Assembly (NCBI RefSeq): GCF_020164495.1
Contig: NZ_JAIQYZ010000001.1
Span: 1,054,001 to 1,118,000, forward strand
DNA length: 64,000 bases
Direction of reading: 5' to 3'
From: Psychroflexus lacisalsi
GTDB lineage: Bacteria > Bacteroidota > Bacteroidia > Flavobacteriales > Flavobacteriaceae
Below, piece after piece: positions 1 through 64,000 of this stretch. The notes beneath the pieces were generated by a model, which saw nothing but the letters and a program-made list of their open reading frames with translations, was not told the DNA's origin and did no database searches. Each line of letters opens with the position of its first letter. The first letter of the stretch is position 1. Both the position numbers and the translations under genes were made by a program.

Positions 1-1
1 G

Positions 2-919
2 GAAGATCGGTTAAATAAGCCTGAAGGTTTGATGGACACGCAGTCAGCTGCTTTTGATGTGATTACCGCTGTGCAAATAAATGGAGTTGCCGTGGAAGCT
101 TTACTCAATATTGCAAATACACGTTATGAATTAGGTCTGGACGTTCCAACTTATACTGCGCCTAGTATTCCTTCTTCATTGAATACTCAGAATTTATTGG
201 AGACTGCTTTAAATTCAGTTTCAGCTGTTGGAAGTCTTGCAGTACCTTCTGTAGAAGCTATTCAGGCTATTGTGGACGATTTGTTAATGACTGAAGTTCA
301 GGCTGGATATGAAACTAATAGAGCAGCGGTTGCGGGTGTGGCCGACTTTATCGATGGACCTATTGGTCAATTGACAGAAGATTTAGGAACCATAACCGAT
401 AGTGATTTTTCCAGAGTTATGGTAGATGCTCAAGTCAGAGTGGATGCAATGAGTGCGATTGAAGCTTACGAAGCAAATCCTTCAACTGAAACAGCGATTG
501 CAGCAGCCAACGAAATTGAGAACCTGGTTGTAGCTAACAGAGTAGCTATTATTGGCGACTTTCAACAAATTTTAGCTAATGACTTCCCATCAGATGACGA
601 CCTGGCAGCTCTTGTCGCTTCAGTTGAAGAAGGATTAGAAAGACCATCAGATCTTTCTGGAGCCGAGAATGCAGTTTTCGATGTGATTGTAGCAGTTCAG
701 GTTAATGGAGCAGCAGTTGAAGCCTTATTAAATATAGCTAATACAACTTATGAATTGGAACTGGAGATCCCGATGTACGCTGCACCTAGTTTACCCGAGA
801 TGGCTTCAGAAACGAACTTACTTGTAACTTCAATTGAATCCGTATCAGCAGTCGGTGACCTAGCAGTACCTTCAGTTGAAGCCATTCAGGCTATTGTGGA
901 TAACGCTTTAGCAAATTAA
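2..919 (+). CDS. C-terminal part of a large repeat protein (5' end outside window)
   Basis: The reading frame is open from base 2, so the gene begins left of the window; the TTG/ATG near 29-34 is internal, not a start. About 305 residues are visible. They contain two copies of a block of roughly 200 residues: the segment with VNGAAVEALLNIANTTYEL near the C-terminus matches INGVAVEALLNIANTRYEL near the left edge, and both are followed by SVSAVGxLAVPSVEAIQAIVD. The composition is Ala/Val/Glu-rich, cysteine-free and predicted helical, as in long extracellular repeat proteins. I do not recognise the family and cannot see a signal peptide or sorting domain because the N-terminus is missing. The protein ends without a Por-type C-terminal domain. 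Confidence 0.75.
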   Translation, partial: EDRLNKPEGLMDTQSAAFDVITAVQINGVAVEALLNIANTRYELGLDVPTYTAPSIPSSLNTQNLLETALNSVSAVGSLAVPSVEAIQAIVDDLLMTEVQAGYETNRAAVAGVADFIDGPIGQLTEDLGTITDSDFSRVMVDAQVRVDAMSAIEAYEANPSTETAIAAANEIENLVVANRVAIIGDFQQILANDFPSDDDLAALVASVEEGLERPSDLSGAENAVFDVIVAVQVNGAAVEALLNIANTTYELELEIPMYAAPSLPEMASETNLLVTSIESVSAVGDLAVPSVEAIQAIVDNALAN

Positions 920-960
920 TTTTCTAAAACAGTAGATTTTTTTACGAGTATGTATTTAAA

Positions 961-993
961 GAGTAGGGTTCAAGCCTTACTCTTTTTTGTTTT
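961..993 (+). terminator. Rho-independent terminator of the repeat-protein gene
   Basis: An 8-bp stem (GAGTAGGG paired with CCTTACTC, one G-U pair) with a 6-nt loop is followed by a T-rich run. It lies 42 bases after the stop of the preceding gene. Confidence 0.75.
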
Positions 994-1241
994 GTAATCA
1001 CGCTAAGGTTTTGATAAGGTCATTTCAATACATTTTATTCCGTTTCACTCCATAAAACCACCTACCCGACGAACTCATTAAGGCAGGCCTGCCCGAATGT
1101 GAATACAGACGGGTGATTCTACGTAAGGAGAATCGTATCGGAGCTACCATGAAGCATCGAGATGCCAGCGTTCACGACTCCGCTCGAACCTGAAACACTC
1201 TCAAGTGAAAGTTAAAATTCACAATTAGTAATTAAGATCCT
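994..1241. other. Gene-free stretch with dispersed-repeat remnants
   Basis: No credible ORF. It contains the perfect palindrome GGCAGGCCTGCC at 1082-1093 within a context (CGACGAACTCATTAAGGCAGG) that resembles 9257-9279 (CGACGACTTCATTCAGGCAGG), and a small hairpin (GATTCT/AGAATC near 1115-1135). These look like degenerate copies of an intergenic repeat shared by several gaps of this window. Confidence 0.45.
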
Positions 1242-1661
1242 TTATCCCAACTTCTTCGTTTTAGCTGTTTTAATAATAAAATACAGCAGATACCCAACGG
1301 GGCCAAACATAAAGCAGAGTAACAAACAGGGGATGATTAGGAAATGGTTGATGTTTTCTTTTTGTGACTGTTTCAATATCCAGTGGCCAACTAATAAATC
1401 GAATACTAAATAATGCACCCAGCCTGTGACTACTGCTTCATCGGAAGTAAACATGGCTTTGATGCCTTCAAGTTTACTGAAGGACTCCATGTCCAAATCA
1501 CCAAATCCCTGGATGACGTAAATCGCGTAAACGACCGACATGGTAGCGGCGAACGTATAAATTACAGGAGTCTTCCAATGCTTGTTCGGGAAAAATATTA
1601 ATATCAACCAGGCAGGTAAGACAATGGTGTTGACGATTTGAAAAACTACAGATGGAGACAT
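1242..1661 (-). CDS. ABA4-like family membrane protein
   Basis: 139 residues with about four hydrophobic segments (roughly 5-24, 33-51, 80-95, 104-130) and the pattern VVTGWVHYLVFDLLVGHW, then FGPVGYLLYF near the C-terminus. This arrangement is typical of the ABA4-like (DUF4281) family, named after a plant protein needed for neoxanthin synthesis. In bacteria the role is not established; a link to carotenoids is possible but no carotenoid gene is seen here. The ATG start at 1661 begins directly with a hydrophobic segment. The gene stands alone, convergent with the repeat protein and divergent from katG. Confidence 0.75.
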   Translation of the reverse strand: MSPSVVFQIVNTIVLPAWLILIFFPNKHWKTPVIYTFAATMSVVYAIYVIQGFGDLDMESFSKLEGIKAMFTSDEAVVTGWVHYLVFDLLVGHWILKQSQKENINHFLIIPCLLLCFMFGPVGYLLYFIIKTAKTKKLG

Positions 1662-1846
1662 ATGAATGATTTTATTAAAAAAATGGTTCTCATTATTATG
1701 AGTTTCAATATTAAATATAAATTGAAGGATTAATAATTACCAATGTATAAAATTAGTATATTTATGAAAGCAGTGAATTAAAAATCTGAATGATTTACAT
1801 GTAAATGCTTGAATTATAGCTATATCTGATTTGGTTTATAATGACT

Positions 1847-4271
<2,425 letters not shown>

Positions 4272-4299
4272 ATGGATTTTATTATATAATACCTAAAAG

Positions 4300-4327
4300 C
4301 CCTGCATTCGCAGGGTTTTTTATTTTT
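4300..4327 (+). terminator. Rho-independent terminator of katG
   Basis: Perfect 6-bp stem CCCTGC/GCAGGG with an ATTC tetraloop followed by TTTTTTATTTTTT, 28 bases after the katG stop. Confidence 0.9.
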
Positions 4328-4548
4328 TAAGACGTTTTCAGTTGTGTCCTATTAAATTATTCTTATTTGTTACAATTTACAATTTGCATTGATATTTTAA
4401 ACCAACCTTAAAACAGGGGGTTTACTCTTTAAAAGATTATATTTAAATAATTTTTTAATTAAAAAGGAGGGGATGTGAATAATATTTAGTGGCAAATTTT
4501 ATATTTATACTTTAACTAGAAAGGGGTGTAATCTAAAAAAACGTATTT

Positions 4549-5637
4549 ATGAAAATAGGTGTTCCGATTGAAATCAAAAATAATGAGAGCAGGGTATCAA
4601 TTACGCCGGCTGGTGTTTTTGAATTGTCAAAGCGAAATCATCAATTATACGTTCAAGCTGAGGCAGGACTTGCCAGTGGATTTACAGATTTAGACTATAG
4701 GGAAGCAGGTGCTGAGATTTTACCGGATATTGCATCTGTGTATGAGGTGGCGGAAATGATCGTTAAAGTGAAAGAACCGATTGAAGAAGAATATAAGTTA
4801 GTCAGAAAAGGGCAGATTATTTTCACCTATTTTCATTTTGCTTCTAGTAAGAAACTCACTGATGCCATGATCGCCTCGAAAGCCATATGTATCGCTTACG
4901 AGACTGTTCAGGACGACGACGGGAGTTTACCACTTCTCACCCCTATGTCTGAAGTTGCTGGCAGAATGGCCACTCAACAGGGTGCTAAATATCTAGAAAA
5001 GCCTATTCGTGGAAAGGGAATTCTTTTGGGCGGAGTTCCGGGAGTTACCCCTGGTAAAGTTCTTGTTTTAGGCGCTGGCGTTGTTGGAATACAGGCTGCT
5101 AAAATGGCGGCAGGTCTTGGTGCAAGTGTCATCATTTTTGATATCAGTATGAAAAGACTGCGTTATGTAAACGATATCATGCCAAGTCATGTAGTTACTG
5201 CTTTTTCCAACGAATACAATATCCGAAAGCACATCAAAACAGCTGATTTGATCATAGGCGCCGTTTTAATTGCTGGTGCTAAAGCCCCAAAATTAATTAC
5301 TAAAGACATGCTTAAGGATATGACCCCCGGAACGGTCATGGTAGATGTGGCGGTAGACCAGGGCGGTTGTTTTGAAACCACTCGGCCAACTACTCACGAA
5401 GACCCTACTTATATCGTAGATGATGTGGTGCATTACTGCGTGACCAACATGCCTGGTGCGGTTCCTTATACCTCCACTTTAGCTCTGACTAACGTGACCT
5501 TTCCCTATGTTCTTGAAATTGCCAACAAAGGCTGGAAAAATGCCTGTGCTTCCAACCCAGCATTAGCTAAAGGACTCAGCTTAGACCAAGGTGAAATCAT
5601 CTGCAAGGAAATTTTGAAAGACAGAGCAACAGCATAA
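4549..5637 (+). CDS. ald: Alanine dehydrogenase
   Basis: Cytosolic NAD-dependent enzyme interconverting L-alanine and pyruvate plus ammonia. The 362 aa start with MKIGVPIEIKNNESRVSITP, the AlaDH/PNT N-terminal signature including the substrate-binding Arg15. Lys75 lies in VKVKEP and His96 in FTYFHFASS. The Rossmann glycine loop is VLGAGVVGIQAAKMA, and VDVAVDQGGCFETT carries the conserved Asp. Length and motif order fit the family. The gene stands alone, with 277 bases of AT-rich sequence in front that hold no other gene. Confidence 0.96.
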   Translation: MKIGVPIEIKNNESRVSITPAGVFELSKRNHQLYVQAEAGLASGFTDLDYREAGAEILPDIASVYEVAEMIVKVKEPIEEEYKLVRKGQIIFTYFHFASSKKLTDAMIASKAICIAYETVQDDDGSLPLLTPMSEVAGRMATQQGAKYLEKPIRGKGILLGGVPGVTPGKVLVLGAGVVGIQAAKMAAGLGASVIIFDISMKRLRYVNDIMPSHVVTAFSNEYNIRKHIKTADLIIGAVLIAGAKAPKLITKDMLKDMTPGTVMVDVAVDQGGCFETTRPTTHEDPTYIVDDVVHYCVTNMPGAVPYTSTLALTNVTFPYVLEIANKGWKNACASNPALAKGLSLDQGEIICKEILKDRATA

Positions 5638-5842
5638 GTGTTTTTACCTGAAGTCAAACTCTGATAAATACCTGAGTATTAGTAATGATTGCTTCGCACC
5701 ATTAGTTTGCCTTTTAAGAAATAAAATAAAAGTGCTTGCACGGAAGCGATTTCAACCCACCCCAGAGCATTCTTATTTTTTAGGAGGAAATATTTCAGTC
5801 TCCATTGCCAATAGGGTAGAAGCCTTCCTTTTGTCTACCTAA

Positions 5843-6091
5843 TCTTATAAATCTAAAGGTTTTTTCCAGGAAGATAATTTAAAAGCTATTTCTCAGGATG
5901 GTTACGGCTTATTGAATTTAAGGTTGGGTGCTAGATTGGATCAAACTAAAGGATTGACCTTTTTTGTGATTAGTGCCTTGGATGAAGAGTTTATTATAGA
6001 CGCAGGAAATACAAAATATACTTTTGGTTTCCCCACATTTATGGCGAGGCCACCTAGATTCTTTGGAGCTCAATTTTCAATTAGATTTTAA
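5843..6091 (+). pseudogene. C-terminal remnant of a TonB-dependent receptor
   Basis: The frame from 5843 to the stop at 6089-6091 encodes 82 residues with no start codon and an in-frame TAA directly in front (5840-5842). They begin SYKSKGFFQEDN, contain YGLLNLRLGARLD, and end FGFPTFMARPPRFFGAQFSIRF. This is the last few beta-strands of a TonB-dependent receptor barrel with the terminal aromatic residue needed for outer-membrane insertion. The plug, TonB box and most of the barrel are missing. The 200 bases before it (5638-5842) hold no gene and probably represent the deletion scar. Confidence 0.7.
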
Positions 6092-6115
6092 TTAGTTTTA
6101 TAAGAAAATTCAGAC

Positions 6116-7072
6116 ATGAAAAATACCTTAAAAGTTATAGTCATCATGAGTTGGATGCTGTGGATTTCTCCACAGCTTTCTGCTCAATCAACTTCAACTT
6201 ATTCCCTGGAAACTATTGATCAATGGATACAGGAACAAGAGTCAAAAGTCCCAGATTTAAAAACTGACAACAATGCTATGATTTCCTGGGCAGGTGAGTC
6301 AGGCGTTCAAACTGACATTGCTTTTGTTTATCTACATGGCTTTGGTGCTAGTAGGATGGAAGCAGAGCCTGTAGTTTCTAAATTGGCTGAAGAATACAAA
6401 GCTAACGTATATTACTCCAGACTTAAAGGTCATGGCAGAAGCGGAGTTGAAGGTTTTGAGGAACTGACCAAAGAAAACTATTTGGATTCCGCCGAAGACG
6501 CTTTAAAGGTGGTTAAGCTTTTAGGAAAAAAAGTAGTGCTGATAAGTACATCAACAGGTGGAACACTCAGTTTACATTTAGCTTCCAAGCATAACGACAT
6601 CGCAGGATTGCTTTTGTACTCCCCATTTGTTGGTCTTAAAAATCCAATGATGGGACAAATTACAACTCCAAAAGGTCGTGAGATGTTCAAATCGATGATA
6701 GGTGGAGAAGTTCAAAAAATGGATAGGAAAGATCCAGAAAATAAATACTGGTCGACTGAGTATCATATTAATGCCTACGTGGCTTTGATTGGTATGTTGC
6801 AAGAAACAATGACTGAAGAGACTTTTGAAGCGGTGACCTGTCCTGTGTTTTTGGCCTACTATTATAAAAATGAGAAAGAACAAGATCAGGTTGTTTCTGT
6901 TTCAGCCATGCTGGATATGTATGAGCAGCTAGGAACCGTGGCGTCTAATAAACAAAAAGAAGCCTTCCCAAATACAGCAAACCATGTCATTGCCAGTGAT
7001 TTAAGGTCCAAAGACTGGGAGTCGGTGTTTACCTCCAGTCAGAAATTTATTGATCATAAAATAATGCAGTAA
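6116..7072 (+). CDS. Exported alpha/beta hydrolase (lipase/esterase-like)
   Basis: 318 aa with a signal peptide (first about 23 residues, ending LSAQ). The core reads AFVYLHGFGASRMEAEP (oxyanion region, about 69-85) and YYSRLKGHGRSG, then the nucleophile elbow VLISTSTGGTLSLHLA with Ser146. Ser144 takes the first glycine position of GxSxG. His290 (NTANHVIASD) is the likely catalytic histidine. The family resembles monoacylglycerol lipases/carboxylesterases; the substrate is unknown. The stop overlaps the start of the glycerophosphodiesterase gene by one base (taATG), so the two are probably translated together and may act on the same lipids in the periplasm. Confidence 0.85.
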   Translation: MKNTLKVIVIMSWMLWISPQLSAQSTSTYSLETIDQWIQEQESKVPDLKTDNNAMISWAGESGVQTDIAFVYLHGFGASRMEAEPVVSKLAEEYKANVYYSRLKGHGRSGVEGFEELTKENYLDSAEDALKVVKLLGKKVVLISTSTGGTLSLHLASKHNDIAGLLLYSPFVGLKNPMMGQITTPKGREMFKSMIGGEVQKMDRKDPENKYWSTEYHINAYVALIGMLQETMTEETFEAVTCPVFLAYYYKNEKEQDQVVSVSAMLDMYEQLGTVASNKQKEAFPNTANHVIASDLRSKDWESVFTSSQKFIDHKIMQ

Positions 7073-7980
7073 TGAAATATATCCTCATGTTATTACTTAC
7101 CTTACCCCTAATAGGAACTCAGGCACAAAACGATAAAGGTATTTCAAAATTGACGACATATGAATTTGATCTTCAAGGTCATAGAGGTGCCAGAGGTTTA
7201 GCACCTGAAAATACTTTACAAGCTTTTAGGGAAGCTATAGATATTGGTGTGAACACCCTGGAACTTGACGTGGTGGTCACAAAAGATCGTCAATTGGTAG
7301 TATCTCACGAGCCCTGGATGAATGCGGATATTTGTAAAAACCTTGCAGGTAATACTATTGATAAAGAAACTGAAAAAGAGCTTAACATCTATCAGATGAC
7401 TTATGAAGAAGTGAAAACTTACGACTGCGGAAGCACTTATTACCCCGCATTTCCTGAACAAAAACTAGAGTCGGCCTACAAGCCTTTACTGAAAGAAGTG
7501 CTGAATATGGCTGATAATATTAGTAGAAATCACGGCAAGAAAATCAAGTATAATATCGAATTGAAAAGTTTGCCAGAAGGAGATGATGTCTATCATCCAA
7601 AACCTGCTGAATTTGTCAAGTTGGTTATCGGCTTACTCCAGTTAGAAACTAAATTGGAACGCGTGAATTTGCAGAGTTTTGATTTTAGAATTTTAAAAGC
7701 GCTGCACCAATCGTATCCTGAAGTTCGCCTAGCGGCTTTAGTGTATGATATGGATTTCGATACCGCTATAAATGAACTTGGCTTTTTACCTGAAATTTAC
7801 AGCCCCTACTTTCCATTAGTCAGCAAAGACTTAGTCAAAGACGCCCATGAAAGCGGAATGAAAGTGATTCCGTGGACTGTTAATGAGCCTGACCAAATGA
7901 AAAACCTCTTAAAAATGGGAGTGGATGGATTGATTACTGACTATCCTGATCGGGCGCTAAAATTTAAAAAAATCGACTAA
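7072..7980 (+). CDS. Exported glycerophosphodiester phosphodiesterase
   Basis: 302 aa with a signal peptide (about residues 1-19, ending GTQAQ). It hydrolyses deacylated phospholipids to glycerol-3-phosphate and an alcohol. The GDPD signature is complete: His37-Arg38 in GHRGARGLAPENT, Glu46, Glu64 and Asp66 in LELDVVVTKD, and His79 in VSHEP. The C-terminal VIPWTVNEPDQM and GVDGLITDYPDRA segments are also typical. It is translationally coupled to the upstream alpha/beta hydrolase, which could deacylate lipids first; that order of action is inference. Confidence 0.93.
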   Translation: MKYILMLLLTLPLIGTQAQNDKGISKLTTYEFDLQGHRGARGLAPENTLQAFREAIDIGVNTLELDVVVTKDRQLVVSHEPWMNADICKNLAGNTIDKETEKELNIYQMTYEEVKTYDCGSTYYPAFPEQKLESAYKPLLKEVLNMADNISRNHGKKIKYNIELKSLPEGDDVYHPKPAEFVKLVIGLLQLETKLERVNLQSFDFRILKALHQSYPEVRLAALVYDMDFDTAINELGFLPEIYSPYFPLVSKDLVKDAHESGMKVIPWTVNEPDQMKNLLKMGVDGLITDYPDRALKFKKID

Positions 7981-8075
7981 TCAGTTTTTTAGTTTTTGAG
8001 TCTGTGAGTTTCTAAGAAGGTTTTAGATAATAGGAATTAGGTGTTAGGAAAATTCTTAATTCAAAATTATAATTT

Positions 8076-8099
8076 ACGACTACACGACTACACGACTAC
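8076..8099. repeat. Short tandem repeat, 3 x 8 bp
   Basis: Three perfect copies of ACGACTAC followed by a partial fourth (ACGA). A related degenerate string (ACACGACTTCACGAATAAACGAAT) occurs near 9424-9447. No function is apparent. Confidence 0.8.
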
Positions 8100-8171
8100 A
8101 CGAATTCAACCATTTTCCCACTCCCATAGAAATCCTTAACTTTCGAATCAAATATTTAAAATAAAATTTCA

Positions 8172-9092
8172 ATGAAAACCATAACCTATTCACTTATTGC
8201 TTTAGTTCTTTTTTCCTGTGGTCAAAACAACAAGAAAAAAGACTCTAACTCTGAAGCGAAAACAAAAGTACAGTCAGAAATTGAAATCACTAGTGAAATA
8301 GAGCAGCTAGCTACTGACTTTAAATTTACAGAAGGCCCTGCGGTAAACAAGAATGGTCATGTGTACTTTACAGACATTCCAGAAAGTAAAATATACAAAT
8401 GGACGACAGCAGACAGTTTGGAGTTGTATCGAGAAAATAGTAATGGAGCCAACGGTTTATACTTCGACCAGAATCAAAATCTTTTGGCTTGCGAAGGCGG
8501 TAAAGCACAAATCACATTAACGACTCCAGAAGGAAAACGTTCAGTGGTCGCTTCAGAATACAATGGCAAACCTTTCAATACAACCAATGATATTTGGCCA
8601 GATGCCAAAGGCGGTGCTTATTTCACCGATCCAAGGTATGGTGGAGATTTAGAAAATCTACCTCAGGAAGGCATGCATGTTTTTTATATTTCGCCGAATA
8701 AAAATTCTGTGATTCGCGTCACCGATGACTTAATAAAACCCAATGGATTGATTGGAACCCCAGATGGAAAAATACTTTACATCACAGACCCAGGTGCAGA
8801 AAGAACGTATAGTTATAATATTGAAGGCGACGGTACCTTATCCAAAAAGCAACTATTTGTGGAGTATGGTGGCGATGGTATGACCATCGATCAGCAGGGG
8901 AATGTGTACCTCACTACCAGTGGTCAACCTCAGGTGGACGTCTTTTCACCCCAAGGAAAATTACTAAAAACCATTACCGTTCCCGAACAACCTTCAAATG
9001 TGACTTTTGGCGGCAAAGACCGCAATGAGTTATACATTACCGCCCGGACTTCGCTTTATCGCGTAGGATTGAATAGGGAAGGAGTGAATTAA
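8172..9092 (+). CDS. SMP-30/gluconolactonase family lipoprotein
   Basis: 306 aa. The start MKTITYSLIALVLFSCGQNN is a lipoprotein signal with the lipobox LFSC, so the protein is probably membrane anchored. The rest is a six-bladed propeller of the SMP-30/gluconolactonase/LRE group: FTEGPAVNKNGHVYFTDIP, then LYFDQNQNLLACEGG, TNDIWPDAKGGAYFTDPRYG, KPNGLIGTPDGKILYITD and VEYGGDGMTIDQQGNVYLT carry the acidic and Asn residues that bind divalent metal. Typical members hydrolyse sugar lactones. The substrate here is not predictable. It follows GDPD after 191 bases of low-complexity sequence, so it is probably a separate unit. Confidence 0.9.
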   Translation: MKTITYSLIALVLFSCGQNNKKKDSNSEAKTKVQSEIEITSEIEQLATDFKFTEGPAVNKNGHVYFTDIPESKIYKWTTADSLELYRENSNGANGLYFDQNQNLLACEGGKAQITLTTPEGKRSVVASEYNGKPFNTTNDIWPDAKGGAYFTDPRYGGDLENLPQEGMHVFYISPNKNSVIRVTDDLIKPNGLIGTPDGKILYITDPGAERTYSYNIEGDGTLSKKQLFVEYGGDGMTIDQQGNVYLTTSGQPQVDVFSPQGKLLKTITVPEQPSNVTFGGKDRNELYITARTSLYRVGLNREGVN

Positions 9093-9463
9093 AGCATTAA
9101 ATAGGGTTTAGGTATTAGGGATCAGGTTGTAGGAAAGACCATAATCATTAATTTTAAATTTAGTTGACCAGCCCATTAGTTGATGAGTTTGTGAGTCTTT
9201 TAGTAGGTTTTAGGAATTACAATTGAATGAGTGATTTTTTCTGGTGGCTGAGCCTGTCCGACGACTTCATTCAGGCAGGTTATTACGACACTTTCGTCGG
9301 AATTGTATCGAAGCCACGATTAAGGAAAATCCATAATTAATAATTCTCAATTTAAAATTACATTTCTCAGTCCACCAGTCCACAAAAAAACTCTTAACCA
9401 AAAACAGTCAACGCAAAACGAATACACGACTTCACGAATAAACGAATATCACAAAATTAATCT
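9093..9463. other. Gene-free stretch with low-complexity repeat remnants
   Basis: No ORF of note. Around 9246-9320 it carries a degenerate copy of the GGCAGG-containing repeat seen near 1065-1095, and phrases such as GTGAGT..TTTAGTAGGTTTTAG also occur at about 8000-8030. These look like eroded intergenic repeats. Confidence 0.4.
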
Positions 9464-9471
9464 TACTTTTG
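9464..9471 (+). promoter_or_regulatory. -7 promoter element of rnpB
   Basis: TACTTTTG fits TAnnTTTG and ends five bases before the P1 helix of RNase P RNA, the expected spacing to a transcription start. Confidence 0.55.
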
Positions 9472-9473
9472 CT

Positions 9474-9790
9474 CTGCAGGTCGCCCTATCGCTGTCCCGT
9501 TAGTGGGAGAGAGGAAAGTCCGGACACCATAGCACCAACATAGCGGGTAACGCCCGTCATCCTAAATTCATTTTGGGAAAGGACCAGTGCAACAGAAAGC
9601 AAGTACAGTTCGGCTGTAGTGAAATCGGTAAACTCTATGTGGTGAAATGTTATGTAAACCAAGGCTTGAGGGTTGTGCGCCCGATCTTGGAGGGTAAACA
9701 GATCGAGGTTTTTGGTAACAAAAGCCCTAGATAAATGATAGGGTCTCGATAACCATCGGGAACAGAATCCGGCTTATAGACCTGCTTTTT
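9474..9790 (+). ncRNA. rnpB: RNase P RNA, bacterial class A
   Basis: Catalytic RNA that matures the 5' ends of tRNAs. The universally conserved core GAGAGGAAAGTCCGGAC is at 9510-9526 and its partner ACAGAATCCGGCTTATAGAC near the 3' end (about 9762-9780). The P1 helix pairs GCAGGTC (9476-9482) with GACCTGC (9779-9785), which fixes both ends, and a T run follows as terminator. The internal CAACAGAAAGCAAG element is also present. Length of about 315 nt fits Bacteroidota. Confidence 0.96.
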
Positions 9791-9843
9791 TTCTTTTTTG
9801 AATTTGTACAGAACAATTTTTTAATCTTTACACTATTAGTCTA

Positions 9844-9883
9844 AACCCTCGTCAAACCTAACAACGGATGCTGGGTGAGGGTT
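9844..9883 (+). terminator. Possible hairpin before the sigma factor gene
   Basis: AACCCTC (9844-9850) pairs with GAGGGTT (9877-9883) across a 26-nt loop, followed by an AT-rich tail with TTTTTT. The long loop makes it a weak terminator candidate. Confidence 0.3.
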
Positions 9884-9973
9884 AAATTTTAAATTTTTTC
9901 AATATTAATTGTAAGTTGCAGGCAACGCTAAAGGTTTATTTATCGTCTATATTTATAGACACCAAGATCAACC

Positions 9974-10537
9974 GTGAAACTGATAAACTTACATAAGGAC
10001 TTAGAGCAAATCATCCAGGATGCTCAGCGCCATAACCAAAAGGCTCAGTATCGTTTATACAAGAAGTTTGCACCCAAAATGCTATCGGTTTGTAGGATGT
10101 ATATTTCAGACCTTCACCATGCAGAGGATGTGATGTCCACTGCTTTTGTCAAAGTTTTTAAAAATCTCAAAACGTACCAGCACAAAGGCAGCTTTGAAGG
10201 CTGGGTACGTCGGATCATGGTCACAACTGCTATTGATTTTCTTAGACAGCAGAAACGCCTGGAGTTTGCAACCGATAATTTCGATCAGTATGAAGAAGTT
10301 GAAATACCAAGCCTCACTGAATGATCTGTTGAAGAATTACAAGGCTTTATTGATGAATTACCAGAGGGTTATAAACTGGTGTTTACAATGAATGTCTTGG
10401 AAGACTATTCGCATAAATCGATTGCAGATACCCTAAATATTACAGAAGCCACCTCAAGATCGCAGCTGTTTAAAGCCAAGCGATTACTTAAAATAAAAAT
10501 AGAAACACATAGATCCAAATCTCATGGACAAGTTTAA
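9974..10537 (+). pseudogene. ECF sigma factor gene interrupted by an in-frame TGA
   Basis: From GTG 9974 the frame encodes sigma-70 region 2 (YRLYKKFAPKMLSVCRMYI, AEDVMSTAFVKVFKNLKTY, FEGWVRRIMVTTAIDFLR) and stops at TGA 10322-10324. Reading on in the same frame gives an intact region 4: ELQGFIDELPEGYKLVFTMN, then YSHKSIADTLNITEATSRSQ and LFKAKRLLK, ending at TAA 10535-10537. A sigma factor of 187 residues is thus split by one codon in the region 2-4 linker. Without readthrough the product lacks the -35-binding domain. The 3' end overlaps the next gene by 14 bases, as in intact sigma/anti-sigma pairs. A sequencing error or a recent nonsense mutation would explain it. Confidence 0.85.
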
Positions 10538-11177
10538 AGACGACCTACAACATAAATTCAATCAGCGGGAAATCCAACCCACCGATGAAGCCTGGGGAAA
10601 AATTACCGGAGAATTAGCCACCTCAAGTTCATCTAAAAGCCCGTGGCTGTGGGGCGGAATTGCCGCAGGATTTATCGGACTTTTAGTTTTACTTACGCCC
10701 ATGTATTTTTCTACAAACAATAAGGTTCCTGTAGTAAATTCAGAAAAAAGTAAAACAGAGAATGTTGAGGTTAAAAAACGAAGCCTAGTCTCTGTAAATC
10801 AACTTCAAAGAGGGGAGATTAGGACTGCATCAGTTCAATTTTCTCACACAAAACTAAAATGGAAGACACCTCAACCGATAAGCGCTGATGTTCAAAATCC
10901 TATCCAACTAAAAGCCAACACCTTATTGGCTGAGGTGGAGCAGGAGTTGGAAAATGAGCGATTTACCGAACAGAAAATGAACGAGGTCGATGCGCTTTTG
11001 GCTCAGGCCAGAGCAAAATTATCTTCTAAGAAGGACCAAGAGCTCTTTGATCAGCTTTCAGCTGAAAGCCTTTTGGCTGAAATCGATCTTGAAGACTCTA
11101 ACTCCTTCAAAGACAAAATTTGGAAACTTATTGAAGTCAATTTCAACGAATTAAAATCTAGTCTTGGAGCTAGATAA
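10524..11177 (+). CDS. Membrane protein, likely anti-sigma-type partner
   Basis: 217 aa: a cytoplasmic N-terminus of about 40 residues (MDKFKDDLQHKFNQREIQPTDEAWGKI), one transmembrane helix at about 43-62, and an external coiled-coil-prone C-terminal part rich in Glu, Gln and Lys. It overlaps the end of the sigma factor gene by 14 bases. In Bacteroidota the gene coupled to an ECF sigma factor commonly encodes its membrane-bound regulator with this topology. No zinc-binding anti-sigma motif is present. The regulator role is inferred from context. Confidence 0.6.
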   Translation: MDKFKDDLQHKFNQREIQPTDEAWGKITGELATSSSSKSPWLWGGIAAGFIGLLVLLTPMYFSTNNKVPVVNSEKSKTENVEVKKRSLVSVNQLQRGEIRTASVQFSHTKLKWKTPQPISADVQNPIQLKANTLLAEVEQELENERFTEQKMNEVDALLAQARAKLSSKKDQELFDQLSAESLLAEIDLEDSNSFKDKIWKLIEVNFNELKSSLGAR

Positions 11178-11260
11178 TACAAAAAAATCAGAGTGGTCGG
11201 CGCCAGTATTAAGACTATTCTGCCTATTTAATCTATTGTTCAACTTAAAAAAAATGTATC

Positions 11261-12391
11261 ATGCCTATTAAAATTATAATTACACTCGCCTTTCTGGCAA
11301 GCTTGTGGAGCAATCAATTGGTTGCCCAGGGGAGAGATTTTTCTGCCTTTGATGAAGAGGAAGCTTCTGAGCTACAATCAATTCTTACACGAATAGAAAG
11401 TGAAGAAAAAGAGTTTTTAAAATCGAAAGTTAAAGAAATCAATTCAAAATTAGAAGATGGAAATCTTTCAGAACAGGAAGCACAAGACCTTAAGCTAGAG
11501 GTCGCCGAAGAGTCTGCCAAAAACATTCAGGATGCTCAGGGCTTGGTTTACGATTGGGCCTCTTTTCAAAAAAGAAAGTATGGAGAGGTAGATTTGGAGC
11601 AGTTTCAGGATTATGACTCCTATTCGACCATAATCAATGAACTAGGCTTAAGTCCATCGTCTTTTACATTCAAACTTTTTGATATATCCTCCAAAAAAGA
11701 AACAGATAGCAAATCTTTAAAAGAAAGAGATCTTCCATATTCTAACAGAACGTTTAGTGATTTATTTATAGGTATTTCTTTTAATAATGCAGTTTTAGAT
11801 GGTGGAAGTATAGATAATACGTTATTTAAATTTGGAGGAAGCCGGAGTTTCGAGATTGGTTACGAATGGAGTACACGAGTATTTAAAGAAAGCAACTTTT
11901 TACGCATCAATTATGGAGTTTCCTTTCAGTTTAATGGCTTAAAGCCTAAAAACAACACCATTTTTGTTGCAAATGGTGAACAAACTGTGCTGGAACCTTT
12001 TGAGTTTGATCTGGAAAAGTCCAAATTCAGAATGGACAATTTGATTCTTCCCGTTCACCTTCAATTTGGTAATTCTAAAACTACAGTCTTAGACAATGGA
12101 AATAAACGATTTACAGACCAGGACTTTAAAGTGGGGCTCGGAGGCTTTGTAGGGATCAACTTACGGAACACTCAAAAATTGAAATTTGATGACGGACGTA
12201 GAGATGAAAAACTTAAGCAACGTGACGATTTCAACACCAATAATTTGCTATACGGTTTAAGTGCTTTCGTAGGCTGGGAGACGGTCGCGATTTTTGCTCA
12301 ATATAATTTAAATCCTATTTTTAACAGTAATGTAAGGGATTTAAATAACTTCCAAGTAGGCGTTAGGTTACTTATGGATAGAAGACATTAG
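11261..12391 (+). CDS. Hypothetical exported protein with outer-membrane barrel C-terminus
   Basis: 376 aa. A signal peptide (about 1-22, ending LVAQ) is followed by a highly charged helical region (about 25-105, Glu/Lys/Ser-rich, coiled-coil prone). From about residue 155 come alternating hydrophobic/aromatic strands (FIGISFNNAV, SRSFEIGYEWSTRVF, FLRINYGVSFQF, DFKVGLGGFVGINL, VAIFAQYNLNPIF, FQVGVRLLMD) typical of a small outer-membrane beta-barrel. It is the last gene of the sigma-factor cluster, so it may be the output gene of that regulon. I do not recognise a named family. Confidence 0.6.
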   Translation: MPIKIIITLAFLASLWSNQLVAQGRDFSAFDEEEASELQSILTRIESEEKEFLKSKVKEINSKLEDGNLSEQEAQDLKLEVAEESAKNIQDAQGLVYDWASFQKRKYGEVDLEQFQDYDSYSTIINELGLSPSSFTFKLFDISSKKETDSKSLKERDLPYSNRTFSDLFIGISFNNAVLDGGSIDNTLFKFGGSRSFEIGYEWSTRVFKESNFLRINYGVSFQFNGLKPKNNTIFVANGEQTVLEPFEFDLEKSKFRMDNLILPVHLQFGNSKTTVLDNGNKRFTDQDFKVGLGGFVGINLRNTQKLKFDDGRRDEKLKQRDDFNTNNLLYGLSAFVGWETVAIFAQYNLNPIFNSNVRDLNNFQVGVRLLMDRRH

Positions 12392-12399
12392 GGTTATTT

Positions 12400-12802
12400 G
12401 TCATTCCGACAGAGAAGTTTTTTGCTTCGACGAGGAATCTCTTCATTCCGTGCAAGGCGGTAGCCGCGATGCAGAATCTTTATAGGTGATGTTCTGAATG
12501 TTGAAAAGATCTATCTCAACCTGGCTTCGATACACCCCGCTACAAAAAGCGGGTCACTCAGCCACCAATTCACCATTGTCATTCCGACAGAGAAGCTGTT
12601 TTTGCTTCGACGAGGAATCTCTTCATTCCGTGCAAGGCGGTAGCCGCGATGCGGAATCTTTATAGGTGATGTTCTGAATGTTGAAAAGGTCTATCTCAAC
12701 CTGGCTTCGATACACCCCGCTACAAAAAGCGGGTCACTCAGCCACCAACTCACCATTGTCATTCCGACAGAGAAGTTTTTTGCTTCGACGAGGAATCTCT
12801 TT
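12400..12802. repeat. Tandem intergenic repeat, units of 178 and 180 bp plus a partial third
   Basis: Copies begin with GTCATTCCGACAGAGAAG at 12400, 12578 and 12758. The first two run through GAGGAATCTCTTCATTCCG, a GCAAGGCGGTAGCCGCGATGC segment, a CCCGCTACAAAAAGCGGG hairpin and CACTCAGCCACCAA. The third stops after GAGGAATCTCTT. Copies differ at only a few positions. GTCATTCCGAC..GAGGAATCTC elements are scattered between genes of many Flavobacteriaceae. There is no ORF and no spacer structure, so this is not a CRISPR array. Confidence 0.9.
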
Positions 12803-13126
12803 CTCACTCTAGGTAATGGTAAGTTTTTTAAGGTTTAGACCTATAGTCTCTTTATAATCTAAACCGGTGGTTCTAGTAAATTTGAAAGTGAATTAGCCTT
12901 CGTCCTTAACATAGTTTGTCTTCCTCAACTCATACTTTATTTCTTAAGAATAAAATGTGAATATTTTGAGGAACCTTTTACATCGAGATAAAAATCGATG
13001 AAATCACTCAAATATTGAGTAAAATCTATATAAATTAGTCATTTTAAAGTATCAATTTATTGAAAAATCGTAACATTACTTATTAGTTATCGTCTTTTGA
13101 TCAATCCTCTTAAAAATTAAACCATT
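12803..13126. other. AT-rich gene-free leader region
   Basis: Nothing recognisable beyond AT-rich sequence ahead of the GLPGLI gene; no ORF, hairpin or clear TAnnTTTG element close to its start. Confidence 0.4.
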
Positions 13127-13999
13127 ATGAAAATTATTTTTATTCTACTTTTTTGCCTAAGCATTTCATTTGGTAATGCTCAAACGTTTACTGGTCAAGC
13201 GACTTATCAATCCAAGACTGTTTTCGATATGAAACTAGGCGGGGATCAGATAAACGATCAAATGAGAGCTCAAATTGCTGAAATGATGAAAAAGCAATTT
13301 GAAAAAACCTACACTTTAGACTTCAACTCAGAAGAGTCTCTATACCAGGAAGAACAAAATTTAGCTGCACCAACAGGTCGGTCTGGCATGATGAGCGGAA
13401 TGATGGGAAACTTTCAATCTGGGAGTCAGTATAAACACATCAAAGACAGTTTGTATTTAGAATCAAAAGAGTTTTTTGGCAAGTCCTTTCTTATTCAAGA
13501 TTCTTTGCCAGTTTTAAAATGGGAATTGGTAAACGAATCAAAGCAAATAGGTCAGTATGTTGTTTTCAAAGCTGTTGCAGTCAAAGAACTTGACAAAACT
13601 GCTTTTACAGAATTGAGGAAAAAGGAAAAAGAGGGGGACGAAGAAAATACTTTACTAGAAAATGATAGCATAGTATCCCCACTAGATCAATTTGAAATGC
13701 CGAAATCTATTGAAATCGTAGCTTGGTATACTCCACAGGTGCCTGTAAGTCATGGACCAAGTGAGTTTTGGGGGCTGCCAGGACTTATTATGGAAGTGCA
13801 ATCTGGTAAAACAACGATCTTGTGTTCTAAGCTTATTTTGAATCCAAAAGAAAAAGTTGACATAGAAGCACCTTCTAAGGGTAAGCAGGTTACCCAAAAA
13901 GAATTTCAAGATATGGTATTGGAAAAAACTCAAGAAATGCAGGATATGTATGGTGGTGGCAAAAGAGGAGGAAACTCTATTGAAATTCGAATGAACTAA
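13127..13999 (+). CDS. GLPGLI family protein
   Basis: 290 aa with a signal peptide (MKIIFILLFCLSISFGNAQ). The name-giving motif is present in SEFWGLPGLIMEVQSGKTTI (about residues 209-228), preceded by IVAWYTPQVPVSHGP, the usual context. Family members are exported Bacteroidota proteins of unknown function that are very often paired with a TonB-receptor-like barrel. That is the case here: the barrel gene starts 18 bases downstream. A Met/Gly-rich stretch (GRSGMMSGMMGNF, about 85-97) and a Gly-rich C-terminus could suggest metal contact, but this is speculative. Confidence 0.93.
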   Translation: MKIIFILLFCLSISFGNAQTFTGQATYQSKTVFDMKLGGDQINDQMRAQIAEMMKKQFEKTYTLDFNSEESLYQEEQNLAAPTGRSGMMSGMMGNFQSGSQYKHIKDSLYLESKEFFGKSFLIQDSLPVLKWELVNESKQIGQYVVFKAVAVKELDKTAFTELRKKEKEGDEENTLLENDSIVSPLDQFEMPKSIEIVAWYTPQVPVSHGPSEFWGLPGLIMEVQSGKTTILCSKLILNPKEKVDIEAPSKGKQVTQKEFQDMVLEKTQEMQDMYGGGKRGGNSIEIRMN

Positions 14000-14017
14000 T
14001 TTGAATTTCACTTTTTT

Positions 14018-16741
14018 ATGAAAAACTTACTTATTTTACTGTGTTTATGTGTTGGTATAAACTCAGGATTTTCTCAAACGACAAAACTAATTGGAAAAGT
14101 AACCGACTCTATTGGGAACCCACTGTCAATGGCTAGTGTGATAGCCAAAGAAAAGGAAACTTTAGAAATTGACTCTTATAGTATTACTAATGAAGAGGGT
14201 CTTTTTCAGCTAAATTTACCGAAGGGTAAAACCTTTATTCTTGAAATTAATTTTTTAGGTTTTCAGCCTTTATCTGCCGAAACTTATATGCCAGAAGACC
14301 TCAATGTCATTGAAAGTATTTATGTACTTCAAGAGCTGGCAGATGAACTTGATGATGTAGAGTTGGTTTATGAAATGCCGGTTACTATAAGAGGTGATAC
14401 TATTTCTTACGACGCCGATTCCTTTGCTAGAGGCAACGAACGAAAGCTTGGCGATATTATTGAAAATCTTCCAGGGATGAAACTCGATGATGACGGGAGT
14501 ATTGAAGTAGAAGGAAAAAAGGTCCAAAAAGTAATGGTTGATGGAAAAGACTTTTTTGATGGCGATTCCAAACTAGCTACCAAAAATATTCCAGCCGATG
14601 CGGTGAGCAAGGTTGAAGTTTTGCGAAATTATAACGAAGTTGACCAGATGCGAGGTTTGGGTAATGACCAAGAAAATGTGGCTATCAATATAAAATTGAA
14701 AGAAGGAAAAGAGAATTTTTGGTTTGGAGAACTCAATGCAGGCATAGGATATGGTGAAGAAACGCGCTACCTAGCTAATCCTAAGCTATTTTATTACAGT
14801 CCTGATTATAGTATAAATATCATCACCAATTTTAATAATACTGGCGACACGCCTTTTACTTTTCGAGATTACTTTAATTTCACAGGGGGCTTTAGAAACT
14901 TCAACAGTGGGGGCGGAACGCGTTTTAACATCAACGATTCTGGACTTGGATTTTTATTGACTCAAAATGACAGAGCCCAAAATATAGAAAATGAATTTGT
15001 GGCTGGCAATTTTACTTATAAAGCTTCAGAAAAGCTTGACATTAGTGGCTTTGCATTGCTTTCTGGTAATAAAACTGATTTCCAAACCAATAATATTCGG
15101 CAATTTATTTCTAGTGGAGAAAATGAGGTAACTGAAACTGAAAATACCCAAAAGAATCAATTAGCAATGTTGAAACTTAGCAGCGTATACAAACCTAATG
15201 CTAATTTTCAATTGGATTATGATGTGTTAGGTAAGCTTTCAGATCAATCTGAAGTTGCTAATCAATTTTCCCAATTTGGAACTATAGACAATCGCATCTT
15301 GGAAGATAAAGCCAATAAACCTTTCTCTATTAATCAGAATGTAAATGCTTATTATACACTTTCAGAGAAGGATATTTTTTCAGGACAGGCCCAGCATTTG
15401 GCTCAAGAAGAAGATCCATTTTACAATGCAATTTTAGATTTCTTGCCTTTTGCAGGAATTTTACAAGCCAACACCGGTCAGTCGAACTTTGATATTAACC
15501 AAGAAAAGATAATTAAAACCCAAAAGCTAGATGCTAAAGTGGATTATTATCGGGTGCTCAATAAAAAAAGTAACATTAGTTTCAATGTTGGAACCACCTT
15601 AAGTTATCAAAACTTTGATAGTTCCATTTTTCAAAGGTTAGATTCTGGTGCGACTCTAAACTTTGACCAAAGTGCTGAGGTAGATGGTGAACGTTTTCCT
15701 TTACAGAATGATGTGACTTACAATTTTAGAGATTTATTTTTTGGGACGAGATATAAGTTAATTACGGGAAAATTTACCTTGACGCCTGGACTTACATTGC
15801 ACAACTACGATTTGAGTACGGATCAATTGGGCTTAGAGACTTCATTTAATACGTGGAAATTACTTCCAGATTTGAATTTGAATCTTCAGTTGAAACGAAC
15901 CGAAACAATTAGGTTTGATTATGCAATGACTGCAGAATTTACAGACGTTAACCAGTATGCAGAAGCTTTCGTATTTAATAATTACAACAGGCTATTTAGA
16001 GGTAACCGAGAACTTGAAAATGCTTTAGCCAATTCTTTTAATTTATCCTATTTTAATTTTAATATGTTCAACTATACGAACATCACAGGTAGATTGAGTT
16101 ATACCAATAGAATCAACGGAATTAAAAACGATACAGAACTGGTAGCTATTAATCAAGTCGCTTCACCATTTAACATCAGTAGCAATTTTGCAGATGAAAC
16201 CTTTTCAGGATCTGGGTCTTACAGCAAGCGCTTTAGAAAATTTCAAGTAGAAACTAGTGCCAGATTGGGGATTAACACTTTCAATAACCAAATTAATGGA
16301 GAAGTTTTAGAATCTGAAAGCTTTACTCAGAATTATAAAGCTAGTTTGAGAAGTAACTTTAAAACTTGGCCAAATTTAGAAATAGGTTATGATTTCACTA
16401 GTAACCGCTATGATAATGGTAGTTTTATCTCTACTTTCTTTACAGACCAACCCTTTATAAATTTAGAAGCCAATTTTTTAAAAGAGTTTACCTTTACTGC
16501 AGACTACAATTATTTTAATTACAGAAGTAAAGACGATAGAGTTTCTAATGAATATGCTTTTTTATCGGCGGACTTATTTTACCAGAAAAAAGATTCTAAG
16601 TGGGAATTTATTTTGCAAGGGATGAATCTTTTAGATGTTCAGTCTATCAATCAAGATAGTTTCAATGAGTCTTTCAATACCACTTCAGAGTATTTCGTTA
16701 TGCCTCGCATGCTTATTCTGAAAGTGAGGTATGAATTGTAA
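14018..16741 (+). CDS. Outer-membrane beta-barrel (TonB-receptor-like) with carboxypeptidase-regulatory-like domain
   Basis: 907 aa. Signal peptide to about residue 19 (INSGFSQ), then a carboxypeptidase-regulatory-like domain (LIGKVTDSIGNPLSMASVIAKE, about 23-100). A plug-like domain follows (RGDTISYDADSFARGNERKL, DIIENLPGMKLDDDGSIEVEGKKVQKVMVDGKDFF, about 128-230), and a long barrel runs to the end. It belongs to the outer membrane beta-barrel family related to TonB receptors. The partner GLPGLI gene lies 18 bases upstream, so the two form an operon. Substrate unknown; peptide or metal transport is often suggested for such pairs but is not shown by the sequence. Confidence 0.9.
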   Translation: MKNLLILLCLCVGINSGFSQTTKLIGKVTDSIGNPLSMASVIAKEKETLEIDSYSITNEEGLFQLNLPKGKTFILEINFLGFQPLSAETYMPEDLNVIESIYVLQELADELDDVELVYEMPVTIRGDTISYDADSFARGNERKLGDIIENLPGMKLDDDGSIEVEGKKVQKVMVDGKDFFDGDSKLATKNIPADAVSKVEVLRNYNEVDQMRGLGNDQENVAINIKLKEGKENFWFGELNAGIGYGEETRYLANPKLFYYSPDYSINIITNFNNTGDTPFTFRDYFNFTGGFRNFNSGGGTRFNINDSGLGFLLTQNDRAQNIENEFVAGNFTYKASEKLDISGFALLSGNKTDFQTNNIRQFISSGENEVTETENTQKNQLAMLKLSSVYKPNANFQLDYDVLGKLSDQSEVANQFSQFGTIDNRILEDKANKPFSINQNVNAYYTLSEKDIFSGQAQHLAQEEDPFYNAILDFLPFAGILQANTGQSNFDINQEKIIKTQKLDAKVDYYRVLNKKSNISFNVGTTLSYQNFDSSIFQRLDSGATLNFDQSAEVDGERFPLQNDVTYNFRDLFFGTRYKLITGKFTLTPGLTLHNYDLSTDQLGLETSFNTWKLLPDLNLNLQLKRTETIRFDYAMTAEFTDVNQYAEAFVFNNYNRLFRGNRELENALANSFNLSYFNFNMFNYTNITGRLSYTNRINGIKNDTELVAINQVASPFNISSNFADETFSGSGSYSKRFRKFQVETSARLGINTFNNQINGEVLESESFTQNYKASLRSNFKTWPNLEIGYDFTSNRYDNGSFISTFFTDQPFINLEANFLKEFTFTADYNYFNYRSKDDRVSNEYAFLSADLFYQKKDSKWEFILQGMNLLDVQSINQDSFNESFNTTSEYFVMPRMLILKVRYEL

Positions 16742-16784
16742 ATCTAGTTATGATTATGTAGATCGACTAATACCTATCCCAACT

Positions 16785-16824
16785 AAAAAATCCTGTTCCA
16801 CTACTTTGGAACAGGATTTTTTAT
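16785..16824. terminator. Bidirectional terminator between the barrel gene and pepD
   Basis: AATCCTGTTCC pairs with GGAACAGGATT around an 8-nt loop, with T runs on the right and A runs on the left. It can therefore stop both the rightward barrel operon and the leftward pepD transcript. Confidence 0.9.
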
Positions 16825-16847
16825 ACTAGAAAGTTATGTCATTATAA

Positions 16848-18311
16848 TTAATCTTTTTTCGGAATTTGTTTTAAAACTTCTTGAGTCAGTTTCCAAAATT
16901 TCTGAGTGCTGGAAATGCTTGCGCGTTCGTCTGGAGAATGGGCGCCACGAATGGTTGGGCCAAAGGAAATCATATCCATCTTAGGATAGTGGCTTCCCAA
17001 AATCCCGCATTCCAAACCAGCGTGACAAGCCGCTACATTTGCTTTTTCATGGTTTAAGTCTTGGTAAATGCGATCAACAATTTTGAGGATGCCCGAGTCG
17101 GGATTGGGCGTCCAGCCTGGATAATCACCGGAAAGTTCGACCTGAAATCCTGCAAGGTCAAAGGCAGAAGATAGTGAATTAACTAAGTCGTCTTTGGAAG
17201 AATCGACAGAAGAGCGCGTTAAGCACAAGATTTCTATCTTTCCATCGGCAACGGAAATTCTAGCGATATTGTTGGAGGTTTCTACCAGACCATCGATGTC
17301 TGGACTCATTCTATACACTCCATTATGGGCTGCATAGATTGATTTTAGAAAAGCATCTTGCACATCGCTACTCATAATCTTTTTAGGCAGTTCAGTTTCC
17401 TCTAAGTGAAACGCCATCTGAGGCTCTAGGCTTTTATATTCTTCTTGTATCGTTTTAAATAAACTCTCCAAGGTGTCTTCGAATTCTTTTTTATGTCTCT
17501 TATTTACGATGAGTGTCGAATGACTCTCCCTAGGAATGGCATTACGAAGACCACCGCCTTCTATACTTGCCACACGAGAGCTAACAGTAATGTAGGCCGT
17601 ATAAAGAATACGATTCATCAGGACATTAGCGTTAGCAAGTCCTTTGATGATATCCATACCCGAATGCCCACCTTGCAGCCCGTTAATGGTGATAGAGTAA
17701 GCGATAGCGTCTTCTGGGATAGATTCTTCGATATAAAATCGCGTGGCAGTAAGGTCTACGCCTCCAGCACATCCAATCCCGATTTCATCATCTTCTTCGG
17801 TGTCTAGATTGAGCAGAATGTCACCTTTAAGAATAGAATCATCAAGTTCTTTAGCGCCAGTCATGCCAGTTTCTTCATCTATAGTAAATAATGCTTCTAG
17901 CGCAGGATGTGGAAGATCTTGACTTTCCAAAATCGCCATGATAGTTGCTACTCCTAGGCCGTTATCGGCACCTAGAGTGGTTCCATCAGCTTTTACCCAA
18001 TCACCATCTACATGCATACGGATACCTTCGGTAGAAAAATCGAAGTCAGTTGCATTATTTTTTTGATGTACCATATCCAAATGCGACTGCAAAACTGTCG
18101 TTTTACGATCTTCCATCCCAGCAGTTGCTGGTTTTTTGATGATGACGTTTCCCACTTTATCCTGTAAGGTTTCCAGGCCTAAGGATCTGCCAAACTCCAG
18201 CATAAAGGCAATAACCTCTTCTTCCTTTTTGGAAGCTCTTGGCACGGCATTTAAGGCTGAAAAATGTTTCCAGATAGCTTTAGGTTCAATATCTTGTATG
18301 GTTGTACTCAT
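16848..18311 (-). CDS. pepD: Aminoacyl-histidine dipeptidase PepD (M20 family)
   Basis: Cytosolic zinc dipeptidase of broad specificity (carnosinase-like). 487 aa, the normal length. Metal-site residues are visible: His77 and Asp79 in LQSHLDMVHQ, Asp116 in LGADNGLG, Glu146-Glu147 in TIDEETGMTGAKELD, Asp170 in NLDTEED, and a late His in ISFGPTIRGAHSPDERA. The dimerisation insert includes INGLQGGHSGMDI and GGLRNAIPRES. The start MSTTIQDIEPKAIWKHFSALNAVPRASKKEE matches the family. Single gene; divergent from the symporter gene, with about 150 bases between them. Confidence 0.95.
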   Translation of the reverse strand: MSTTIQDIEPKAIWKHFSALNAVPRASKKEEEVIAFMLEFGRSLGLETLQDKVGNVIIKKPATAGMEDRKTTVLQSHLDMVHQKNNATDFDFSTEGIRMHVDGDWVKADGTTLGADNGLGVATIMAILESQDLPHPALEALFTIDEETGMTGAKELDDSILKGDILLNLDTEEDDEIGIGCAGGVDLTATRFYIEESIPEDAIAYSITINGLQGGHSGMDIIKGLANANVLMNRILYTAYITVSSRVASIEGGGLRNAIPRESHSTLIVNKRHKKEFEDTLESLFKTIQEEYKSLEPQMAFHLEETELPKKIMSSDVQDAFLKSIYAAHNGVYRMSPDIDGLVETSNNIARISVADGKIEILCLTRSSVDSSKDDLVNSLSSAFDLAGFQVELSGDYPGWTPNPDSGILKIVDRIYQDLNHEKANVAACHAGLECGILGSHYPKMDMISFGPTIRGAHSPDERASISSTQKFWKLTQEVLKQIPKKD

Positions 18312-18416
18312 AGGTTTTTTATTTTTTACAAAGTTAACAGGCTATCCTTTAAAGCGTAATAAGGAATTGATAAAATTCGTATCATTTTGAATTTTATAAA
18401 AGGTCTGTTATGCTTT

Positions 18417-18424
18417 TAAATTTG
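18417..18424 (+). promoter_or_regulatory. -7 promoter element of the symporter gene
   Basis: TAAATTTG fits TAnnTTTG, 38 bases before the ATG at 18463. No well-spaced -33 TTG is obvious. Confidence 0.4.
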
Positions 18425-18462
18425 ATAGTGTAACTTAGTTGATCAATTTTTAACTGATAAAG

Positions 18463-19944
18463 ATGCTTGCCAAAATTATAGCTTTGTGTATTTATGTTTT
18501 AATTCTCTTTTTAATTGGTTATGTCGCTTCCAAGCGAATTAAAAATATAAGTGACTTTTATGTGGGTGGTAAAAAGATTGGCTACTGGGCTGTTGCTTTT
18601 TCTGCGCGGGCAACTGGTGAATCGGGGTGGATTTTAATTGGTCTCACTGGTATGGGAGCCTTGGCAGGACTCTCTGCCTTTTGGGTCGTTGTCGGGGAAG
18701 TTCTTGGAGTTGCTATTTCCTGGTTGTTTATGGCTAAGCCTTTTAAACGTTTAACCGATAAATATGATTCTGTAACGGTACCAGATTACTTAGAAAGTCA
18801 TTTTAAAACTAAAACTCACTGGTTGAGAGGGGTCTCGGCTACGGTACTCTCCATTTTTGTAGTTATTTATGTGAGTTCTCAAATTGATGCTACCGGTATT
18901 GCCTTCGAGTCCATGCTGGATATGAACTACTATTACGGAGCTATTTTGGGTTTTTTAATAGTCCTGGTCTATATTTTTGTGGGCGGCTTTGTTGCTGTAG
19001 TCTGGTCCGATTTATTTCAAGGCTTGCTTATGTTTTTAGGTCTTGTGGCTTTACCACTAGTGGTTTGGTTCAGTATGGATACCGAGATAAATATCATGGA
19101 ACAGTTGAATGATATCGATCCTGCTCTCATCAATATTTGGGGTGGAGAGACAGATCCCTGGCTTAACCTGGCTACCATTTTAGGATTTTCAGCTATAGGT
19201 CTTGGTTTTTTGGGATCTCCACAAGTCTACGTGCGGTTTATGTCTATTAAAAATGAAACTGAAATAACCAAAGGCAGTCGGGTGGCGATTTTATTTACAC
19301 TGCTTACCGATTTTGCTGCCGTAAGTATTGGTATTTTGGCCAGAGTCTTCTTTACGGAGTCAGGACAGGATCCTGAAGCCATTCTAGGCATTGGAGGAGC
19401 GGATGTTTTGGGGATGATGACCGAATATTTTTTACCTTTAGTCCTGACTGCCATTTATGTAGCCATCATCTTATCGGCAATTATGTCTACTATTGATTCT
19501 TTACTGGTCATGGCTTCCAGTGCAATTGTGAGGGACTTCTATCAAAAAATTTTTAGACCCGATATTAGCAACAGTCAATTAACCAAAACCTCTCGTTGGG
19601 TTACGCTTATTATAGCCCTAATGGCGCTGGGTTTAGCAATGGTAATTGCTGTTGTAGCTCCAGAGCGTCAAGTGTTTTGGGTGATTATTTTTGGCTGGTC
19701 CGGAATAGCCGCTACCTTTTGTCCAGTCATTATTTTATCTCTGTTTTGGAAGGCCTATTCTGAAGCAGGAGCCATTGCCTCTATGATCTCTGGATTTCTG
19801 AGTGTGATTTTAGTCAAATTCGTACTACAGGAGTCTGAAACGCTTGGGATTTATTTTGAAAAGATTGATGTTCTCCTGCCTTCATTTTTGATTGCTTTAG
19901 GTTTTGGTTGGCTGTTTACCAAACTTATGCCAAGGCCTCAATAA
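18463..19944 (+). CDS. Sodium:solute symporter, PutP-like
   Basis: 493 aa with about 13 transmembrane helices, the LeuT-fold SSS family. Typical segments are ISDFYVGGKKIGYWAVAFSARATGESGWILIGLTG (helix 1 with its broken middle), TVPDYLESHFKTK, FVGGFVAVVWSDLFQGLLM, GFLGSPQVYVRFMSIKN and ILSAIMSTIDSLLVMASSAIVRD (helix 8, Na2-site Ser/Thr residues). It resembles proline symporters most, but the substrate could be another amino acid. The neighbouring dipeptidase on the opposite strand suggests amino-acid or peptide nutrition; that link is only circumstantial. Confidence 0.88.
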   Translation: MLAKIIALCIYVLILFLIGYVASKRIKNISDFYVGGKKIGYWAVAFSARATGESGWILIGLTGMGALAGLSAFWVVVGEVLGVAISWLFMAKPFKRLTDKYDSVTVPDYLESHFKTKTHWLRGVSATVLSIFVVIYVSSQIDATGIAFESMLDMNYYYGAILGFLIVLVYIFVGGFVAVVWSDLFQGLLMFLGLVALPLVVWFSMDTEINIMEQLNDIDPALINIWGGETDPWLNLATILGFSAIGLGFLGSPQVYVRFMSIKNETEITKGSRVAILFTLLTDFAAVSIGILARVFFTESGQDPEAILGIGGADVLGMMTEYFLPLVLTAIYVAIILSAIMSTIDSLLVMASSAIVRDFYQKIFRPDISNSQLTKTSRWVTLIIALMALGLAMVIAVVAPERQVFWVIIFGWSGIAATFCPVIILSLFWKAYSEAGAIASMISGFLSVILVKFVLQESETLGIYFEKIDVLLPSFLIALGFGWLFTKLMPRPQ

Positions 19945-20125
19945 TATGAAACCTGTGGCATCTTCTTTGAATTTGGGAGAAATACATCAGCTTTTGGTGA
20001 ACGTCAAGCTATTTGTAACACTAATTTACTGAAGGTTTCTCTGCATTCTGGATGCTTAATTGAAGCCAGATCAATGGGTTTAAGCTAGTGATATCGTGAA
20101 GCTTTAAAGTTACCTTATCACAAAA

Positions 20126-20887
20126 TCAATCTTCTCCAGATTTTTTAACCACTGTGCTGCTGGCTTGTGCAGTAGGCATAACCACCAGATCGGCGATGTT
20201 GACGTGATAAGGACGCGTGACTGTAAAGTGAATAATATCGGCAATATCTTCGGGCTGTAGCGCTTTGAAACCCTTATAAACCTTGTCTGCCCGCTCATCA
20301 TCTCCTTTGAACCTCACCTTACTAAATTCGGTTTCCACCAGACCTGGATTAATCGCACCAACGCGAATACCATGTTGATTGAGATCCATTCGCATGCCTT
20401 GATTAATCGCATCTACAGCATGCTTGCTGGCGCAATATACATTGCCCTTTGGGTAAACCTCTTTTCCTGCTGTCGAGCCGATATTGATAACGTGGCCATC
20501 TTTATTCTTGATCATTTGCTGAATGATAGGCTGTGAAACGTAAAGCAAGCCTTTCACGTTGATATCCAGCATGGCGTCCCAGTCTTGAGAAGAACCTTCC
20601 TGAATAAAATCAAGACCGTGGGCATTACCTGCGTTATTGATTAGAATTTGGATGTCTTTAAATTCTAATGGGAGTGATTCTAAAGCTTTGTTCACCTCTT
20701 TTTGGTCTCTTACATCAAAATTCAGCGTGGTTACTTCTGTGTGAGCAGACAGTTCTGCCTTGAGTTGATCGAGCCGTTCCTGACGTCGACCACAGAGAAT
20801 CAATTTGAAATTTTCTTTGGCAAATCTTCTAGCGGTAGCTAGACCAATGCCACTGGTGGCTCCTGTGATCAATACTGTTTTGGACAT
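20126..20887 (-). CDS. Short-chain dehydrogenase, YdfG-like
   Basis: 253 aa SDR enzyme. The NADP-binding loop is TGATSGIGLATARRF with a downstream CGRRQERL that favours NADP(H). NNAGNAHG is the central SDR motif, and the catalytic Ser (NIGSTAGKEVYPKGNVY) and YCASK Tyr/Lys are intact. The tail NPGLVETEFSKVRFKGDDERADKVYKG matches YdfG, which acts on serine, allo-threonine and 3-hydroxy acids. Single gene, divergent from the Ca/Na antiporter. Exact substrate uncertain. Confidence 0.88.
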   Translation of the reverse strand: MSKTVLITGATSGIGLATARRFAKENFKLILCGRRQERLDQLKAELSAHTEVTTLNFDVRDQKEVNKALESLPLEFKDIQILINNAGNAHGLDFIQEGSSQDWDAMLDINVKGLLYVSQPIIQQMIKNKDGHVINIGSTAGKEVYPKGNVYCASKHAVDAINQGMRMDLNQHGIRVGAINPGLVETEFSKVRFKGDDERADKVYKGFKALQPEDIADIIHFTVTRPYHVNIADLVVMPTAQASSTVVKKSGED

Positions 20888-20989
20888 AAATTTCTTTTTT
20901 GATAAAAGTAAGTAAAAGCTTTGAAATTTGGAGATTAAAGAGATTTGAGAATGAAAAATTGAAACTACATTTGTTATTAAAAAGATGCG

Positions 20990-21940
20990 ATGTTAGTTGA
21001 GTTTGCTTTGGTACTTTTAGGTTTTGTGCTTTTGATTTTTGGAGCGGATGCTTTGGTGAAAGGCGCCTCTGCTTTGGCCAAGAAACTTCAAATGTCTGAT
21101 CTGGCAATTGGTCTCACGATTGTGGCTTTTGGAACTTCGGCACCAGAACTGGTCGTGAGTTCTGTAGCTTCTGTCAATGGGCAATCCGACTTAATTTTGG
21201 GAAATGTAATCGGTAGTAATAATTTCAACCTTTTCATTATTTTGGGCATCGTAGCTTTAATTAAACCCATTGCAGTTCAGAGAAGTATGGTATGGATAGA
21301 AATTCCTATTTCCATAGCTATCATTGTTGTATTATATGTTTTATCCAACGCTTTCCTGGGAAGTGATATGGCTACTGTTTCCAGAATGGATGCTATAATT
21401 CTGCTGGCCTTATTTGCTGGCTTTATGTTTTATATCTACAAAGGACTTTCTGCTGAAAATTCAAGTGACAGTCATACGACCAAAGTGTATTCTAATTTTA
21501 AAATGACGGCTTTTATTAGTCTTGGATTAGGAGGATTGGTGCTTGGAGGACAATTGGTAGTAAGCAGCGCTACAGAAATTGCCCTCAGTTATGGGGTAAG
21601 TGATAAAGTGATTGGCTTAACCATAGTTGCAGCTGGAACCTCACTACCAGAACTTGTGACATCGGTGGTAGCAGCAACCAAAAACAACGCTGATATTGCT
21701 ATTGGTAATGTGATAGGTTCCAATATTTTTAATGTTCTGCTTATAGTTCCATTAAGTGCGTTGATAACTCCTATTGCTTACAATACTTCTTTTAATCTGG
21801 ATATGTATATTTTAATGGGGGGTAGTTTGTTTTTGTTTATCGCAATGTTCAGTGGGAAAGCAAAACGTTTGGACCGCTTGGAAGCATTGATCTTATTGTC
21901 AGGATTTATAGTCTATACTGGGTATATGCTGACTAATTAA
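20990..21940 (+). CDS. Calcium/sodium antiporter (CaCA family, YrbG-like)
   Basis: 316 aa, about ten transmembrane helices in two inverted halves. Both alpha-repeats are clear: FGTSAPELVVSSVASVNGQ with GNVIGSNNFN, and AGTSLPELVTSVVAATKNN with GNVIGSNIFN. They supply the Glu and Asn residues that bind calcium in this family. It exchanges cytoplasmic Ca2+ for Na+ across the inner membrane. Single gene, divergent from the SDR gene. Confidence 0.94.
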   Translation: MLVEFALVLLGFVLLIFGADALVKGASALAKKLQMSDLAIGLTIVAFGTSAPELVVSSVASVNGQSDLILGNVIGSNNFNLFIILGIVALIKPIAVQRSMVWIEIPISIAIIVVLYVLSNAFLGSDMATVSRMDAIILLALFAGFMFYIYKGLSAENSSDSHTTKVYSNFKMTAFISLGLGGLVLGGQLVVSSATEIALSYGVSDKVIGLTIVAAGTSLPELVTSVVAATKNNADIAIGNVIGSNIFNVLLIVPLSALITPIAYNTSFNLDMYILMGGSLFLFIAMFSGKAKRLDRLEALILLSGFIVYTGYMLTN

Positions 21941-22002
21941 TTAGAGCTGTAGTCTTTTTACTTTTGAGAGAATCATAAGCTTTGCTTAACTTGTAGACCA
22001 AA

Positions 22003-23118
22003 ATGAAGTTTATGAAATTAACAGTAGTGCTATTTTTGTCTATAACACTTTTGAGTTGCCAAAATTCGCCAGAAACCAAAGGAGGGAGCAAATCTCCATT
22101 TGAAAACAAAGCTTTTCCTGAATTTGGCATTGAAGAAGCTGAGCAACTGGCAGAACTACCCTTGCAGTGCATTACTCAGGAATTTCCTAACAAATTGGGT
22201 CAGGTTTTGGGATCTGAAGAGGATTTAGCAAGACCTAAAGACTTACGACCAGCTTTTTATGGCTGTTTCGATTGGCACTCTGCTGTCCACAGTCAATGGT
22301 CTTTGGTCAAATTACTTAAAGATTTCCCAGATCTTAAACAGGGCGATAGTATTCGAAGTGCTTTGTCAAAACGTCTAACTGAAGATCATATTCAAACTGA
22401 AATCAACTTTTTTAAAACCGAACACAATCAAAATTTTGAGCGGACCTATGGCTGGGCCTGGCTATTCACTTTAGCTAAAGAGTTAAAGACCTGGGAGGAT
22501 CCACAGGCGGAAGAATGGTTGTCTAACCTAATGCCTCTGGTCGACCTCCTGGAAGAAAAGATGAAAGCGTTCCTGCCAAAACTGGTGTATCCCATACGAG
22601 TGGGTGAGCACCCTAATACTGCTTTTGCCTTATCGATGACCATAGATTATGCGGAGGTATTTAAAAAAGAAGAACTTAAGTCGTTAATTATTAATAGATC
22701 AAGAGACTTTTATTTAACAGATAAAAACTGCCCTTTAGAGTGGGAGCCTAGTGGCTATGATTTTTTATCGCCTTGTCTGGAAGAAGCTTCCTTGATGGCT
22801 AAAGTTTTGCCAGAACAAGAGTTTCAAACCTGGATAAAAACATTCATGCCCAGTTTGTTTTCAAAATACTTCAACTTGGATGTTGCAGAAGTCAGTGACA
22901 GATCTGATGGAAAATTGGTGCATTTGGATGGTCTAAATTTTAGTCGAGCTTGGAATCTTTATGAGCTGGCAGACACTTACGAGGCTTTTTATCATTTAAA
23001 AACTACAGGAGACCAACATTTCACCAAGGCTTATCCCAATTTATTTGGCGATACCTACGAAGGCTCACATTGGCTAGGTAGTTTTGCTATTTATGCACTT
23101 GATCGGCGTCCTGAATGA
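22003..23118 (+). CDS. DUF2891 family lipoprotein
   Basis: 371 aa. The lipobox is LLSC in the first 22 residues (FLSITLLSCQNSP). The DUF2891 signature follows: RPAFYGCFDWHSAVHSQWSLVKLL (about 84-107), TYGWAWLFTLAKEL, GEHPNTAFAL and GSHWLGSFAIYAL at the end. This family is an all-helical barrel-like domain related to glycoside-hydrolase toroids, with no proven activity. The gene overlaps the Nramp-like transporter by four bases (ATGA), so the two are translationally coupled; a link between a periplasmic enzyme and uptake is plausible but unproven. Confidence 0.88.
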   Translation: MKFMKLTVVLFLSITLLSCQNSPETKGGSKSPFENKAFPEFGIEEAEQLAELPLQCITQEFPNKLGQVLGSEEDLARPKDLRPAFYGCFDWHSAVHSQWSLVKLLKDFPDLKQGDSIRSALSKRLTEDHIQTEINFFKTEHNQNFERTYGWAWLFTLAKELKTWEDPQAEEWLSNLMPLVDLLEEKMKAFLPKLVYPIRVGEHPNTAFALSMTIDYAEVFKKEELKSLIINRSRDFYLTDKNCPLEWEPSGYDFLSPCLEEASLMAKVLPEQEFQTWIKTFMPSLFSKYFNLDVAEVSDRSDGKLVHLDGLNFSRAWNLYELADTYEAFYHLKTTGDQHFTKAYPNLFGDTYEGSHWLGSFAIYALDRRPE

Positions 23119-24332
23119 TAAAAAAACTTTCTTCTTATTTTGGTCCAGGTACTTTCGTGGCGGCTGCTTTTATAGGTCCGGGTACGATTACCATTTGCTC
23201 TATTGCAGGGGTTAGGTTTGGAACCGATCTCCTGTGGGCTTTAGTTTTATCCATCGTAGCGACCATTATTTTACAAAACATGTCGGCTAGAATAGGTCTA
23301 GTTACCCAGATGGATTTAGGTACAGCAATGCGTGAGATCGTGAGTCAGCCTTTATTAAAAGCTTTGCTGATGGTTTTGGTGGTTGTTGCTATTGTTTTTG
23401 GAAATGCAGCTTATGAAGCTGGGAATATCAGTGGAGCTGTGATGGGCTTCTCAGTGATTTATGCGGATACTCAACTTAGTTTTGGTGACTTTACCTTAGA
23501 TTATTTGCCTTTGGTTATAGGAGCTAGTTGTTATTTCATATTGAACTTGAACAGTTATAAAAAAATAGAAAAGCTCCTGATTGTCTTGGTGGTGTTGATG
23601 AGTTTGTCCTTTCTTGCCACGGCTTTAATCACTAAACCTGATTTATTGTCTTTAGTAAAGGGCATAACTCTCTTTAAAATGCCATCAGATTCGTTAACAA
23701 CAGTTTTAGCTATCGTAGGCACCACAATAGTTCCTTATAATCTGTTTTTGCATTCTTCTGTGGTTCAGGAAAAGTGGAAAGGTGTATCAGGTTTAAAGTT
23801 TGCCAAACTGGATTCAGCAATTGCCATAGGGCTGGGGGGTTTGGTCTCTATAGCTGTCGTCGTTGCGGCTTCAGAGATTCCCAGAGAAGAATTGCGGTCT
23901 ATCCTGGATATGGCAGAAACACTCGAACCTTTGTACGGGGTATACGCTAAATACTTACTTGGCTTTGGTTTTTTTGCTGCGGGTATAACTTCAACCCTTA
24001 CGGCTGCACTGGCAGCAGCCTATGTTTTAAAAGGCTGTTTGGGCTGGAAGATAGATAATACCCATCCCAAATTTAAATGGACCTGGCGAGGAATTCTTTT
24101 GCTTGGGGTTGTGTTTTCCTCCTTAGGCATTAATCCTATCGAGTTGATTCAAATTGCCCAGGTGAGTAATGCTATTTTACTTCCGTTTATCGCCATACTA
24201 CTCTTAGCCATTGTTTCCAATCGAAAGCTGATGGGGGATTATAGAAATACACAGTTTCAAAATACAGTTGGTGTTTTGATTATTCTGTTTTGTTTGTTTT
24301 TGAGTGTGAAGAGTTTTTTTATGATGTTTTAA
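23115..24332 (+). CDS. Nramp-related transporter with non-canonical metal site
   Basis: 405 aa, about 11 transmembrane helices, clearly Nramp-fold. Canonical Nramps coordinate Mn/Fe through DPGN in helix 1 and MPH in helix 6. Here helix 1 reads AAAFIGPGTITICS (Gly21 for Asp, Thr24 for Asn) and helix 6 reads GTTIVPYNLFLHSS (Val206 for Met, Tyr208 for His). The usual soft-metal ligands are therefore missing and the substrate may be another ion or solute. Nramp-related proteins that depart from the motif are known, for example prokaryotic Mg transporters and plant EIN2. Coupled by a 4-base overlap to DUF2891. Its last 70-80 bases are duplicated at 25606-25689. Confidence 0.88.
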   Translation: MIKKLSSYFGPGTFVAAAFIGPGTITICSIAGVRFGTDLLWALVLSIVATIILQNMSARIGLVTQMDLGTAMREIVSQPLLKALLMVLVVVAIVFGNAAYEAGNISGAVMGFSVIYADTQLSFGDFTLDYLPLVIGASCYFILNLNSYKKIEKLLIVLVVLMSLSFLATALITKPDLLSLVKGITLFKMPSDSLTTVLAIVGTTIVPYNLFLHSSVVQEKWKGVSGLKFAKLDSAIAIGLGGLVSIAVVVAASEIPREELRSILDMAETLEPLYGVYAKYLLGFGFFAAGITSTLTAALAAAYVLKGCLGWKIDNTHPKFKWTWRGILLLGVVFSSLGINPIELIQIAQVSNAILLPFIAILLLAIVSNRKLMGDYRNTQFQNTVGVLIILFCLFLSVKSFFMMF

Positions 24333-24340
24333 ATTTCAAT

Positions 24341-25542
24341 TTATAACATCCTATAGCCTAAAATAAAAGCAAATGAGGAATAGTTTGATTCTCTGAAAAA
24401 GTCTTCATTGAGAAGATCTCTGTATGTTTGGTATCTAAATTCTACACTAAATTTTTGATCATACCTAAAGCCAAATCCTATAACTGGATTTAAAGATCCC
24501 TTCAAATCAATACTAGCTCCTAAATCACTAGTTATTTTATTTCCTTCAATATTTAAATCATAAGCCAAGCCTCCATTCAAAAAAAGTTGACTTTCAGAAC
24601 TCAAAAAAAGATAATGTCTTAAGCTTAACGGGATTTCTATAGATTGGTAATCAACTTCTCTAAAGCTTGGAGCTAAATCACCAAAAGGTCTGTCTTTTCT
24701 TGAAGAATAAGATTGATATGTAGGTTCCAGTACAAGTGACCATTTTTTATTATTTAGGGGTAATACGTATTCAAATTCAATACCAATTCTAAAGTTAACT
24801 TCTGTATTGAAATCTGTTTGCACATTTTCACTACCTTCTTCAGTAGAAAAAGAAGCCAATTGTAAGCCAGGCCTTATTGTTATGTGGAAAGATGATTTAG
24901 ACTTCTTGTTTATATAGCTATACGTAGAATTGTCTGAGCAAGAATTATATTTAGTAATTACTCTTCTAAGACCGATTTCCCAATATTTTAAATTTTTGAA
25001 ATCAGATTCTGATAATGTTTCACATTTAAGCTCATTTAATAATTGTTGCCTGAAATCATTATTTTTTTTAACTACAGAGTTTTTATCTAGATATTTTTAA
25101 AAATAAGTGGTTGCAAAGAAACCTCTTCTGTGCTAAAAAAATACTTTATCGTATTTCTATCACGATACTGATATAAATTGGCCTGACCTTCTTCAAGTAT
25201 TTTTAAAAATAGGTGTTGTTTTACAAAGCTTGGGGATCTGTTTTCACTTATAAGTGAGCTGCTATTTCCAGAAATATCGATATCCACTTGAGCTGATTTA
25301 TATTTAACCTCTCCGTAAATCTCAAAATGTTTAATGTCTTTTGGTAGAAATTTTATCTGTGAATCAGATAAATCCGACTTAAATAAAATTTCCTCTGGGT
25401 TATTATTCCAGCTGAAATCTTTAATATATCCGGTAATAGTGTCACCAGAATTATTTAAAAAATATCCCTTTTTGAAAATGTTTTGAGCGTTAATTTGGAT
25501 ACAAAATAATAGTATAAGAATAGTATAAAATCTGTTTTTCAC
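24341..25542 (-). pseudogene. Frameshifted paralogue of the barrel gene at 25717-26922
   Basis: The 5' part (from 25542) encodes signal peptide and N-domain up to LQPLIFKNI and stops at TAG. The frame then resumes one base over and runs without stops to 24341. A single base is missing in the T run at 25094-25098 (five T), where the intact paralogue has six T in the matching ATATTTTTTG. Restoring it gives YLDKNSVVKKNNDFRQQLLN and a 400-aa protein colinear with the 401-aa paralogue. The C-terminal half is a barrel (GIEFEYVLPLNNKKWSLVLE, FGFRYDQKFSVEFRYQTYRD). Either a decayed copy, a slippage-prone locus or a sequencing error. Confidence 0.88.
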
Positions 25543-25605
25543 AATGCTTTTAATAGTTTTTGAATAGCAATTTAACTTTTTAATTTTTAAAATATTTCAA
25601 TACCG

Positions 25606-25689
25606 GTTTCAAAATACAGTTGGTGTTTTGATTATTTTCCAAAAAGTTTTGTTTGTTTTTGAGTGTGAAGAGTTTTTTAATGATGTTTA
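25606..25689 (+). repeat. Duplicated tail of the Nramp-like gene
   Basis: This stretch copies 24254-24329, the end of the upstream transporter gene. GTTTCAAAATACAGTTGGTG is identical, as are the TTTTGTTTGTTTTTGAGTG and GAAGAGTTTTTT parts, with a short 7-base insertion between. It has no start codon. It marks the left boundary of the second unit of a tandem duplication of about 1.35 kb. Confidence 0.9.
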
Positions 25690-25716
25690 GTAATTCTTGA
25701 TATTATAATAAACATT

Positions 25717-26922
25717 TTAAAATAATTTATACCCAAGAATTAGACTTGCTGAGTTATACTTCGATGAAGCCACAGTATAGTCAAAAAGTAGGTCTCTTCC
25801 TGCCTGGTATCTAAACTCAAATACGAATTTTTTATTGAACTGATATCCTATTCCAAAAACCGGATTGAATTGAGCATTCAAATCAAGTTGTCTTGTTCTA
25901 ATGCCATTGATTTCATTATCTCCAATTCCAATATCATAAGCTATACCTGCATTTATAAAAAGCTGATGGTTTGAACTCAAAAAACTATAATATCTTACAC
26001 TTAGTGGAACTTCTATAGATGCGTAACTAACTTCCCTATTCACGGGAAAGAATTCATCAATCAGGTAGTCTCTTCTTGAATTATACTCCTGATAAGTTGG
26101 TTCTAAGGTAACCGACCACTTTTTATTATTGAATGGCAAGATAAGTTCCATTTCAAGACCTATCCTAAAACTAGTTTCATTTGGAAAATCAGCATCCAAG
26201 CCTGCATTACTAACATCATCGACATCCAAAGTTGCAAATTGAACGCCTGGTCGAAAAGAAAGATGAAAAGAACCTTTAGATTTATCATTAGTATAGCTAT
26301 AATCAGATGAATTTAAGCATTTGTTATAAGTGTTAAAAATCTTCTTTAATGACCTTTCATCATATTTTAAATTTTTGAATTGATTAGTCGATAGGTCATT
26401 GCATTGTAATGCATTTAAGAGCTGTTGTCTAAAATTCTGATTCTCTCTTATTTTATTGGTCTTATCTAGATATTTTTTGTAAATGAGTTGTTGAATGGAT
26501 TTCTCCTCTGTTTCATAAAAATACCGAATAAAGGAGCTATTTTCTAATTTGTATAATTTGGCAGCTCCACTTTCAAGAACTTTCAGGAACACATGTTCTG
26601 ATTCAAATTCCGGTAGTCGATTTTTGGATAATTTAGAAATGCTATTGTCAGATTTGTCAATATCGACTTCAACAGATTTATACTTTACTTTATTAAATAT
26701 CTCAAAAAAACTGATGTCTTCTGGTTTTAAGTTTCTTATTCTTGATGCTGAATTTGTCTTAAACTGAATTTCGTCTGGATTTGTTTTCCAGTCTAAATCT
26801 TTAATCAGTCCTTGAATGCTGTCACCAGAGTTGTTGGTATAAAACCCTTCTTTGAAAGTGCTCTGAGCATTAACTTGAAAGCAAAACAATAGGATGAGGA
26901 TAATCAAAATCTTAGTTTTCAT
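25717..26922 (-). CDS. Hypothetical exported protein with outer-membrane barrel domain
   Basis: 401 aa. Signal peptide about 1-19 (ILLFCFQVNAQ). The N-domain has GFYTNNSGDSIQGLIKDLDWKTNPDEIQFK and VKYKSVEVDIDKS (about 25-100). A mainly helical linker with two cysteines (LQCNDLSTNQF, TYNKCLN) leads to a PorT-like barrel from about 215 (FHLSFRPGVQF, FRIGLEMELILPFNNKKW, SIEVPLSVRYYSFL, FVFEFRYQAGRDLL, ILGYKLF). Family members are frequent in Bacteroidota without assigned function. It is the intact copy of a tandem duplicate whose sister (24341-25542) is frameshifted. Confidence 0.75.
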   Translation of the reverse strand: MKTKILIILILLFCFQVNAQSTFKEGFYTNNSGDSIQGLIKDLDWKTNPDEIQFKTNSASRIRNLKPEDISFFEIFNKVKYKSVEVDIDKSDNSISKLSKNRLPEFESEHVFLKVLESGAAKLYKLENSSFIRYFYETEEKSIQQLIYKKYLDKTNKIRENQNFRQQLLNALQCNDLSTNQFKNLKYDERSLKKIFNTYNKCLNSSDYSYTNDKSKGSFHLSFRPGVQFATLDVDDVSNAGLDADFPNETSFRIGLEMELILPFNNKKWSVTLEPTYQEYNSRRDYLIDEFFPVNREVSYASIEVPLSVRYYSFLSSNHQLFINAGIAYDIGIGDNEINGIRTRQLDLNAQFNPVFGIGYQFNKKFVFEFRYQAGRDLLFDYTVASSKYNSASLILGYKLF

Positions 26923-26979
26923 AAAATAGTGGTTGGGATTAATTTTTTCTATAAATATAAAAATGCGGTTAGTTCAAAC

Positions 26980-27891
26980 TTATTGATTTTCAAATAATTT
27001 CATATCCGGTTTTAAGTCGGCGAACTCTTCTGGGATAAATGGGTTTTCTAACTGAATAAGCTGTCGATTTTTTAAATTCAAATCTTCCACTAAAATTCCA
27101 TAATAGCTTTTAAAAATCGCATCTAGAGTACCATCGTTTTCGATAATAGATAATCCTTTTTTTAAGCGTTTAGCTAATTCTAATTGATTGGGATTGACAT
27201 AAAATACCAAAGGGAAAGGATAAAAAAACATCAGGTTATCTTCGATGATAAGCCCTTCAGCTTTGGAAGCTCTGTTTTGAAAAATACTTTTTACTTCATT
27301 GGCTCCAAAGGTGATGAAGTCGAAATTTCCTTTGGTAAGTCTATCAAAAATATCATCAAATGTCCCTTCTTCACTTACTTCAAATCCATTATTTCTAAAG
27401 ATATCGGCGTCGCTCCAGGTTTCAGGAATACCCTGGGTGAGTAGTTTGATGTTAGTTTTGGAGGTTTTAGTGAATTTCAATGAATCTTTTTGGTTGATAA
27501 TAGGAACACGGTAGCCTAAAATATTTTTGGCTAATGGTTTATGAATCACAATTAAGTCTTCAGTATTGAATTTTTGATTGCCAGCAATGGTTACTAAAAC
27601 ATCGTGTTTCTTTTGGCTAAATGCTTTAGACTCTTCATCTCCAGGATAGTCTTTACGACTTTCTTTAATCTTCCAAGGGCCAAATTCAGCAGAGGTAGCT
27701 TCAAGTATAACTTCTAAAACCTCTCTTTCGTGATCTTGTCTAATTTCTGACCGATTACCATTCCAAAAATCAACCCTTAAAGTATCTGTTTTGGAATCAG
27801 TTTTCCCTTGAGAACTCTTTTTTTCTGGGTTGGATTGACATGAGAATAAACAGTAAAACATCGTCAACATAAGCAGGGGTTTAAGCATCAT
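26980..27891 (-). CDS. Lipoprotein with extracellular solute-binding (family 3) domain
   Basis: 303 aa. Lipobox LFSC in MFYCLFSCQSNPEKK. The rest resembles periplasmic amino-acid-binding proteins of family 3: LVTIAGNQKFNTEDLIVIHKPL, GIPETWSDADIFRNNGFEV, DIFDRLTKGNFDFITFGANEV, LMFFYPFPLVFYVNPNQLEL and AKRLKKGLSIIENDGTLDAIFKSYYG, the last being a common terminal pattern of such domains. No permease or ATPase gene adjoins it, so it may be a sensor-like or orphan binding protein. Ligand unknown. It is divergent from ggt. Confidence 0.65.
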   Translation of the reverse strand: MMLKPLLMLTMFYCLFSCQSNPEKKSSQGKTDSKTDTLRVDFWNGNRSEIRQDHEREVLEVILEATSAEFGPWKIKESRKDYPGDEESKAFSQKKHDVLVTIAGNQKFNTEDLIVIHKPLAKNILGYRVPIINQKDSLKFTKTSKTNIKLLTQGIPETWSDADIFRNNGFEVSEEGTFDDIFDRLTKGNFDFITFGANEVKSIFQNRASKAEGLIIEDNLMFFYPFPLVFYVNPNQLELAKRLKKGLSIIENDGTLDAIFKSYYGILVEDLNLKNRQLIQLENPFIPEEFADLKPDMKLFENQ

Positions 27892-28032
27892 TTATTTCTC
27901 GGTAAGTTAAGGAATTGGATTTATTTGTTGATATGAAGTTCAAGATTGATTAAGAATTCACCTATGTTTTATTCATTTTGATTCTTAATACATTTATATT
28001 TAATCTTTTAATTCATTCAAAACAATTCAGAT

Positions 28033-29769
28033 ATGTCATTTTCTTCAAAAGTTTTTAGCCTTACAATGTCAGTAATGATTTTTTGTTCCATGTTTTCATT
28101 TGCCCAAGCTGACAGAGAAGCAGAGGGTCTCAATTTTGCTTCCAGATCTGAAGTCATAGCACAAAACGGTATGGTAGCTACCAGTCATCCATTAGCTACC
28201 CAAATCGGTCTGGATATTTTGAAAAAAGGGGGTAATGCCATTGATGCTGCTATTGCTGCCAATGCTGCTACAGGACTTATGGAACCGACTGGCAACGGGA
28301 TAGGAGGCGATTTGTTTGCAATTATTTGGCATGAGAAAAGTCAGAAGTTATATGCCATCAATGCCAGTGGGCGATCGCCTCAGAATTTATCTTATGAAAG
28401 TTTGATGAGTGAATTAGATAAAATGGATTCAAAAAGCATTCCTCCTTACCATTTACTTTCCGTCTCTGTTCCAGGAGCGGTAGATGGCTGGTTTGAGCTG
28501 CACAAAAAATTTGGATCCTTACCCATGTCGGAGATCTTAAAATCACCAATTGAATATGCGGAAAACGGATTTCCAGTTACTGAAGCGATATCCTACAGAT
28601 GGAGAAATAGTGTTCCATTTTTAAAATCGCAGCCCGGTGCCTTTAAAACTACATTCACCATTGACGGGGAATGCCCAAAGAAAGGAGAAATCTTCAAAAA
28701 TCCTGATTTGGGCAACACTTTGCGCCTTCTGGCTAAAAACGGAAGAGATGCTTTTTATAAAGGGGAAATAGCCAAAAAAATAGACCAATGGATGGTAGAA
28801 AATGATGGCTATTTGCGTTTTGAGGATTTTGAAAATCATAAGTCAGAATGGATTGAACCGGTTAGCACTAATTATAGAGGTTATGATGTGTACCAAGTAG
28901 GAGGGAACGTTCAGGGTACCGCTGTGTTGCAAATGCTGAACATTTTGGAAGGCTATGATTTAAAATCGATGGGCTATGGAACTGTTGAAACTTTACATGC
29001 TTTTATAGAAACTAAAAAATTGGTTTATGAAGATAGAGCTAAGCATTACGCAGATCCTGGTTTTCAGGATGTGCCATATGATATTTTACTTTCAAAAGAA
29101 TATGCCACTCAGCGAAGACAACTTATTGGTGAAACCGCGATGAGCGACATCAGTACAGGTGTTGAAGTGATCGAAAATGGTGATACTGTTTATTTAACGA
29201 CTGCCGACGGGGAAGGTAATATGGTGTCTTTAATTCAAAGTAACTTTAGAGGCATGGGAACAGGCTTTGTAGTGCCTGGACTAGGGTTTAGTTTTCAAAA
29301 CCGAGGAGAGTTGTTTTCAACCGACCTTCAACATCCCAATGTCTATGAGCCAGGAAAGCGACCTTTTCACACTATCATTCCTGGTTTTGTTATGAAAGAT
29401 GGTAAGCCGTTTTTCAGTTATGGTAATATGGGAGGAGCCTATCAACCTATTGGTCATGTGAGTATTCTAACCAACATTATTGATTTTGGAATGAATATCC
29501 AGGAAGCTGGAGATGCGTCACGCTGGGATCATTCCGGTTCTTCTGAACCAACCGGGAAAGTCACAGACCAATTAAATTCATCAGGGCAGGTCAACCTGGA
29601 ATCTGGAATTCCTTATGAAGTGGTTCGTCAACTCAGAGCTAAAGGACACAAGGTTGAGGTTGGGAATAGCTTTTTCGGAAGATACCAGGGTATTATGCGC
29701 AATTACGATAAAGACCTTTATTATGGCGCTTCAGAATCGAGAGTCGATGGTCAAGCTGCAGGATATTAA
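28033..29769 (+). CDS. ggt: Gamma-glutamyltransferase, exported
   Basis: 578 aa Ntn hydrolase that cleaves or transfers gamma-glutamyl groups from glutathione and related amides in the periplasm. Signal peptide about 1-25 (SMFSFAQ). Signatures: GMVATSHPLATQIGLDILKKGGNAIDAAIAANA and GNGIGGDLFAIIW. The likely nucleophile of the self-cleaved small subunit is Thr385 in NGDTVYLTTADGEGNMVSL. FSYGNMGGAYQPIGHV is the usual GG region. No gene is close enough for an operon, but it precedes the amine/omega-amino-acid cluster and could in principle handle gamma-glutamyl intermediates outside the cell. Confidence 0.93.
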   Translation: MSFSSKVFSLTMSVMIFCSMFSFAQADREAEGLNFASRSEVIAQNGMVATSHPLATQIGLDILKKGGNAIDAAIAANAATGLMEPTGNGIGGDLFAIIWHEKSQKLYAINASGRSPQNLSYESLMSELDKMDSKSIPPYHLLSVSVPGAVDGWFELHKKFGSLPMSEILKSPIEYAENGFPVTEAISYRWRNSVPFLKSQPGAFKTTFTIDGECPKKGEIFKNPDLGNTLRLLAKNGRDAFYKGEIAKKIDQWMVENDGYLRFEDFENHKSEWIEPVSTNYRGYDVYQVGGNVQGTAVLQMLNILEGYDLKSMGYGTVETLHAFIETKKLVYEDRAKHYADPGFQDVPYDILLSKEYATQRRQLIGETAMSDISTGVEVIENGDTVYLTTADGEGNMVSLIQSNFRGMGTGFVVPGLGFSFQNRGELFSTDLQHPNVYEPGKRPFHTIIPGFVMKDGKPFFSYGNMGGAYQPIGHVSILTNIIDFGMNIQEAGDASRWDHSGSSEPTGKVTDQLNSSGQVNLESGIPYEVVRQLRAKGHKVEVGNSFFGRYQGIMRNYDKDLYYGASESRVDGQAAGY

Positions 29770-29904
29770 AAATTCTAAAACTAAAAACTTAAATTTATTT
29801 GTGATTAGCAGTGAATGTGAAAACTCATAGTTATTGTATAAAATTGAGATGTTATCAGTTCTGTGTAACTTTTTGAATTATTAAAACAATTAAAGATTCT
29901 TGAA

Positions 29905-30790
29905 ATGAAAAATCATATATACGTTTGTTTTGATTGTAGTAGCTGTAGAGTTTTCGATAGTCCAAACGACCAAATCTGATGTTACAGAAGAAATAAATAA
30001 TAATGTCACCGATCAGATATAGGTTGCAAATTATCCCTATCCCTGTTGGCGTATTGTTTGCAAATGAAGACTATACTTATTTTATTGAGCATTTGACAAA
30101 CTCAGGGGGTAAAGATACGTATATGGTCGCTGGATATAAAGATTCTTCAAAGATCGACATTCTTGAAGAGGGGACTGCTTTAGTAACCTTTGCAGAACAC
30201 CCTCCAGATTGATATGGAAGCGGCAACCTATCACAAAGCCCTGTTCAACTGTATCCTTTTAATGTAAATTATGATTTTCCCGGCGTTAAGAAATTAATTT
30301 TTGAGGTTAGATCGGCCGACTTGGATGTTAGCCAGGTTTCCTTTAGCATACAGTGGGAAGGGCCCGATTACGATGTTAATGTTTCTTCAGAAAAAAACGG
30401 GGAGAATAGCTTCTTACGCTTGAGTGGTTGGAAATCTAGGACATTACTGGCTGGACAAAAGTAAGAATTGACGTTTCTTAGGGTGGTGATATCCTAGAAA
30501 CAGGCACTCTGAGAAATGAACACACAGAAATCGCATTCCAGGCAGATGCAGGTAACACCTATGTGAAGGTTCCACTCATTATGATTTGGGCTAGAAAACC
30601 TCATGAGTCTGGTGAGTCCTTCGAAATTAAACAAATTGATTTCCGGAATTTGATTGGTGAACACGAAGAAATCGTCTCTGCCATCCATGCAATAGCCGGA
30701 AAACATCAAGCACGTAAGTTAATAGTATTTAAATTAAAAAATAACGAAAGCTATCTTCGATTTTGGACTCTAACGAGAATAATTAAGTGA
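29905..30790 (+). pseudogene. Heavily decayed exported protein gene
   Basis: An ATG at 29905 starts MKNHIYV. A shifted frame then encodes a signal-like FVLIVVAVEFSIVQTTKSDV. Further pieces in three frames read continuously in character: DYTYFIEHLTNSGGKDTYMV (30003-30212), after a TGA LYPFNVNYDFPGVKKLIFEV and VSQVSFSIQWEGPDYDVNV (to TAA near 30460), then AFQADAGNTYVKVPLIMIW (to 30790). At least two frameshifts and three stops break it. The parent would have been a secreted protein of about 290 residues. Family not recognised. Confidence 0.65.
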
Positions 30791-30996
30791 ACATTTTTAA
30801 ATCTCAATCAGAGTGATTGTTAAATCACAAATACTAATTGCTAAATGTTAATTCCTTTTGTTTTATTTATTTTTTGTAAATAATAATTGAGTAATTTTTA
30901 TTATTAAAATATAATTGTATATTGTATAAATCCAATTAGGTTTTCATTCACCTTTATAACATATTCAAATCAATATCAATTGATACTAATAAACTA

Positions 30997-32346
30997 ATGA
31001 CAAAAATGCATTCAAAATCTCAAGAACTCCTTGACAGGAGAAAAAATATAGTTGCCAATGGTGTTGGGGTTTTTAATACTGCTACGGTAAGTGATGCAAA
31101 AGGAGCTATTATAACAGATGCCGATGGCAATGAATTAATTGATTTTGCAGGAGGTATAGGAGTAGTAAATGCAGGCCATTGTCCTGCTCCAGTAGTCGAA
31201 GCCATTCGCGAACAAGCTGGTAAATATCTGCACACCAGTTTTAATGTAGTGACTTATGAGCCATACATTGAATTGTGTGAAGAACTTGCAGAAATTCTTC
31301 CTCACGGAGATCATACTAAGGTCATGCTCATTAGTACTGGTGCAGAAGCGGTAGAAAATGCCATCAAGATTGCCAGACAAGCAACTCAAAGACCTGCGGT
31401 CTTGTGTTTTAGTGAGGCTTATCATGGTAGAACTTTGATGGGGATGACCTTGACAAGTAAAGTAAATTATAAATTCTCTTGTGGTCCATTCGCTCCTGAA
31501 GTTTACAGATTGCCATTTCCAAATTTCTACAAGAATGCAGGAAACCTTTCTATGGATGAATTTGTAGAAAGTGAGTTAAGAAGACTTTACGATAGTGCAA
31601 AGACTTTAGTTGATATCAATACGGTAGCAGCTATCATCGTTGAACCCATACAAGGTGAAGGCGGCTTCAATCCGATTCCGAAAAAGTATTTAGAAGGTCT
31701 ACGTGCCTTTTGTGATGAATATGGTGTGATGTTAATTTTTGACGAAATACAAAGTGGGTTTTGTAGAACAGGTCATTGGGCAAGCTGGCAACATTATGGC
31801 GTACAGCCAGATTTAAGTACGTATGCCAAATCCATGGGATCTGGTTTACCGATCGCAGCAGTTGTGGGTAAAGCCAAAATAATGGATGCTGCTTTACCAG
31901 GAACCATAGGAGGAACCTATATTGGCAGCCCGGTTTGTTGTGCTGCTGCTTTAGCAACCATAAAATATATGAAAGAAATCAATCTTAATGAAAGAGCCAT
32001 ACACATTGGCGAAATCGTAATGCAGCGCATGAAGGATTTACAAGAAGAGGTTTCAGAAATAGGGGAAGTAAGAGGAATTGGTGCTATGATTGGCATCGAA
32101 TTTATTAAAGATAAAAACCCAAACTCTCCACACTCCGAGTTGTGTGATCAAATTGTCAAGGGGTGTGCACAGGACGGCCTTATTCTTTTAAGCGCTGGCA
32201 CTTATAAAAATGTTATTCGTATACTTTCCCCTCTGGTGATCACAGACGAAGAATTGTACAAAGGACTGGACATTTTGGAAAACAACATTTTGAAAAACAC
32301 CCGAAGCACGACTCAAAAAGTCTTGAGTTGGTTCAAAAAAAATTAA
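30997..32346 (+). CDS. gabT: Class III omega-aminotransferase (4-aminobutyrate aminotransferase-like)
   Basis: 449 aa PLP enzyme moving an amino group between an omega-amine such as GABA and 2-oxoglutarate. Motifs: GNELIDFAGGIGVVNAGHCP, MLISTGAEAVENAIKIARQ (PLP phosphate loop), FSEAYHGRTLMGMTLTSK, IVEPIQGEGGF, LIFDEIQSGFCRTG and the Schiff-base Lys278 in YAKSMGSGLPIAAVVGK. It resembles GabT/PuuE. A second ATG nine bases downstream is an alternative start. It is the first gene of an eight-gene co-directional cluster; a nitrilase gene follows after 61 bases. The symbol is by similarity; the natural substrate may be another omega-amino compound. Confidence 0.88.
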   Translation: MTKMHSKSQELLDRRKNIVANGVGVFNTATVSDAKGAIITDADGNELIDFAGGIGVVNAGHCPAPVVEAIREQAGKYLHTSFNVVTYEPYIELCEELAEILPHGDHTKVMLISTGAEAVENAIKIARQATQRPAVLCFSEAYHGRTLMGMTLTSKVNYKFSCGPFAPEVYRLPFPNFYKNAGNLSMDEFVESELRRLYDSAKTLVDINTVAAIIVEPIQGEGGFNPIPKKYLEGLRAFCDEYGVMLIFDEIQSGFCRTGHWASWQHYGVQPDLSTYAKSMGSGLPIAAVVGKAKIMDAALPGTIGGTYIGSPVCCAAALATIKYMKEINLNERAIHIGEIVMQRMKDLQEEVSEIGEVRGIGAMIGIEFIKDKNPNSPHSELCDQIVKGCAQDGLILLSAGTYKNVIRILSPLVITDEELYKGLDILENNILKNTRSTTQKVLSWFKKN

Positions 32347-32407
32347 TAATATTTCAATAAATTGGTTATTCATAATGAATAGCCATTCACAATTAATAAA
32401 TCAATAA

Positions 32408-33346
32408 ATGAGACCATTTGCAATAGCAGGAATACAAATGAAAGTTTCAGCTGTTAATTCTAATGTAGAATTGATGAAGTTGAAATTAGATATAACAATG
32501 AGCCTTTATCCATGGGTAGAAATGGTTGTCTTTAGTGAGTTATGTGGTCACGGACCTCTTACTCATACTGCAACAGAAATACCAGGATCATTTGAGGAAG
32601 AAATGCAAGCCATGGCCAAAAAACACGGCGTTTGGCTACTTCCAGGAACAATTTTTGAAAAAAGTGAAGGGCATATTTACAATACGGCAACAGTTATTAA
32701 TCCACAAGGGGAAGTTGTAACTAGATACAGAAAAATGTTCCCTTTTTATCCTTACGAAGTCGGCGTAACACCAGGTTCTGGTTTTTGCGTTTTCGATGTA
32801 CCAGGGGTAGCCAAATTTGGTTTATCCGTTTGTTACGACATGTGGTTTCCAGAAACAGTAAGAACACTGGCTGTTATGGGTGCAGAAGTAATCATACATC
32901 CTACCATGACAGGGACTATAGATAGAGAAATAGAATTATCTATTGTTCGAGCCATGGCAGCTTGTAACCAGTGCTACTTTTTCGACGTTAATGGACTCGA
33001 GTCTGGAGGTAATGGAAAATCTTTGGTTTGTGGACCAGATGGACGAGTCATTTATCAAGCCGAAGGAAATGAAGAGATTTTTCCTATAGAATTGAATATT
33101 GAACGTGTAAAACGAAGTCGAGAATTAGGTGTCCTAAGATTGGGACAACCTCTGAAAAGTTTCAGAGACCATATTGGTGAATTCAATATTTATCAACAAG
33201 GTGTTCAATTGCCTTATTTGGATTCGTTAGGACCCTTAATAAAGCCTACAAAGATGGATACTTTAGCAAAACTGAAGTTACAAGAACACGAATACGAGAA
33301 GAATAATCCTACACAATCACAAGGATATAAAGGATTTACAAAATAA
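32408..33346 (+). CDS. Carbon-nitrogen hydrolase (nitrilase superfamily amidase)
   Basis: 312 aa, cytosolic. The Glu-Lys-Cys triad is intact: Glu44 in VFSELCGHGP, Lys109 in RYRKMFPFYPYE, Cys142 in SVCYDMWFPETVR. Members hydrolyse amides (N-carbamoylputrescine, omega-amides, simple aliphatic amides). The sequence does not settle which. It sits between the aminotransferase and the VOC/decarboxylase genes (12 bases to the next), so a role in releasing an amide-protected amine or acid is likely by context. Weaker similarity after residue 270 may be a family-specific tail. Confidence 0.87.
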   Translation: MRPFAIAGIQMKVSAVNSNVELMKLKLDITMSLYPWVEMVVFSELCGHGPLTHTATEIPGSFEEEMQAMAKKHGVWLLPGTIFEKSEGHIYNTATVINPQGEVVTRYRKMFPFYPYEVGVTPGSGFCVFDVPGVAKFGLSVCYDMWFPETVRTLAVMGAEVIIHPTMTGTIDREIELSIVRAMAACNQCYFFDVNGLESGGNGKSLVCGPDGRVIYQAEGNEEIFPIELNIERVKRSRELGVLRLGQPLKSFRDHIGEFNIYQQGVQLPYLDSLGPLIKPTKMDTLAKLKLQEHEYEKNNPTQSQGYKGFTK

Positions 33347-33358
33347 AAAACTAAAGAT

Positions 33359-33763
33359 ATGGGCGGTACAGCACCGAAACACAAGAAAAAAGAAAGTATG
33401 AAGGATGCAGTTAGTTGGTTTGAAATACCAGCGCTTAATTTTCAACAGTCAGTTAATTTTTACAATCAAATTTTTGGTATCGATATGGAAACCAAGCTTG
33501 ATGATAATTATGCTATGGCATTTTTTCCTGTCAAAAACGGTGTTGGAGGTTCCATAGTTGCTGGGCCGGGGTCGACTCCAGGTGAGGCGGGTCCATTGGT
33601 ATATCTTAATGCAGGTAAAGACTTAAATCCAGTTCTTAATCAAGTAGAGCTAGCTGGTGGTCGAATTGTTATGCCAAAGACTTTTATCAGTGATGATGCT
33701 GGATACTTTGCTATTTTTATAGATCCAGAAGGAAATAAGTTAGCTCTGCATTCAAGTAAATAA
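33359..33763 (+). CDS. VOC (glyoxalase/bleomycin-resistance fold) protein
   Basis: 134 aa, one VOC unit of two beta-alpha-beta-beta-beta modules: VSWFEIPALNFQQSVNFYNQIFGIDM opens the fold and GYFAIFIDPEGNKLALHS closes it, with the usual Glu in DPEGN. There is a basic leader of 13 residues; an internal ATG at 33398 (MKDAVSWF) is an equally good start. It is packed between the nitrilase (12 bases) and decarboxylase (3 bases) genes. The role is unknown; VOC proteins bind metals or small ligands, and it could act on a reactive carbonyl arising in the pathway. Confidence 0.8.
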   Translation: MGGTAPKHKKKESMKDAVSWFEIPALNFQQSVNFYNQIFGIDMETKLDDNYAMAFFPVKNGVGGSIVAGPGSTPGEAGPLVYLNAGKDLNPVLNQVELAGGRIVMPKTFISDDAGYFAIFIDPEGNKLALHSSK

Positions 33764-33766
33764 ACT

Positions 33767-36514
33767 ATGATAAAAAACAAGCAAAAGAGTTCGAGTCATT
33801 ATAATATCAATCAGTTAAGGTTAGAATCCTGGAACGAGCTTAAAAGTGAATGTTCCCATCTGGAAACTTTGAAACGAAATACTCCTGATAGTAAAAAGCA
33901 AAAGGAATTTGTTAAATCCCTTTTTAAAAAAATTGAAACTGTTGAAAGTTATTTTGCATTACCAGGGATTTCAAAAATGGGAATGCTCCAGGATATGCTC
34001 GAAAGAAACGAGTTTACATCTTTAGCACATAAAATTACTGAAATCACTAAGTTATTGGTCAGTGATAGATACCGAAGCAATCCAGATATTTTTGATGATG
34101 AGGATACAAGTGGTGAGTTGGTTGAGGTTTCAGGCAATAGTGATGGGAAAACTAAAAATTACTTTGAAGTATTATTTGTTGAAGACATCTCCCTACAGGA
34201 GGAACAAAAATTAAAATCAGATTTAAATGAAGTCGCAACTGACAACGATCAATTTGATTATAAAATAATTGTTCAAAGAAGTTTTCAGGATGCATTGATT
34301 GCCTTGTATTTCAACAGTAATATTCAAGCAGTAGTTATTCGTTATGCACCTCCTTTTAGGTCAAAAAAAATCACATCGGTTATAGAGCCCTTTATACAAA
34401 ATGTTTTAAGCTTAGATATGGCTTCCAAGCCCGAAAGTGAACTTGGGCCTTTACTTGGTCGACTTGTGAAAAAATTCAGACCCGAATTGGATACCTATTA
34501 CGTAACCGATACATCGCTTGGAAACTTAAAAGATAATACGCTCAAAACTTTCAATCGAATATTTTATAGAGCAGAAGATGTTCAGGAGTTACATTTGACG
34601 ATATTGAGGGGTATTTATGAACGTTACCAAACTCCTTTTTTCACAGCAGTAAAAGAATACAGTAAAAAACCGACAGGCGTTTTTCACGCCATGCCTATTT
34701 CACGAGGAAATTCCGTTTTTAAATCCAGATGGATCAATGATTTTGGTAAGTTCTATGGCCGTAATATGTTTTTGGCAGAAACCTCTTCTACTAAAGGCGG
34801 ATTGGATTCTTTATTACAACCTACGGGGACTCTAAAAAAAGCACAAGAAATGGCAAGTGATGCTTACGGCTCACTCAATACCTTTTTTGTCACTAATGGC
34901 ACGTCAACTTCCAATAAAATTGTTGTACAAGCTCTGGTGAAGCCAGGTGATGTTATTCTGATTGATAGAGATTGCCATAAATCTCATCATTACGGACTCG
35001 TTTTGGCTGGTGCATATCCAGTTTATCTGGATTCATATCCTATTGAGAAATACTCTATGTACGGTGCCGTTCCTTTGGAACAGATGAAAGAAAAATTACT
35101 TCAACTTAAAGAAGCTGGCCGGCTTAATCTTGTTAAGATGTTATTGTTGACCAATTGTACTTTCGACGGGTTGGTTTATAACGTTGAAAAGGTGATGGAA
35201 GAAATTCTTGCTATCAAACCGGACATTATTTTTCTTTGGGATGAAGCCTGGTTTGCTTTTGCCGGATTCACATATAATTACAAGCAAAGATCGGGAATGT
35301 TTGTAGCCAATAAACTTCATAAGAAATACAAAAGCTCAAAATATAGGATAGAATACGAAGAACACATTAAAAATCTTAAGAAAGGAGAAATACCTAAACT
35401 TCCAGACCCAGATCAAGTTCGAATACGTGTATATTCTACACAAAGTACACATAAAACCTTGAGCAGTTTTAGACAAGGTTCTATGATTCATGTTTGGGAT
35501 GAAGACTTTAGAAAGAAAAGTCAAAATACCTTTATGGAAGCCTATATGACTCATAGTTCTACCTCTCCAAATTACCAGATTTTAGCTTCCTTGGATGCAG
35601 GAAGAAGACAGGTTCAATTTGAAGGTTACGAACTCGTTGAAAAGAGCATTGAACTGGCGATGGTATTGAGAGCTAAGATTAATGATCATCCAAAACTGAA
35701 TAAATACTTTGATGTACTAACCATAGGTGATTTTATCCCAGACAAATACAGAGAATCTGGTTTAGCAGAATATTACAAGCCTAATGTTGGCTGGAACCGA
35801 ATGGAAACGGCTTGGAAAGAGGATGAGTTTGTATTAGATCCTACCAAAATCACCTTGCACATTGGAAAAACAGGAGTCGATGGCGATACCTTCAAGAATA
35901 AGTATCTCATGGATAAGTTTAGTATTCAGATCAATAAAACGTCAAGGAATACGGTTTTATTCATGACCAATATTGGAACCACAAGGAGTAGTATAACTTA
36001 CCTCTATAATGCATTGCTAAAAATTGCAGATGAGTTGGATGCAGAGCAATTGTCTCATTCCTCAAAAGAGCAAACTATACTAAAAAATAGAGTCAGTTCT
36101 TTAACAAAAGATTTCCCACCATTACCAGACTTCAGTTACTTCCATAGTTCATTTCAGGCGGTTCCTGGTGTACCAGGGGGGAACATTAGAGGAGCATTTA
36201 CTTTGGCTTATGATGAGGAAAATTACGAATATGTTCCACTCGAGGAATGTTTACCATCCATGAGTGAAGGTAGAACATTAGTGGCTTCTTCATTTATTAT
36301 ACCGTATCCTCCAGGATTTCCAGTACTCGTTCCTGGTCAGGTTGTAAGTAAGGAAATTATTCATTTCTTAACAGCTTTGGATGTTTCTGAAATTCATGGC
36401 TATCAACCTGAATTAGGACTACGTGTGTTCAAGGATAATATTTTGAACAGACAAAAAACAGTATCTTCTATGGGAAGCAATGGAAGTGTCAAAAAAAAGA
36501 ATTTAACTAAATAA
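33767..36514 (+). CDS. Orn/Lys/Arg-type decarboxylase (PLP, fold I), large form
   Basis: 915 aa. Residues 1-270 form an extended N-terminal region, including a wing-like part (FEVLFVEDISLQEEQKLKSD). The PLP domain has FVTNGTSTSNKIVVQALVKP, IDRDCHKSHHYGLVLAGA, LFLWDEAWFAFAGF written as FLWDEAWFAFAGF, and Lys563 in STQSTHKTLSSFRQGS. The C-terminal domain holds IIPYPPGFPVLVPGQ. The class removes the carboxyl group of ornithine, lysine or arginine to give putrescine, cadaverine or agmatine. The sequence alone does not identify the amino acid. It is longer than the usual 700-755 aa because of the N-terminal extension. Three bases separate it from the VOC gene and seven from the ATP-grasp gene. Confidence 0.9.
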   Translation: MIKNKQKSSSHYNINQLRLESWNELKSECSHLETLKRNTPDSKKQKEFVKSLFKKIETVESYFALPGISKMGMLQDMLERNEFTSLAHKITEITKLLVSDRYRSNPDIFDDEDTSGELVEVSGNSDGKTKNYFEVLFVEDISLQEEQKLKSDLNEVATDNDQFDYKIIVQRSFQDALIALYFNSNIQAVVIRYAPPFRSKKITSVIEPFIQNVLSLDMASKPESELGPLLGRLVKKFRPELDTYYVTDTSLGNLKDNTLKTFNRIFYRAEDVQELHLTILRGIYERYQTPFFTAVKEYSKKPTGVFHAMPISRGNSVFKSRWINDFGKFYGRNMFLAETSSTKGGLDSLLQPTGTLKKAQEMASDAYGSLNTFFVTNGTSTSNKIVVQALVKPGDVILIDRDCHKSHHYGLVLAGAYPVYLDSYPIEKYSMYGAVPLEQMKEKLLQLKEAGRLNLVKMLLLTNCTFDGLVYNVEKVMEEILAIKPDIIFLWDEAWFAFAGFTYNYKQRSGMFVANKLHKKYKSSKYRIEYEEHIKNLKKGEIPKLPDPDQVRIRVYSTQSTHKTLSSFRQGSMIHVWDEDFRKKSQNTFMEAYMTHSSTSPNYQILASLDAGRRQVQFEGYELVEKSIELAMVLRAKINDHPKLNKYFDVLTIGDFIPDKYRESGLAEYYKPNVGWNRMETAWKEDEFVLDPTKITLHIGKTGVDGDTFKNKYLMDKFSIQINKTSRNTVLFMTNIGTTRSSITYLYNALLKIADELDAEQLSHSSKEQTILKNRVSSLTKDFPPLPDFSYFHSSFQAVPGVPGGNIRGAFTLAYDEENYEYVPLEECLPSMSEGRTLVASSFIIPYPPGFPVLVPGQVVSKEIIHFLTALDVSEIHGYQPELGLRVFKDNILNRQKTVSSMGSNGSVKKKNLTK

Positions 36515-36521
36515 AAGCATT

Positions 36522-38168
36522 ATGAAATCAAACGATAAAAATACATCAACAAAAAAAGAAGATCAGACCCCTAAGCATGCTACTGTTACAGGAAAGGATG
36601 AGACAAAAATTCCACGCCGGGGGAAGTCGAATAAAACCAAAAAAGTATCTGTTGCAAAAAAATCTGGAGCTAAACCTATAGCGGCTACAATACCTAAAAA
36701 ACGGGGAAGACCTAAAAAAGGAGAGCTAAAAGGGGTTTCAGATATTCGTAGGGCATTTCATAAAAATGAAGAACCACTTTATTTTATTAGTGCCACCAAT
36801 TTTAATCTACTTGGTGCAGACGAATGGATCAAAGGCTTTCGATTTATCACTTATATCGAATGTTTTGATGGTCAACATCCCAACGTATTTTCCCCTAAGA
36901 ATGAAATTCCACATGATGATTTTGAAGGAATAGAAGACATCAATAATTACTTGCTTCAGCATCCAGAAGTTCAGGATTACATCAAAACGCGTTCTGTAGA
37001 TGGAAGAGCTGGAAAAGCGATGTTCTTGATGTTCAATGAAGAAACAGAGCGCTTGGCAGAAAAACTTGGTTTAGAAATCATGTTTCCTAAGGCAGAAATG
37101 CGAACCTTTCTAGACAATAAAGTTAATACCAATCGTATTGCAGAAAAAGCAGGAGTCGCTTGTGTTCCTTATGTTCTTTCTAAGGTAAATGATTATGAGC
37201 ATTTAAGTGAAATCTCTAAACATTTAGGTAATCAACTGGTAATTCAAACTCCATTTGGAGATTCTGGGCATACCACCTTCTTTATATCCAACGAAGAAGA
37301 ATATGATGAATATGCAGAAGAAATTGAAGCTGAAGAGGAAGTAAAAATCATGAAGCGTATCCGTTGTAAAGGAACCGCTATTGAAGCGTGTGTAACGCGA
37401 CACGGAACTATTGTTGCTCCATTGATGACCGAGTTGGTTGGATTTGAAGAGCTGACGCCTTATGAAGGAGGATGGTGCGGTAATGAAATCTATCCAGATG
37501 CGTTTACACCAGAACTAAGAAAAAAAGCTGCAGAATTTACTCAGCTTTTTGGAAATCAATTGCGTGAAGAAGGCTATAAGGGTTACTTTGAACTTGATTT
37601 TTTAATTGATCAGGACAATGGAGAAATCTATTTAGGTGAATTGAATCCTAGAGTCACTGGAGCGAGTTCAATTACAAATCATGCAGTATTTGCCCTAGCT
37701 GATGCGCCATTATTTGTATTTCATATCTTAGAATGGATGAATTTAGATTATGCATTGGATGTAGAGGAAATCAACAAACGTTGGGCTAACCAAGATAATA
37801 TTGATGGTTGGAGCCAACTGATTGTAAAACACACAAGCGATACGATAGAGTATGTTACCGAATCTGCCAAATCTGGTATTTGGAGATTGTACGATACAGG
37901 TCATATTCAATTTGACAGAATGGATACCCACAGACGTGCAGTGCAAAATGAAGGAGAAGCCTTTTTTATGAGAATTGCTAAAAAAGGAGATTACCTTTAT
38001 GAAGGAGCAGATATGGGAATTTTGGTAACTCGAGGTCGTATGATGACTGATGACTTTAAACTAAACGATAGAGCAAAATCTTGGATAAAAGCGATTCGTA
38101 ATCAATTTTCTTCTGTTATGGTAGAAGATAAGCGAAAGTCAAATTTATCTGGATCACTTACAAAATAA
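36522..38168 (+). CDS. ATP-grasp ligase with AT-hook-like basic N-terminus
   Basis: 548 aa. The first 70 residues are Lys/Arg-rich and disordered and contain PKKRGRPKKGE (about 58-68), which matches the minor-groove-binding AT-hook core. The rest is a biotin-carboxylase-like ATP-grasp fold: FLDNKVNTNRIAEKAGVACVPYV, LVIQTPFGDSGHTTFFI (Gln where a Lys often contacts ATP), FELDFLIDQDNGEIYLGELNPRVTGASS with metal ligands Glu/Asn in GELNPR (372-377). Such enzymes join a carboxylate to an amine via an acyl phosphate. It directly follows the decarboxylase (7 bases), which suggests ligation of its amine product. A hairpin lies just after the stop. Confidence 0.85.
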   Translation: MKSNDKNTSTKKEDQTPKHATVTGKDETKIPRRGKSNKTKKVSVAKKSGAKPIAATIPKKRGRPKKGELKGVSDIRRAFHKNEEPLYFISATNFNLLGADEWIKGFRFITYIECFDGQHPNVFSPKNEIPHDDFEGIEDINNYLLQHPEVQDYIKTRSVDGRAGKAMFLMFNEETERLAEKLGLEIMFPKAEMRTFLDNKVNTNRIAEKAGVACVPYVLSKVNDYEHLSEISKHLGNQLVIQTPFGDSGHTTFFISNEEEYDEYAEEIEAEEEVKIMKRIRCKGTAIEACVTRHGTIVAPLMTELVGFEELTPYEGGWCGNEIYPDAFTPELRKKAAEFTQLFGNQLREEGYKGYFELDFLIDQDNGEIYLGELNPRVTGASSITNHAVFALADAPLFVFHILEWMNLDYALDVEEINKRWANQDNIDGWSQLIVKHTSDTIEYVTESAKSGIWRLYDTGHIQFDRMDTHRRAVQNEGEAFFMRIAKKGDYLYEGADMGILVTRGRMMTDDFKLNDRAKSWIKAIRNQFSSVMVEDKRKSNLSGSLTK

Positions 38169-38174
38169 CTAGCT

Positions 38175-38203
38175 AAGCCTATCAAAACAATGTTGATAGG
38201 CTT
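38175..38203 (+). terminator. Hairpin within the amine cluster (terminator or attenuator)
   Basis: Perfect 11-bp stem AAGCCTATCAA/TTGATAGGCTT with a 7-nt loop, starting six bases after the ATP-grasp stop. The T-run after it is weak (GACTTTCTATT), so it may reduce rather than end transcription into the C45 gene. Confidence 0.65.
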
Positions 38204-38232
38204 GACTTTCTATTAAAAATTCAAATCTCTAT

Positions 38233-39375
38233 ATGCAGATTAATTTTAAGACGATTTCAGAACCAAGTTTACCAGGCTTAAAATGGCAAAACTTGTTCTT
38301 TACGCATTGGGATGCTTATAAAAAGTGGTTAATCGAAAATGAAAAACAAGTTCCAACTTCAGATTTAAAAACTTCTCAATCAGCTCTCAGGATACACATG
38401 CCCGAATTGTGGGACACTTACGAGCGACTTTGTCAACTTGTAGATTCAGACAAATTAGCTGCTAAATTTCTGACGGGATATCAGCCTCCATTTTACGTCA
38501 GTGGATGCTCTAATGCTATACTAGAAGGTGACGATTTTCAACTTGTTCGTAATTATGATCATCATCCAGACTTGTTTGAAGGTGTTCAAATACTTACAAA
38601 ATGGAATCAGAAAAGAGTTATTGCAGTTAGTGATTGTTTGATTGGGGTTCTGGACGGAATCAATGATGATGGTTTAGTCGTTTCCTTAACTTTTGGAGGT
38701 AGAAAAGTTACAGGGCAAGGTTTTGGAATCCCTTTTATTTTAAGATATATTCTTGAGTTTTGCTCTAATGTGGAAGAGGCGATTGAAGTTTTAATCAGGA
38801 TTCCTTCCCATATGGCTTATAACGTGAGTATCGCTGATAAGTCGGGGAGTTATAAAACTGTGAGGGTGGCGCCAGGAGAAAAAGCTGTAATAACAAATTC
38901 AGCGTATACCACTAATCATCAAAAGAAAGTAGACTGGCCAGAAAATGCTAGATTTAATAAAACAATAGAACGTTCCCTGTTTTTAAGTCATTTACTTGAA
39001 GAACAAGATCTATCAACAGAAAATTTAGTCTCTGCCTTTCTAAGAAAACCTCTTTACAATGATCTTTTTAAAGAAGGCTTTGGCACTTTATTTACCGCGT
39101 CATATTTTCCAAAATCAGGAGAGGTGGACTTGCACTGGCCACACCAAAAAATAAGTCAAAGTTTTGATAATTTTGAAGAGAAAGAAGAAACCATCACCCT
39201 GCATCAGAGAAGGAAAAAGCGATCCAAAAATAATCAGTTTTCAATTCCTTATCAGGGTTATACTGCCAAAACTATAACCTATTCTAACCCCATTTTAAAT
39301 AAAGCAGTTTCCAAAAAGCCCAAAGAAATCACAAACGAGTTTTTAAAAGAAGTTTGGTCAGTTACAAAATCCTGA
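38233..39375 (+). CDS. C45-type Ntn acyltransferase/amidohydrolase
   Basis: 380 aa. Related to acyl-CoA:6-aminopenicillanate acyltransferase (peptidase family C45). These are made as precursors and cut before an internal Cys that becomes the N-terminal nucleophile: Gly91-Cys92 in FYVSGCSNAILEGDDF. Downstream LVRNYDHHPDLFEG, DGINDDGLVVSLTFGGR and ITNSAYT are family hallmarks. They hydrolyse or exchange amide-linked acyl groups. Following a ligase and decarboxylase, deacylation of an amide intermediate is the natural guess. The C-terminal 80 residues are basic and less conserved in appearance. No signal peptide, so cytosolic. Confidence 0.83.
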   Translation: MQINFKTISEPSLPGLKWQNLFFTHWDAYKKWLIENEKQVPTSDLKTSQSALRIHMPELWDTYERLCQLVDSDKLAAKFLTGYQPPFYVSGCSNAILEGDDFQLVRNYDHHPDLFEGVQILTKWNQKRVIAVSDCLIGVLDGINDDGLVVSLTFGGRKVTGQGFGIPFILRYILEFCSNVEEAIEVLIRIPSHMAYNVSIADKSGSYKTVRVAPGEKAVITNSAYTTNHQKKVDWPENARFNKTIERSLFLSHLLEEQDLSTENLVSAFLRKPLYNDLFKEGFGTLFTASYFPKSGEVDLHWPHQKISQSFDNFEEKEETITLHQRRKKRSKNNQFSIPYQGYTAKTITYSNPILNKAVSKKPKEITNEFLKEVWSVTKS

Positions 39376-39445
39376 TCATGTCTTTTAATACCAAGACCTC
39401 ATATTCAATTTCTATATTGAATGAATCTCATAAACATATACACAA

Positions 39446-40804
39446 ATGAAATTTCAAAGTAAAAACCCCTTCAATGGTGACCATATCGCCGAATATACTA
39501 CACTTACAACTGAAGAACTCAATGGAAAACTTGAAGCTTCAGCCGAAGCATTTAAACATTGGAAAACAACTCCTTTAATTGAAAGAACCGACCTTCTTAA
39601 AAAGGCTGGACAAATACTTAGAGATAATTTAGATGAATACGCAGAGATTATAACCTTAGAAATGGGTAAACCTATTTCAGAATCAAAATCTGAAGTCAAT
39701 AAATGTGCTTGGGTGTGTGATTACTATTCAGAACATGCGGAAGAGTTTCTTGCTATCGAAACCATTGAAACTGATGCTTCTAGAAGTTTTGTTCGTCACG
39801 ACCCTATCGGTGCAGTTTTCGCCGTCATGCCTTGGAATTTTCCATTTTGGCAAGTATTTCGTTTTGCAGCACCAACCTTGACAGCGGGAAATACGGGACT
39901 TTTAAAACATGCCCCAAATGTCTTTGGCTGTGCTCAAAAAATAGAAGAGGTCTTTTTAAAAGCAGGTTACCCTAAAGGCGTTTTTCAGAACTTGATTGTT
40001 CATCACGATGAGACTGAAAAAATTGTATCACACGATACCGTTCGGGCTATAACTTTAACCGGTAGTGAAGCTGCAGGCTCTGCTGTTTCACAAATCGCTA
40101 GTAAATACATTAAAAAAAGTCTGTTGGAACTTGGAGGAAGTAATTCGTTTATTGTTTTAGACGATGCAGACTTAGATAAAGTCGTAAATACGGCGGTTCA
40201 GGCTAGAATGATGAATAGTGGTCAGAGTTGTATTGCAGCTAAACGCTTTATTGTAATGGATTCCATTTATGACGAGTTTGTATCCAGATTTATTGAAAAA
40301 GCAAAACAATTAAAAGTGGGGGATCCCATTTCAGAAGATACTCAAATTGGAACTTTGGCACGTAAAGATTTGGCAGATAAACTTCAAAAGCAGGTGCAGG
40401 ACTCCATAAAACAAGGGGCTAAATTATTACTTGGAGGGAAACAAAATGAATGCTTTCATGAGCCAACAGTTTTAGGAGAAGTAACATCCGAAATGGCTGC
40501 TTTTAAGGAAGAAACCTTCGGTCCACTGGCCGCAATGATCAAGGTAAAATCTGCAGATGAAGCTTTTGAATTGGCTGAACAATCTAAGTTTGGGCTTGGA
40601 TTAAGCGTCTTTACCAAAGATATTGATAAAGCTTTAAGCTATTCTGATAAAGTAAGTGATGGCGCATTTTTCGTCAATGAACTGGTGAAATCTGATCCCC
40701 GCTTGCCTTTTGGAGGAACAAAGACCTCTGGTTTCGGACGTGAATTAGCCAAAGATGGCATAATGGAATTTATTAATCGGAAGGCAGTTTATGTAAAAGC
40801 ATAA
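39446..40804 (+). CDS. Aldehyde dehydrogenase, succinate-semialdehyde type
   Basis: 452 aa ALDH. PWNFPFWQVFRFAAPTL (NAD site), catalytic Glu228 in LLELGGSNSFIVLDDADL and nucleophile Cys262 in MNSGQSCIAAKRFIV are intact, followed by KEETFGPLAAM. Overall it resembles the GabD/Sad group that oxidises succinate semialdehyde to succinate, although related enzymes take 4-aminobutyraldehyde and similar omega-aldehydes. With the upstream GabT-like aminotransferase it would complete GABA conversion to succinate. Confidence 0.88.
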   Translation: MKFQSKNPFNGDHIAEYTTLTTEELNGKLEASAEAFKHWKTTPLIERTDLLKKAGQILRDNLDEYAEIITLEMGKPISESKSEVNKCAWVCDYYSEHAEEFLAIETIETDASRSFVRHDPIGAVFAVMPWNFPFWQVFRFAAPTLTAGNTGLLKHAPNVFGCAQKIEEVFLKAGYPKGVFQNLIVHHDETEKIVSHDTVRAITLTGSEAAGSAVSQIASKYIKKSLLELGGSNSFIVLDDADLDKVVNTAVQARMMNSGQSCIAAKRFIVMDSIYDEFVSRFIEKAKQLKVGDPISEDTQIGTLARKDLADKLQKQVQDSIKQGAKLLLGGKQNECFHEPTVLGEVTSEMAAFKEETFGPLAAMIKVKSADEAFELAEQSKFGLGLSVFTKDIDKALSYSDKVSDGAFFVNELVKSDPRLPFGGTKTSGFGRELAKDGIMEFINRKAVYVKA

Positions 40805-40842
40805 TAGAATATTTTAATAATGTTTTTGCATTGAGTAGTACC

Positions 40843-41370
40843 ATGAAAAAAGTAATTATTGCCTCAAAAAATCCAGTAAAGCTTCAAGCTGCCAAAAATG
40901 GTTTGGAAAGGATGTTTCCCAGTCAGGAATTCGAGTGTATCGGAGTATCTGTGCCTTCCAATGTATCCGATCAGCCTATGAGCGACGATGAGACTTTTCG
41001 TGGAGCAAAAAACAGAGCTGATAACGCTTCGACTACACATGAAGGCGATGACTTTTATATTGGAATTGAAGGGGGGATAGAAATTACTGATGGTGAAATG
41101 CAGGCTTTTGCCTGGATAGTTATTAAGTCGCATAACAAGTACGGTAAATCCAGGACAGGTACATTTTTTCTTCCCAAACAAGTAGTTAACCTGATCAAGG
41201 AAGGTAAGGAGCTAGGTGAAGCAGATGATATTGTTTTTAAACGTGACAATTCCAAACAAAAAAGCGGAGCCGTTGGAATTTTGACAGGAGATATTATTGA
41301 TAGAACTGCCTATTATACAGAGGCTGTTATTTTAGCCTTGATTCCTTTTAAGAATGCGGATTTATATTAA
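40843..41370 (+). CDS. yjjX: Inosine/xanthosine triphosphatase YjjX (DUF84)
   Basis: 175 aa. ATG 40843 (MKKVIIASKNPVKLQAAKNGLERMF) is chosen over the upstream TTG at 40831 because it starts at the first strand of the family. The signatures SVPSNVSDQPMSDDETFRGAKNRA and FYIGIEGGIEI, then GAVGILTGDIIDRTAYYTEAV, define the YjjX/Maf-like fold, which dephosphorylates ITP and XTP to keep them out of RNA and DNA. It lies 38 bases after the dehydrogenase and closes the cluster; its link to the amine genes may be coincidental. Confidence 0.9.
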   Translation: MKKVIIASKNPVKLQAAKNGLERMFPSQEFECIGVSVPSNVSDQPMSDDETFRGAKNRADNASTTHEGDDFYIGIEGGIEITDGEMQAFAWIVIKSHNKYGKSRTGTFFLPKQVVNLIKEGKELGEADDIVFKRDNSKQKSGAVGILTGDIIDRTAYYTEAVILALIPFKNADLY

Positions 41371-41441
41371 TGATGCTTTACTTTTTTAGGGTTTAATTGA
41401 CTTTATGCCAATGTTGTGAGTAAGCCGCCTTTATTGTCACC

Positions 41442-41482
41442 TAAAAAACAAAACCCCCATATACACTGGGTATATGAGGGTT
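41442..41482 (-). terminator. Terminator of the tmRNA gene
   Basis: On the minus strand AACCCTCATATAC pairs with GTATATGGGGGTT (13 bp, one G-U) around a 5-nt loop and is followed by TTGTTTTTT. It begins six bases after the tmRNA 3' end. Confidence 0.9.
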
Positions 41483-41487
41483 TATTG

Positions 41488-41886
41488 TGGAGTCGGGGAG
41501 ACTCGAACTCCCGTCCAAACAAGCAATTCAACAGCCTTCTACACGCTTAGTTTTCTCTTGGGTTTTCGAGACAAGACTGGCTGAAAACCACCTACCTTGC
41601 CCTTATCCTCGATTAAGTTTCACCAACGCATCAAGGCCCTGCGTTAGCTATATTTACTTTACCGGTGCCTCTGTTGCAAACGCCGTAAATCAAGGCTTTT
41701 GCGAGACATCTTAGCTCCCAACCTTGTTGGGATTAAGCATATCCTACTGTGATTCGGATTATGCAGCCAAGGCGTAGTTATCTTCGCCGTTTAAAAAAGT
41801 GTGAAACATGAGATTTACGAGCTATATCCCAGCGCTCGGCGTGCTTACCATCCAATTGGTCTTGCTGTCAAAACCAAATCGACCCC
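41488..41886 (-). ncRNA. ssrA: Transfer-messenger RNA
   Basis: Rescues stalled ribosomes. The acceptor stem pairs GGGGTCG at the 5' end (41880-41886) with CGACTCC at the 3' end (41489-41495), plus discriminator A at 41488. CCA is not encoded and must be added. The T-arm reads GGGAGTTCGAGTCTCCC. The tag reading frame is on the minus strand at 41788-41759 and encodes GEDNYALAA, a variant of the Bacteroidota tag. Length of about 399 nt fits. It is one-piece, not permuted. Confidence 0.97.
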
Positions 41887-41940
41887 ATAAAAATGAGTGA
41901 AGCATTATAACTAGCTATCACGTCAATGAACATGTTTTGG

Positions 41941-42048
41941 GCGTTCCCCTTATGTCAGCTCTCGCTTCCATAAGCGTCGGGCTATCCGCTATATCTTTTT
42001 GAGCCTTTTATCAAAGCACAAAAAGGATGTCACTTCTATCCCTAACGC
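41941..42048 (-). ncRNA. Conserved structured RNA element upstream of tmRNA (Flavo-1-like)
   Basis: On the minus strand the element starts GCGTTAGGGATAG and ends GGGGAACGC; the outer GCGTT/AACGC pair closes it. Inside, GGG/CCC and a long arm (ATCCTTTTTG..CAAAAAGAT) form one hairpin with internal GCGGATAGCCCG, followed by a second arm. This pattern resembles a structured element repeated in many flavobacterial genomes, possibly the Flavo-1 motif; I cannot verify the name without a covariance search. It ends 54 bases before the tmRNA 5' end on the same strand, so it may be a separate RNA or part of a tmRNA precursor leader. Confidence 0.55.
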
Positions 42049-42166
42049 AGGCTGGTCAATAACTTATGGTTAAATCATAAAACCAGTGTTTCCCTCCCAA
42101 AACAGGAATGCAAAAGTAGATATAAATACTATATTTGAAGTGAAAAATCATCTTAAAATTAGAGGT

Positions 42167-43372
42167 ATGAAAATTGGACTTATTAAAGAGCGCAAAACCC
42201 CACCAGACCGTAGGGTTGTCTTCTCACCTCAGAAAGCAGCGGAAGTCCAAAGTCAGTTTAAGGATTTACAATTTGTCGTAGAACCATCGGACATTCGTAT
42301 ATTTTCAGACGAAGCTTATCTAAATCAAGGTTTGGAGCTTTCAGAAAATATATCTAATTGTGATGTTTTATTAGGTGTCAAAGAAGTTCCTGAAGAGGCT
42401 TTGATTCCCAACACCTCTTATTTTTTCTTTTCGCATACCATCAAAAAACAACCTTACAACAGAGACTTGCTCAAAGCTGTTTTGGATAAAAATATTCAAC
42501 TTTACGACCATGAAGTTATCACGGCGGCAAGTGGCAACCGACTTATTGGCTTTGGTCGCTATGCGGGCTTGGTAGGCGCATACAATGGTTTTAGAGCTTT
42601 AGGACTACGAGATCAACTTTTCGAACTACCCAAAGTGGATAATCTTGCAGATTTGGATGCTTTAAAGCAAGAACTTGACAACATAAAAATTCCTAACCTC
42701 AAAATTTGTCTTTCAGGACTTGGAAAAGTCGCCAGAGGAGCTAAAGAAATTCTAGATTACCTTCAAATTAAAGAAGTTGGAGTAGAGGTGTACCTCAATT
42801 CTACTTTTGAAGAACCAGTGTATGCTGTCATTGATGTTTTGGATTACAACAAGCGCAAGGACGGCCAACCAGGAAAAATTTCAGAATTTTTCTTAGATCC
42901 TACTCCTTACGAATCAGACTTTATGCGTTTCGCTAAAGTCACTGATTATTTTATTGCTGGACATTTTTATGGTGACAATGCGCCATTTTTATTTTCCAGA
43001 GAAGATGCCAAACGATCAGATTTCAATATCAATCTCATAGCCGATATCAGTTGTGATATTGACGGGCCAGTAGCATCTACAATTAGACCATCTACTATAG
43101 CCAATCCATTCTATGGATACGATCCTCAAACCGAATCTGAAGTTGCTTTTGATACTAAAAACGCTATTACTGTAATGGCTGTCGATAACTTACCTTGTGA
43201 ATTACCTAAAGATGCCAGCGAAGGTTTTGGAGAAATGTTTGCCGAGCATGTCATTCCAGCTTTTTTTAATGGAGATTTAGATGGAATTTTAGAACGAGCC
43301 AGAATGACTAAAGATGGTAATTTAACGCCTAAATATGCTTATTTACAAGACTTCGTTGAAGACAATGAATAA
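42167..43372 (+). CDS. Lysine-ketoglutarate-reductase/AlaDH-like NAD(P) dehydrogenase
   Basis: 401 aa from ATG 42167 (MKIGLIKERKTPPDRRVVFSP); the frame extends 81 bases upstream without a better start. The opening and YFFFSHTIKKQPYNRDLL followed by IQLYDHEVI match the lysine:2-oxoglutarate reductase/saccharopine-dehydrogenase branch of the alanine-dehydrogenase N-terminal fold. CLSGLGKVARGAKEIL is a Rossmann loop, and DISCDIDGPVASTIRPSTIANPFYGYD is a family signature. The natural reaction is probably reductive condensation of an amino acid with a keto acid, or the reverse; uncertain. Single gene opposite tmRNA. Confidence 0.75.
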   Translation: MKIGLIKERKTPPDRRVVFSPQKAAEVQSQFKDLQFVVEPSDIRIFSDEAYLNQGLELSENISNCDVLLGVKEVPEEALIPNTSYFFFSHTIKKQPYNRDLLKAVLDKNIQLYDHEVITAASGNRLIGFGRYAGLVGAYNGFRALGLRDQLFELPKVDNLADLDALKQELDNIKIPNLKICLSGLGKVARGAKEILDYLQIKEVGVEVYLNSTFEEPVYAVIDVLDYNKRKDGQPGKISEFFLDPTPYESDFMRFAKVTDYFIAGHFYGDNAPFLFSREDAKRSDFNINLIADISCDIDGPVASTIRPSTIANPFYGYDPQTESEVAFDTKNAITVMAVDNLPCELPKDASEGFGEMFAEHVIPAFFNGDLDGILERARMTKDGNLTPKYAYLQDFVEDNE

Positions 43373-43553
43373 CTAAATTTTGAAATTATCAATTCAAAAT
43401 TGATAATTGCTTAGAAGTCTTAATTCAATTGAATCTAGTTTTATTTGGAGTATACTCCCGAGGTTTCAACTGTACTTAGCCAGACAAAAACATGAATCTT
43501 TGTTTTTTTGGATTCCTTGATTAATTGAATGCCTAACGTCCGAAATCTAAAAT

Positions 43554-44177
43554 CTAGTATTCTATAATCGTCTCTTCCTGAGATCGTCTCACTTTTTTGA
43601 AATCAGCAAATTTATCATCTTTAGCTCGATAACCAATTGGTAAGACCAATGCTGAAGATAAATCTTTTTCATCCAATCCTAAGATATCGTCGTATGCAGA
43701 GTTTACAAATCCTTCCATTGGACAAGCATCAATTTTTTCAGCAGCACAAACAGTCAATAAATTGCCCATTGCTAGATAAGCTTGATTTTTCCCCCATTCT
43801 TTGATGTCTTGCTCGCTTCTTTTGTCAAAATCTTTAATGAGAAATTCTCGAAAAGAATTAACTATTTCGTCCTTTACATTTCTGATTTCTTTTTGCAGTT
43901 CAAAAATGTGTCTGATGAACTTCTCATCTATAGTGTTTTCAATACAAATAACTAAAACGTGGGAAGCTGTTTTGACTTGAATTTGATTGTAACTATGTTC
44001 GAATAATTTATCCTTAAGTTCTTGACTTTTTATAACAACCAACCTTAAAGGCTGAAGCCCATACGAAGTTGGAGTTAAATTAAAAGCATTTTTCAAAAGC
44101 TCGATCTTATCTGATTCTATGATTTTAGATTCATCAAATTTCTTAGTTGCATACCTCCATTCTAATGCATTAATCAT
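43554..44177 (-). CDS. NAD(P)H-dependent nitroreductase (FMN), NfsB-like
   Basis: 207 aa from ATG 44177 (MINALEWRYATKKFD), preferred to the ATG 21 bases upstream because WRYATKKFD is the usual opening of the family. PTSYGLQPLRLVVI (FMN phosphate region), WGKNQAYLAMGNLL, and ACPMEGFVNSAYDDILGL with LVLPIGYR complete the fold. Reduces quinones or nitro compounds with NAD(P)H. It follows the pterin dehydratase gene on the same strand; about 85 bases separate them. Confidence 0.88.
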   Translation of the reverse strand: MINALEWRYATKKFDESKIIESDKIELLKNAFNLTPTSYGLQPLRLVVIKSQELKDKLFEHSYNQIQVKTASHVLVICIENTIDEKFIRHIFELQKEIRNVKDEIVNSFREFLIKDFDKRSEQDIKEWGKNQAYLAMGNLLTVCAAEKIDACPMEGFVNSAYDDILGLDEKDLSSALVLPIGYRAKDDKFADFKKVRRSQEETIIEY

Positions 44178-44261
44178 ATCCAATTCTTTTTTGAGCAAAT
44201 ATAGAATTATGATTTTTACAGTGTTTAACTTCTGAAATAATTAACTCAACTTTTGTTAAAA

Positions 44262-44546
44262 CTAGGCGGAGATAATTTCTTCAATCTTCTCAGCTAATTT
44301 AAAATCTTTGTCAGTAACTCCATCTGCGTCGTGGGTAGATAAAGAGATTTCCAAATTATTGTAAACATTAAACCAGTTGGGGTGATGTTGCTGAGCTTCA
44401 GCTTCAAAAGCAATTCTTGTCATAGCAGCAAAAGCTTCTTTAAAGTTTTCAAATTCTAATTTGGTATGGATGGCATTTTCATTGTAAGTCCAGCCTTCAA
44501 ACTTTTCTAATCTTGCTTCTATTTCTGCGTCTTGTAATGGTTTCAT
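44262..44546 (-). CDS. phhB: Pterin-4a-carbinolamine dehydratase
   Basis: 94 aa from ATG 44546. Recycles 4a-hydroxytetrahydrobiopterin. The motif EAEAQQHHPNWFNVYNNLEISLSTHDADGVTDKDFKLA includes the catalytic HHP..W and the later His; the opening W (FEGWTYNENAIHTKLEF) is also typical. Full family length. No aromatic amino acid hydroxylase is in the window. A further in-frame ATG lies 18 bases upstream. Confidence 0.93.
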   Translation of the reverse strand: MKPLQDAEIEARLEKFEGWTYNENAIHTKLEFENFKEAFAAMTRIAFEAEAQQHHPNWFNVYNNLEISLSTHDADGVTDKDFKLAEKIEEIISA

Positions 44547-44598
44547 ATATTTTATTTTAATCACAATTTACAATATTCAATGGCGAATAAAGTTATGT

Positions 44599-45429
44599 TT
44601 ATGAAAGTTTCACAGAATTTTTTACAACTTCGTCTATGCTAATTTGTAAATTTTTTGGTAGAATATTTTCTTTCGGAATTACAGCGATGTATCGATCTTC
44701 ATTAGAATTATAAACGTTCTTGAAAATTGGATTTTCAAGATTTAATCCTTTTAAGATTTCATACACTAACTCTTTATGGTGAATTAAATCTTTACTGCCG
44801 AGATGAAAAACCCCTTCTAGGTCTCTGTTAATAATGTAATGTAATTGCTGAACAAATTTATCATGAGTTGTTGCATTCATCACGACGTTGGGGAAAACTT
44901 CAATAGTTTCTTTAAGATTGTGTAGAACCGTTAATTCTTTTACCCTGGGAGAGTTATGACCGTAAATCATAGGTAATCTCACTATACTGTAGAGGTGATT
45001 TGGTAACCTTAGCAAAGCATTTTCTATTTTGATTTTAAACCTTCCATAAACACTATCAGATAATGTTTTGTCATACTCATAAGATGGATAATTTGTAAAG
45101 ACATCAAATACGTTTGCGGATGATATGAAGATCAATTTTTTCTGAAATCTGATCAGGTACTCAATGATTTCAAAATGACTATGTACTTGTGCTGTAAAAT
45201 CACCTCTTATAGCGGAGATAATTATATCAGGAGCAAGTTCATTAAGCAGTAGACTAACAAATTCAGTTTCCGTATCCCACTGGAACATGCGTTTGTTTTT
45301 ATCCATTGTAGAATTATCTCTGGAATACGTTCCGTAAACATCATAATATGGCGATAATTCTTTGAATAAAGCATTTCCTAAGAAGCCACTGGCCCCCAAA
45401 ATTAATATTTTTTTAGAATGTTTGATAAT
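44599..45429 (-). CDS. RmlD-like sugar nucleotide reductase / NAD-dependent epimerase
   Basis: About 276 aa. The Rossmann motif KKILILGASGFLGNALFKEL is complete only if translation starts upstream of TTG 45399. In-frame codons go back to a TAG without any ATG, GTG or TTG, so an ATT (45427-45429) or another rare start is proposed. ISSANVFDVFTNYPSYEYDK, VYGRFKIKIENALL and VRLPMIYGHNS carry the SDR-like YxxxK and neighbouring positions in altered form (YGRFK). Resembles dTDP-4-dehydrorhamnose reductase relatives. Substrate unknown. The gene follows gcvT on the same strand, separated by an inverted repeat. Confidence 0.65.
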   Translation of the reverse strand: MIKHSKKILILGASGFLGNALFKELSPYYDVYGTYSRDNSTMDKNKRMFQWDTETEFVSLLLNELAPDIIISAIRGDFTAQVHSHFEIIEYLIRFQKKLIFISSANVFDVFTNYPSYEYDKTLSDSVYGRFKIKIENALLRLPNHLYSIVRLPMIYGHNSPRVKELTVLHNLKETIEVFPNVVMNATTHDKFVQQLHYIINRDLEGVFHLGSKDLIHHKELVYEILKGLNLENPIFKNVYNSNEDRYIAVIPKENILPKNLQISIDEVVKNSVKLS

Positions 45430-45447
45430 CCTTGTTTTTTCTAAATG

Positions 45448-45482
45448 AATTGAGCCATTCCTAAACTAGAAACGGCTCAATT
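45448..45482. repeat. Inverted repeat between gcvT and the RmlD-like gene
   Basis: AATTGAGCC (45448-45456) pairs with GGCTCAATT (45474-45482), 9 bp perfect with a 17-nt loop. No T-run follows on either strand, so it is a possible weak terminator or mRNA stabiliser. Confidence 0.55.
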
Positions 45483-45500
45483 CTCTAGCTTCTACTAAAG

Positions 45501-46583
45501 CTATTTCTTGTAAAATGGTGGTTTTACTATAACAGCTTTCACTTGTTTTTTTCTAATTTGTATAAAAATTTCATTTCCAAATTTCGCCTCTTCAGTGGTA
45601 ACATAACCCATGCCAATTGCCTTCTTGAGACTAGGTGACATGGTTCCGGAGGTGACATGTCCTATACTTTCTCCCTCTGAATTAACTAATTCATATCCAT
45701 GTCTGGGAATTCCCTTATCCATTACTTCAAAAGCAACCAGTTTTCTAGATGGCCCATTTTCTTTTTCCTTTTTAAGAGCTTCCGCATTGATAAAGTCTTT
45801 GTTGAATTTGGTAATCCAACCTAGCTTGGCCTCAATAGGAGAGGTGGTTTCATCAATGTCATTACCATAAAGACACATTCCCATTTCTAGTCTCAATGTG
45901 TCTCTTGCAGCCAGGCCTATAGGTTTAATACCATAGTCTTTACCAGCTTCCAGTACAGAAGCCCAGATTTGTTCAGCATCTTTATTTTTGAAATAAATCT
46001 CAAAACCACCACTTCCCGTGTAACCAGTGGCTGAAATAATTACCTCCTGAGCACCACCGAATTCTCCGACTTCAAAATGATAAAATTTAATATCTGATAA
46101 ATTATGTGGTGAGATGCTTTGCATTGCTTCCACTGCTTTAGGTCCTTGTATGGCCAAAAGTGAATATTCATCTGACAGGTCTGATAATTTTGCATCAAAA
46201 GAGTTGTGAGAATTGATCCAGTCCCAGTCTTTTTCAATATTGGAAGCATTCACAACCATCATGAATTTCTCTTCATTGAATTTATAGATGATAAGGTCAT
46301 CTACAATTCCCCCTGATGTATTAGGCATACAAGTATATTGCGCCTGACCGTCTACTAGCTTCGAAGCATCGTTGGTAGTAACTTTTTGAATAAGATTTAA
46401 AGCTTCTCTGCCTTCAACAAAAAATTCTCCCATGTGTGATACATCAAACACGCCTAGATGTTTTCGAACAGTTTCATGTTCCTCATTGACACCTGTGTAA
46501 GATACGGGCATTTCATAACCTGCAAATGGAACCATTTTGGCTCCTAATTGGTGATGTATATGATTGAGTGCTGTAGTTTTCAT
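45501..46583 (-). CDS. gcvT: Glycine cleavage system T protein (aminomethyltransferase)
   Basis: 360 aa from ATG 46583 ([29 protein letters not shown]); an ORF extension upstream lacks a better start. It transfers the aminomethyl carbon from GcvH to tetrahydrofolate. Signatures: [71 protein letters not shown] with the catalytic Asp region, and [21 protein letters not shown]. gcvH and gcvP are not nearby, as is common in this phylum. No glycine riboswitch is visible; the leader is very short. Confidence 0.96.
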
Positions 46584-46600
46584 ATGTTTTTTTTCGTTTG

Positions 46601-46608
46601 CAAATTTA
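46601..46608 (-). promoter_or_regulatory. -7 promoter element of gcvT
   Basis: TAAATTTG on the minus strand fits TAnnTTTG, 17 bases before the gcvT ATG, implying a leader of about 10 nt. Confidence 0.4.
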
Positions 46609-46752
46609 AGATTAAAATAAAGATTGAGCACTTTTCAATTGGATTTCATTCCCAGATGAGCACCCTGAAATAATAATTGCAAAGTATTTAAATAAAAATG
46701 TAGTTTTATTTCTACTTTTTGTATTTTAGTACGACCAAACTGACAATCTAAA

Positions 46753-47400
46753 TTGAAGAAAATAACAAAAATTATTCTAGCCGATGATCACGATGTTGTA
46801 AAGCATGGGGTTGAAGCTATAATTCGTCAGAATATTTCAGGTCCAATCGTTATTAAAGTGGCATCAACCAATGAGTTGAGAAATCAACTTTTAGTTCATA
46901 AAGACATAGATCTGGTTATTCTCGACATTAAAATGCCAGGAGGAAACACAGTAGATATTGTAAAAGATATCAAAGCAAACCATGAAGACATCAAGATACT
47001 TATGTATTCTGCTCACGATGAGCCTCAATATGCTGTAAACTTCATTAGAAACGGAGCTGATGGTTATTTAAGTAAATCTCAACCCCTAGAAAAAATAGCT
47101 TTGGCTATAAAGGTATTGGAAAATGGAAAGCGTTTTGTAGATGAAGCCTTTGATGGGGATCTTATAAACAGAAAAGGAGAAAAAGACCTCTCTTTATCAA
47201 ATTTACTTTCTCACAGAGAGTTTCAGATATTGTCTTTGCTTGCCACAGGTAAATCCAATATAGATATTTCAGAAGAGCTAAATTTGCAAAAATCTACAGT
47301 GAGCACTTATAAAAAGAGAATTATGCAAAAGCTTAATATTGATAATAATATTGGTTTGGTAGATGCTTACAGAACTGATTTTAAAATCAGTTCTAATTAA
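46753..47400 (+). CDS. NarL/LuxR-type response regulator
   Basis: 215 aa with a TTG start (MKKITKIILADDHDVVKHGV). Receiver domain 1-125: acidic pocket DDH at 11-13, phosphoacceptor Asp58 in LVILDIKMPGG, Ser in MYSAHDEPQYA, Lys in GYLSKSQP. The LuxR helix-turn-helix at about 150-205 reads LSHREFQILSLLATGKSNIDISEELNLQKSTVSTYKKRIMQKLNI. DNA-binding regulator. Its 3' end overlaps by 8 bases the convergent histidine-kinase-like gene, an arrangement suggesting a regulatory pair on opposite strands. Confidence 0.92.
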   Translation: MKKITKIILADDHDVVKHGVEAIIRQNISGPIVIKVASTNELRNQLLVHKDIDLVILDIKMPGGNTVDIVKDIKANHEDIKILMYSAHDEPQYAVNFIRNGADGYLSKSQPLEKIALAIKVLENGKRFVDEAFDGDLINRKGEKDLSLSNLLSHREFQILSLLATGKSNIDISEELNLQKSTVSTYKKRIMQKLNIDNNIGLVDAYRTDFKISSN

Positions 47401-48076
47401 GTAGATTGTAACTTAACCTGATCAAAAAATCTTTCTCATATAGATTTATCTCTACACTCAAATATTCGCATACATCCCTAAAAATTTCTTTCTGTTTCAA
47501 AGCTTTTAGCTTACTCTCTAATAATTCAAAGTTTGGAGATTTTTTCTCTAAAATATCTAAGTTAATTATCATCATCTCATCTAATTCGACAATTTGAATC
47601 GAATTGACACCTACTTCCTGCTCAGATAACATGATAAGAATAAAGCTTATCAAATAGTTGTTGAGAACAACATCTGATTTTAATTCTGCTTCGATTTTTC
47701 CGATGATGCGATTTACGGTAAATTTAAATTCAAAATCTTTAAAGCTTGAAATGAGCATATCTTTAATTAGCCAAGACTTTTTCTGCTTTTCAAGTTTTAA
47801 TTTCGCATCATTAATAATTTGTATAGCATCTTCACTCAATTTGAATGTAGAATTGGCTATAACTCTCGCAGTTTCTTTTATGTCTTCATTAGCATCATCT
47901 CCTAGTTGTGATGTAAGAATATCTGTTGAAAATTTTAGGTAACCCAAAGGCGAAGTTAGATCATGAGAAACAGAAGAAACAAAAGATTTAAAATCCTCTT
48001 GAAGTTTTAAATAGTTAAGCCTTAATCTTATGTAATTCTCAAGTTGCTCCAGTGTATTTTGTTGTTCAGAAATCAA
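47393..48076 (-). CDS. Histidine-kinase-like protein with H-box but no visible ATPase motifs
   Basis: 227 aa, soluble, with a TTG start that overlaps the S41 protease stop (TTGA). Residues 26-60 form a classical HisKA helix, LQEDFKSFVSSVSHDLTSPLGYLKF, with phosphorylatable His38. The following 170 residues contain no N, G1, F or G2 box of a HATPase_c domain, although their helix/strand pattern could be a degenerate one. It may act as a phosphotransferase (as Spo0B or ChpT do) rather than a kinase. An N-terminal coiled coil (EQQNTLEQLENYIRLRL) could dimerise. It ends convergent with the response regulator gene. Confidence 0.7.
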   Translation of the reverse strand: MISEQQNTLEQLENYIRLRLNYLKLQEDFKSFVSSVSHDLTSPLGYLKFSTDILTSQLGDDANEDIKETARVIANSTFKLSEDAIQIINDAKLKLEKQKKSWLIKDMLISSFKDFEFKFTVNRIIGKIEAELKSDVVLNNYLISFILIMLSEQEVGVNSIQIVELDEMMIINLDILEKKSPNFELLESKLKALKQKEIFRDVCEYLSVEINLYEKDFLIRLSYNLLN

Positions 48077-49503
48077 AATGACAATGAATTTGAATCTATA
48101 TACATACGTTGATAAGTTGGATCAAACATTTGATTCTCCCCAATTCTATTAATAGGAACTAGATTTTTTTCTTGAGATGAAGAAGAAGGAGCAAAGCCAG
48201 GACTTATTTCTTGTAAAGCTCTATTAAGCAGCGTCTCCTGTGGATCACCCAATGTTCCAAGATTTGAAAAAGTTTCTTCTTGTTCAATATCAGGATCTAA
48301 ACCATCAAAAAAGTCTGTAAAACCATCTCTATTGGCAGTTTTCAAGATTAAAGGTTGTATAGCGTAGGTGTGATTTAAGTTGACATCCCTTCTAGTAAAG
48401 TCCGGAGAATCATATAAAGTAGCTGAACCTTCAAATTTTCCTTCGGTTGTATCGCCAATTTGAATAACGTCGATATAAGGATTTAGGGCATTGATCAACA
48501 ACTCACTGGCAGAGGCGGAGGAAGGTGAAGTAAGAACATAAACTCGAGTAAGGTTTAAACTATTAATCGTTTCTCCTGTGGAAATTTCATTATCAAATAT
48601 GAGGTCTTCGGGTGAAAAATTTTCATTGAATAATTGTTGTGCGAAAACTTCACCATTGAATTGACCTGTAATCATGCTGGATAAATCTTTACAAGTCTCG
48701 ATACTACCACCAGAATTATATCTTAAATCCAAAACTAAATCTGTAATTCCTTCTGAAGCAAAATTTGAAAATATTGAATTCAATTCAGCATTAAATGGAG
48801 TTCTGAAATTATTGTACATCAAGTATCCAACTTTCTGACCATCTATATCCAAGACTTTATGTTCATGAATCGGGTTCTCAGTAAGCTGAATTTTATTTAA
48901 ACTTATTTCCTGGTCTATAGATGTCAAATTGCGGTTTTGCAGCTCTGCTAGACCAATGGTGTAAGTGTTTGGAGATAGGAGAAGGTTAAAGTTTGTATCA
49001 GGAGTAAAAAGATTTCCATCTATTCTGTTAAAAATGACACCACGTTCCAAGCCTGCTACGTCAGCCGGAGACCCTGGCACAACATACCTTACATAACCAA
49101 AAACTGTGTTTGTCCCTCCAAATCTAATTAAACCAAAAGCCATTCCGTTGGACCTCGAAATACCATCTTGATTTTGTTCTAAGGTCACAAAATCTGATAC
49201 GATGAAGCTAAAACGATCTTGCCTTGCAAGAAGGGAAAAGAAAAAATCTAGGGGTGAGTCAACTCTATTTAGAAAGTCTCTGTAATCTGTAGTGTTTTCA
49301 AAACGATCATCAGCCAAATCTGGAGCATCACTTTTGTAGACATAAAAGACATTCATAGCCTTCCATATAAAATCTTTTATATTCTCTTGGTTGGCTAACT
49401 CATTTATGTTTGAAATGTTATCATCTCTATCGTCCTGGCAGGATGTTAAAACTAAAGCACTAATAAAGGTTATTAGAATAAATTTATTCATTTTCATATT
49501 CAA
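48073..49503 (-). CDS. S41 family peptidase lipoprotein (C-terminal processing protease-like)
   Basis: 476 aa. Lipobox LTSC with Cys22. A PDZ-like segment at about 115-185 (GLIRFGGTNTVFGYVRYVVPGSPADVAGLERGVIF). The S41 core has LVLDLRYNSGGSIETCK, catalytic Ser331 in TSPSSASASELLINAL and Lys356 in GDTTEGKFEG, 25 residues apart as in E. coli Tsp. Periplasmic serine protease anchored to a membrane. Its stop overlaps the histidine-kinase-like gene by four bases, so they are co-translated; it is divergent from an ECF sigma factor gene 92 bases away. Confidence 0.93.
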   Translation of the reverse strand: MNMKMNKFILITFISALVLTSCQDDRDDNISNINELANQENIKDFIWKAMNVFYVYKSDAPDLADDRFENTTDYRDFLNRVDSPLDFFFSLLARQDRFSFIVSDFVTLEQNQDGISRSNGMAFGLIRFGGTNTVFGYVRYVVPGSPADVAGLERGVIFNRIDGNLFTPDTNFNLLLSPNTYTIGLAELQNRNLTSIDQEISLNKIQLTENPIHEHKVLDIDGQKVGYLMYNNFRTPFNAELNSIFSNFASEGITDLVLDLRYNSGGSIETCKDLSSMITGQFNGEVFAQQLFNENFSPEDLIFDNEISTGETINSLNLTRVYVLTSPSSASASELLINALNPYIDVIQIGDTTEGKFEGSATLYDSPDFTRRDVNLNHTYAIQPLILKTANRDGFTDFFDGLDPDIEQEETFSNLGTLGDPQETLLNRALQEISPGFAPSSSSQEKNLVPINRIGENQMFDPTYQRMYIDSNSLSF

Positions 49504-49595
49504 TCTTAATTTGAGATAAAAATAATCAAATTTGTTTTAGAAATAAGAAGATGTAACAAATCCTTTGTTGTGTCGTCTTCTTTAAAATAGGTTTT

Positions 49596-50105
49596 ATGGC
49601 TTCTGAAATTTATTCTCGACAGATATTACCACTACAAGATAAAATCTTCAGGTTTTCTCGTCGTCTTTTATCTTCAGAAGTCGCTGCTAAAGATACAACT
49701 CAAGATGTGCTCTTGAAGTTGTGGAAACTACGAAAACAACTAAGGGATATAAAAAACATAGAAGCTTATACTATGACAATAACTAAAAACCTTTGTTATG
49801 ATCTTCTTAAATCAAAACATAGCAGGACTTTGGAATTTGTACATAACAATTATACAAAGCCAGGTTCTTGTTTAGATTCAGAAATAGAAGCAAGAGATGA
49901 AGCTAGTATAGTTTTAAAATTGATCAATGAGTTACCAGAACAGCAAAGAGCGATTATTCAGTTGAGAGATATTGAGCAATTTTCCAATCAAGAAATAGAA
50001 GAAATAATGGGTTTGAACTCAACCTCTGTTCGCGTAGCGCTCTCTAGGGCGAGAAAAAAAATCATGAATGAGTTAAAAAAAACATCAGCTTATGGAATTC
50101 AATAA
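49596..50105 (+). CDS. ECF-type RNA polymerase sigma factor
   Basis: 169 aa. Region 2: IFRFSRRLLSSEVAAKDTTQDVLLKLWKLRKQLRDIKNIEAYTMTITKNLCYDLL. Region 4: LINELPEQQRAIIQLRDIEQFSNQEIEEIMGLNSTSVRVALSRARKKIM. Both are intact. The 3' end overlaps the next gene by 14 bases, the usual coupling to a membrane regulator. It leads a four-gene operon with two DUF4252 genes. Confidence 0.94.
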   Translation: MASEIYSRQILPLQDKIFRFSRRLLSSEVAAKDTTQDVLLKLWKLRKQLRDIKNIEAYTMTITKNLCYDLLKSKHSRTLEFVHNNYTKPGSCLDSEIEARDEASIVLKLINELPEQQRAIIQLRDIEQFSNQEIEEIMGLNSTSVRVALSRARKKIMNELKKTSAYGIQ

Positions 50106-50523
50106 AGACTATATAAGTGAATTATTGAACTTATATAAAGAGGGAGAGACTAGTCTAAAGCAGGAACAGGAGTTAAAGTTATACTTCTCTTCTGAAGATT
50201 ATGATAAGGAGTTTGAAGCATATGCGAAGCTTTTTAAGTTTTTTGAAATTGAATATAAAACCCAAATGGAAGATCAGGTAAAAGGGACTGATAAAAAATC
50301 CAGTTCTTTCTGGATCAATATAGCAGCTTCTATATGTATTGTTTTAGGAGGACTTTGGTTTTACGATTACTATCAAAATCAACTGGAAATGGAAGAAGCA
50401 AGACAAGCTTTTAAAACTACACAAAATGCTCTGAATCTTTTATCCAATAATATGAATGAAGGTTTGGAGAAATTGGAATATGTAGATGTATTCAGCACAC
50501 AGAAAAATAAATTAATAAAATAA
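50092..50523 (+). CDS. Membrane protein, likely anti-sigma factor
   Basis: 143 aa: about 70 cytoplasmic residues (ISELLNLYKEGETSLKQEQELKLYF resembles the start of anti-sigma domains that wrap sigma regions), one transmembrane helix (about 74-93, WINIAASICIVLGGLWFY), and a short external part. The 14-base overlap with the sigma factor gene supports an anti-sigma role. No zinc motif. Confidence 0.7.
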   Translation: MEFNKDYISELLNLYKEGETSLKQEQELKLYFSSEDYDKEFEAYAKLFKFFEIEYKTQMEDQVKGTDKKSSSFWINIAASICIVLGGLWFYDYYQNQLEMEEARQAFKTTQNALNLLSNNMNEGLEKLEYVDVFSTQKNKLIK

Positions 50524-50529
50524 AAAACT

Positions 50530-51063
50530 ATGAAACAGATTAAATTATTGGGTCTTATAATGGCCATTGCTTTTATGAGCGCAACAGGTGTAGCTCAAGA
50601 TTTTAGTAAGTATGATAAAGTCAGGGAAATGAATGCTTTTGTTGTTAATAAGAGTATGCTAAAACTTATGAGTAAACTGGATTTGGACAGTGAAGACGAA
50701 GATGTGAAGGTGTATCTTGATTTAGTCGAAAATCTAGACGATATCAGAATTTATACCACTGAAAGTCTTGAATATGGTAAACAGTTACAGGCAGATTTTG
50801 ATGCTTTGAAGTCCAAAAACAATTTAGTTGAATTGATGCGGGTGAAAAGCGATGGTAAAAATGTGAATTTTTACATTAAACCTGGCAAATCAGACGATTA
50901 TGTAAATCAACTTTTAATGTTCATTAATTCTTCTGAAAAAAACGATACTCAATCTGTTTTGATGCTCATCAACGGGAATATCGACTTAAAGAATATTTCA
51001 AAACTTACGAGTCAAATGAATATTCCTGGCGGAAAGTCTTTAGAAAATCTTAAAAATCAATAG
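50530..51063 (+). CDS. DUF4252 domain protein (exported)
   Basis: 177 aa with a signal peptide (about 1-22, ATGVAQ). The body fits DUF4252: LVENLDDIRIYTTESLEYGKQLQADFDAL, ELMRVKSDGKNVNFYIKPG, SVLMLINGNIDLKNISKLTSQM. The family has no known activity and is typically found beside ECF sigma factors in Bacteroidota. Six bases after the anti-sigma-like gene. Confidence 0.88.
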   Translation: MKQIKLLGLIMAIAFMSATGVAQDFSKYDKVREMNAFVVNKSMLKLMSKLDLDSEDEDVKVYLDLVENLDDIRIYTTESLEYGKQLQADFDALKSKNNLVELMRVKSDGKNVNFYIKPGKSDDYVNQLLMFINSSEKNDTQSVLMLINGNIDLKNISKLTSQMNIPGGKSLENLKNQ

Positions 51064-51065
51064 AT

Positions 51066-51602
51066 ATGAAAAAGTTGATATGTTTATTATCCTGTATTTT
51101 TATTGTCGGCGCGTGTAACGATAAAAAGAGTTTGCAAGAGTATTTTGTGGAAAAGGAAGATTCAGCACAATTTATATCTGCAAGTCTTCCAACAGGAACT
51201 TTATTTCAGAATTTGGACAGCTTATCTGCAGAACAAAACAATAGTTTAAAGAAAATTGAAAAAATAAATTTGCTGGCACTTTCCAAAAACAAAGACTCAG
51301 TTTTACTTCAAAAAGAAAGGCGTGATCTTAAACTGATTCTGAGTCAACCAGATTATGAGCCTCTGATAAGCTTTAGCAGTGGTAATAGAGAAGCTAAGTT
51401 GCTTTATGTGGGAACGGAGAATGAAATTAATGAACTTATATTTTTTGGATTTGATTCTGAATTAGGATTATTGCTATTGAGAATGAGAGGTAATGATGTG
51501 AATGCTAGTGATATTTATCAAATAAGTCAATCTGCTCAAAGCTTAAACATAAATGCCCTACCTCAGGATTTTGGAAATATTTTTGAAAATTTAGAGAAAT
51601 AA
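51066..51602 (+). CDS. DUF4252 domain lipoprotein
   Basis: 178 aa. Lipobox VGAC in CLLSCIFIVGACNDKKS. The remainder fits DUF4252 (EKINLLALSKNKDSVLLQKERRDLK, ELIFFGFDSELGLLLLRMRGNDVNASDI). It follows the first DUF4252 gene after two bases; the pair may be a regulon-specific envelope sensor or output. Function unknown. Confidence 0.82.
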   Translation: MKKLICLLSCIFIVGACNDKKSLQEYFVEKEDSAQFISASLPTGTLFQNLDSLSAEQNNSLKKIEKINLLALSKNKDSVLLQKERRDLKLILSQPDYEPLISFSSGNREAKLLYVGTENEINELIFFGFDSELGLLLLRMRGNDVNASDIYQISQSAQSLNINALPQDFGNIFENLEK

Positions 51603-51682
51603 GAAATTTCACATTAAAGTTATGTTAGATTACTTTCTTTTTTAAATATATTTAAGATATTTAACCAAAATTAAATCTAATT

Positions 51683-52051
51683 ATGAGTACACTAATTATA
51701 ATATTTAAAGTTATTATCGCTTTAGGAATATTAAACGTCTGGCTATTGAGATTCAACAAAAAGACAGAGTGGCGTGGAGGTGGAGCCGGAAGTATGAATG
51801 AGGAATTTGAAAAGTATGGATTACCTGTTTGGTTTGTTCCAGTTATTGGTTTTCTTAAACTTCTATTTGCAACTCTCCTTGTTATCAGCATATTTAAACC
51901 AGGCTATAATTTAGACCTTATAGGTTCTATTGGTATGGGAGTTTTAATGATTGGTGCTATAGGCATGCACATTAAAGTTAATGACGAATTAAAGCGCTCA
52001 TTACCTGCCTTTTTAATGTTGGTAATGTCTGCAATTATAGCCTTTGCTTAA
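51683..52051 (+). CDS. DoxX-like family membrane protein
   Basis: 122 aa with four transmembrane helices (about 4-22, 47-69, 77-94, 103-121). RFNKKTEWRGGGAGSMNEEFEKYGLPVWF followed by FLKLLFATLLVISIF is the typical DoxX-like pattern. No enzymatic function is proven. The 3' end overlaps the convergent gene by four bases. Confidence 0.82.
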   Translation: MSTLIIIFKVIIALGILNVWLLRFNKKTEWRGGGAGSMNEEFEKYGLPVWFVPVIGFLKLLFATLLVISIFKPGYNLDLIGSIGMGVLMIGAIGMHIKVNDELKRSLPAFLMLVMSAIIAFA

Positions 52052-52740
52052 GGTTTAGTTTCCAAATTCGTAATATCGATGGGTATTCCGAAGACACTTT
52101 TTTTAGTAGATACAATCATTCCAGACTGGGTTTCGACCCAGTCTTTCCATTTTGCTTCAAGCCCTCCAACCGGGATAATTGAAACCCACATTTTAAAAGA
52201 TTCAGGTTTGTTGTTTTCATCTACTTTCCATAAATAAGAGTCTCCAGGAGTTGATCCACCAGAGGTATATGTGACCAATAAACCTTTATCCCCATTCTCC
52301 TCAACAATTCTTCTTTCTACACTGTCTTCCATCAGTTTATATGGGGCAATCAGCCAGAATGAATCGTTATTGAAGTTTTTGATGGAAGATTTAATGAGTT
52401 TATCGTCATTTGATTTTTTTGATGAAATCACTTCACTGTTAGAATAGTCATTTAAATCAAGTTTTACTTTATAATCATCTGATTTCACAATAACGAAGTT
52501 TTCAGCTTTATACCATTCGTAAGAATGAATTCCTGCGAATGTCCAACTTATCACTTTCGTGTTTTCAAAGGCCTCATAATTTAATTCTTCCAAAATCTTT
52601 TGTGCAAGCTTATCTGCCTCAGCGCCTTGTTGGCCTTCTGGTAGTTCTTCTGATAAGAAATAGCTTGTAATTGTGATTATCAGAATAAGGCTCAGTAAAG
52701 CTATTCCAATGACCTTTAATATTTTAAGTAGGAGTTTCAT
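52048..52740 (-). CDS. Hypothetical membrane-anchored protein
   Basis: 230 aa with one N-terminal helix (about 5-27, ILKVIGIALLSLILIITITSYF) that may be an uncleaved anchor. The external part contains WTFAGIHSYEWYKAENFVIV and SFWLIAPYKL, and WVSIIPVGGLEAKWKDWVET near the end, a beta-rich lipoprotein-carrier-like pattern. I do not recognise a family with confidence. It follows the AcpH gene on the same strand by five bases. Confidence 0.7.
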   Translation of the reverse strand: MKLLLKILKVIGIALLSLILIITITSYFLSEELPEGQQGAEADKLAQKILEELNYEAFENTKVISWTFAGIHSYEWYKAENFVIVKSDDYKVKLDLNDYSNSEVISSKKSNDDKLIKSSIKNFNNDSFWLIAPYKLMEDSVERRIVEENGDKGLLVTYTSGGSTPGDSYLWKVDENNKPESFKMWVSIIPVGGLEAKWKDWVETQSGMIVSTKKSVFGIPIDITNLETKP

Positions 52741-52745
52741 AACTG

Positions 52746-53333
52746 TTATTTCTGTTCATTAATCTTTTTCATGCAAAATGCTCTTATGTCTTCAAAAAAA
52801 CTTCTGAATTCTTCTTCAAACTCATTTTGATGCAACAAATAGATGTCAACGCCTTTGTGGAGTTGAGTTTCATGTTTGGTTTTGTTGTTCATCTGTTTTA
52901 AAATACTAGTCAAGTTACCAAGGTCAGCATAACTGAGTAGCCAGTTGTGTTCTATCATGTAAGGAACAACTTTGCTAATTTTTTTTGGAAGCAGATGCTG
53001 ATTACTATCCAGCAGAAGATAAAATTCTTCGGCGAAGCTAGGTAGTTCTACATCGCAATATACATCCCAATTTTTAGCCAGGATATGATCGTAAATCATA
53101 TCGATAACAACGCCATTGTAATGTCTGAGTTCATCAAAAAAGCGGTGAGCTCCTTTAGAAACCAAGGGGTGATGATCGGTAAAGTTGTCAATAGCTCTAT
53201 GCAGTAAAATTCCTTTCTGAATTTCTTTAGGATATTTTAGGTAAGACTTTCCTTTGATTTCATCTGCCATGAAGTTTCCAAGCTTCAGCAAGTCGTCATT
53301 TCCGGAAAGATAGATGTGAGCCAAATAATTCAT
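52746..53333 (-). CDS. acpH: Acyl carrier protein phosphodiesterase (AcpH, DUF479)
   Basis: 195 aa. MNYLAHIYLSGNDDLLKLGNFMADEIKG, GILLHRAIDNFTDHHPLVS and HYNGVVIDMIYDHILAKNW carry the metal-binding His/Asp residues of the HD-like AcpH family, which removes phosphopantetheine from acyl carrier protein. Length is normal. Divergent from glmM with about 100 bases between. Confidence 0.88.
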   Translation of the reverse strand: MNYLAHIYLSGNDDLLKLGNFMADEIKGKSYLKYPKEIQKGILLHRAIDNFTDHHPLVSKGAHRFFDELRHYNGVVIDMIYDHILAKNWDVYCDVELPSFAEEFYLLLDSNQHLLPKKISKVVPYMIEHNWLLSYADLGNLTSILKQMNNKTKHETQLHKGVDIYLLHQNEFEEEFRSFFEDIRAFCMKKINEQK

Positions 53334-53434
53334 TGCTCTAAAGTATATTATTAAGCAGTTTTAGCAAATATTTTATGAGTTAAATCTTTTGACTTGTATC
53401 TTTACCCCACAAAAATTTCATCAAAACCATAATT

Positions 53435-54820
53435 ATGACACTTATTAAATCTATATCTGGAATTCGAGGAACCATTGGCGGACATGTTGGCGATAATCTG
53501 ACGCCTCTGGATATCGTAAAATTTTCTGCTGCTTATGGTCAATGGATAAAAACCCAAAGGAATAAAGAAAATTACAAAGTTGTCGTTGGAAGGGATGCAA
53601 GAATTTCTGGTAAGATGGTTCAATCTCTTGTGATGCAAACTTTGTCTGGAATGGGTATTCATGTTGTCGATTTAGAACTTTCTACTACTCCAACAGTGGA
53701 AGTAGCTGTAAAAATGGAACATGCAGACGGAGGAATAATTTTAACAGCAAGCCATAATCCTAAACAGTGGAACGCTTTGAAGCTTCTAAATAAAGATGGC
53801 GAGTTTTTGAATGCAGAGGAGGGCGAACAGATTTTAAAATTTGTTGACCAGGAAGATTTTGAATTTGCCGAAATTGATGATTTGGGTAAAATCACATATC
53901 ACAATGCCTATATCGATCTACATATTGAAGAAATAATTGATTTGGATTTGGTTGAGGTAGATCGCATTAAAGCGGCCAACATAAAAGTGGTGGTAGATGC
54001 CGTTAACTCAACTGGCGGGATTTCTATTCCTCCATTATTAGAAATGCTTGGTGTTGAGGTAGTCAAACTCTATTGCGAACCTACGGGAGAATTTCCTCAT
54101 AACCCAGAGCCACTTGCCAAACATCTTACTGAATTGTCTGAAAAGGTTAAAGATCATCATGCAGATTTTGGAATTGCTGTAGATCCTGATGTGGATAGAT
54201 TAGCATTTGTTGACGAAAATGGAGAAATGTTTGGTGAAGAATACACTTTGGTAAGTATTGCCGATTATGTTTTGAGTAGAAAAAAAGGCGCTACGGTTAG
54301 TAATTTATCATCGTCAAGAGCGCTAAGAGATATTACCGTAAAACATGGCTGTGAATATTTTTCCAGCGCTGTAGGTGAAGTGAATGTTGTTGCTAGAATG
54401 AAGGAAGTCAATGCGGTGATAGGAGGTGAAGGGAACGGAGGGGTTATATATCCTGAACTCCACTACGGAAGAGACAGTTTGGTGGGTGTTGCTTTGTTTT
54501 TGAGTTTGTTGACTGAGAAACAAATGAAGGTGTCTGAACTAAGGCAAACCTATACGTCTTACTATATGGCGAAGGAAAAGATTGAATTAACTCCAGACCT
54601 TAACGTTGATTCTTTACTGAATAAAATTCAGGAAATCTATAAAGATGAAGATATAACAACTATTGATGGCGTAAAAATTGATTTTCCAGAGAACTGGGTG
54701 CACCTAAGAAAATCGAATACTGAGCCTATAGTTAGAATCTACACTGAAGCTAAAAGTCAAAAAGAAGCAGATGAACTAGCTCAGCGTTTTATATCTGAAC
54801 TTGAAGAACTGAGCAAGTAA
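53435..54820 (+). CDS. glmM: Phosphoglucosamine mutase
   Basis: 461 aa enzyme for UDP-GlcNAc synthesis (glucosamine-6-P to glucosamine-1-P). Start MTLIKSISGIRGTIGG is the GlmM-type opening. The phosphorylated Ser106 is in ILTASHNPKQWNALK, the Mg loop is AVDPDVDRLAF, the sugar loop GGEGNGGVIYP, and the phosphate-binding C-terminal loop RKSNTEPIVRIYTEA. All active-site motifs are present. Monocistronic. Confidence 0.92.
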   Translation: MTLIKSISGIRGTIGGHVGDNLTPLDIVKFSAAYGQWIKTQRNKENYKVVVGRDARISGKMVQSLVMQTLSGMGIHVVDLELSTTPTVEVAVKMEHADGGIILTASHNPKQWNALKLLNKDGEFLNAEEGEQILKFVDQEDFEFAEIDDLGKITYHNAYIDLHIEEIIDLDLVEVDRIKAANIKVVVDAVNSTGGISIPPLLEMLGVEVVKLYCEPTGEFPHNPEPLAKHLTELSEKVKDHHADFGIAVDPDVDRLAFVDENGEMFGEEYTLVSIADYVLSRKKGATVSNLSSSRALRDITVKHGCEYFSSAVGEVNVVARMKEVNAVIGGEGNGGVIYPELHYGRDSLVGVALFLSLLTEKQMKVSELRQTYTSYYMAKEKIELTPDLNVDSLLNKIQEIYKDEDITTIDGVKIDFPENWVHLRKSNTEPIVRIYTEAKSQKEADELAQRFISELEELSK

Positions 54821-55029
54821 AAAACTGAAAAGACTTCAGGTGATTGCATGTTTATAGTGGATTTCTAAATAGATATTCTCACTTCTCTACCAGATGTGAG
54901 CTTCGAAGTCAACTTTGGTTTTAAGCTTAATTTCTATAAAATTAAAAGTCAACTAAGGCAAAATCAGAAAAGATAAGCAGTATAGGATAGGTAACTGGGG
55001 TTTTGGTTAAATAAAGACCGTGACCTTAT

Positions 55030-55905
55030 TTATACTTTCCTATGCTTCCAGCGCTTGTGAGTCCATAGGTAATAGGCGGGTTCCTCATGTATTTGTTTTT
55101 CCAGTAAAGTAAGAAATTGGTCTGTTATTTTATAGTCTGGGATCAACTTTGGTTGATCGGTGATCAGCTCGAAACTGCATTTGTAGTGCCCACGTTTCAC
55201 TTTAGAGATTTTGGTAAATACAACGGCATGATCAAGTTTTTTGGCCATCATTTCGGCACCTGTGTAAACCGGAACCTCTACTCCCATAAATTCCTGCCAA
55301 TGAAAAGCTTTATCTCTTTTTGGCGATTGGTCCGAAATAAAACCGCTAACGGTGAGTTCTCCTTTTGCATTGACTTCGTTTAATACTTTCACTGTTTCCT
55401 TTGTAGTGATGAGGTAAGTATCATATTTTGCTCTTATGCGTTTTACCAATCTATCAAAATACTTATTTTTCAATCGCTTATAAATACCGTAGCCTTTATG
55501 ATTTATGAAGGTTTGCAAAATAAAAATCCATTCCCAATTTCCATAATGTCCTAAAATTAAAACTGCACTTTTATTTTTCTTTTCCAATTCTGAAAAAATG
55601 GATAGATTTTCCAACTGAAAACGCTTTTCGGCTTCTTCTTTTGAAATGGAAATCGATTTAATTGCTTCGAATATCATATCACATAAATGCTTATAAAATT
55701 TCTTGGCGATAGCTTCGTGTTGTGATTTTGAATAGTCAGGGAATGCAAGTTTTAGATTATTGACAACCACCTTTTTGCGATAGGCGAATACATTGTAAAC
55801 CAATATGTAAACTGCATCGGAGAGAATGTAAATAAGTTTGAAAGGAAGTTTTGAAATGACCCACAAAAAAGGGTACACTATAACATAAATCAATAATTGC
55901 ATCAA
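55030..55905 (-). CDS. Lipid A-type lysophospholipid acyltransferase (LpxL/HtrB family)
   Basis: 291 aa. N-terminal hydrophobic segment (about 4-22), then the family's H-x4-E catalytic motif in LILGHYGNWEWIF, FISDQSPKRDKAFHWQEFMG, VPVYTGAEMMAKKLDHAVVF and the terminal PAYYLWTHKRWKH. Adds a secondary acyl chain to lipid A or a related lipid at the inner membrane. Divergent from the rhomboid gene. Confidence 0.9.
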   Translation of the reverse strand: MMQLLIYVIVYPFLWVISKLPFKLIYILSDAVYILVYNVFAYRKKVVVNNLKLAFPDYSKSQHEAIAKKFYKHLCDMIFEAIKSISISKEEAEKRFQLENLSIFSELEKKNKSAVLILGHYGNWEWIFILQTFINHKGYGIYKRLKNKYFDRLVKRIRAKYDTYLITTKETVKVLNEVNAKGELTVSGFISDQSPKRDKAFHWQEFMGVEVPVYTGAEMMAKKLDHAVVFTKISKVKRGHYKCSFELITDQPKLIPDYKITDQFLTLLEKQIHEEPAYYLWTHKRWKHRKV

Positions 55906-55928
55906 GGGTAATTTTGGGCAAAGATAGG

Positions 55929-55936
55929 TATATTTG
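55929..55936 (+). promoter_or_regulatory. -7 promoter element of the rhomboid gene
   Basis: TATATTTG fits TAnnTTTG and lies 21 bases before the ATG at 55958. Confidence 0.4.
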
Positions 55937-55957
55937 GCTTTTTGAGTTTTGAAAATT

Positions 55958-56605
55958 ATGGGAGGATTAGATTTTATTGTTATTGCGATTATTGCTGCAA
56001 ATGTGTTGATTTCTTTTAAGGGATTTAATGATTATGAATTCTTTAATCGTTATAAATTTGAAATCTCTTCAATCAAAGGAGGTGATAAAATCAGAATCCT
56101 TAGTTCTGCTTTTCTACATGTAGATACAACTCATCTTTTTGTAAATATGTTGACTCTGTATTTTTTTGCCTCCAGTGTGGTTAGCTTCGTTGGGACTGGT
56201 GGTTTTTTGCTGATTTATTTTGGAAGTTTAGCTCTGGGGAATTTGCTTTCGCTGCAATTCCATAAAAATGAACCTTACTATACAGCAGTAGGAGCGAGTG
56301 GTGCTGTTGTGGGTGTTTTGTATGCTGCAATACTTCTTCAGCCCGACATGATGTTAGGCTTATTTTTTATCATTCCTATTCCAGCTTATGTGTTTGGGAT
56401 AGGGTATTTATTTTATTCCATTTGGGCTATGAAAGCTCGGAGAGATAACGTTGGACACGATGCGCATTTTGGTGGCGCTATGGGAGGATACTTCATTACG
56501 TTATTGCTATCTCCGTGGGTTTTACAAGAACATTTATTGATGGTGGTTCTACTGGCCTTGCCTATTGTTGTACTTTTTGTTTTGCAAAAGATGGGAAAAC
56601 TATAA
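55958..56605 (+). CDS. Rhomboid family intramembrane serine protease
   Basis: 215 aa from ATG 55958 (MGGLDFIVIA); a TTG nine bases upstream is possible. Six transmembrane helices. The Ser-His dyad is GASGAVVGVLYA (Ser) and GHDAHFGGAMGGY (His), and FLHVDTTHLFVNMLTLYFF holds the loop-1/helix-2 HxxxN positions. Cleaves membrane protein helices. It precedes a PASTA protein gene. Confidence 0.92.
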   Translation: MGGLDFIVIAIIAANVLISFKGFNDYEFFNRYKFEISSIKGGDKIRILSSAFLHVDTTHLFVNMLTLYFFASSVVSFVGTGGFLLIYFGSLALGNLLSLQFHKNEPYYTAVGASGAVVGVLYAAILLQPDMMLGLFFIIPIPAYVFGIGYLFYSIWAMKARRDNVGHDAHFGGAMGGYFITLLLSPWVLQEHLLMVVLLALPIVVLFVLQKMGKL

Positions 56606-56653
56606 TTTTATATATTCTCTTGCGTTATTTTTTATTCTAGGTTGGTCATCACC

Positions 56654-56661
56654 TATATTTG
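56654..56661 (+). promoter_or_regulatory. -7 promoter element of the PASTA gene
   Basis: TATATTTG fits TAnnTTTG, 16 bases before ATG 56678. It supports that ATG over the upstream frame opening at 56642, which would overlap the promoter. Confidence 0.45.
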
Positions 56662-56677
56662 CAAATATTTTTTATCT

Positions 56678-57232
56678 ATGAAATTCTTCAAATTTATTTT
56701 TAGTAAAGCTTTTTTGCTTCAGTTGATAATTGCTGCAGTTGTTACTGTGGTTTTGGTTTTTGGGGCTTTAAAATATTTAGATATCAAGACTGATCATAAC
56801 GAAACAGTAGAAGTTCCAGACTTATCAAAATTTGAGTTGGACATTGTTGATAAAAAATTGGAAGAAATGAACTTGAGACGTGAAGTTTTAGATTCAGCTA
56901 ATTATAATCCAAACTATCCTCCTTATTCTGTTTTGGATCAAGTTCCAAAACCTGGAAAACAGGTAAAGGAAAATCGTAAAATTTACCTAACACTTAATCC
57001 ATCTGGATATATTGATGTAGAAATACCTAAAGATTTGACGAGGAAGACTAGAAGACAGGTGGAACCAACTCTTATAGCTTTAGGATTTCAGATTGGCGAT
57101 ATTATTATGAAACCTGATATTGCTAAAGGAGCAGTTTTAGGATTGAGACACAAAGGCGAAACCATCGAAGCTGGTGATAAATTGCCCAAAACAAGTACTA
57201 TAGACTTAGTAGTAGGAGACGGCAGTTTGTAG
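56678..57232 (+). CDS. PASTA domain membrane protein
   Basis: 184 aa from ATG 56678. One transmembrane helix (about 13-33), then PASTA repeats: VEVPDLSKFELDIVDKKLEEMNLR with SVLDQVPKPGKQVKENRKIYLTLNP (about 45-108), a second unit from DVEIPKDLTRKTRRQVEPTL to ETIEAGDKLPKTSTIDLVVGDG. PASTA domains bind peptidoglycan fragments or act as spacers. No kinase or transpeptidase domain is attached. It is followed after 39 bases by rluD, a conserved neighbour in this phylum. Confidence 0.88.
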   Translation: MKFFKFIFSKAFLLQLIIAAVVTVVLVFGALKYLDIKTDHNETVEVPDLSKFELDIVDKKLEEMNLRREVLDSANYNPNYPPYSVLDQVPKPGKQVKENRKIYLTLNPSGYIDVEIPKDLTRKTRRQVEPTLIALGFQIGDIIMKPDIAKGAVLGLRHKGETIEAGDKLPKTSTIDLVVGDGSL

Positions 57233-57271
57233 ACTGTTCCTTCCTTTCAAAATTTCCAAACCATAATCACA

Positions 57272-58309
57272 ATGCAAACACACGACAATCTAGACGAGAA
57301 TGATGATCTTTATGAGCATCATAGTTTCAAAGCCACAAAAGGTCAGGAGCCATTACGTGTAGATAAGTTTTTGATGAATTTTATAGAGAACGCCACACGT
57401 AACAAAGTACAACAAGCTGCGAAGGATGGCAACATCTACGTCAACGGTATTGCTGTGAAGCAAAATTATAAAGTGAAAGCGGGAGATGAGGTGAAAGTTT
57501 TATTGGCATATCCTCCTTATGAAAATTTACTTACCCCGGAAAATATTCCCTTGGATGTAGTATATGAGGATGAAGCGCTTCTTGTAGTAAATAAACCCGC
57601 AGGCATGGTGGTTCATCCGGGACATGGAAATTATTCAGGAACTCTTATTAATGCTTTGATCTATCACTTTGATAATTTGCCAAACAACAGCAGTGATCGT
57701 CCAGGTTTGGTACATCGAATCGATAAAGATACAAGCGGATTATTGGTAATTGCCAAAACAGAATCTGCAATGGCTTACCTTACCAATCAGTTCTTTCATA
57801 AGACCAGTAAGCGAGAATACATAGCATTGGTTTGGGGAAATATGGATGACGATGAAGGAACTATAGAAGGCAATATTGGGAGAAACCCAAAAAACAGACT
57901 TCAAAACGTTGTTTTTGGTGGAGATGAAGCTGACCAAGGCAAACCTGCAGTCACCCATTATAAAGTCATAGAGCGTTTAGGTTACGTCACTTTGATTTCA
58001 TGTCAATTGGAAACAGGTAGAACTCATCAAATTCGTGTCCATCTCAAGCATATTGGTCATACTCTTTTCAATGATGAGCGCTATGGTGGTGATAAAATAT
58101 TGAAAGGGACAACTTTCACCAAATACAAACAGTTCGTAGATAATTGTTTTAAAATTCTACCCCGGCAGGCTTTGCATGCCAAAACATTAGCATTTGAACA
58201 TCCTGTTACCAAAAAATGGATGGAATTTGATTCTGAAGTGCCTGCTGATATTTCAGATTGTGTAGAAAGGTGGAGGAATTATGCTAAAAATAGTAAAGAA
58301 AATATTTGA
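57272..58309 (+). CDS. rluD: RluA/RluD family 23S rRNA pseudouridine synthase
   Basis: 345 aa. S4 RNA-binding domain at about 29-90 (RVDKFLMNFIENATRNKVQQAAKDGNIYVNG). Catalytic domain with VVNKPAGMVVHPGHGNYSGTL and the active-site Asp in VHRIDKDTSGLLVIAKT, then CQLETGRTHQIRVHLKHIGH and RQALHAKTLAFEHP. Makes pseudouridines in large-subunit rRNA. RluD is the best paralogue fit on architecture; not certain. Confidence 0.9.
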   Translation: MQTHDNLDENDDLYEHHSFKATKGQEPLRVDKFLMNFIENATRNKVQQAAKDGNIYVNGIAVKQNYKVKAGDEVKVLLAYPPYENLLTPENIPLDVVYEDEALLVVNKPAGMVVHPGHGNYSGTLINALIYHFDNLPNNSSDRPGLVHRIDKDTSGLLVIAKTESAMAYLTNQFFHKTSKREYIALVWGNMDDDEGTIEGNIGRNPKNRLQNVVFGGDEADQGKPAVTHYKVIERLGYVTLISCQLETGRTHQIRVHLKHIGHTLFNDERYGGDKILKGTTFTKYKQFVDNCFKILPRQALHAKTLAFEHPVTKKWMEFDSEVPADISDCVERWRNYAKNSKENI

Positions 58310-58394
58310 AATAAGATAAGGTTATAGTGTTATCTGAAATTATTAGTTAACTATATAATTTACCTTTTGAAATTATTTTAAATTTAAACAAAAA

Positions 58395-59156
58395 ATGAAA
58401 TTAGTTGTATCCCCTGCAAAGTCATTAAATCAAGAATCCAAATTTCCAACAGATAAATATACAAGACCCATTTTTGAAGAATTGGCAGGACAAGTCAATC
58501 GTAAATTATCAAGAATGTCGAAGGATGAGATAGCAGAGCTTATGAGTATAAGCGATAAGCTTGCAGATCTCAATTATGGTCGATACCAAGATTTTGAAGA
58601 ACAACATACTTTAGAAAATTCCAGACCTGCTATTTATATGTTTGACGGTGATGTGTATTCTGGAATTGATGCCTATTCTATTCCTGAAGATAAAATCGAT
58701 CGGTTACAAGATTCATTGAGGATCTTATCTGGTATGTATGGGGTTTTAAAACCACTTGATTTGATTCAGCCTTATAGATTGGAGATGGGAACAAAACTAT
58801 CTATAGAATCTAATGATGATTTGTATGAATTGTGGAAGGATAAAATCACAACACAACTCAATTCTGAACTGGATACGGATGAGCTTTTCGTCAACCTGGC
58901 AAGTCAGGAATATTTTAAAGCAGTAGATCTCAAAAAGCTCAACGCTGAAATTATTAGCCCTGTTTTTAAAGACTTTAAAAATGGTAAACTTAAAATTATA
59001 AGTTTTTATGCTAAGAAAGCTAGAGGGCTTATGGTAAGATATATTTTAGATCAAAACATAGATTCCTTAGAAGGTATCAAAGGATTTGATTATGACGATT
59101 ATCACTTCTCTGAAGAACATACGAAAAAGGCTACGGAGCCTGTATTCATAAGATAG
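58395..59156 (+). CDS. yaaA: Peroxide stress protein YaaA
   Basis: 253 aa. [76 protein letters not shown] and [16 protein letters not shown] are the YaaA (DUF328) signatures. In E. coli it limits free iron damage during peroxide stress and binds DNA. Followed without gap by a PH-domain gene. Confidence 0.94.
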
Positions 59157-59615
59157 TTGCTGGTGAAATTTAAGAGTAAAAAAGATATCAGTTCACGATT
59201 TATAATAGTAGGATTTTCACTGCTTTTTATAATTCTAATCAGCGAAAGTTTTTTATTCGTTGATTTTTCAGTGCCTTATTTAATTGTTTTTGATTCAATT
59301 ATAGTATTGATATGGTTGCTCATCTTTTGGATTTATTTTGGAACCTACTACAAAATAAAAAACAGAAAACTATTTATAAAGAGTGGTCCTTTTCGCAATA
59401 AAATAAAAATTGAATGCATCAAAAAAATTCTTGTTGGTAAAACGTCAGCATCTGGTTCACAGCTTGGAACTTCCAGGCAAGGACTTATTATTTATGATAT
59501 TAAGGGAAAGGAAATTTACATTTCACCAAAAAACAATGATGAATTTGTTGATTACATCAAAGAAATGAAACCTTCCATTGAAGTTGAAATTTATGAACGT
59601 CACATATTGAAATAA
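59157..59615 (+). CDS. PH-domain membrane protein (bPH_4-like)
   Basis: About 150 aa. Start is ambiguous: TTG 59157 directly after the YaaA stop, or GTG 59163 (giving VKFKSKKDISSRF). Two transmembrane helices (about 15-33 and 42-62), then a compact beta-domain: TYYKIKNRKLFIKSGPFRNKIKIECIKKI and GLIIYDIKGKEIYISPKN, characteristic of bacterial PH domains near membranes. Function unknown. The 3' end overlaps the convergent DUF779 gene by 16 bases. Confidence 0.78.
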   Translation: MLVKFKSKKDISSRFIIVGFSLLFIILISESFLFVDFSVPYLIVFDSIIVLIWLLIFWIYFGTYYKIKNRKLFIKSGPFRNKIKIECIKKILVGKTSASGSQLGTSRQGLIIYDIKGKEIYISPKNNDEFVDYIKEMKPSIEVEIYERHILK

Positions 59616-59959
59616 TGTTCTTCGTCTTTGGAAAGAAGTCTAGATTTTATAATAAATCTAAAGCCTTCTGGAATTTCTAAAGAAAAACTAGAACCTCTTC
59701 CTTCGGTAATGTCCACGGTAAGGTGAGTGTGTTTCCAATATTCAAATTGAGCTTCATTCATATAGAATTTAACACCTCCAATTTCTCCCATAAAAATGTC
59801 TGATTCATCCAGATAAAAATCTTCTTTGGGAAGAAGCATAGGCGAGGATCCATCACAACAACCACCGCTTTGATGAAAAATAACGTTTCCATGTTTTGCC
59901 TTCAATTCTTTCAAAACTTTTTCTGCCTCTTCAGTTATATCAACTCGTGTGTACGTCAT
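59600..59959 (-). CDS. DUF779 protein
   Basis: 119 aa. Signature: VIFHQSGGCCDGSSPMLLPKEDF (adjacent Cys-Cys) and FYMNEAQFEYWKHTHLTVDITEGRGSSFSLE. DUF779 proteins accompany ExaC/AldB-type aldehyde dehydrogenases, as here: the ALDH gene lies 121 bases upstream on the same strand. Probably an auxiliary metal- or thiol-dependent protein of aldehyde oxidation; mechanism unknown. Confidence 0.9.
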   Translation of the reverse strand: MTYTRVDITEEAEKVLKELKAKHGNVIFHQSGGCCDGSSPMLLPKEDFYLDESDIFMGEIGGVKFYMNEAQFEYWKHTHLTVDITEGRGSSFSLEIPEGFRFIIKSRLLSKDEEHYFNM

Positions 59960-60080
59960 ATTTATTTTACTTATAGTTAAAAACCAAACACCTCAATCTT
60001 TTAAGTTAGCAGTATTTAATTCAGCATGAACTAAAAAATTAAGATGTTGGGTGTAAATTATTTAAATTGATATTTTAATT

Positions 60081-61580
60081 CTAAAAGAAACCGAGCTTAT
60101 TTTTATCGTAAGAAATCAACATATTCTTGGCTTGGCGGTAATGGTTAAGCATCATTAAGTGGTTCTCTCGACCAAATCCAGATTTCTTATAACCTCCAAA
60201 CGGAGCGTGAGCTGGATAATCGTGGTAACAATTCACCCAAACCCGACCAGCTTTTATAGCTCTAGGAATTTGATATAACTGGTGAGCATCTCTTGTCCAA
60301 ACGCCAGCTCCAAGGCCATATAAAGTATCGTTTGCGATTTCTAAGGCTTCATCTTCATCTTTAAATTTACAGACGGCTAGAACAGGGCCAAAAATTTCTT
60401 CCTGAAAGACTCTCATTTTGTTATGTCCTTCAAGAATAGTAGGCTGAATATAAAATCCATCAGCATATTCTCCACTAGCTTTGAAGGCTTCACCACCACA
60501 AAGAACTTTAGCGCCTTCTTCTTTACCTATGTCCATATAAGATAGTATTTTTTGATACTGGTCGTTGGAAGCCTGAGCACCAATCTGGGTATTCATATCG
60601 AATGGATCTCCTTGAGTGATGGCTTTAGTTCTTTCTACAACGCGTTTCATAAATTCATCGTAAATGTCTTCTTGTACCAAAAGTCGGGAAGGACAGGTAC
60701 AAACTTCGCCTTGGTTGAAAGCAAAAAGTACGGCTCCTTCAATACATTTGTCCAGAAATGCATCATCATGATCCATCACAGAGTTGAAGAACACATTAGG
60801 TGATTTTCCACCCAATTCCATCGTTACTGGATTTAAGTTTTTAGAAGCATACTGCATAATAAGCTGTCCTGTGGTGGTTTCTCCTGTAAAAGCTACTTTG
60901 TTTACTTTAGAACTGGAAGCCAAAGGTTTTCCTGCTTCTGGTCCAAATCCGTGGATGACATTTAAGACTCCGGGAGGGAGTAAATGACCTATTTTTTCCA
61001 TCAAGAACGTTGCAGAACTTGGGGTTTGTTCTGCTGGTTTTAGAACCACGCAGTTTCCAGAGGCAAGGGCGGGAGCAACTTTCCAGGCTAGCATGAGCAT
61101 TGGGAAATTCCATGGAATAATTTGTGCGACTACACCCAAAGGTTCTTTGATGATTAGAGAAAGGGTGTTTTCATTGAGCTCTGTGGCACTGCCTTCCTCA
61201 GCTCTTATGGCTGAAGCAAAATATCTGAAGTGATCAACAGCTAGAGGAATATCTGCATTCACTGTTTCTCTGATGGCTTTACCATTATCGTAGGTGTCAA
61301 TCGCAGCGAAATCATTTAAGTTTTCTTCAATAGCATCAGCTATTTTTTGAAGAATTGAAGCTCTATGGGCTGCTGATGTATTTCCCCAGGCCACTTTTGC
61401 TGCATTAGCAGCCTCTACCGCTTTCTCTACATCTTCCTTTTGAGATCTTGGATATTTGGCAATTAACTGATTATTGGTTGGAGAGGTATTTTCAAAATAC
61501 TGTCCACCAATTGGATCTACAAATTCTCCGTTGATATAATTACCATACTTCTCTTTGAATTTAGGTTTTGTGTGATTCAT
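60081..61580 (-). CDS. Aldehyde dehydrogenase, AldB/ExaC type
   Basis: 499 aa. [19 protein letters not shown] (cofactor site), [15 protein letters not shown], catalytic Glu in [14 protein letters not shown] and nucleophile Cys in [16 protein letters not shown] are complete. This [12 protein letters not shown] form is typical of acetaldehyde dehydrogenases (AldB, ExaC) that oxidise short aldehydes from alcohols. The next gene is DUF779, and an AraC regulator is divergent 103 bases away, so expression is probably aldehyde- or alcohol-induced. N-terminal start [20 protein letters not shown] fits. Confidence 0.94.
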
Positions 61581-61683
61581 AAAATTATCTGTTTAAAAAT
61601 TAGAATTAGTTAAAATTAGAGTATATACATTCGTTATAATATAATAATTCTATTTTTAATTATCATTATTCTATTTATTTAAG

Positions 61684-62607
61684 ATGATTACAGGAAAAAC
61701 ACCACAAACACATAAAAGTCTGAGAAAAATTGAAACCCTAGTTGAGAACAGAACGATTTATTCTGCAGATTTTGCAGAGATGAATATTTATGAAACTCAC
61801 CAAAAGGCAGATCAGGTTTACTTAGAGTTTGATTTTCCTATCATTGCGAGTATGATTTCTGGTAGAAAAATTATGCATTTAGAAAATAAAGCAACTTTTG
61901 ATTTTTTACCTGGCGAATCTGTGGTATTACCTTCCAAAAAGAAAATGGTTATTGATTTTCCTGACGCTACTTTAGATTCTCCAACTCAATGTATGGCTTT
62001 AGGGATCGACTCTAAAAAAATTCAGGAAACGATAGACGTCTATCAAAATGCGACGGAGATTGAAGAAAATTTTGCCATGAGCTCAGGGTTAAATCTGTCA
62101 CCACTTCATCTCAATAATAATTCTCAGGTGCAACATTTAATAGATAGACTTCTTCAAACTTTTACCAGCGGTCATAAATCCAAAGATGCCCTCTTGGATG
62201 TTATGATCAAGGAATTGATTTTACGCTTACTGCAAACTAATGCAAGAGCAGCTCTGCTGGATGAAACGTCTTACCTTTTTGATAATAACAGAATGGCGTT
62301 TGTTTTAAAATATATTCGAGAACATTTTAAAGAAGAGATAAGTGTTGATACTCTTGCAAATAAGGCCTGCATGAGTTCATCTCATTTTTACAAAACTTTC
62401 AAAAACACTTTAGGTGAAACACCTATGGAATACCTTAACGGAGAACGATTGAAACAGGCAAAGAAAATGATAAGATCTACTAATCATAAGCTTTCAGAAA
62501 TTGCTTTTTCCTGTGGGTTTAATAGTTCTAGCTATTTCAATACACAATTCAAAAAGCAAGAAGGCATGACGCCAAGCCAATTCAGAAAATCCATTTTAGG
62601 ATATTAG
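61684..62607 (+). CDS. AraC family regulator of the aldehyde dehydrogenase operon
   Basis: 307 aa. The N-terminal part (about 1-190) is an AraC-type effector domain (SADFAEMNIYETHQKADQVYLEFDFPII, FDFLPGESVVLPSKKKMVIDFP). The C-terminal double helix-turn-helix is complete: HFKEEISVDTLANKACMSSSHFYKTFKNTLGETPMEYL and KLSEIAFSCGFNSSSYFNTQFKKQEGMTPSQFRK. Divergent from the ALDH gene, with AT-rich intergenic DNA for operators; an activator of that operon by context. Confidence 0.88.
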   Translation: MITGKTPQTHKSLRKIETLVENRTIYSADFAEMNIYETHQKADQVYLEFDFPIIASMISGRKIMHLENKATFDFLPGESVVLPSKKKMVIDFPDATLDSPTQCMALGIDSKKIQETIDVYQNATEIEENFAMSSGLNLSPLHLNNNSQVQHLIDRLLQTFTSGHKSKDALLDVMIKELILRLLQTNARAALLDETSYLFDNNRMAFVLKYIREHFKEEISVDTLANKACMSSSHFYKTFKNTLGETPMEYLNGERLKQAKKMIRSTNHKLSEIAFSCGFNSSSYFNTQFKKQEGMTPSQFRKSILGY

Positions 62608-62723
62608 TTTTTAAAAAACTGATATTTATCATATTCATTTCATTATTAGATCATAATGTAACTTTTGTTTCTTTAAACATTATATGCATCAGCTAATTTA
62701 GCTTCATAATAAAAAAATAAATT

Positions 62724-64000
62724 ATGAAAGTTGAACAAATTTATACAGGATGTATTGCTCATGCAGCATACTATGTTGAAAGTAAAGGTGAAGCGGCTAT
62801 TTTTGACCCCTTAAGAGAAGTCCAGCCTTATATTGATAAAGCCAATGAGGATAATGCAAACATTAAATACGTTTTTGAAACTCATTTTCATGCTGATTTT
62901 GTCAGTGGTCATTTAGATCTTGCAAAAAAGACTGGAGCAGACATTGTTTTTGGTCCTACGGCTAAGCCAAGTTTTGAGGCTCTTATCGCCAAAGATAATC
63001 AGGAGTTCAAAGTTGGTGATTATACTATAAAGGCAATACACACTCCAGGACATACTATGGAATCTACCACTTACCTTTTGATTGATGAAAAAGGTAAAGA
63101 GCATGGAATCATAACTGGAGATACCTTATTTATCGGTGATGTGGGCAGGCCAGATCTTGCTCAGCATGTCATTGCAGACCTTACAGAAGAAAAGTTAGCG
63201 GCACACCTGTATGATTCGCTTAGAAATAAAATAATGCCGCTATCCGATGATTTGATTGTTTATCCAAATCACGGAGCAGGGAGCGCCTGTGGCAAAATGA
63301 TGAGTCAGGAAACTACTGATACACTGGGTAATCAAAAGAAAACCAACTATGCTTTGCGTCCGGATATGACCAAAAAAGAATTTATCAAAGAATTGTTGGA
63401 TGGATTGGCACCACCTCCTGGCTATTTTCCTAAAAATGTTCTGATGAATATCCAAGGTTATGAAAGCATTGATGATATCATAAATAGGGGAGAACAGCCT
63501 TTAGAACCGAATGCTTTTGAAGCTGCAGCAAATGAAACTATGGCTTTAATACTAGACACCAGAGAAGCCAAAGATTTTCATAAAGGATTTATTCCAAATA
63601 GTGTCAATATTGGTTTGGACAATAACTTTGCTCAGTGGGTAGGAGAATTGATTCCAGACATCAAACAACAAATTCTTTTGGTTACAGATCCTGGTAAAGA
63701 AGAGGAAAGCATAATACGTTTAGCAAGAGTAGGCTACGATCACGCTATAGGATATTTGAAAGGGGGTATGGAAGCTTGGAAAGATTCAGGTAGAGAAATT
63801 GATAAGGTGGATAGAATCACCGTAGAAGAATTAGAAAAAAGGATTAAGTCTAATTCTGCAAAAGTTTTTGATGTGAGGAAGAAAAGCGAATATCAATCTC
63901 AGCATATTCAGGGAGCAGAAAATACACCTTTGAATGAACTGAATAAGCATTTAGCAGAATTTCCCAAAACTGAATTTATCATTCACTGTCAGGGAGGCTA
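62724..64000 (+). CDS. MBL-fold hydrolase with rhodanese domains (3' end outside window)
   Basis: From ATG 62724 the frame stays open to the right edge, about 425 residues. MBL domain: Zn/Fe ligands His54, His56 and Asp58 in ETHFHADFVSGHLDL, then HTPGHTMES, TGDTLFIGDVGRPDLAQH and YPNHGAGSACG. A first rhodanese-like domain from about 265 (LILDTREAKDFHKGFIPNSVNIGL) has Asp at its active position (LVTDPGKEE), so it is probably inactive. A second (KVFDVRKKSEYQSQHIQGAE) ends with the Cys-containing IIHCQGGY at the edge. This resembles persulfide-dioxygenase/sulfurtransferase fusions of sulfide metabolism. Confidence 0.88.
   Translation, partial: MKVEQIYTGCIAHAAYYVESKGEAAIFDPLREVQPYIDKANEDNANIKYVFETHFHADFVSGHLDLAKKTGADIVFGPTAKPSFEALIAKDNQEFKVGDYTIKAIHTPGHTMESTTYLLIDEKGKEHGIITGDTLFIGDVGRPDLAQHVIADLTEEKLAAHLYDSLRNKIMPLSDDLIVYPNHGAGSACGKMMSQETTDTLGNQKKTNYALRPDMTKKEFIKELLDGLAPPPGYFPKNVLMNIQGYESIDDIINRGEQPLEPNAFEAAANETMALILDTREAKDFHKGFIPNSVNIGLDNNFAQWVGELIPDIKQQILLVTDPGKEEESIIRLARVGYDHAIGYLKGGMEAWKDSGREIDKVDRITVEELEKRIKSNSAKVFDVRKKSEYQSQHIQGAENTPLNELNKHLAEFPKTEFIIHCQGG

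What the first reader, a model, noticed from the sequence alone, without database searches (positions are those of the whole stretch)
30997..41370. Eight-gene amine/omega-amino-acid cluster that may be an analogue of the gamma-glutamyl-putrescine pathway
Seen directly: co-directional genes with gaps of 61, 12, 3, 7, 64, 70 and 38 bases encode a GabT/PuuE-like aminotransferase, nitrilase-type amidase, VOC protein, large Orn/Lys/Arg decarboxylase, ATP-grasp ligase, C45 Ntn acyltransferase/hydrolase, SSADH-type dehydrogenase and YjjX, all with catalytic residues intact. Known: in E. coli putrescine is protected by PuuA (glutamine-synthetase fold), oxidised by PuuB and PuuC, freed by PuuD and passed to PuuE and GabD. 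Inference: decarboxylase makes the diamine, the ATP-grasp enzyme attaches an acyl or gamma-glutamyl group, aminotransferase and dehydrogenase oxidise the free end, and the nitrilase or C45 enzyme releases GABA or a homologue. Ligase and hydrolase would be non-homologous replacements. A biosynthetic role (amide-linked polyamine or N-acyl product) is an alternative. The hairpin at 38175-38203 may split the unit in two.
Basis: partly seen in the sequence, partly recalled or inferred. Interest (0 to 1): 0.78.

Follow-up and report, generated by a model that had tools for sequence, protein, structure and literature searches.

The report
Conserved ligase–decarboxylase–amidase operon ending in GABA
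This is a real but uncharacterised gene cluster, found in scattered bacteria of several phyla, that probably masks an amino group with a removable cap so that a nitrogen-rich amino acid can be broken down through GABA to succinate; it gives a testable context for a family of decarboxylases whose substrate is unknown.

Summary
The genes are real and at the stated coordinates. In 80 loci of other genomes, mostly Bacteroidota, the order aminotransferase–nitrilase–(VOC)–decarboxylase–ATP-grasp–(C45)–(aldehyde dehydrogenase) holds for the genes visible on the cluster strand; 38 of 80 show all seven. The genes come and go together: of 247 Bacteroidota genomes, ATP-grasp and C45 are in the same 4, the decarboxylase in those plus one at a contig edge. 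YjjX does not belong (3 of 67). Nitrilase is nearly constant; C45 and dehydrogenase are each in 52 of 67. On three proteobacterial plasmids ATP-grasp and C45 sit with a racemase/DadA/2-ketoarginine-decarboxylase module expected to turn arginine or ornithine into GABA. The decarboxylase is a full-length homologue of M. tuberculosis Rv2531c (structure solved, activity unknown). It has Asn (42 of 42) where E. coli CadA, LdcC and SpeF have Glu, and Arg four residues on (41 of 42), so free lysine or ornithine is an unlikely substrate. Best reading: an amine-masking catabolic route, as in Puu but with unrelated ligase and hydrolase, the cap perhaps added before decarboxylation. Cap (glutamate favoured) and every reaction are inferred. 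Rivals: glutamate decarboxylation, Puu order, biosynthesis.

The parts
30997..32346 (+). AT: class-III aminotransferase, GABA-transaminase type
   Evidence: PF00202; TIGR00700 486 bits, below its cut-off of 506.65; the equivalent in L029 scores 511
32408..33346 (+). NIT: nitrilase-superfamily amidase, proposed amide (mask) hydrolase
   Evidence: PF00795; E44, K109, C142 invariant in 15 of 15; 58 of 60 loci
33359..33763 (+). VOC-fold small protein, role unknown
   Evidence: PF00903; 50 of 60 loci
33767..36514 (+). DC: Rv2531c-type PLP decarboxylase, 915 aa
   Evidence: PF01276; residues 13-898 match 9n0n, E 1e-244; N723 42 of 42, R727 41 of 42; 60 of 60 loci
36522..38168 (+). ATPG: ATP-grasp ligase, NF005096/PRK06524
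   Evidence: 829 bits over cut-off 684; PurK/biotin carboxylase/PylC/GARS-like fold, tied Z about 22
38174..38204 (+). 12-bp RNA hairpin between ATPG and C45; possible attenuator or processing site, absent from three relatives
   Evidence: z -4.86; terminator-like scan
38233..39375 (+). C45: Ntn autoproteolytic acyltransferase/amidohydrolase (isopenicillin N acyltransferase-like fold), accessory
   Evidence: NF040521 150>85; Z 29.4 to 2x1d; C92 invariant in 42 of 42; 52 of 67 loci
39446..40804 (+). SSADH/Sad-type aldehyde dehydrogenase
   Evidence: PF00171; best NCBIfam hit PRK09406 517 bits, below cut-off 730; an aldehyde dehydrogenase in 52 of 67 loci
40843..41370 (+). YjjX, inosine/xanthosine triphosphatase; neighbour, not part of the conserved unit
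   Evidence: NF003459 201>175; 3 of 67 loci

Best explanation
A catabolic operon that carries an arginine/ornithine-type amino acid to GABA and on to succinate with its side-chain amine masked. Proposed steps: (1) the ATP-grasp enzyme joins a carboxylic acid (glutamate favoured) to the side-chain amine, probably at the amino-acid stage; (2) the Rv2531c-type decarboxylase removes the alpha-carboxyl of this capped amino acid; (3) the aminotransferase turns the freed amine into an aldehyde that cannot cyclise because the other amine is capped; (4) the dehydrogenase oxidises it to capped GABA; (5) the nitrilase (C45 as helper or alternative) removes the cap; (6) the same aminotransferase and dehydrogenase take GABA to succinate. 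Shown: gene families, order, co-occurrence, the active-site residues, the two alternative modules. Inferred: every reaction, the acyl donor and the order of steps 1 and 2.
For: Order kept among the genes seen in 80 of 80 loci; DC 60 of 60, AT and NIT each 58 of 60. Shared presence: ATPG 4, C45 the same 4 and DC 5 of 247 Bacteroidota genomes (hypergeometric P 3e-8 for the DC-ATPG overlap, not corrected for kinship); in the genus ATPG 9 of 27, DC the same 9, AT and NIT the same 8. A ligase plus C-N hydrolase around an aminotransferase and aldehyde dehydrogenase is the logic of amine masking. End point GABA: nine cluster ATs of other loci score 478-511 against the GABA-transaminase cut-off of 506.65, one of nine passing (L029), the window's 486; the L067 dehydrogenase passes the SSADH cut-off (724>646). 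Module swap: in three plasmid loci (L005, L090, L092) ATPG and C45 sit in one gene run with SpeB, 2-ketoarginine decarboxylase (737>500 in L005), an aldehyde dehydrogenase, DadA and a racemase (ornithine-racemase-like, 393 of 480 bits, in L005), with NIT and Lrp divergent nearby; this too would remove the alpha carbon and end at GABA. DC pocket: Asn where CadA/LdcC/SpeF have Glu, Arg where AdiA has Asp, which fits a capped or non-cationic side chain. Glutamate genes recur nearby by annotation or Pfam: a glutamate-dehydrogenase-type gene, a glutamate-synthase-type gene, a sodium:dicarboxylate symporter.
Against: No family model names a substrate for ATPG, NIT or C45. AT and the dehydrogenase must each act twice. 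The dehydrogenase is not near the cluster in 15 of 67 loci and was not sought elsewhere in those genomes; of four neighbouring aldehyde dehydrogenases scanned, only L067 passes an SSADH cut-off, and L071, L068 and L005 score best on lactaldehyde or betaine-aldehyde models, below cut-off. The role of the DC residue is recalled, and AdiA (arginine) also lacks the Glu, so free arginine is not excluded. Sister decarboxylases beside aspartate:alanine antiporters have the same Asn/Arg without ATPG beside them, so the pocket need not mean a capped substrate. Partial sets exist: G270 has VOC-DC-ATPG but no AT or NIT found; G192 has DC without ATPG or C45 found, at a contig edge; L069 lacks AT and NIT; two R. 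leguminosarum plasmids show DC-ATPG-C45 with no NIT, AT or SSADH annotated beside them; Cupriavidus necator N-1 has NIT-ATPG-C45 without DC.
Confidence: 0.37

Rival explanations
1. The decarboxylase is a glutamate (acidic amino acid) decarboxylase in the OKR fold; with the aminotransferase and dehydrogenase it forms a GABA shunt, and ATP-grasp, nitrilase and C45 make and break a GABA- or glutamate-amide.
For: Asn/Arg in the distal pocket; sister decarboxylases beside aspartate:alanine antiporters and aspartate 4-decarboxylase (antiporters alone); symporter and glutamate-dehydrogenase-type genes near plasmid clusters; GABA-type AT and, in L067, SSADH.
Against: Does not explain why the same ligase and hydrolases sit with an arginine/ornithine-to-GABA module in L005, L090 and L092, nor what the amide is for.
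Confidence: 0.22
2. True Puu order: the decarboxylase makes putrescine, cadaverine or agmatine from the free amino acid, and the ATP-grasp enzyme then gamma-glutamylates the amine.
For: Same kinds of step; OKR fold; ligase next to the decarboxylase; GABA end point. AdiA also lacks the Glu, so agmatine stays possible.
Against: The Glu at the CadA/LdcC/SpeF site is absent in 42 of 42; Arg replaces AdiA's Asp; no amine oxidase among the conserved genes.
Confidence: 0.17
3. Biosynthesis: ATP-grasp and C45 build an amide-linked product (a GABA- or polyamine-containing dipeptide or osmolyte), and nitrilase, AT and SSADH recycle it.
For: C45 has the isopenicillin N acyltransferase-like fold, and that enzyme transfers acyl groups (recalled); sparse, accessory distribution; rhizobial copies show only DC-ATPG-C45 beside ABC transporters, peptide-type by annotation.
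Against: C45 is dispensable; the Bacteroidota unit carries a catabolic-type AT, often with SSADH, and the transporters have solute-binding proteins, as importers do.
Confidence: 0.1
4. Amide route: the decarboxylase acts on glutamine or citrulline, the nitrilase hydrolyses 4-aminobutyramide or N-carbamoylputrescine (compare 5-aminovaleramide in the Dav lysine pathway, recalled), and the ligase has a separate task.
For: NIT's best though weak family hits are N-carbamoylputrescine amidase, an archaeal nitrilase and formamidase (about 82 bits, cut-offs 406-500); Asn in the decarboxylase pocket could bind an amide.
Against: Leaves the ATP-grasp enzyme, the constant neighbour of the decarboxylase in the cluster loci, without a role.
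Confidence: 0.09

Closest known systems
Gamma-glutamylputrescine (Puu) pathway of E. coli
   Same: Logic of capping an amine, oxidising the free end, uncapping to GABA, then transaminase and SSADH (pathway recalled)
   Different: Ligase is ATP-grasp, not glutamine-synthetase type; hydrolase is nitrilase/C45, not a class-I amidotransferase; no PuuB oxidase in the cluster; cap possibly added before decarboxylation
Rv2531c, probable amino acid decarboxylase of M. tuberculosis (PDB 9n0n/9n0o)
   Same: Homologous over residues 13-898 of 915, E 1e-244, same Asn in the distal pocket
   Different: Activity not clarified (passages seen of PMC12910592); Ile where this family has Arg727; its genomic context was not examined here
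2-Ketoarginine (AruI/KauB/GbuA-type, names recalled) arginine catabolism
   Same: In Shinella-type loci genes of this kind share a gene run with the same ATP-grasp and C45 and would end at GABA
   Different: Uses racemase, DadA and a keto-acid decarboxylase (NF005712) instead of the PLP decarboxylase and aminotransferase
DavA-DavT-DavD lysine catabolism (recalled)
   Same: Nitrilase-type amidase, GabT-like aminotransferase and SSADH-like dehydrogenase in series
   Different: C5 chain, lysine monooxygenase start, no ATP-dependent ligase
Isopenicillin N acyltransferase / C45 family
   Same: Fold of C45, Z 29.4 over 303 residues at 3.3 A
   Different: 12% identity; substrate unknown

Membership tests
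Puu pathway | Glutamine-synthetase-type gamma-glutamyl-putrescine ligase (PuuA) | tested here: not met
   The cluster ligase is ATP-grasp NF005096 with a PurK/biotin carboxylase-like fold; no GS family hit among the ten proteins scanned; the rest of the genome was not searched
Puu pathway | FAD amine oxidase (PuuB) | tested here: not met
   None among the cluster proteins; the rest of the genome was not searched for one
Puu pathway | Class-I amidotransferase hydrolase (PuuD) | tested here: not met
   The cluster hydrolases are CN_hydrolase and C45; the rest of the genome was not searched
Puu pathway | GABA transaminase (PuuE/GabT) | tested here: inconclusive
   Window AT: TIGR00700 486 against 506.65; of ten relatives scanned L029 (511) and the separately placed Roseobacter GabT in L004 (543) pass; none passes NF005376, cut-off 676
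Puu pathway | Gamma-glutamyl amide intermediates | not testable with these tools
   Needs assay
OKR (Orn/Lys/Arg) decarboxylase fold | PF01276 with PLP lysine and Asp | tested here: met
   260.7 bits; K563 and D492 in 42 of 42
Lysine/ornithine decarboxylases (CadA, LdcC, SpeF) | Glu at CadA 526 / SpeF 532 (role recalled) | tested here: not met
   Asn723 in 42 of 42; Glu in CadA, LdcC and SpeF, Thr in AdiA
Rv2531c-type decarboxylases | Full-length homology including the N-terminal domain | tested here: met
   Residues 13-898 align, E 1e-244
NF005096/PRK06524 'biotin carboxylase' | Score over the curated cut-off | tested here: met
   829.1>684
Biotin carboxylase (function) | Carboxylates biotin; partner carrier and transferase subunits | not tested
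   All listed acetyl-CoA and pyruvate carboxylase models score far under their cut-offs; no carrier or transferase gene in the annotated neighbourhoods listed
C45 autoproteolytic acyltransferase/hydrolase | NF040521 score and Ntn Cys | tested here: met
   150.3>85; C92 invariant in 42 of 42
GABA shunt | SSADH over the family cut-off | tested here: inconclusive
   Window enzyme below cut-off; of four others scanned, L067 passes TIGR01780 (723.6>646.35), L071, L068 and L005 do not

The most novel reading that the evidence does not exclude
A previously undescribed catabolic pathway in which the side-chain amine of ornithine (or a relative) is capped by an ATP-grasp ligase before decarboxylation, so that an Rv2531c-type enzyme is a decarboxylase of N-acyl-ornithine rather than of a free amino acid. 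This would give a first substrate class for that family, including the mycobacterial protein of known structure and unknown activity.
Probability: 0.25. Interest if true: 0.8.

Novelty: new variant of a known kind. Interest (0 to 1): 0.6.

Why it matters
A set of five to seven genes seen in the same order in Bacteroidota, Ignavibacteria, Calditrichota, Balneolaceae and a gemmatimonad (in part where contigs end), with its core on proteobacterial plasmids (next to nifHDK in one Rhizobium), has no function that I could find in print, and its ligase is annotated as 'biotin carboxylase'. Solving it would replace a probably misleading annotation, place the orphan Rv2531c-type decarboxylases in a pathway, and show whether amine masking evolved more than once from unrelated enzymes.

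Tried and rejected
YjjX as a pathway member: rejected, 3 of 67 loci. Gamma-glutamyltransferase at 28033-29769 as a partner: among the fetched loci its homologue is found in three Psychroflexus loci only (L010, L011, L073). Hairpin as a conserved unit boundary: rejected for L010, L011 and L073, where the gap is 25-29 bases. C45 as the essential releasing enzyme: rejected; none at E 1e-15 in 14 of 14 genomes searched (10 of the 15 loci counted as lacking it, plus four with shorter flanks, which had no positive genome of its own), while the same query found 4 of 247 genomes at 1e-30; the G171 copy there reads with one TAA inside the matched stretch. VOC related to E. coli YaeR next to ldcC: no meaningful match (E 2.2). 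Relatives in viral contigs: 104 pattern matches, none confirmed. Literature: searches for Rv2531c, PRK06524, SMa0682 (an S. meliloti decarboxylase name, recalled), citrulline decarboxylase and four term combinations gave no paper that, from the listings and the passages seen, describes this operon; the Rv2531c cryoEM paper PMC12329521 and a paper tried by DOI are not held. Published confirmation of the role of the distal Glu was sought (passages only) and not found, so that role stays recalled. A 232-aa ORF family in the C45 place of four loci (L028, L033, L042, L062) has no Pfam match in L028, the only one scanned. The fold search for ATPG could not separate families: its 50 rows are nearly tied.
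Full report
Observation. The eight ORFs, their coordinates and spacings are as reported. Family scans give a class-III aminotransferase (AT), a nitrilase-superfamily hydrolase (NIT), a VOC protein, an Orn/Lys/Arg-fold decarboxylase (DC), an ATP-grasp protein over the NF005096/PRK06524 cut-off (ATPG), a C45 Ntn proenzyme, an SSADH-like aldehyde dehydrogenase and YjjX. The window lies in a 3.04-Mb genome. Its genus is probably Psychroflexus: the NIT of the same-genus genome G262 and that of the genome behind L010, Psychroflexus sediminis, have the same contig coordinates and score.

Conservation. A scan of genome contigs with an ATPG alignment gave at least 552 relatives, of which the tool kept the 80 closest (L010-L089: Bacteroidota, Ignavibacteria, Calditrichota, Balneolaceae, one gemmatimonad). 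Among loci with at least 7.6 kb upstream, DC is present in 60 of 60, AT and NIT each in 58 of 60 and VOC in 50 of 60. Of the two without AT and NIT, L089 has them further upstream and L069 lacks them. Among loci with at least 4.5 kb downstream, C45 is present in 52 of 67, an aldehyde dehydrogenase in 52 of 67 and YjjX in 3 of 67; four loci lack both C45 and the dehydrogenase on that strand. Order is kept in 80 of 80, counting the + strand genes that are there: 38 loci show all seven, the rest fewer, often because contigs end; a C45 on the other strand in L059 was left out. Of 54 loci with both flanks, 41 have AT, NIT, DC, ATPG and a dehydrogenase. The dehydrogenase count includes a different aldehyde dehydrogenase type in the more distant loci.

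Co-occurrence. In three searches that drew 247 Bacteroidota genomes (same handles each time), ATPG is in 4, C45 in the same 4, and DC in those 4 plus G192, where the gene lies at a contig edge. P is about 3e-8 for the DC-ATPG overlap, not corrected for kinship (two of the four share a genus, two a family). In the genus, ATPG and DC are in the same 9 of 27 genomes, AT and NIT in the same 8. The exception, G270, has VOC-DC-ATPG on a short contig of a fragmented assembly. The genes are gained and lost largely as a unit. YjjX is a neighbour only.

Other contexts. On plasmids, NIT-DC-ATPG-C45 occurs in Roseobacter, Pseudorhodobacter and Cupriavidus oxalaticus. DC-ATPG-C45 with an ABC transporter and an amidase occurs in Rhizobium leguminosarum, in one case next to nifHDK. 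NIT-ATPG-C45 without DC, followed by a GntR/aminotransferase-type regulator, occurs in C. necator N-1. Most telling, in Shinella, Roseateles sp. XES5 and Sinorhizobium sp. RAC02, ATPG and C45 lie in one gene run with an agmatinase-family enzyme, 5-guanidino-2-oxopentanoate decarboxylase, an aldehyde dehydrogenase, DadA, a racemase and RidA, with NIT and Lrp divergent upstream. Of the Shinella copies, the keto-acid decarboxylase scores 737 bits over a cut-off of 500 and the racemase 393 against the ornithine racemase cut-off of 480. Removing the alpha carbon of arginine or ornithine by racemase, DadA and keto-acid decarboxylase does the same overall job as DC plus AT. I read this as two interchangeable modules around a constant ligase and hydrolases.

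The decarboxylase. It matches M. tuberculosis Rv2531c (PDB 9n0n/9n0o) over residues 13-898 at E 1e-244. A review states that the structural work did not clarify the activity (passages seen of PMC12910592). In my alignment of 42 sequences (the window, 32 of the 80 loci and nine plasmid copies), K563, D492 and H404 are invariant. The residue aligned with CadA E526, LdcC E526 and SpeF E532 is Asn723 in 42 of 42; R727 is present in 41 of 42, with Pro in L008. AdiA has Thr571 at the first place and Asp at the second. Rv2531c has Asn but Ile. That the Glu faces the substrate amine is recalled, not confirmed here. If so, free lysine or ornithine is an unlikely substrate, while a capped, neutral or acidic side chain is likely. 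Sister enzymes beside aspartate:alanine antiporters, in two of three loci with aspartate 4-decarboxylase, share Asn and Arg, which is the main support for the glutamate-decarboxylase rival.

Ligase and hydrolases. The ATPG model (pLDDT 71, pTM 0.72) aligns to PurK, biotin carboxylase, PylC and GAR synthetase with Z of 20.5-22.3 at 3.9-6.2 A, so it cannot separate amide ligation from N-carboxylation. C45 (pLDDT 85.5) is closest to isopenicillin N acyltransferase, Z 29.4 over 303 residues. C45 was not found in 14 of 14 genomes searched whose locus lacks it, while NIT is present in 24 of 24 cluster genomes searched (G283 has further fragment matches). So the most constant Bacteroidota set is AT, NIT, DC and ATPG, usually with a dehydrogenase, and NIT is the likely main amidase.

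End point. The window AT scores 486 bits against the GABA-transaminase cut-off of 506.65. Of ten relatives scanned, L029 (511) and the separate Roseobacter GabT (543) pass, L066 misses by 0.2 bits and the rest lie at 478-499. Of four neighbouring aldehyde dehydrogenases scanned, L067 passes the SSADH cut-off and three do not. GABA and succinate semialdehyde are the best-supported metabolites, not proven ones.

Mechanism. I favour a masked-amine route: cap (ATPG), decarboxylate (DC), transaminate (AT), oxidise (dehydrogenase), uncap (NIT, sometimes C45), then GABA to succinate with the same AT and dehydrogenase. Glutamate as the cap is suggested only by neighbours: a glutamate-dehydrogenase-type gene, a glutamate-synthase-type gene and a dicarboxylate symporter. 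Every reaction is inferred. The step order rests on the pocket change and is the least certain part.

Novelty. I found no paper describing the operon in the searches listed under Tried and rejected, in a library that lacks most subscription journals. It works like Puu but is not Puu: three defining enzymes were tested and not met in the cluster. I file it as a new variant of a known kind (amine-masking catabolism), with an outside chance of being an undescribed pathway.

Noticed in passing
window 41487-41886 (-): tmRNA gene (tag GEDNYALAA) directly downstream of YjjX.
   Followed up: no
window 28033-29769 (+): Gamma-glutamyltransferase (403>358 bits) upstream of the cluster; close homologues upstream in three Psychroflexus loci (L010, L011, L073) and in no other locus of L004-L089.
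   Followed up: partly
window 42086-43372 (+): 428-aa protein with an AlaDh/PNT N-terminal domain and no NCBIfam match; looks like a lysine or saccharopine dehydrogenase relative (recalled).
   Followed up: no
L096, L098, L099: A sister group of the decarboxylase (42-44% identity) sits beside aspartate:alanine antiporters, in L096 and L098 with aspartate 4-decarboxylase: possibly an unrecognised acid-resistance decarboxylase/antiporter system.
   Followed up: partly
L101 1-16738: In Rhizobium leguminosarum Vaf10 the DC-ATPG-C45-transporter-amidase run lies next to nifHDK on a conjugative plasmid.
   Followed up: no
L102 1615-8699: An Ensifer adhaerens nitrilase 44% identical to NIT lies near another 5-guanidino-2-oxopentanoate decarboxylase, an aldehyde dehydrogenase and an amine-type ABC transporter.
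   Followed up: no
L028 11454-12152: Unknown 232-aa protein between ATPG and the dehydrogenase; family members in the same place in L033, L042 and L062; no Pfam match for the L028 copy.
   Followed up: partly
L005 11779-13566: 595-aa protein with an ornithine-racemase-like N-terminal part and a weak arginase-like stretch at 459-569: a possible racemase-ureohydrolase fusion.
   Followed up: no
L104 2878-3267: In E. coli K-12 a VOC protein gene (yaeR) also follows a lysine decarboxylase gene (ldcC); it is not detectably related to the VOC protein here.
   Followed up: partly
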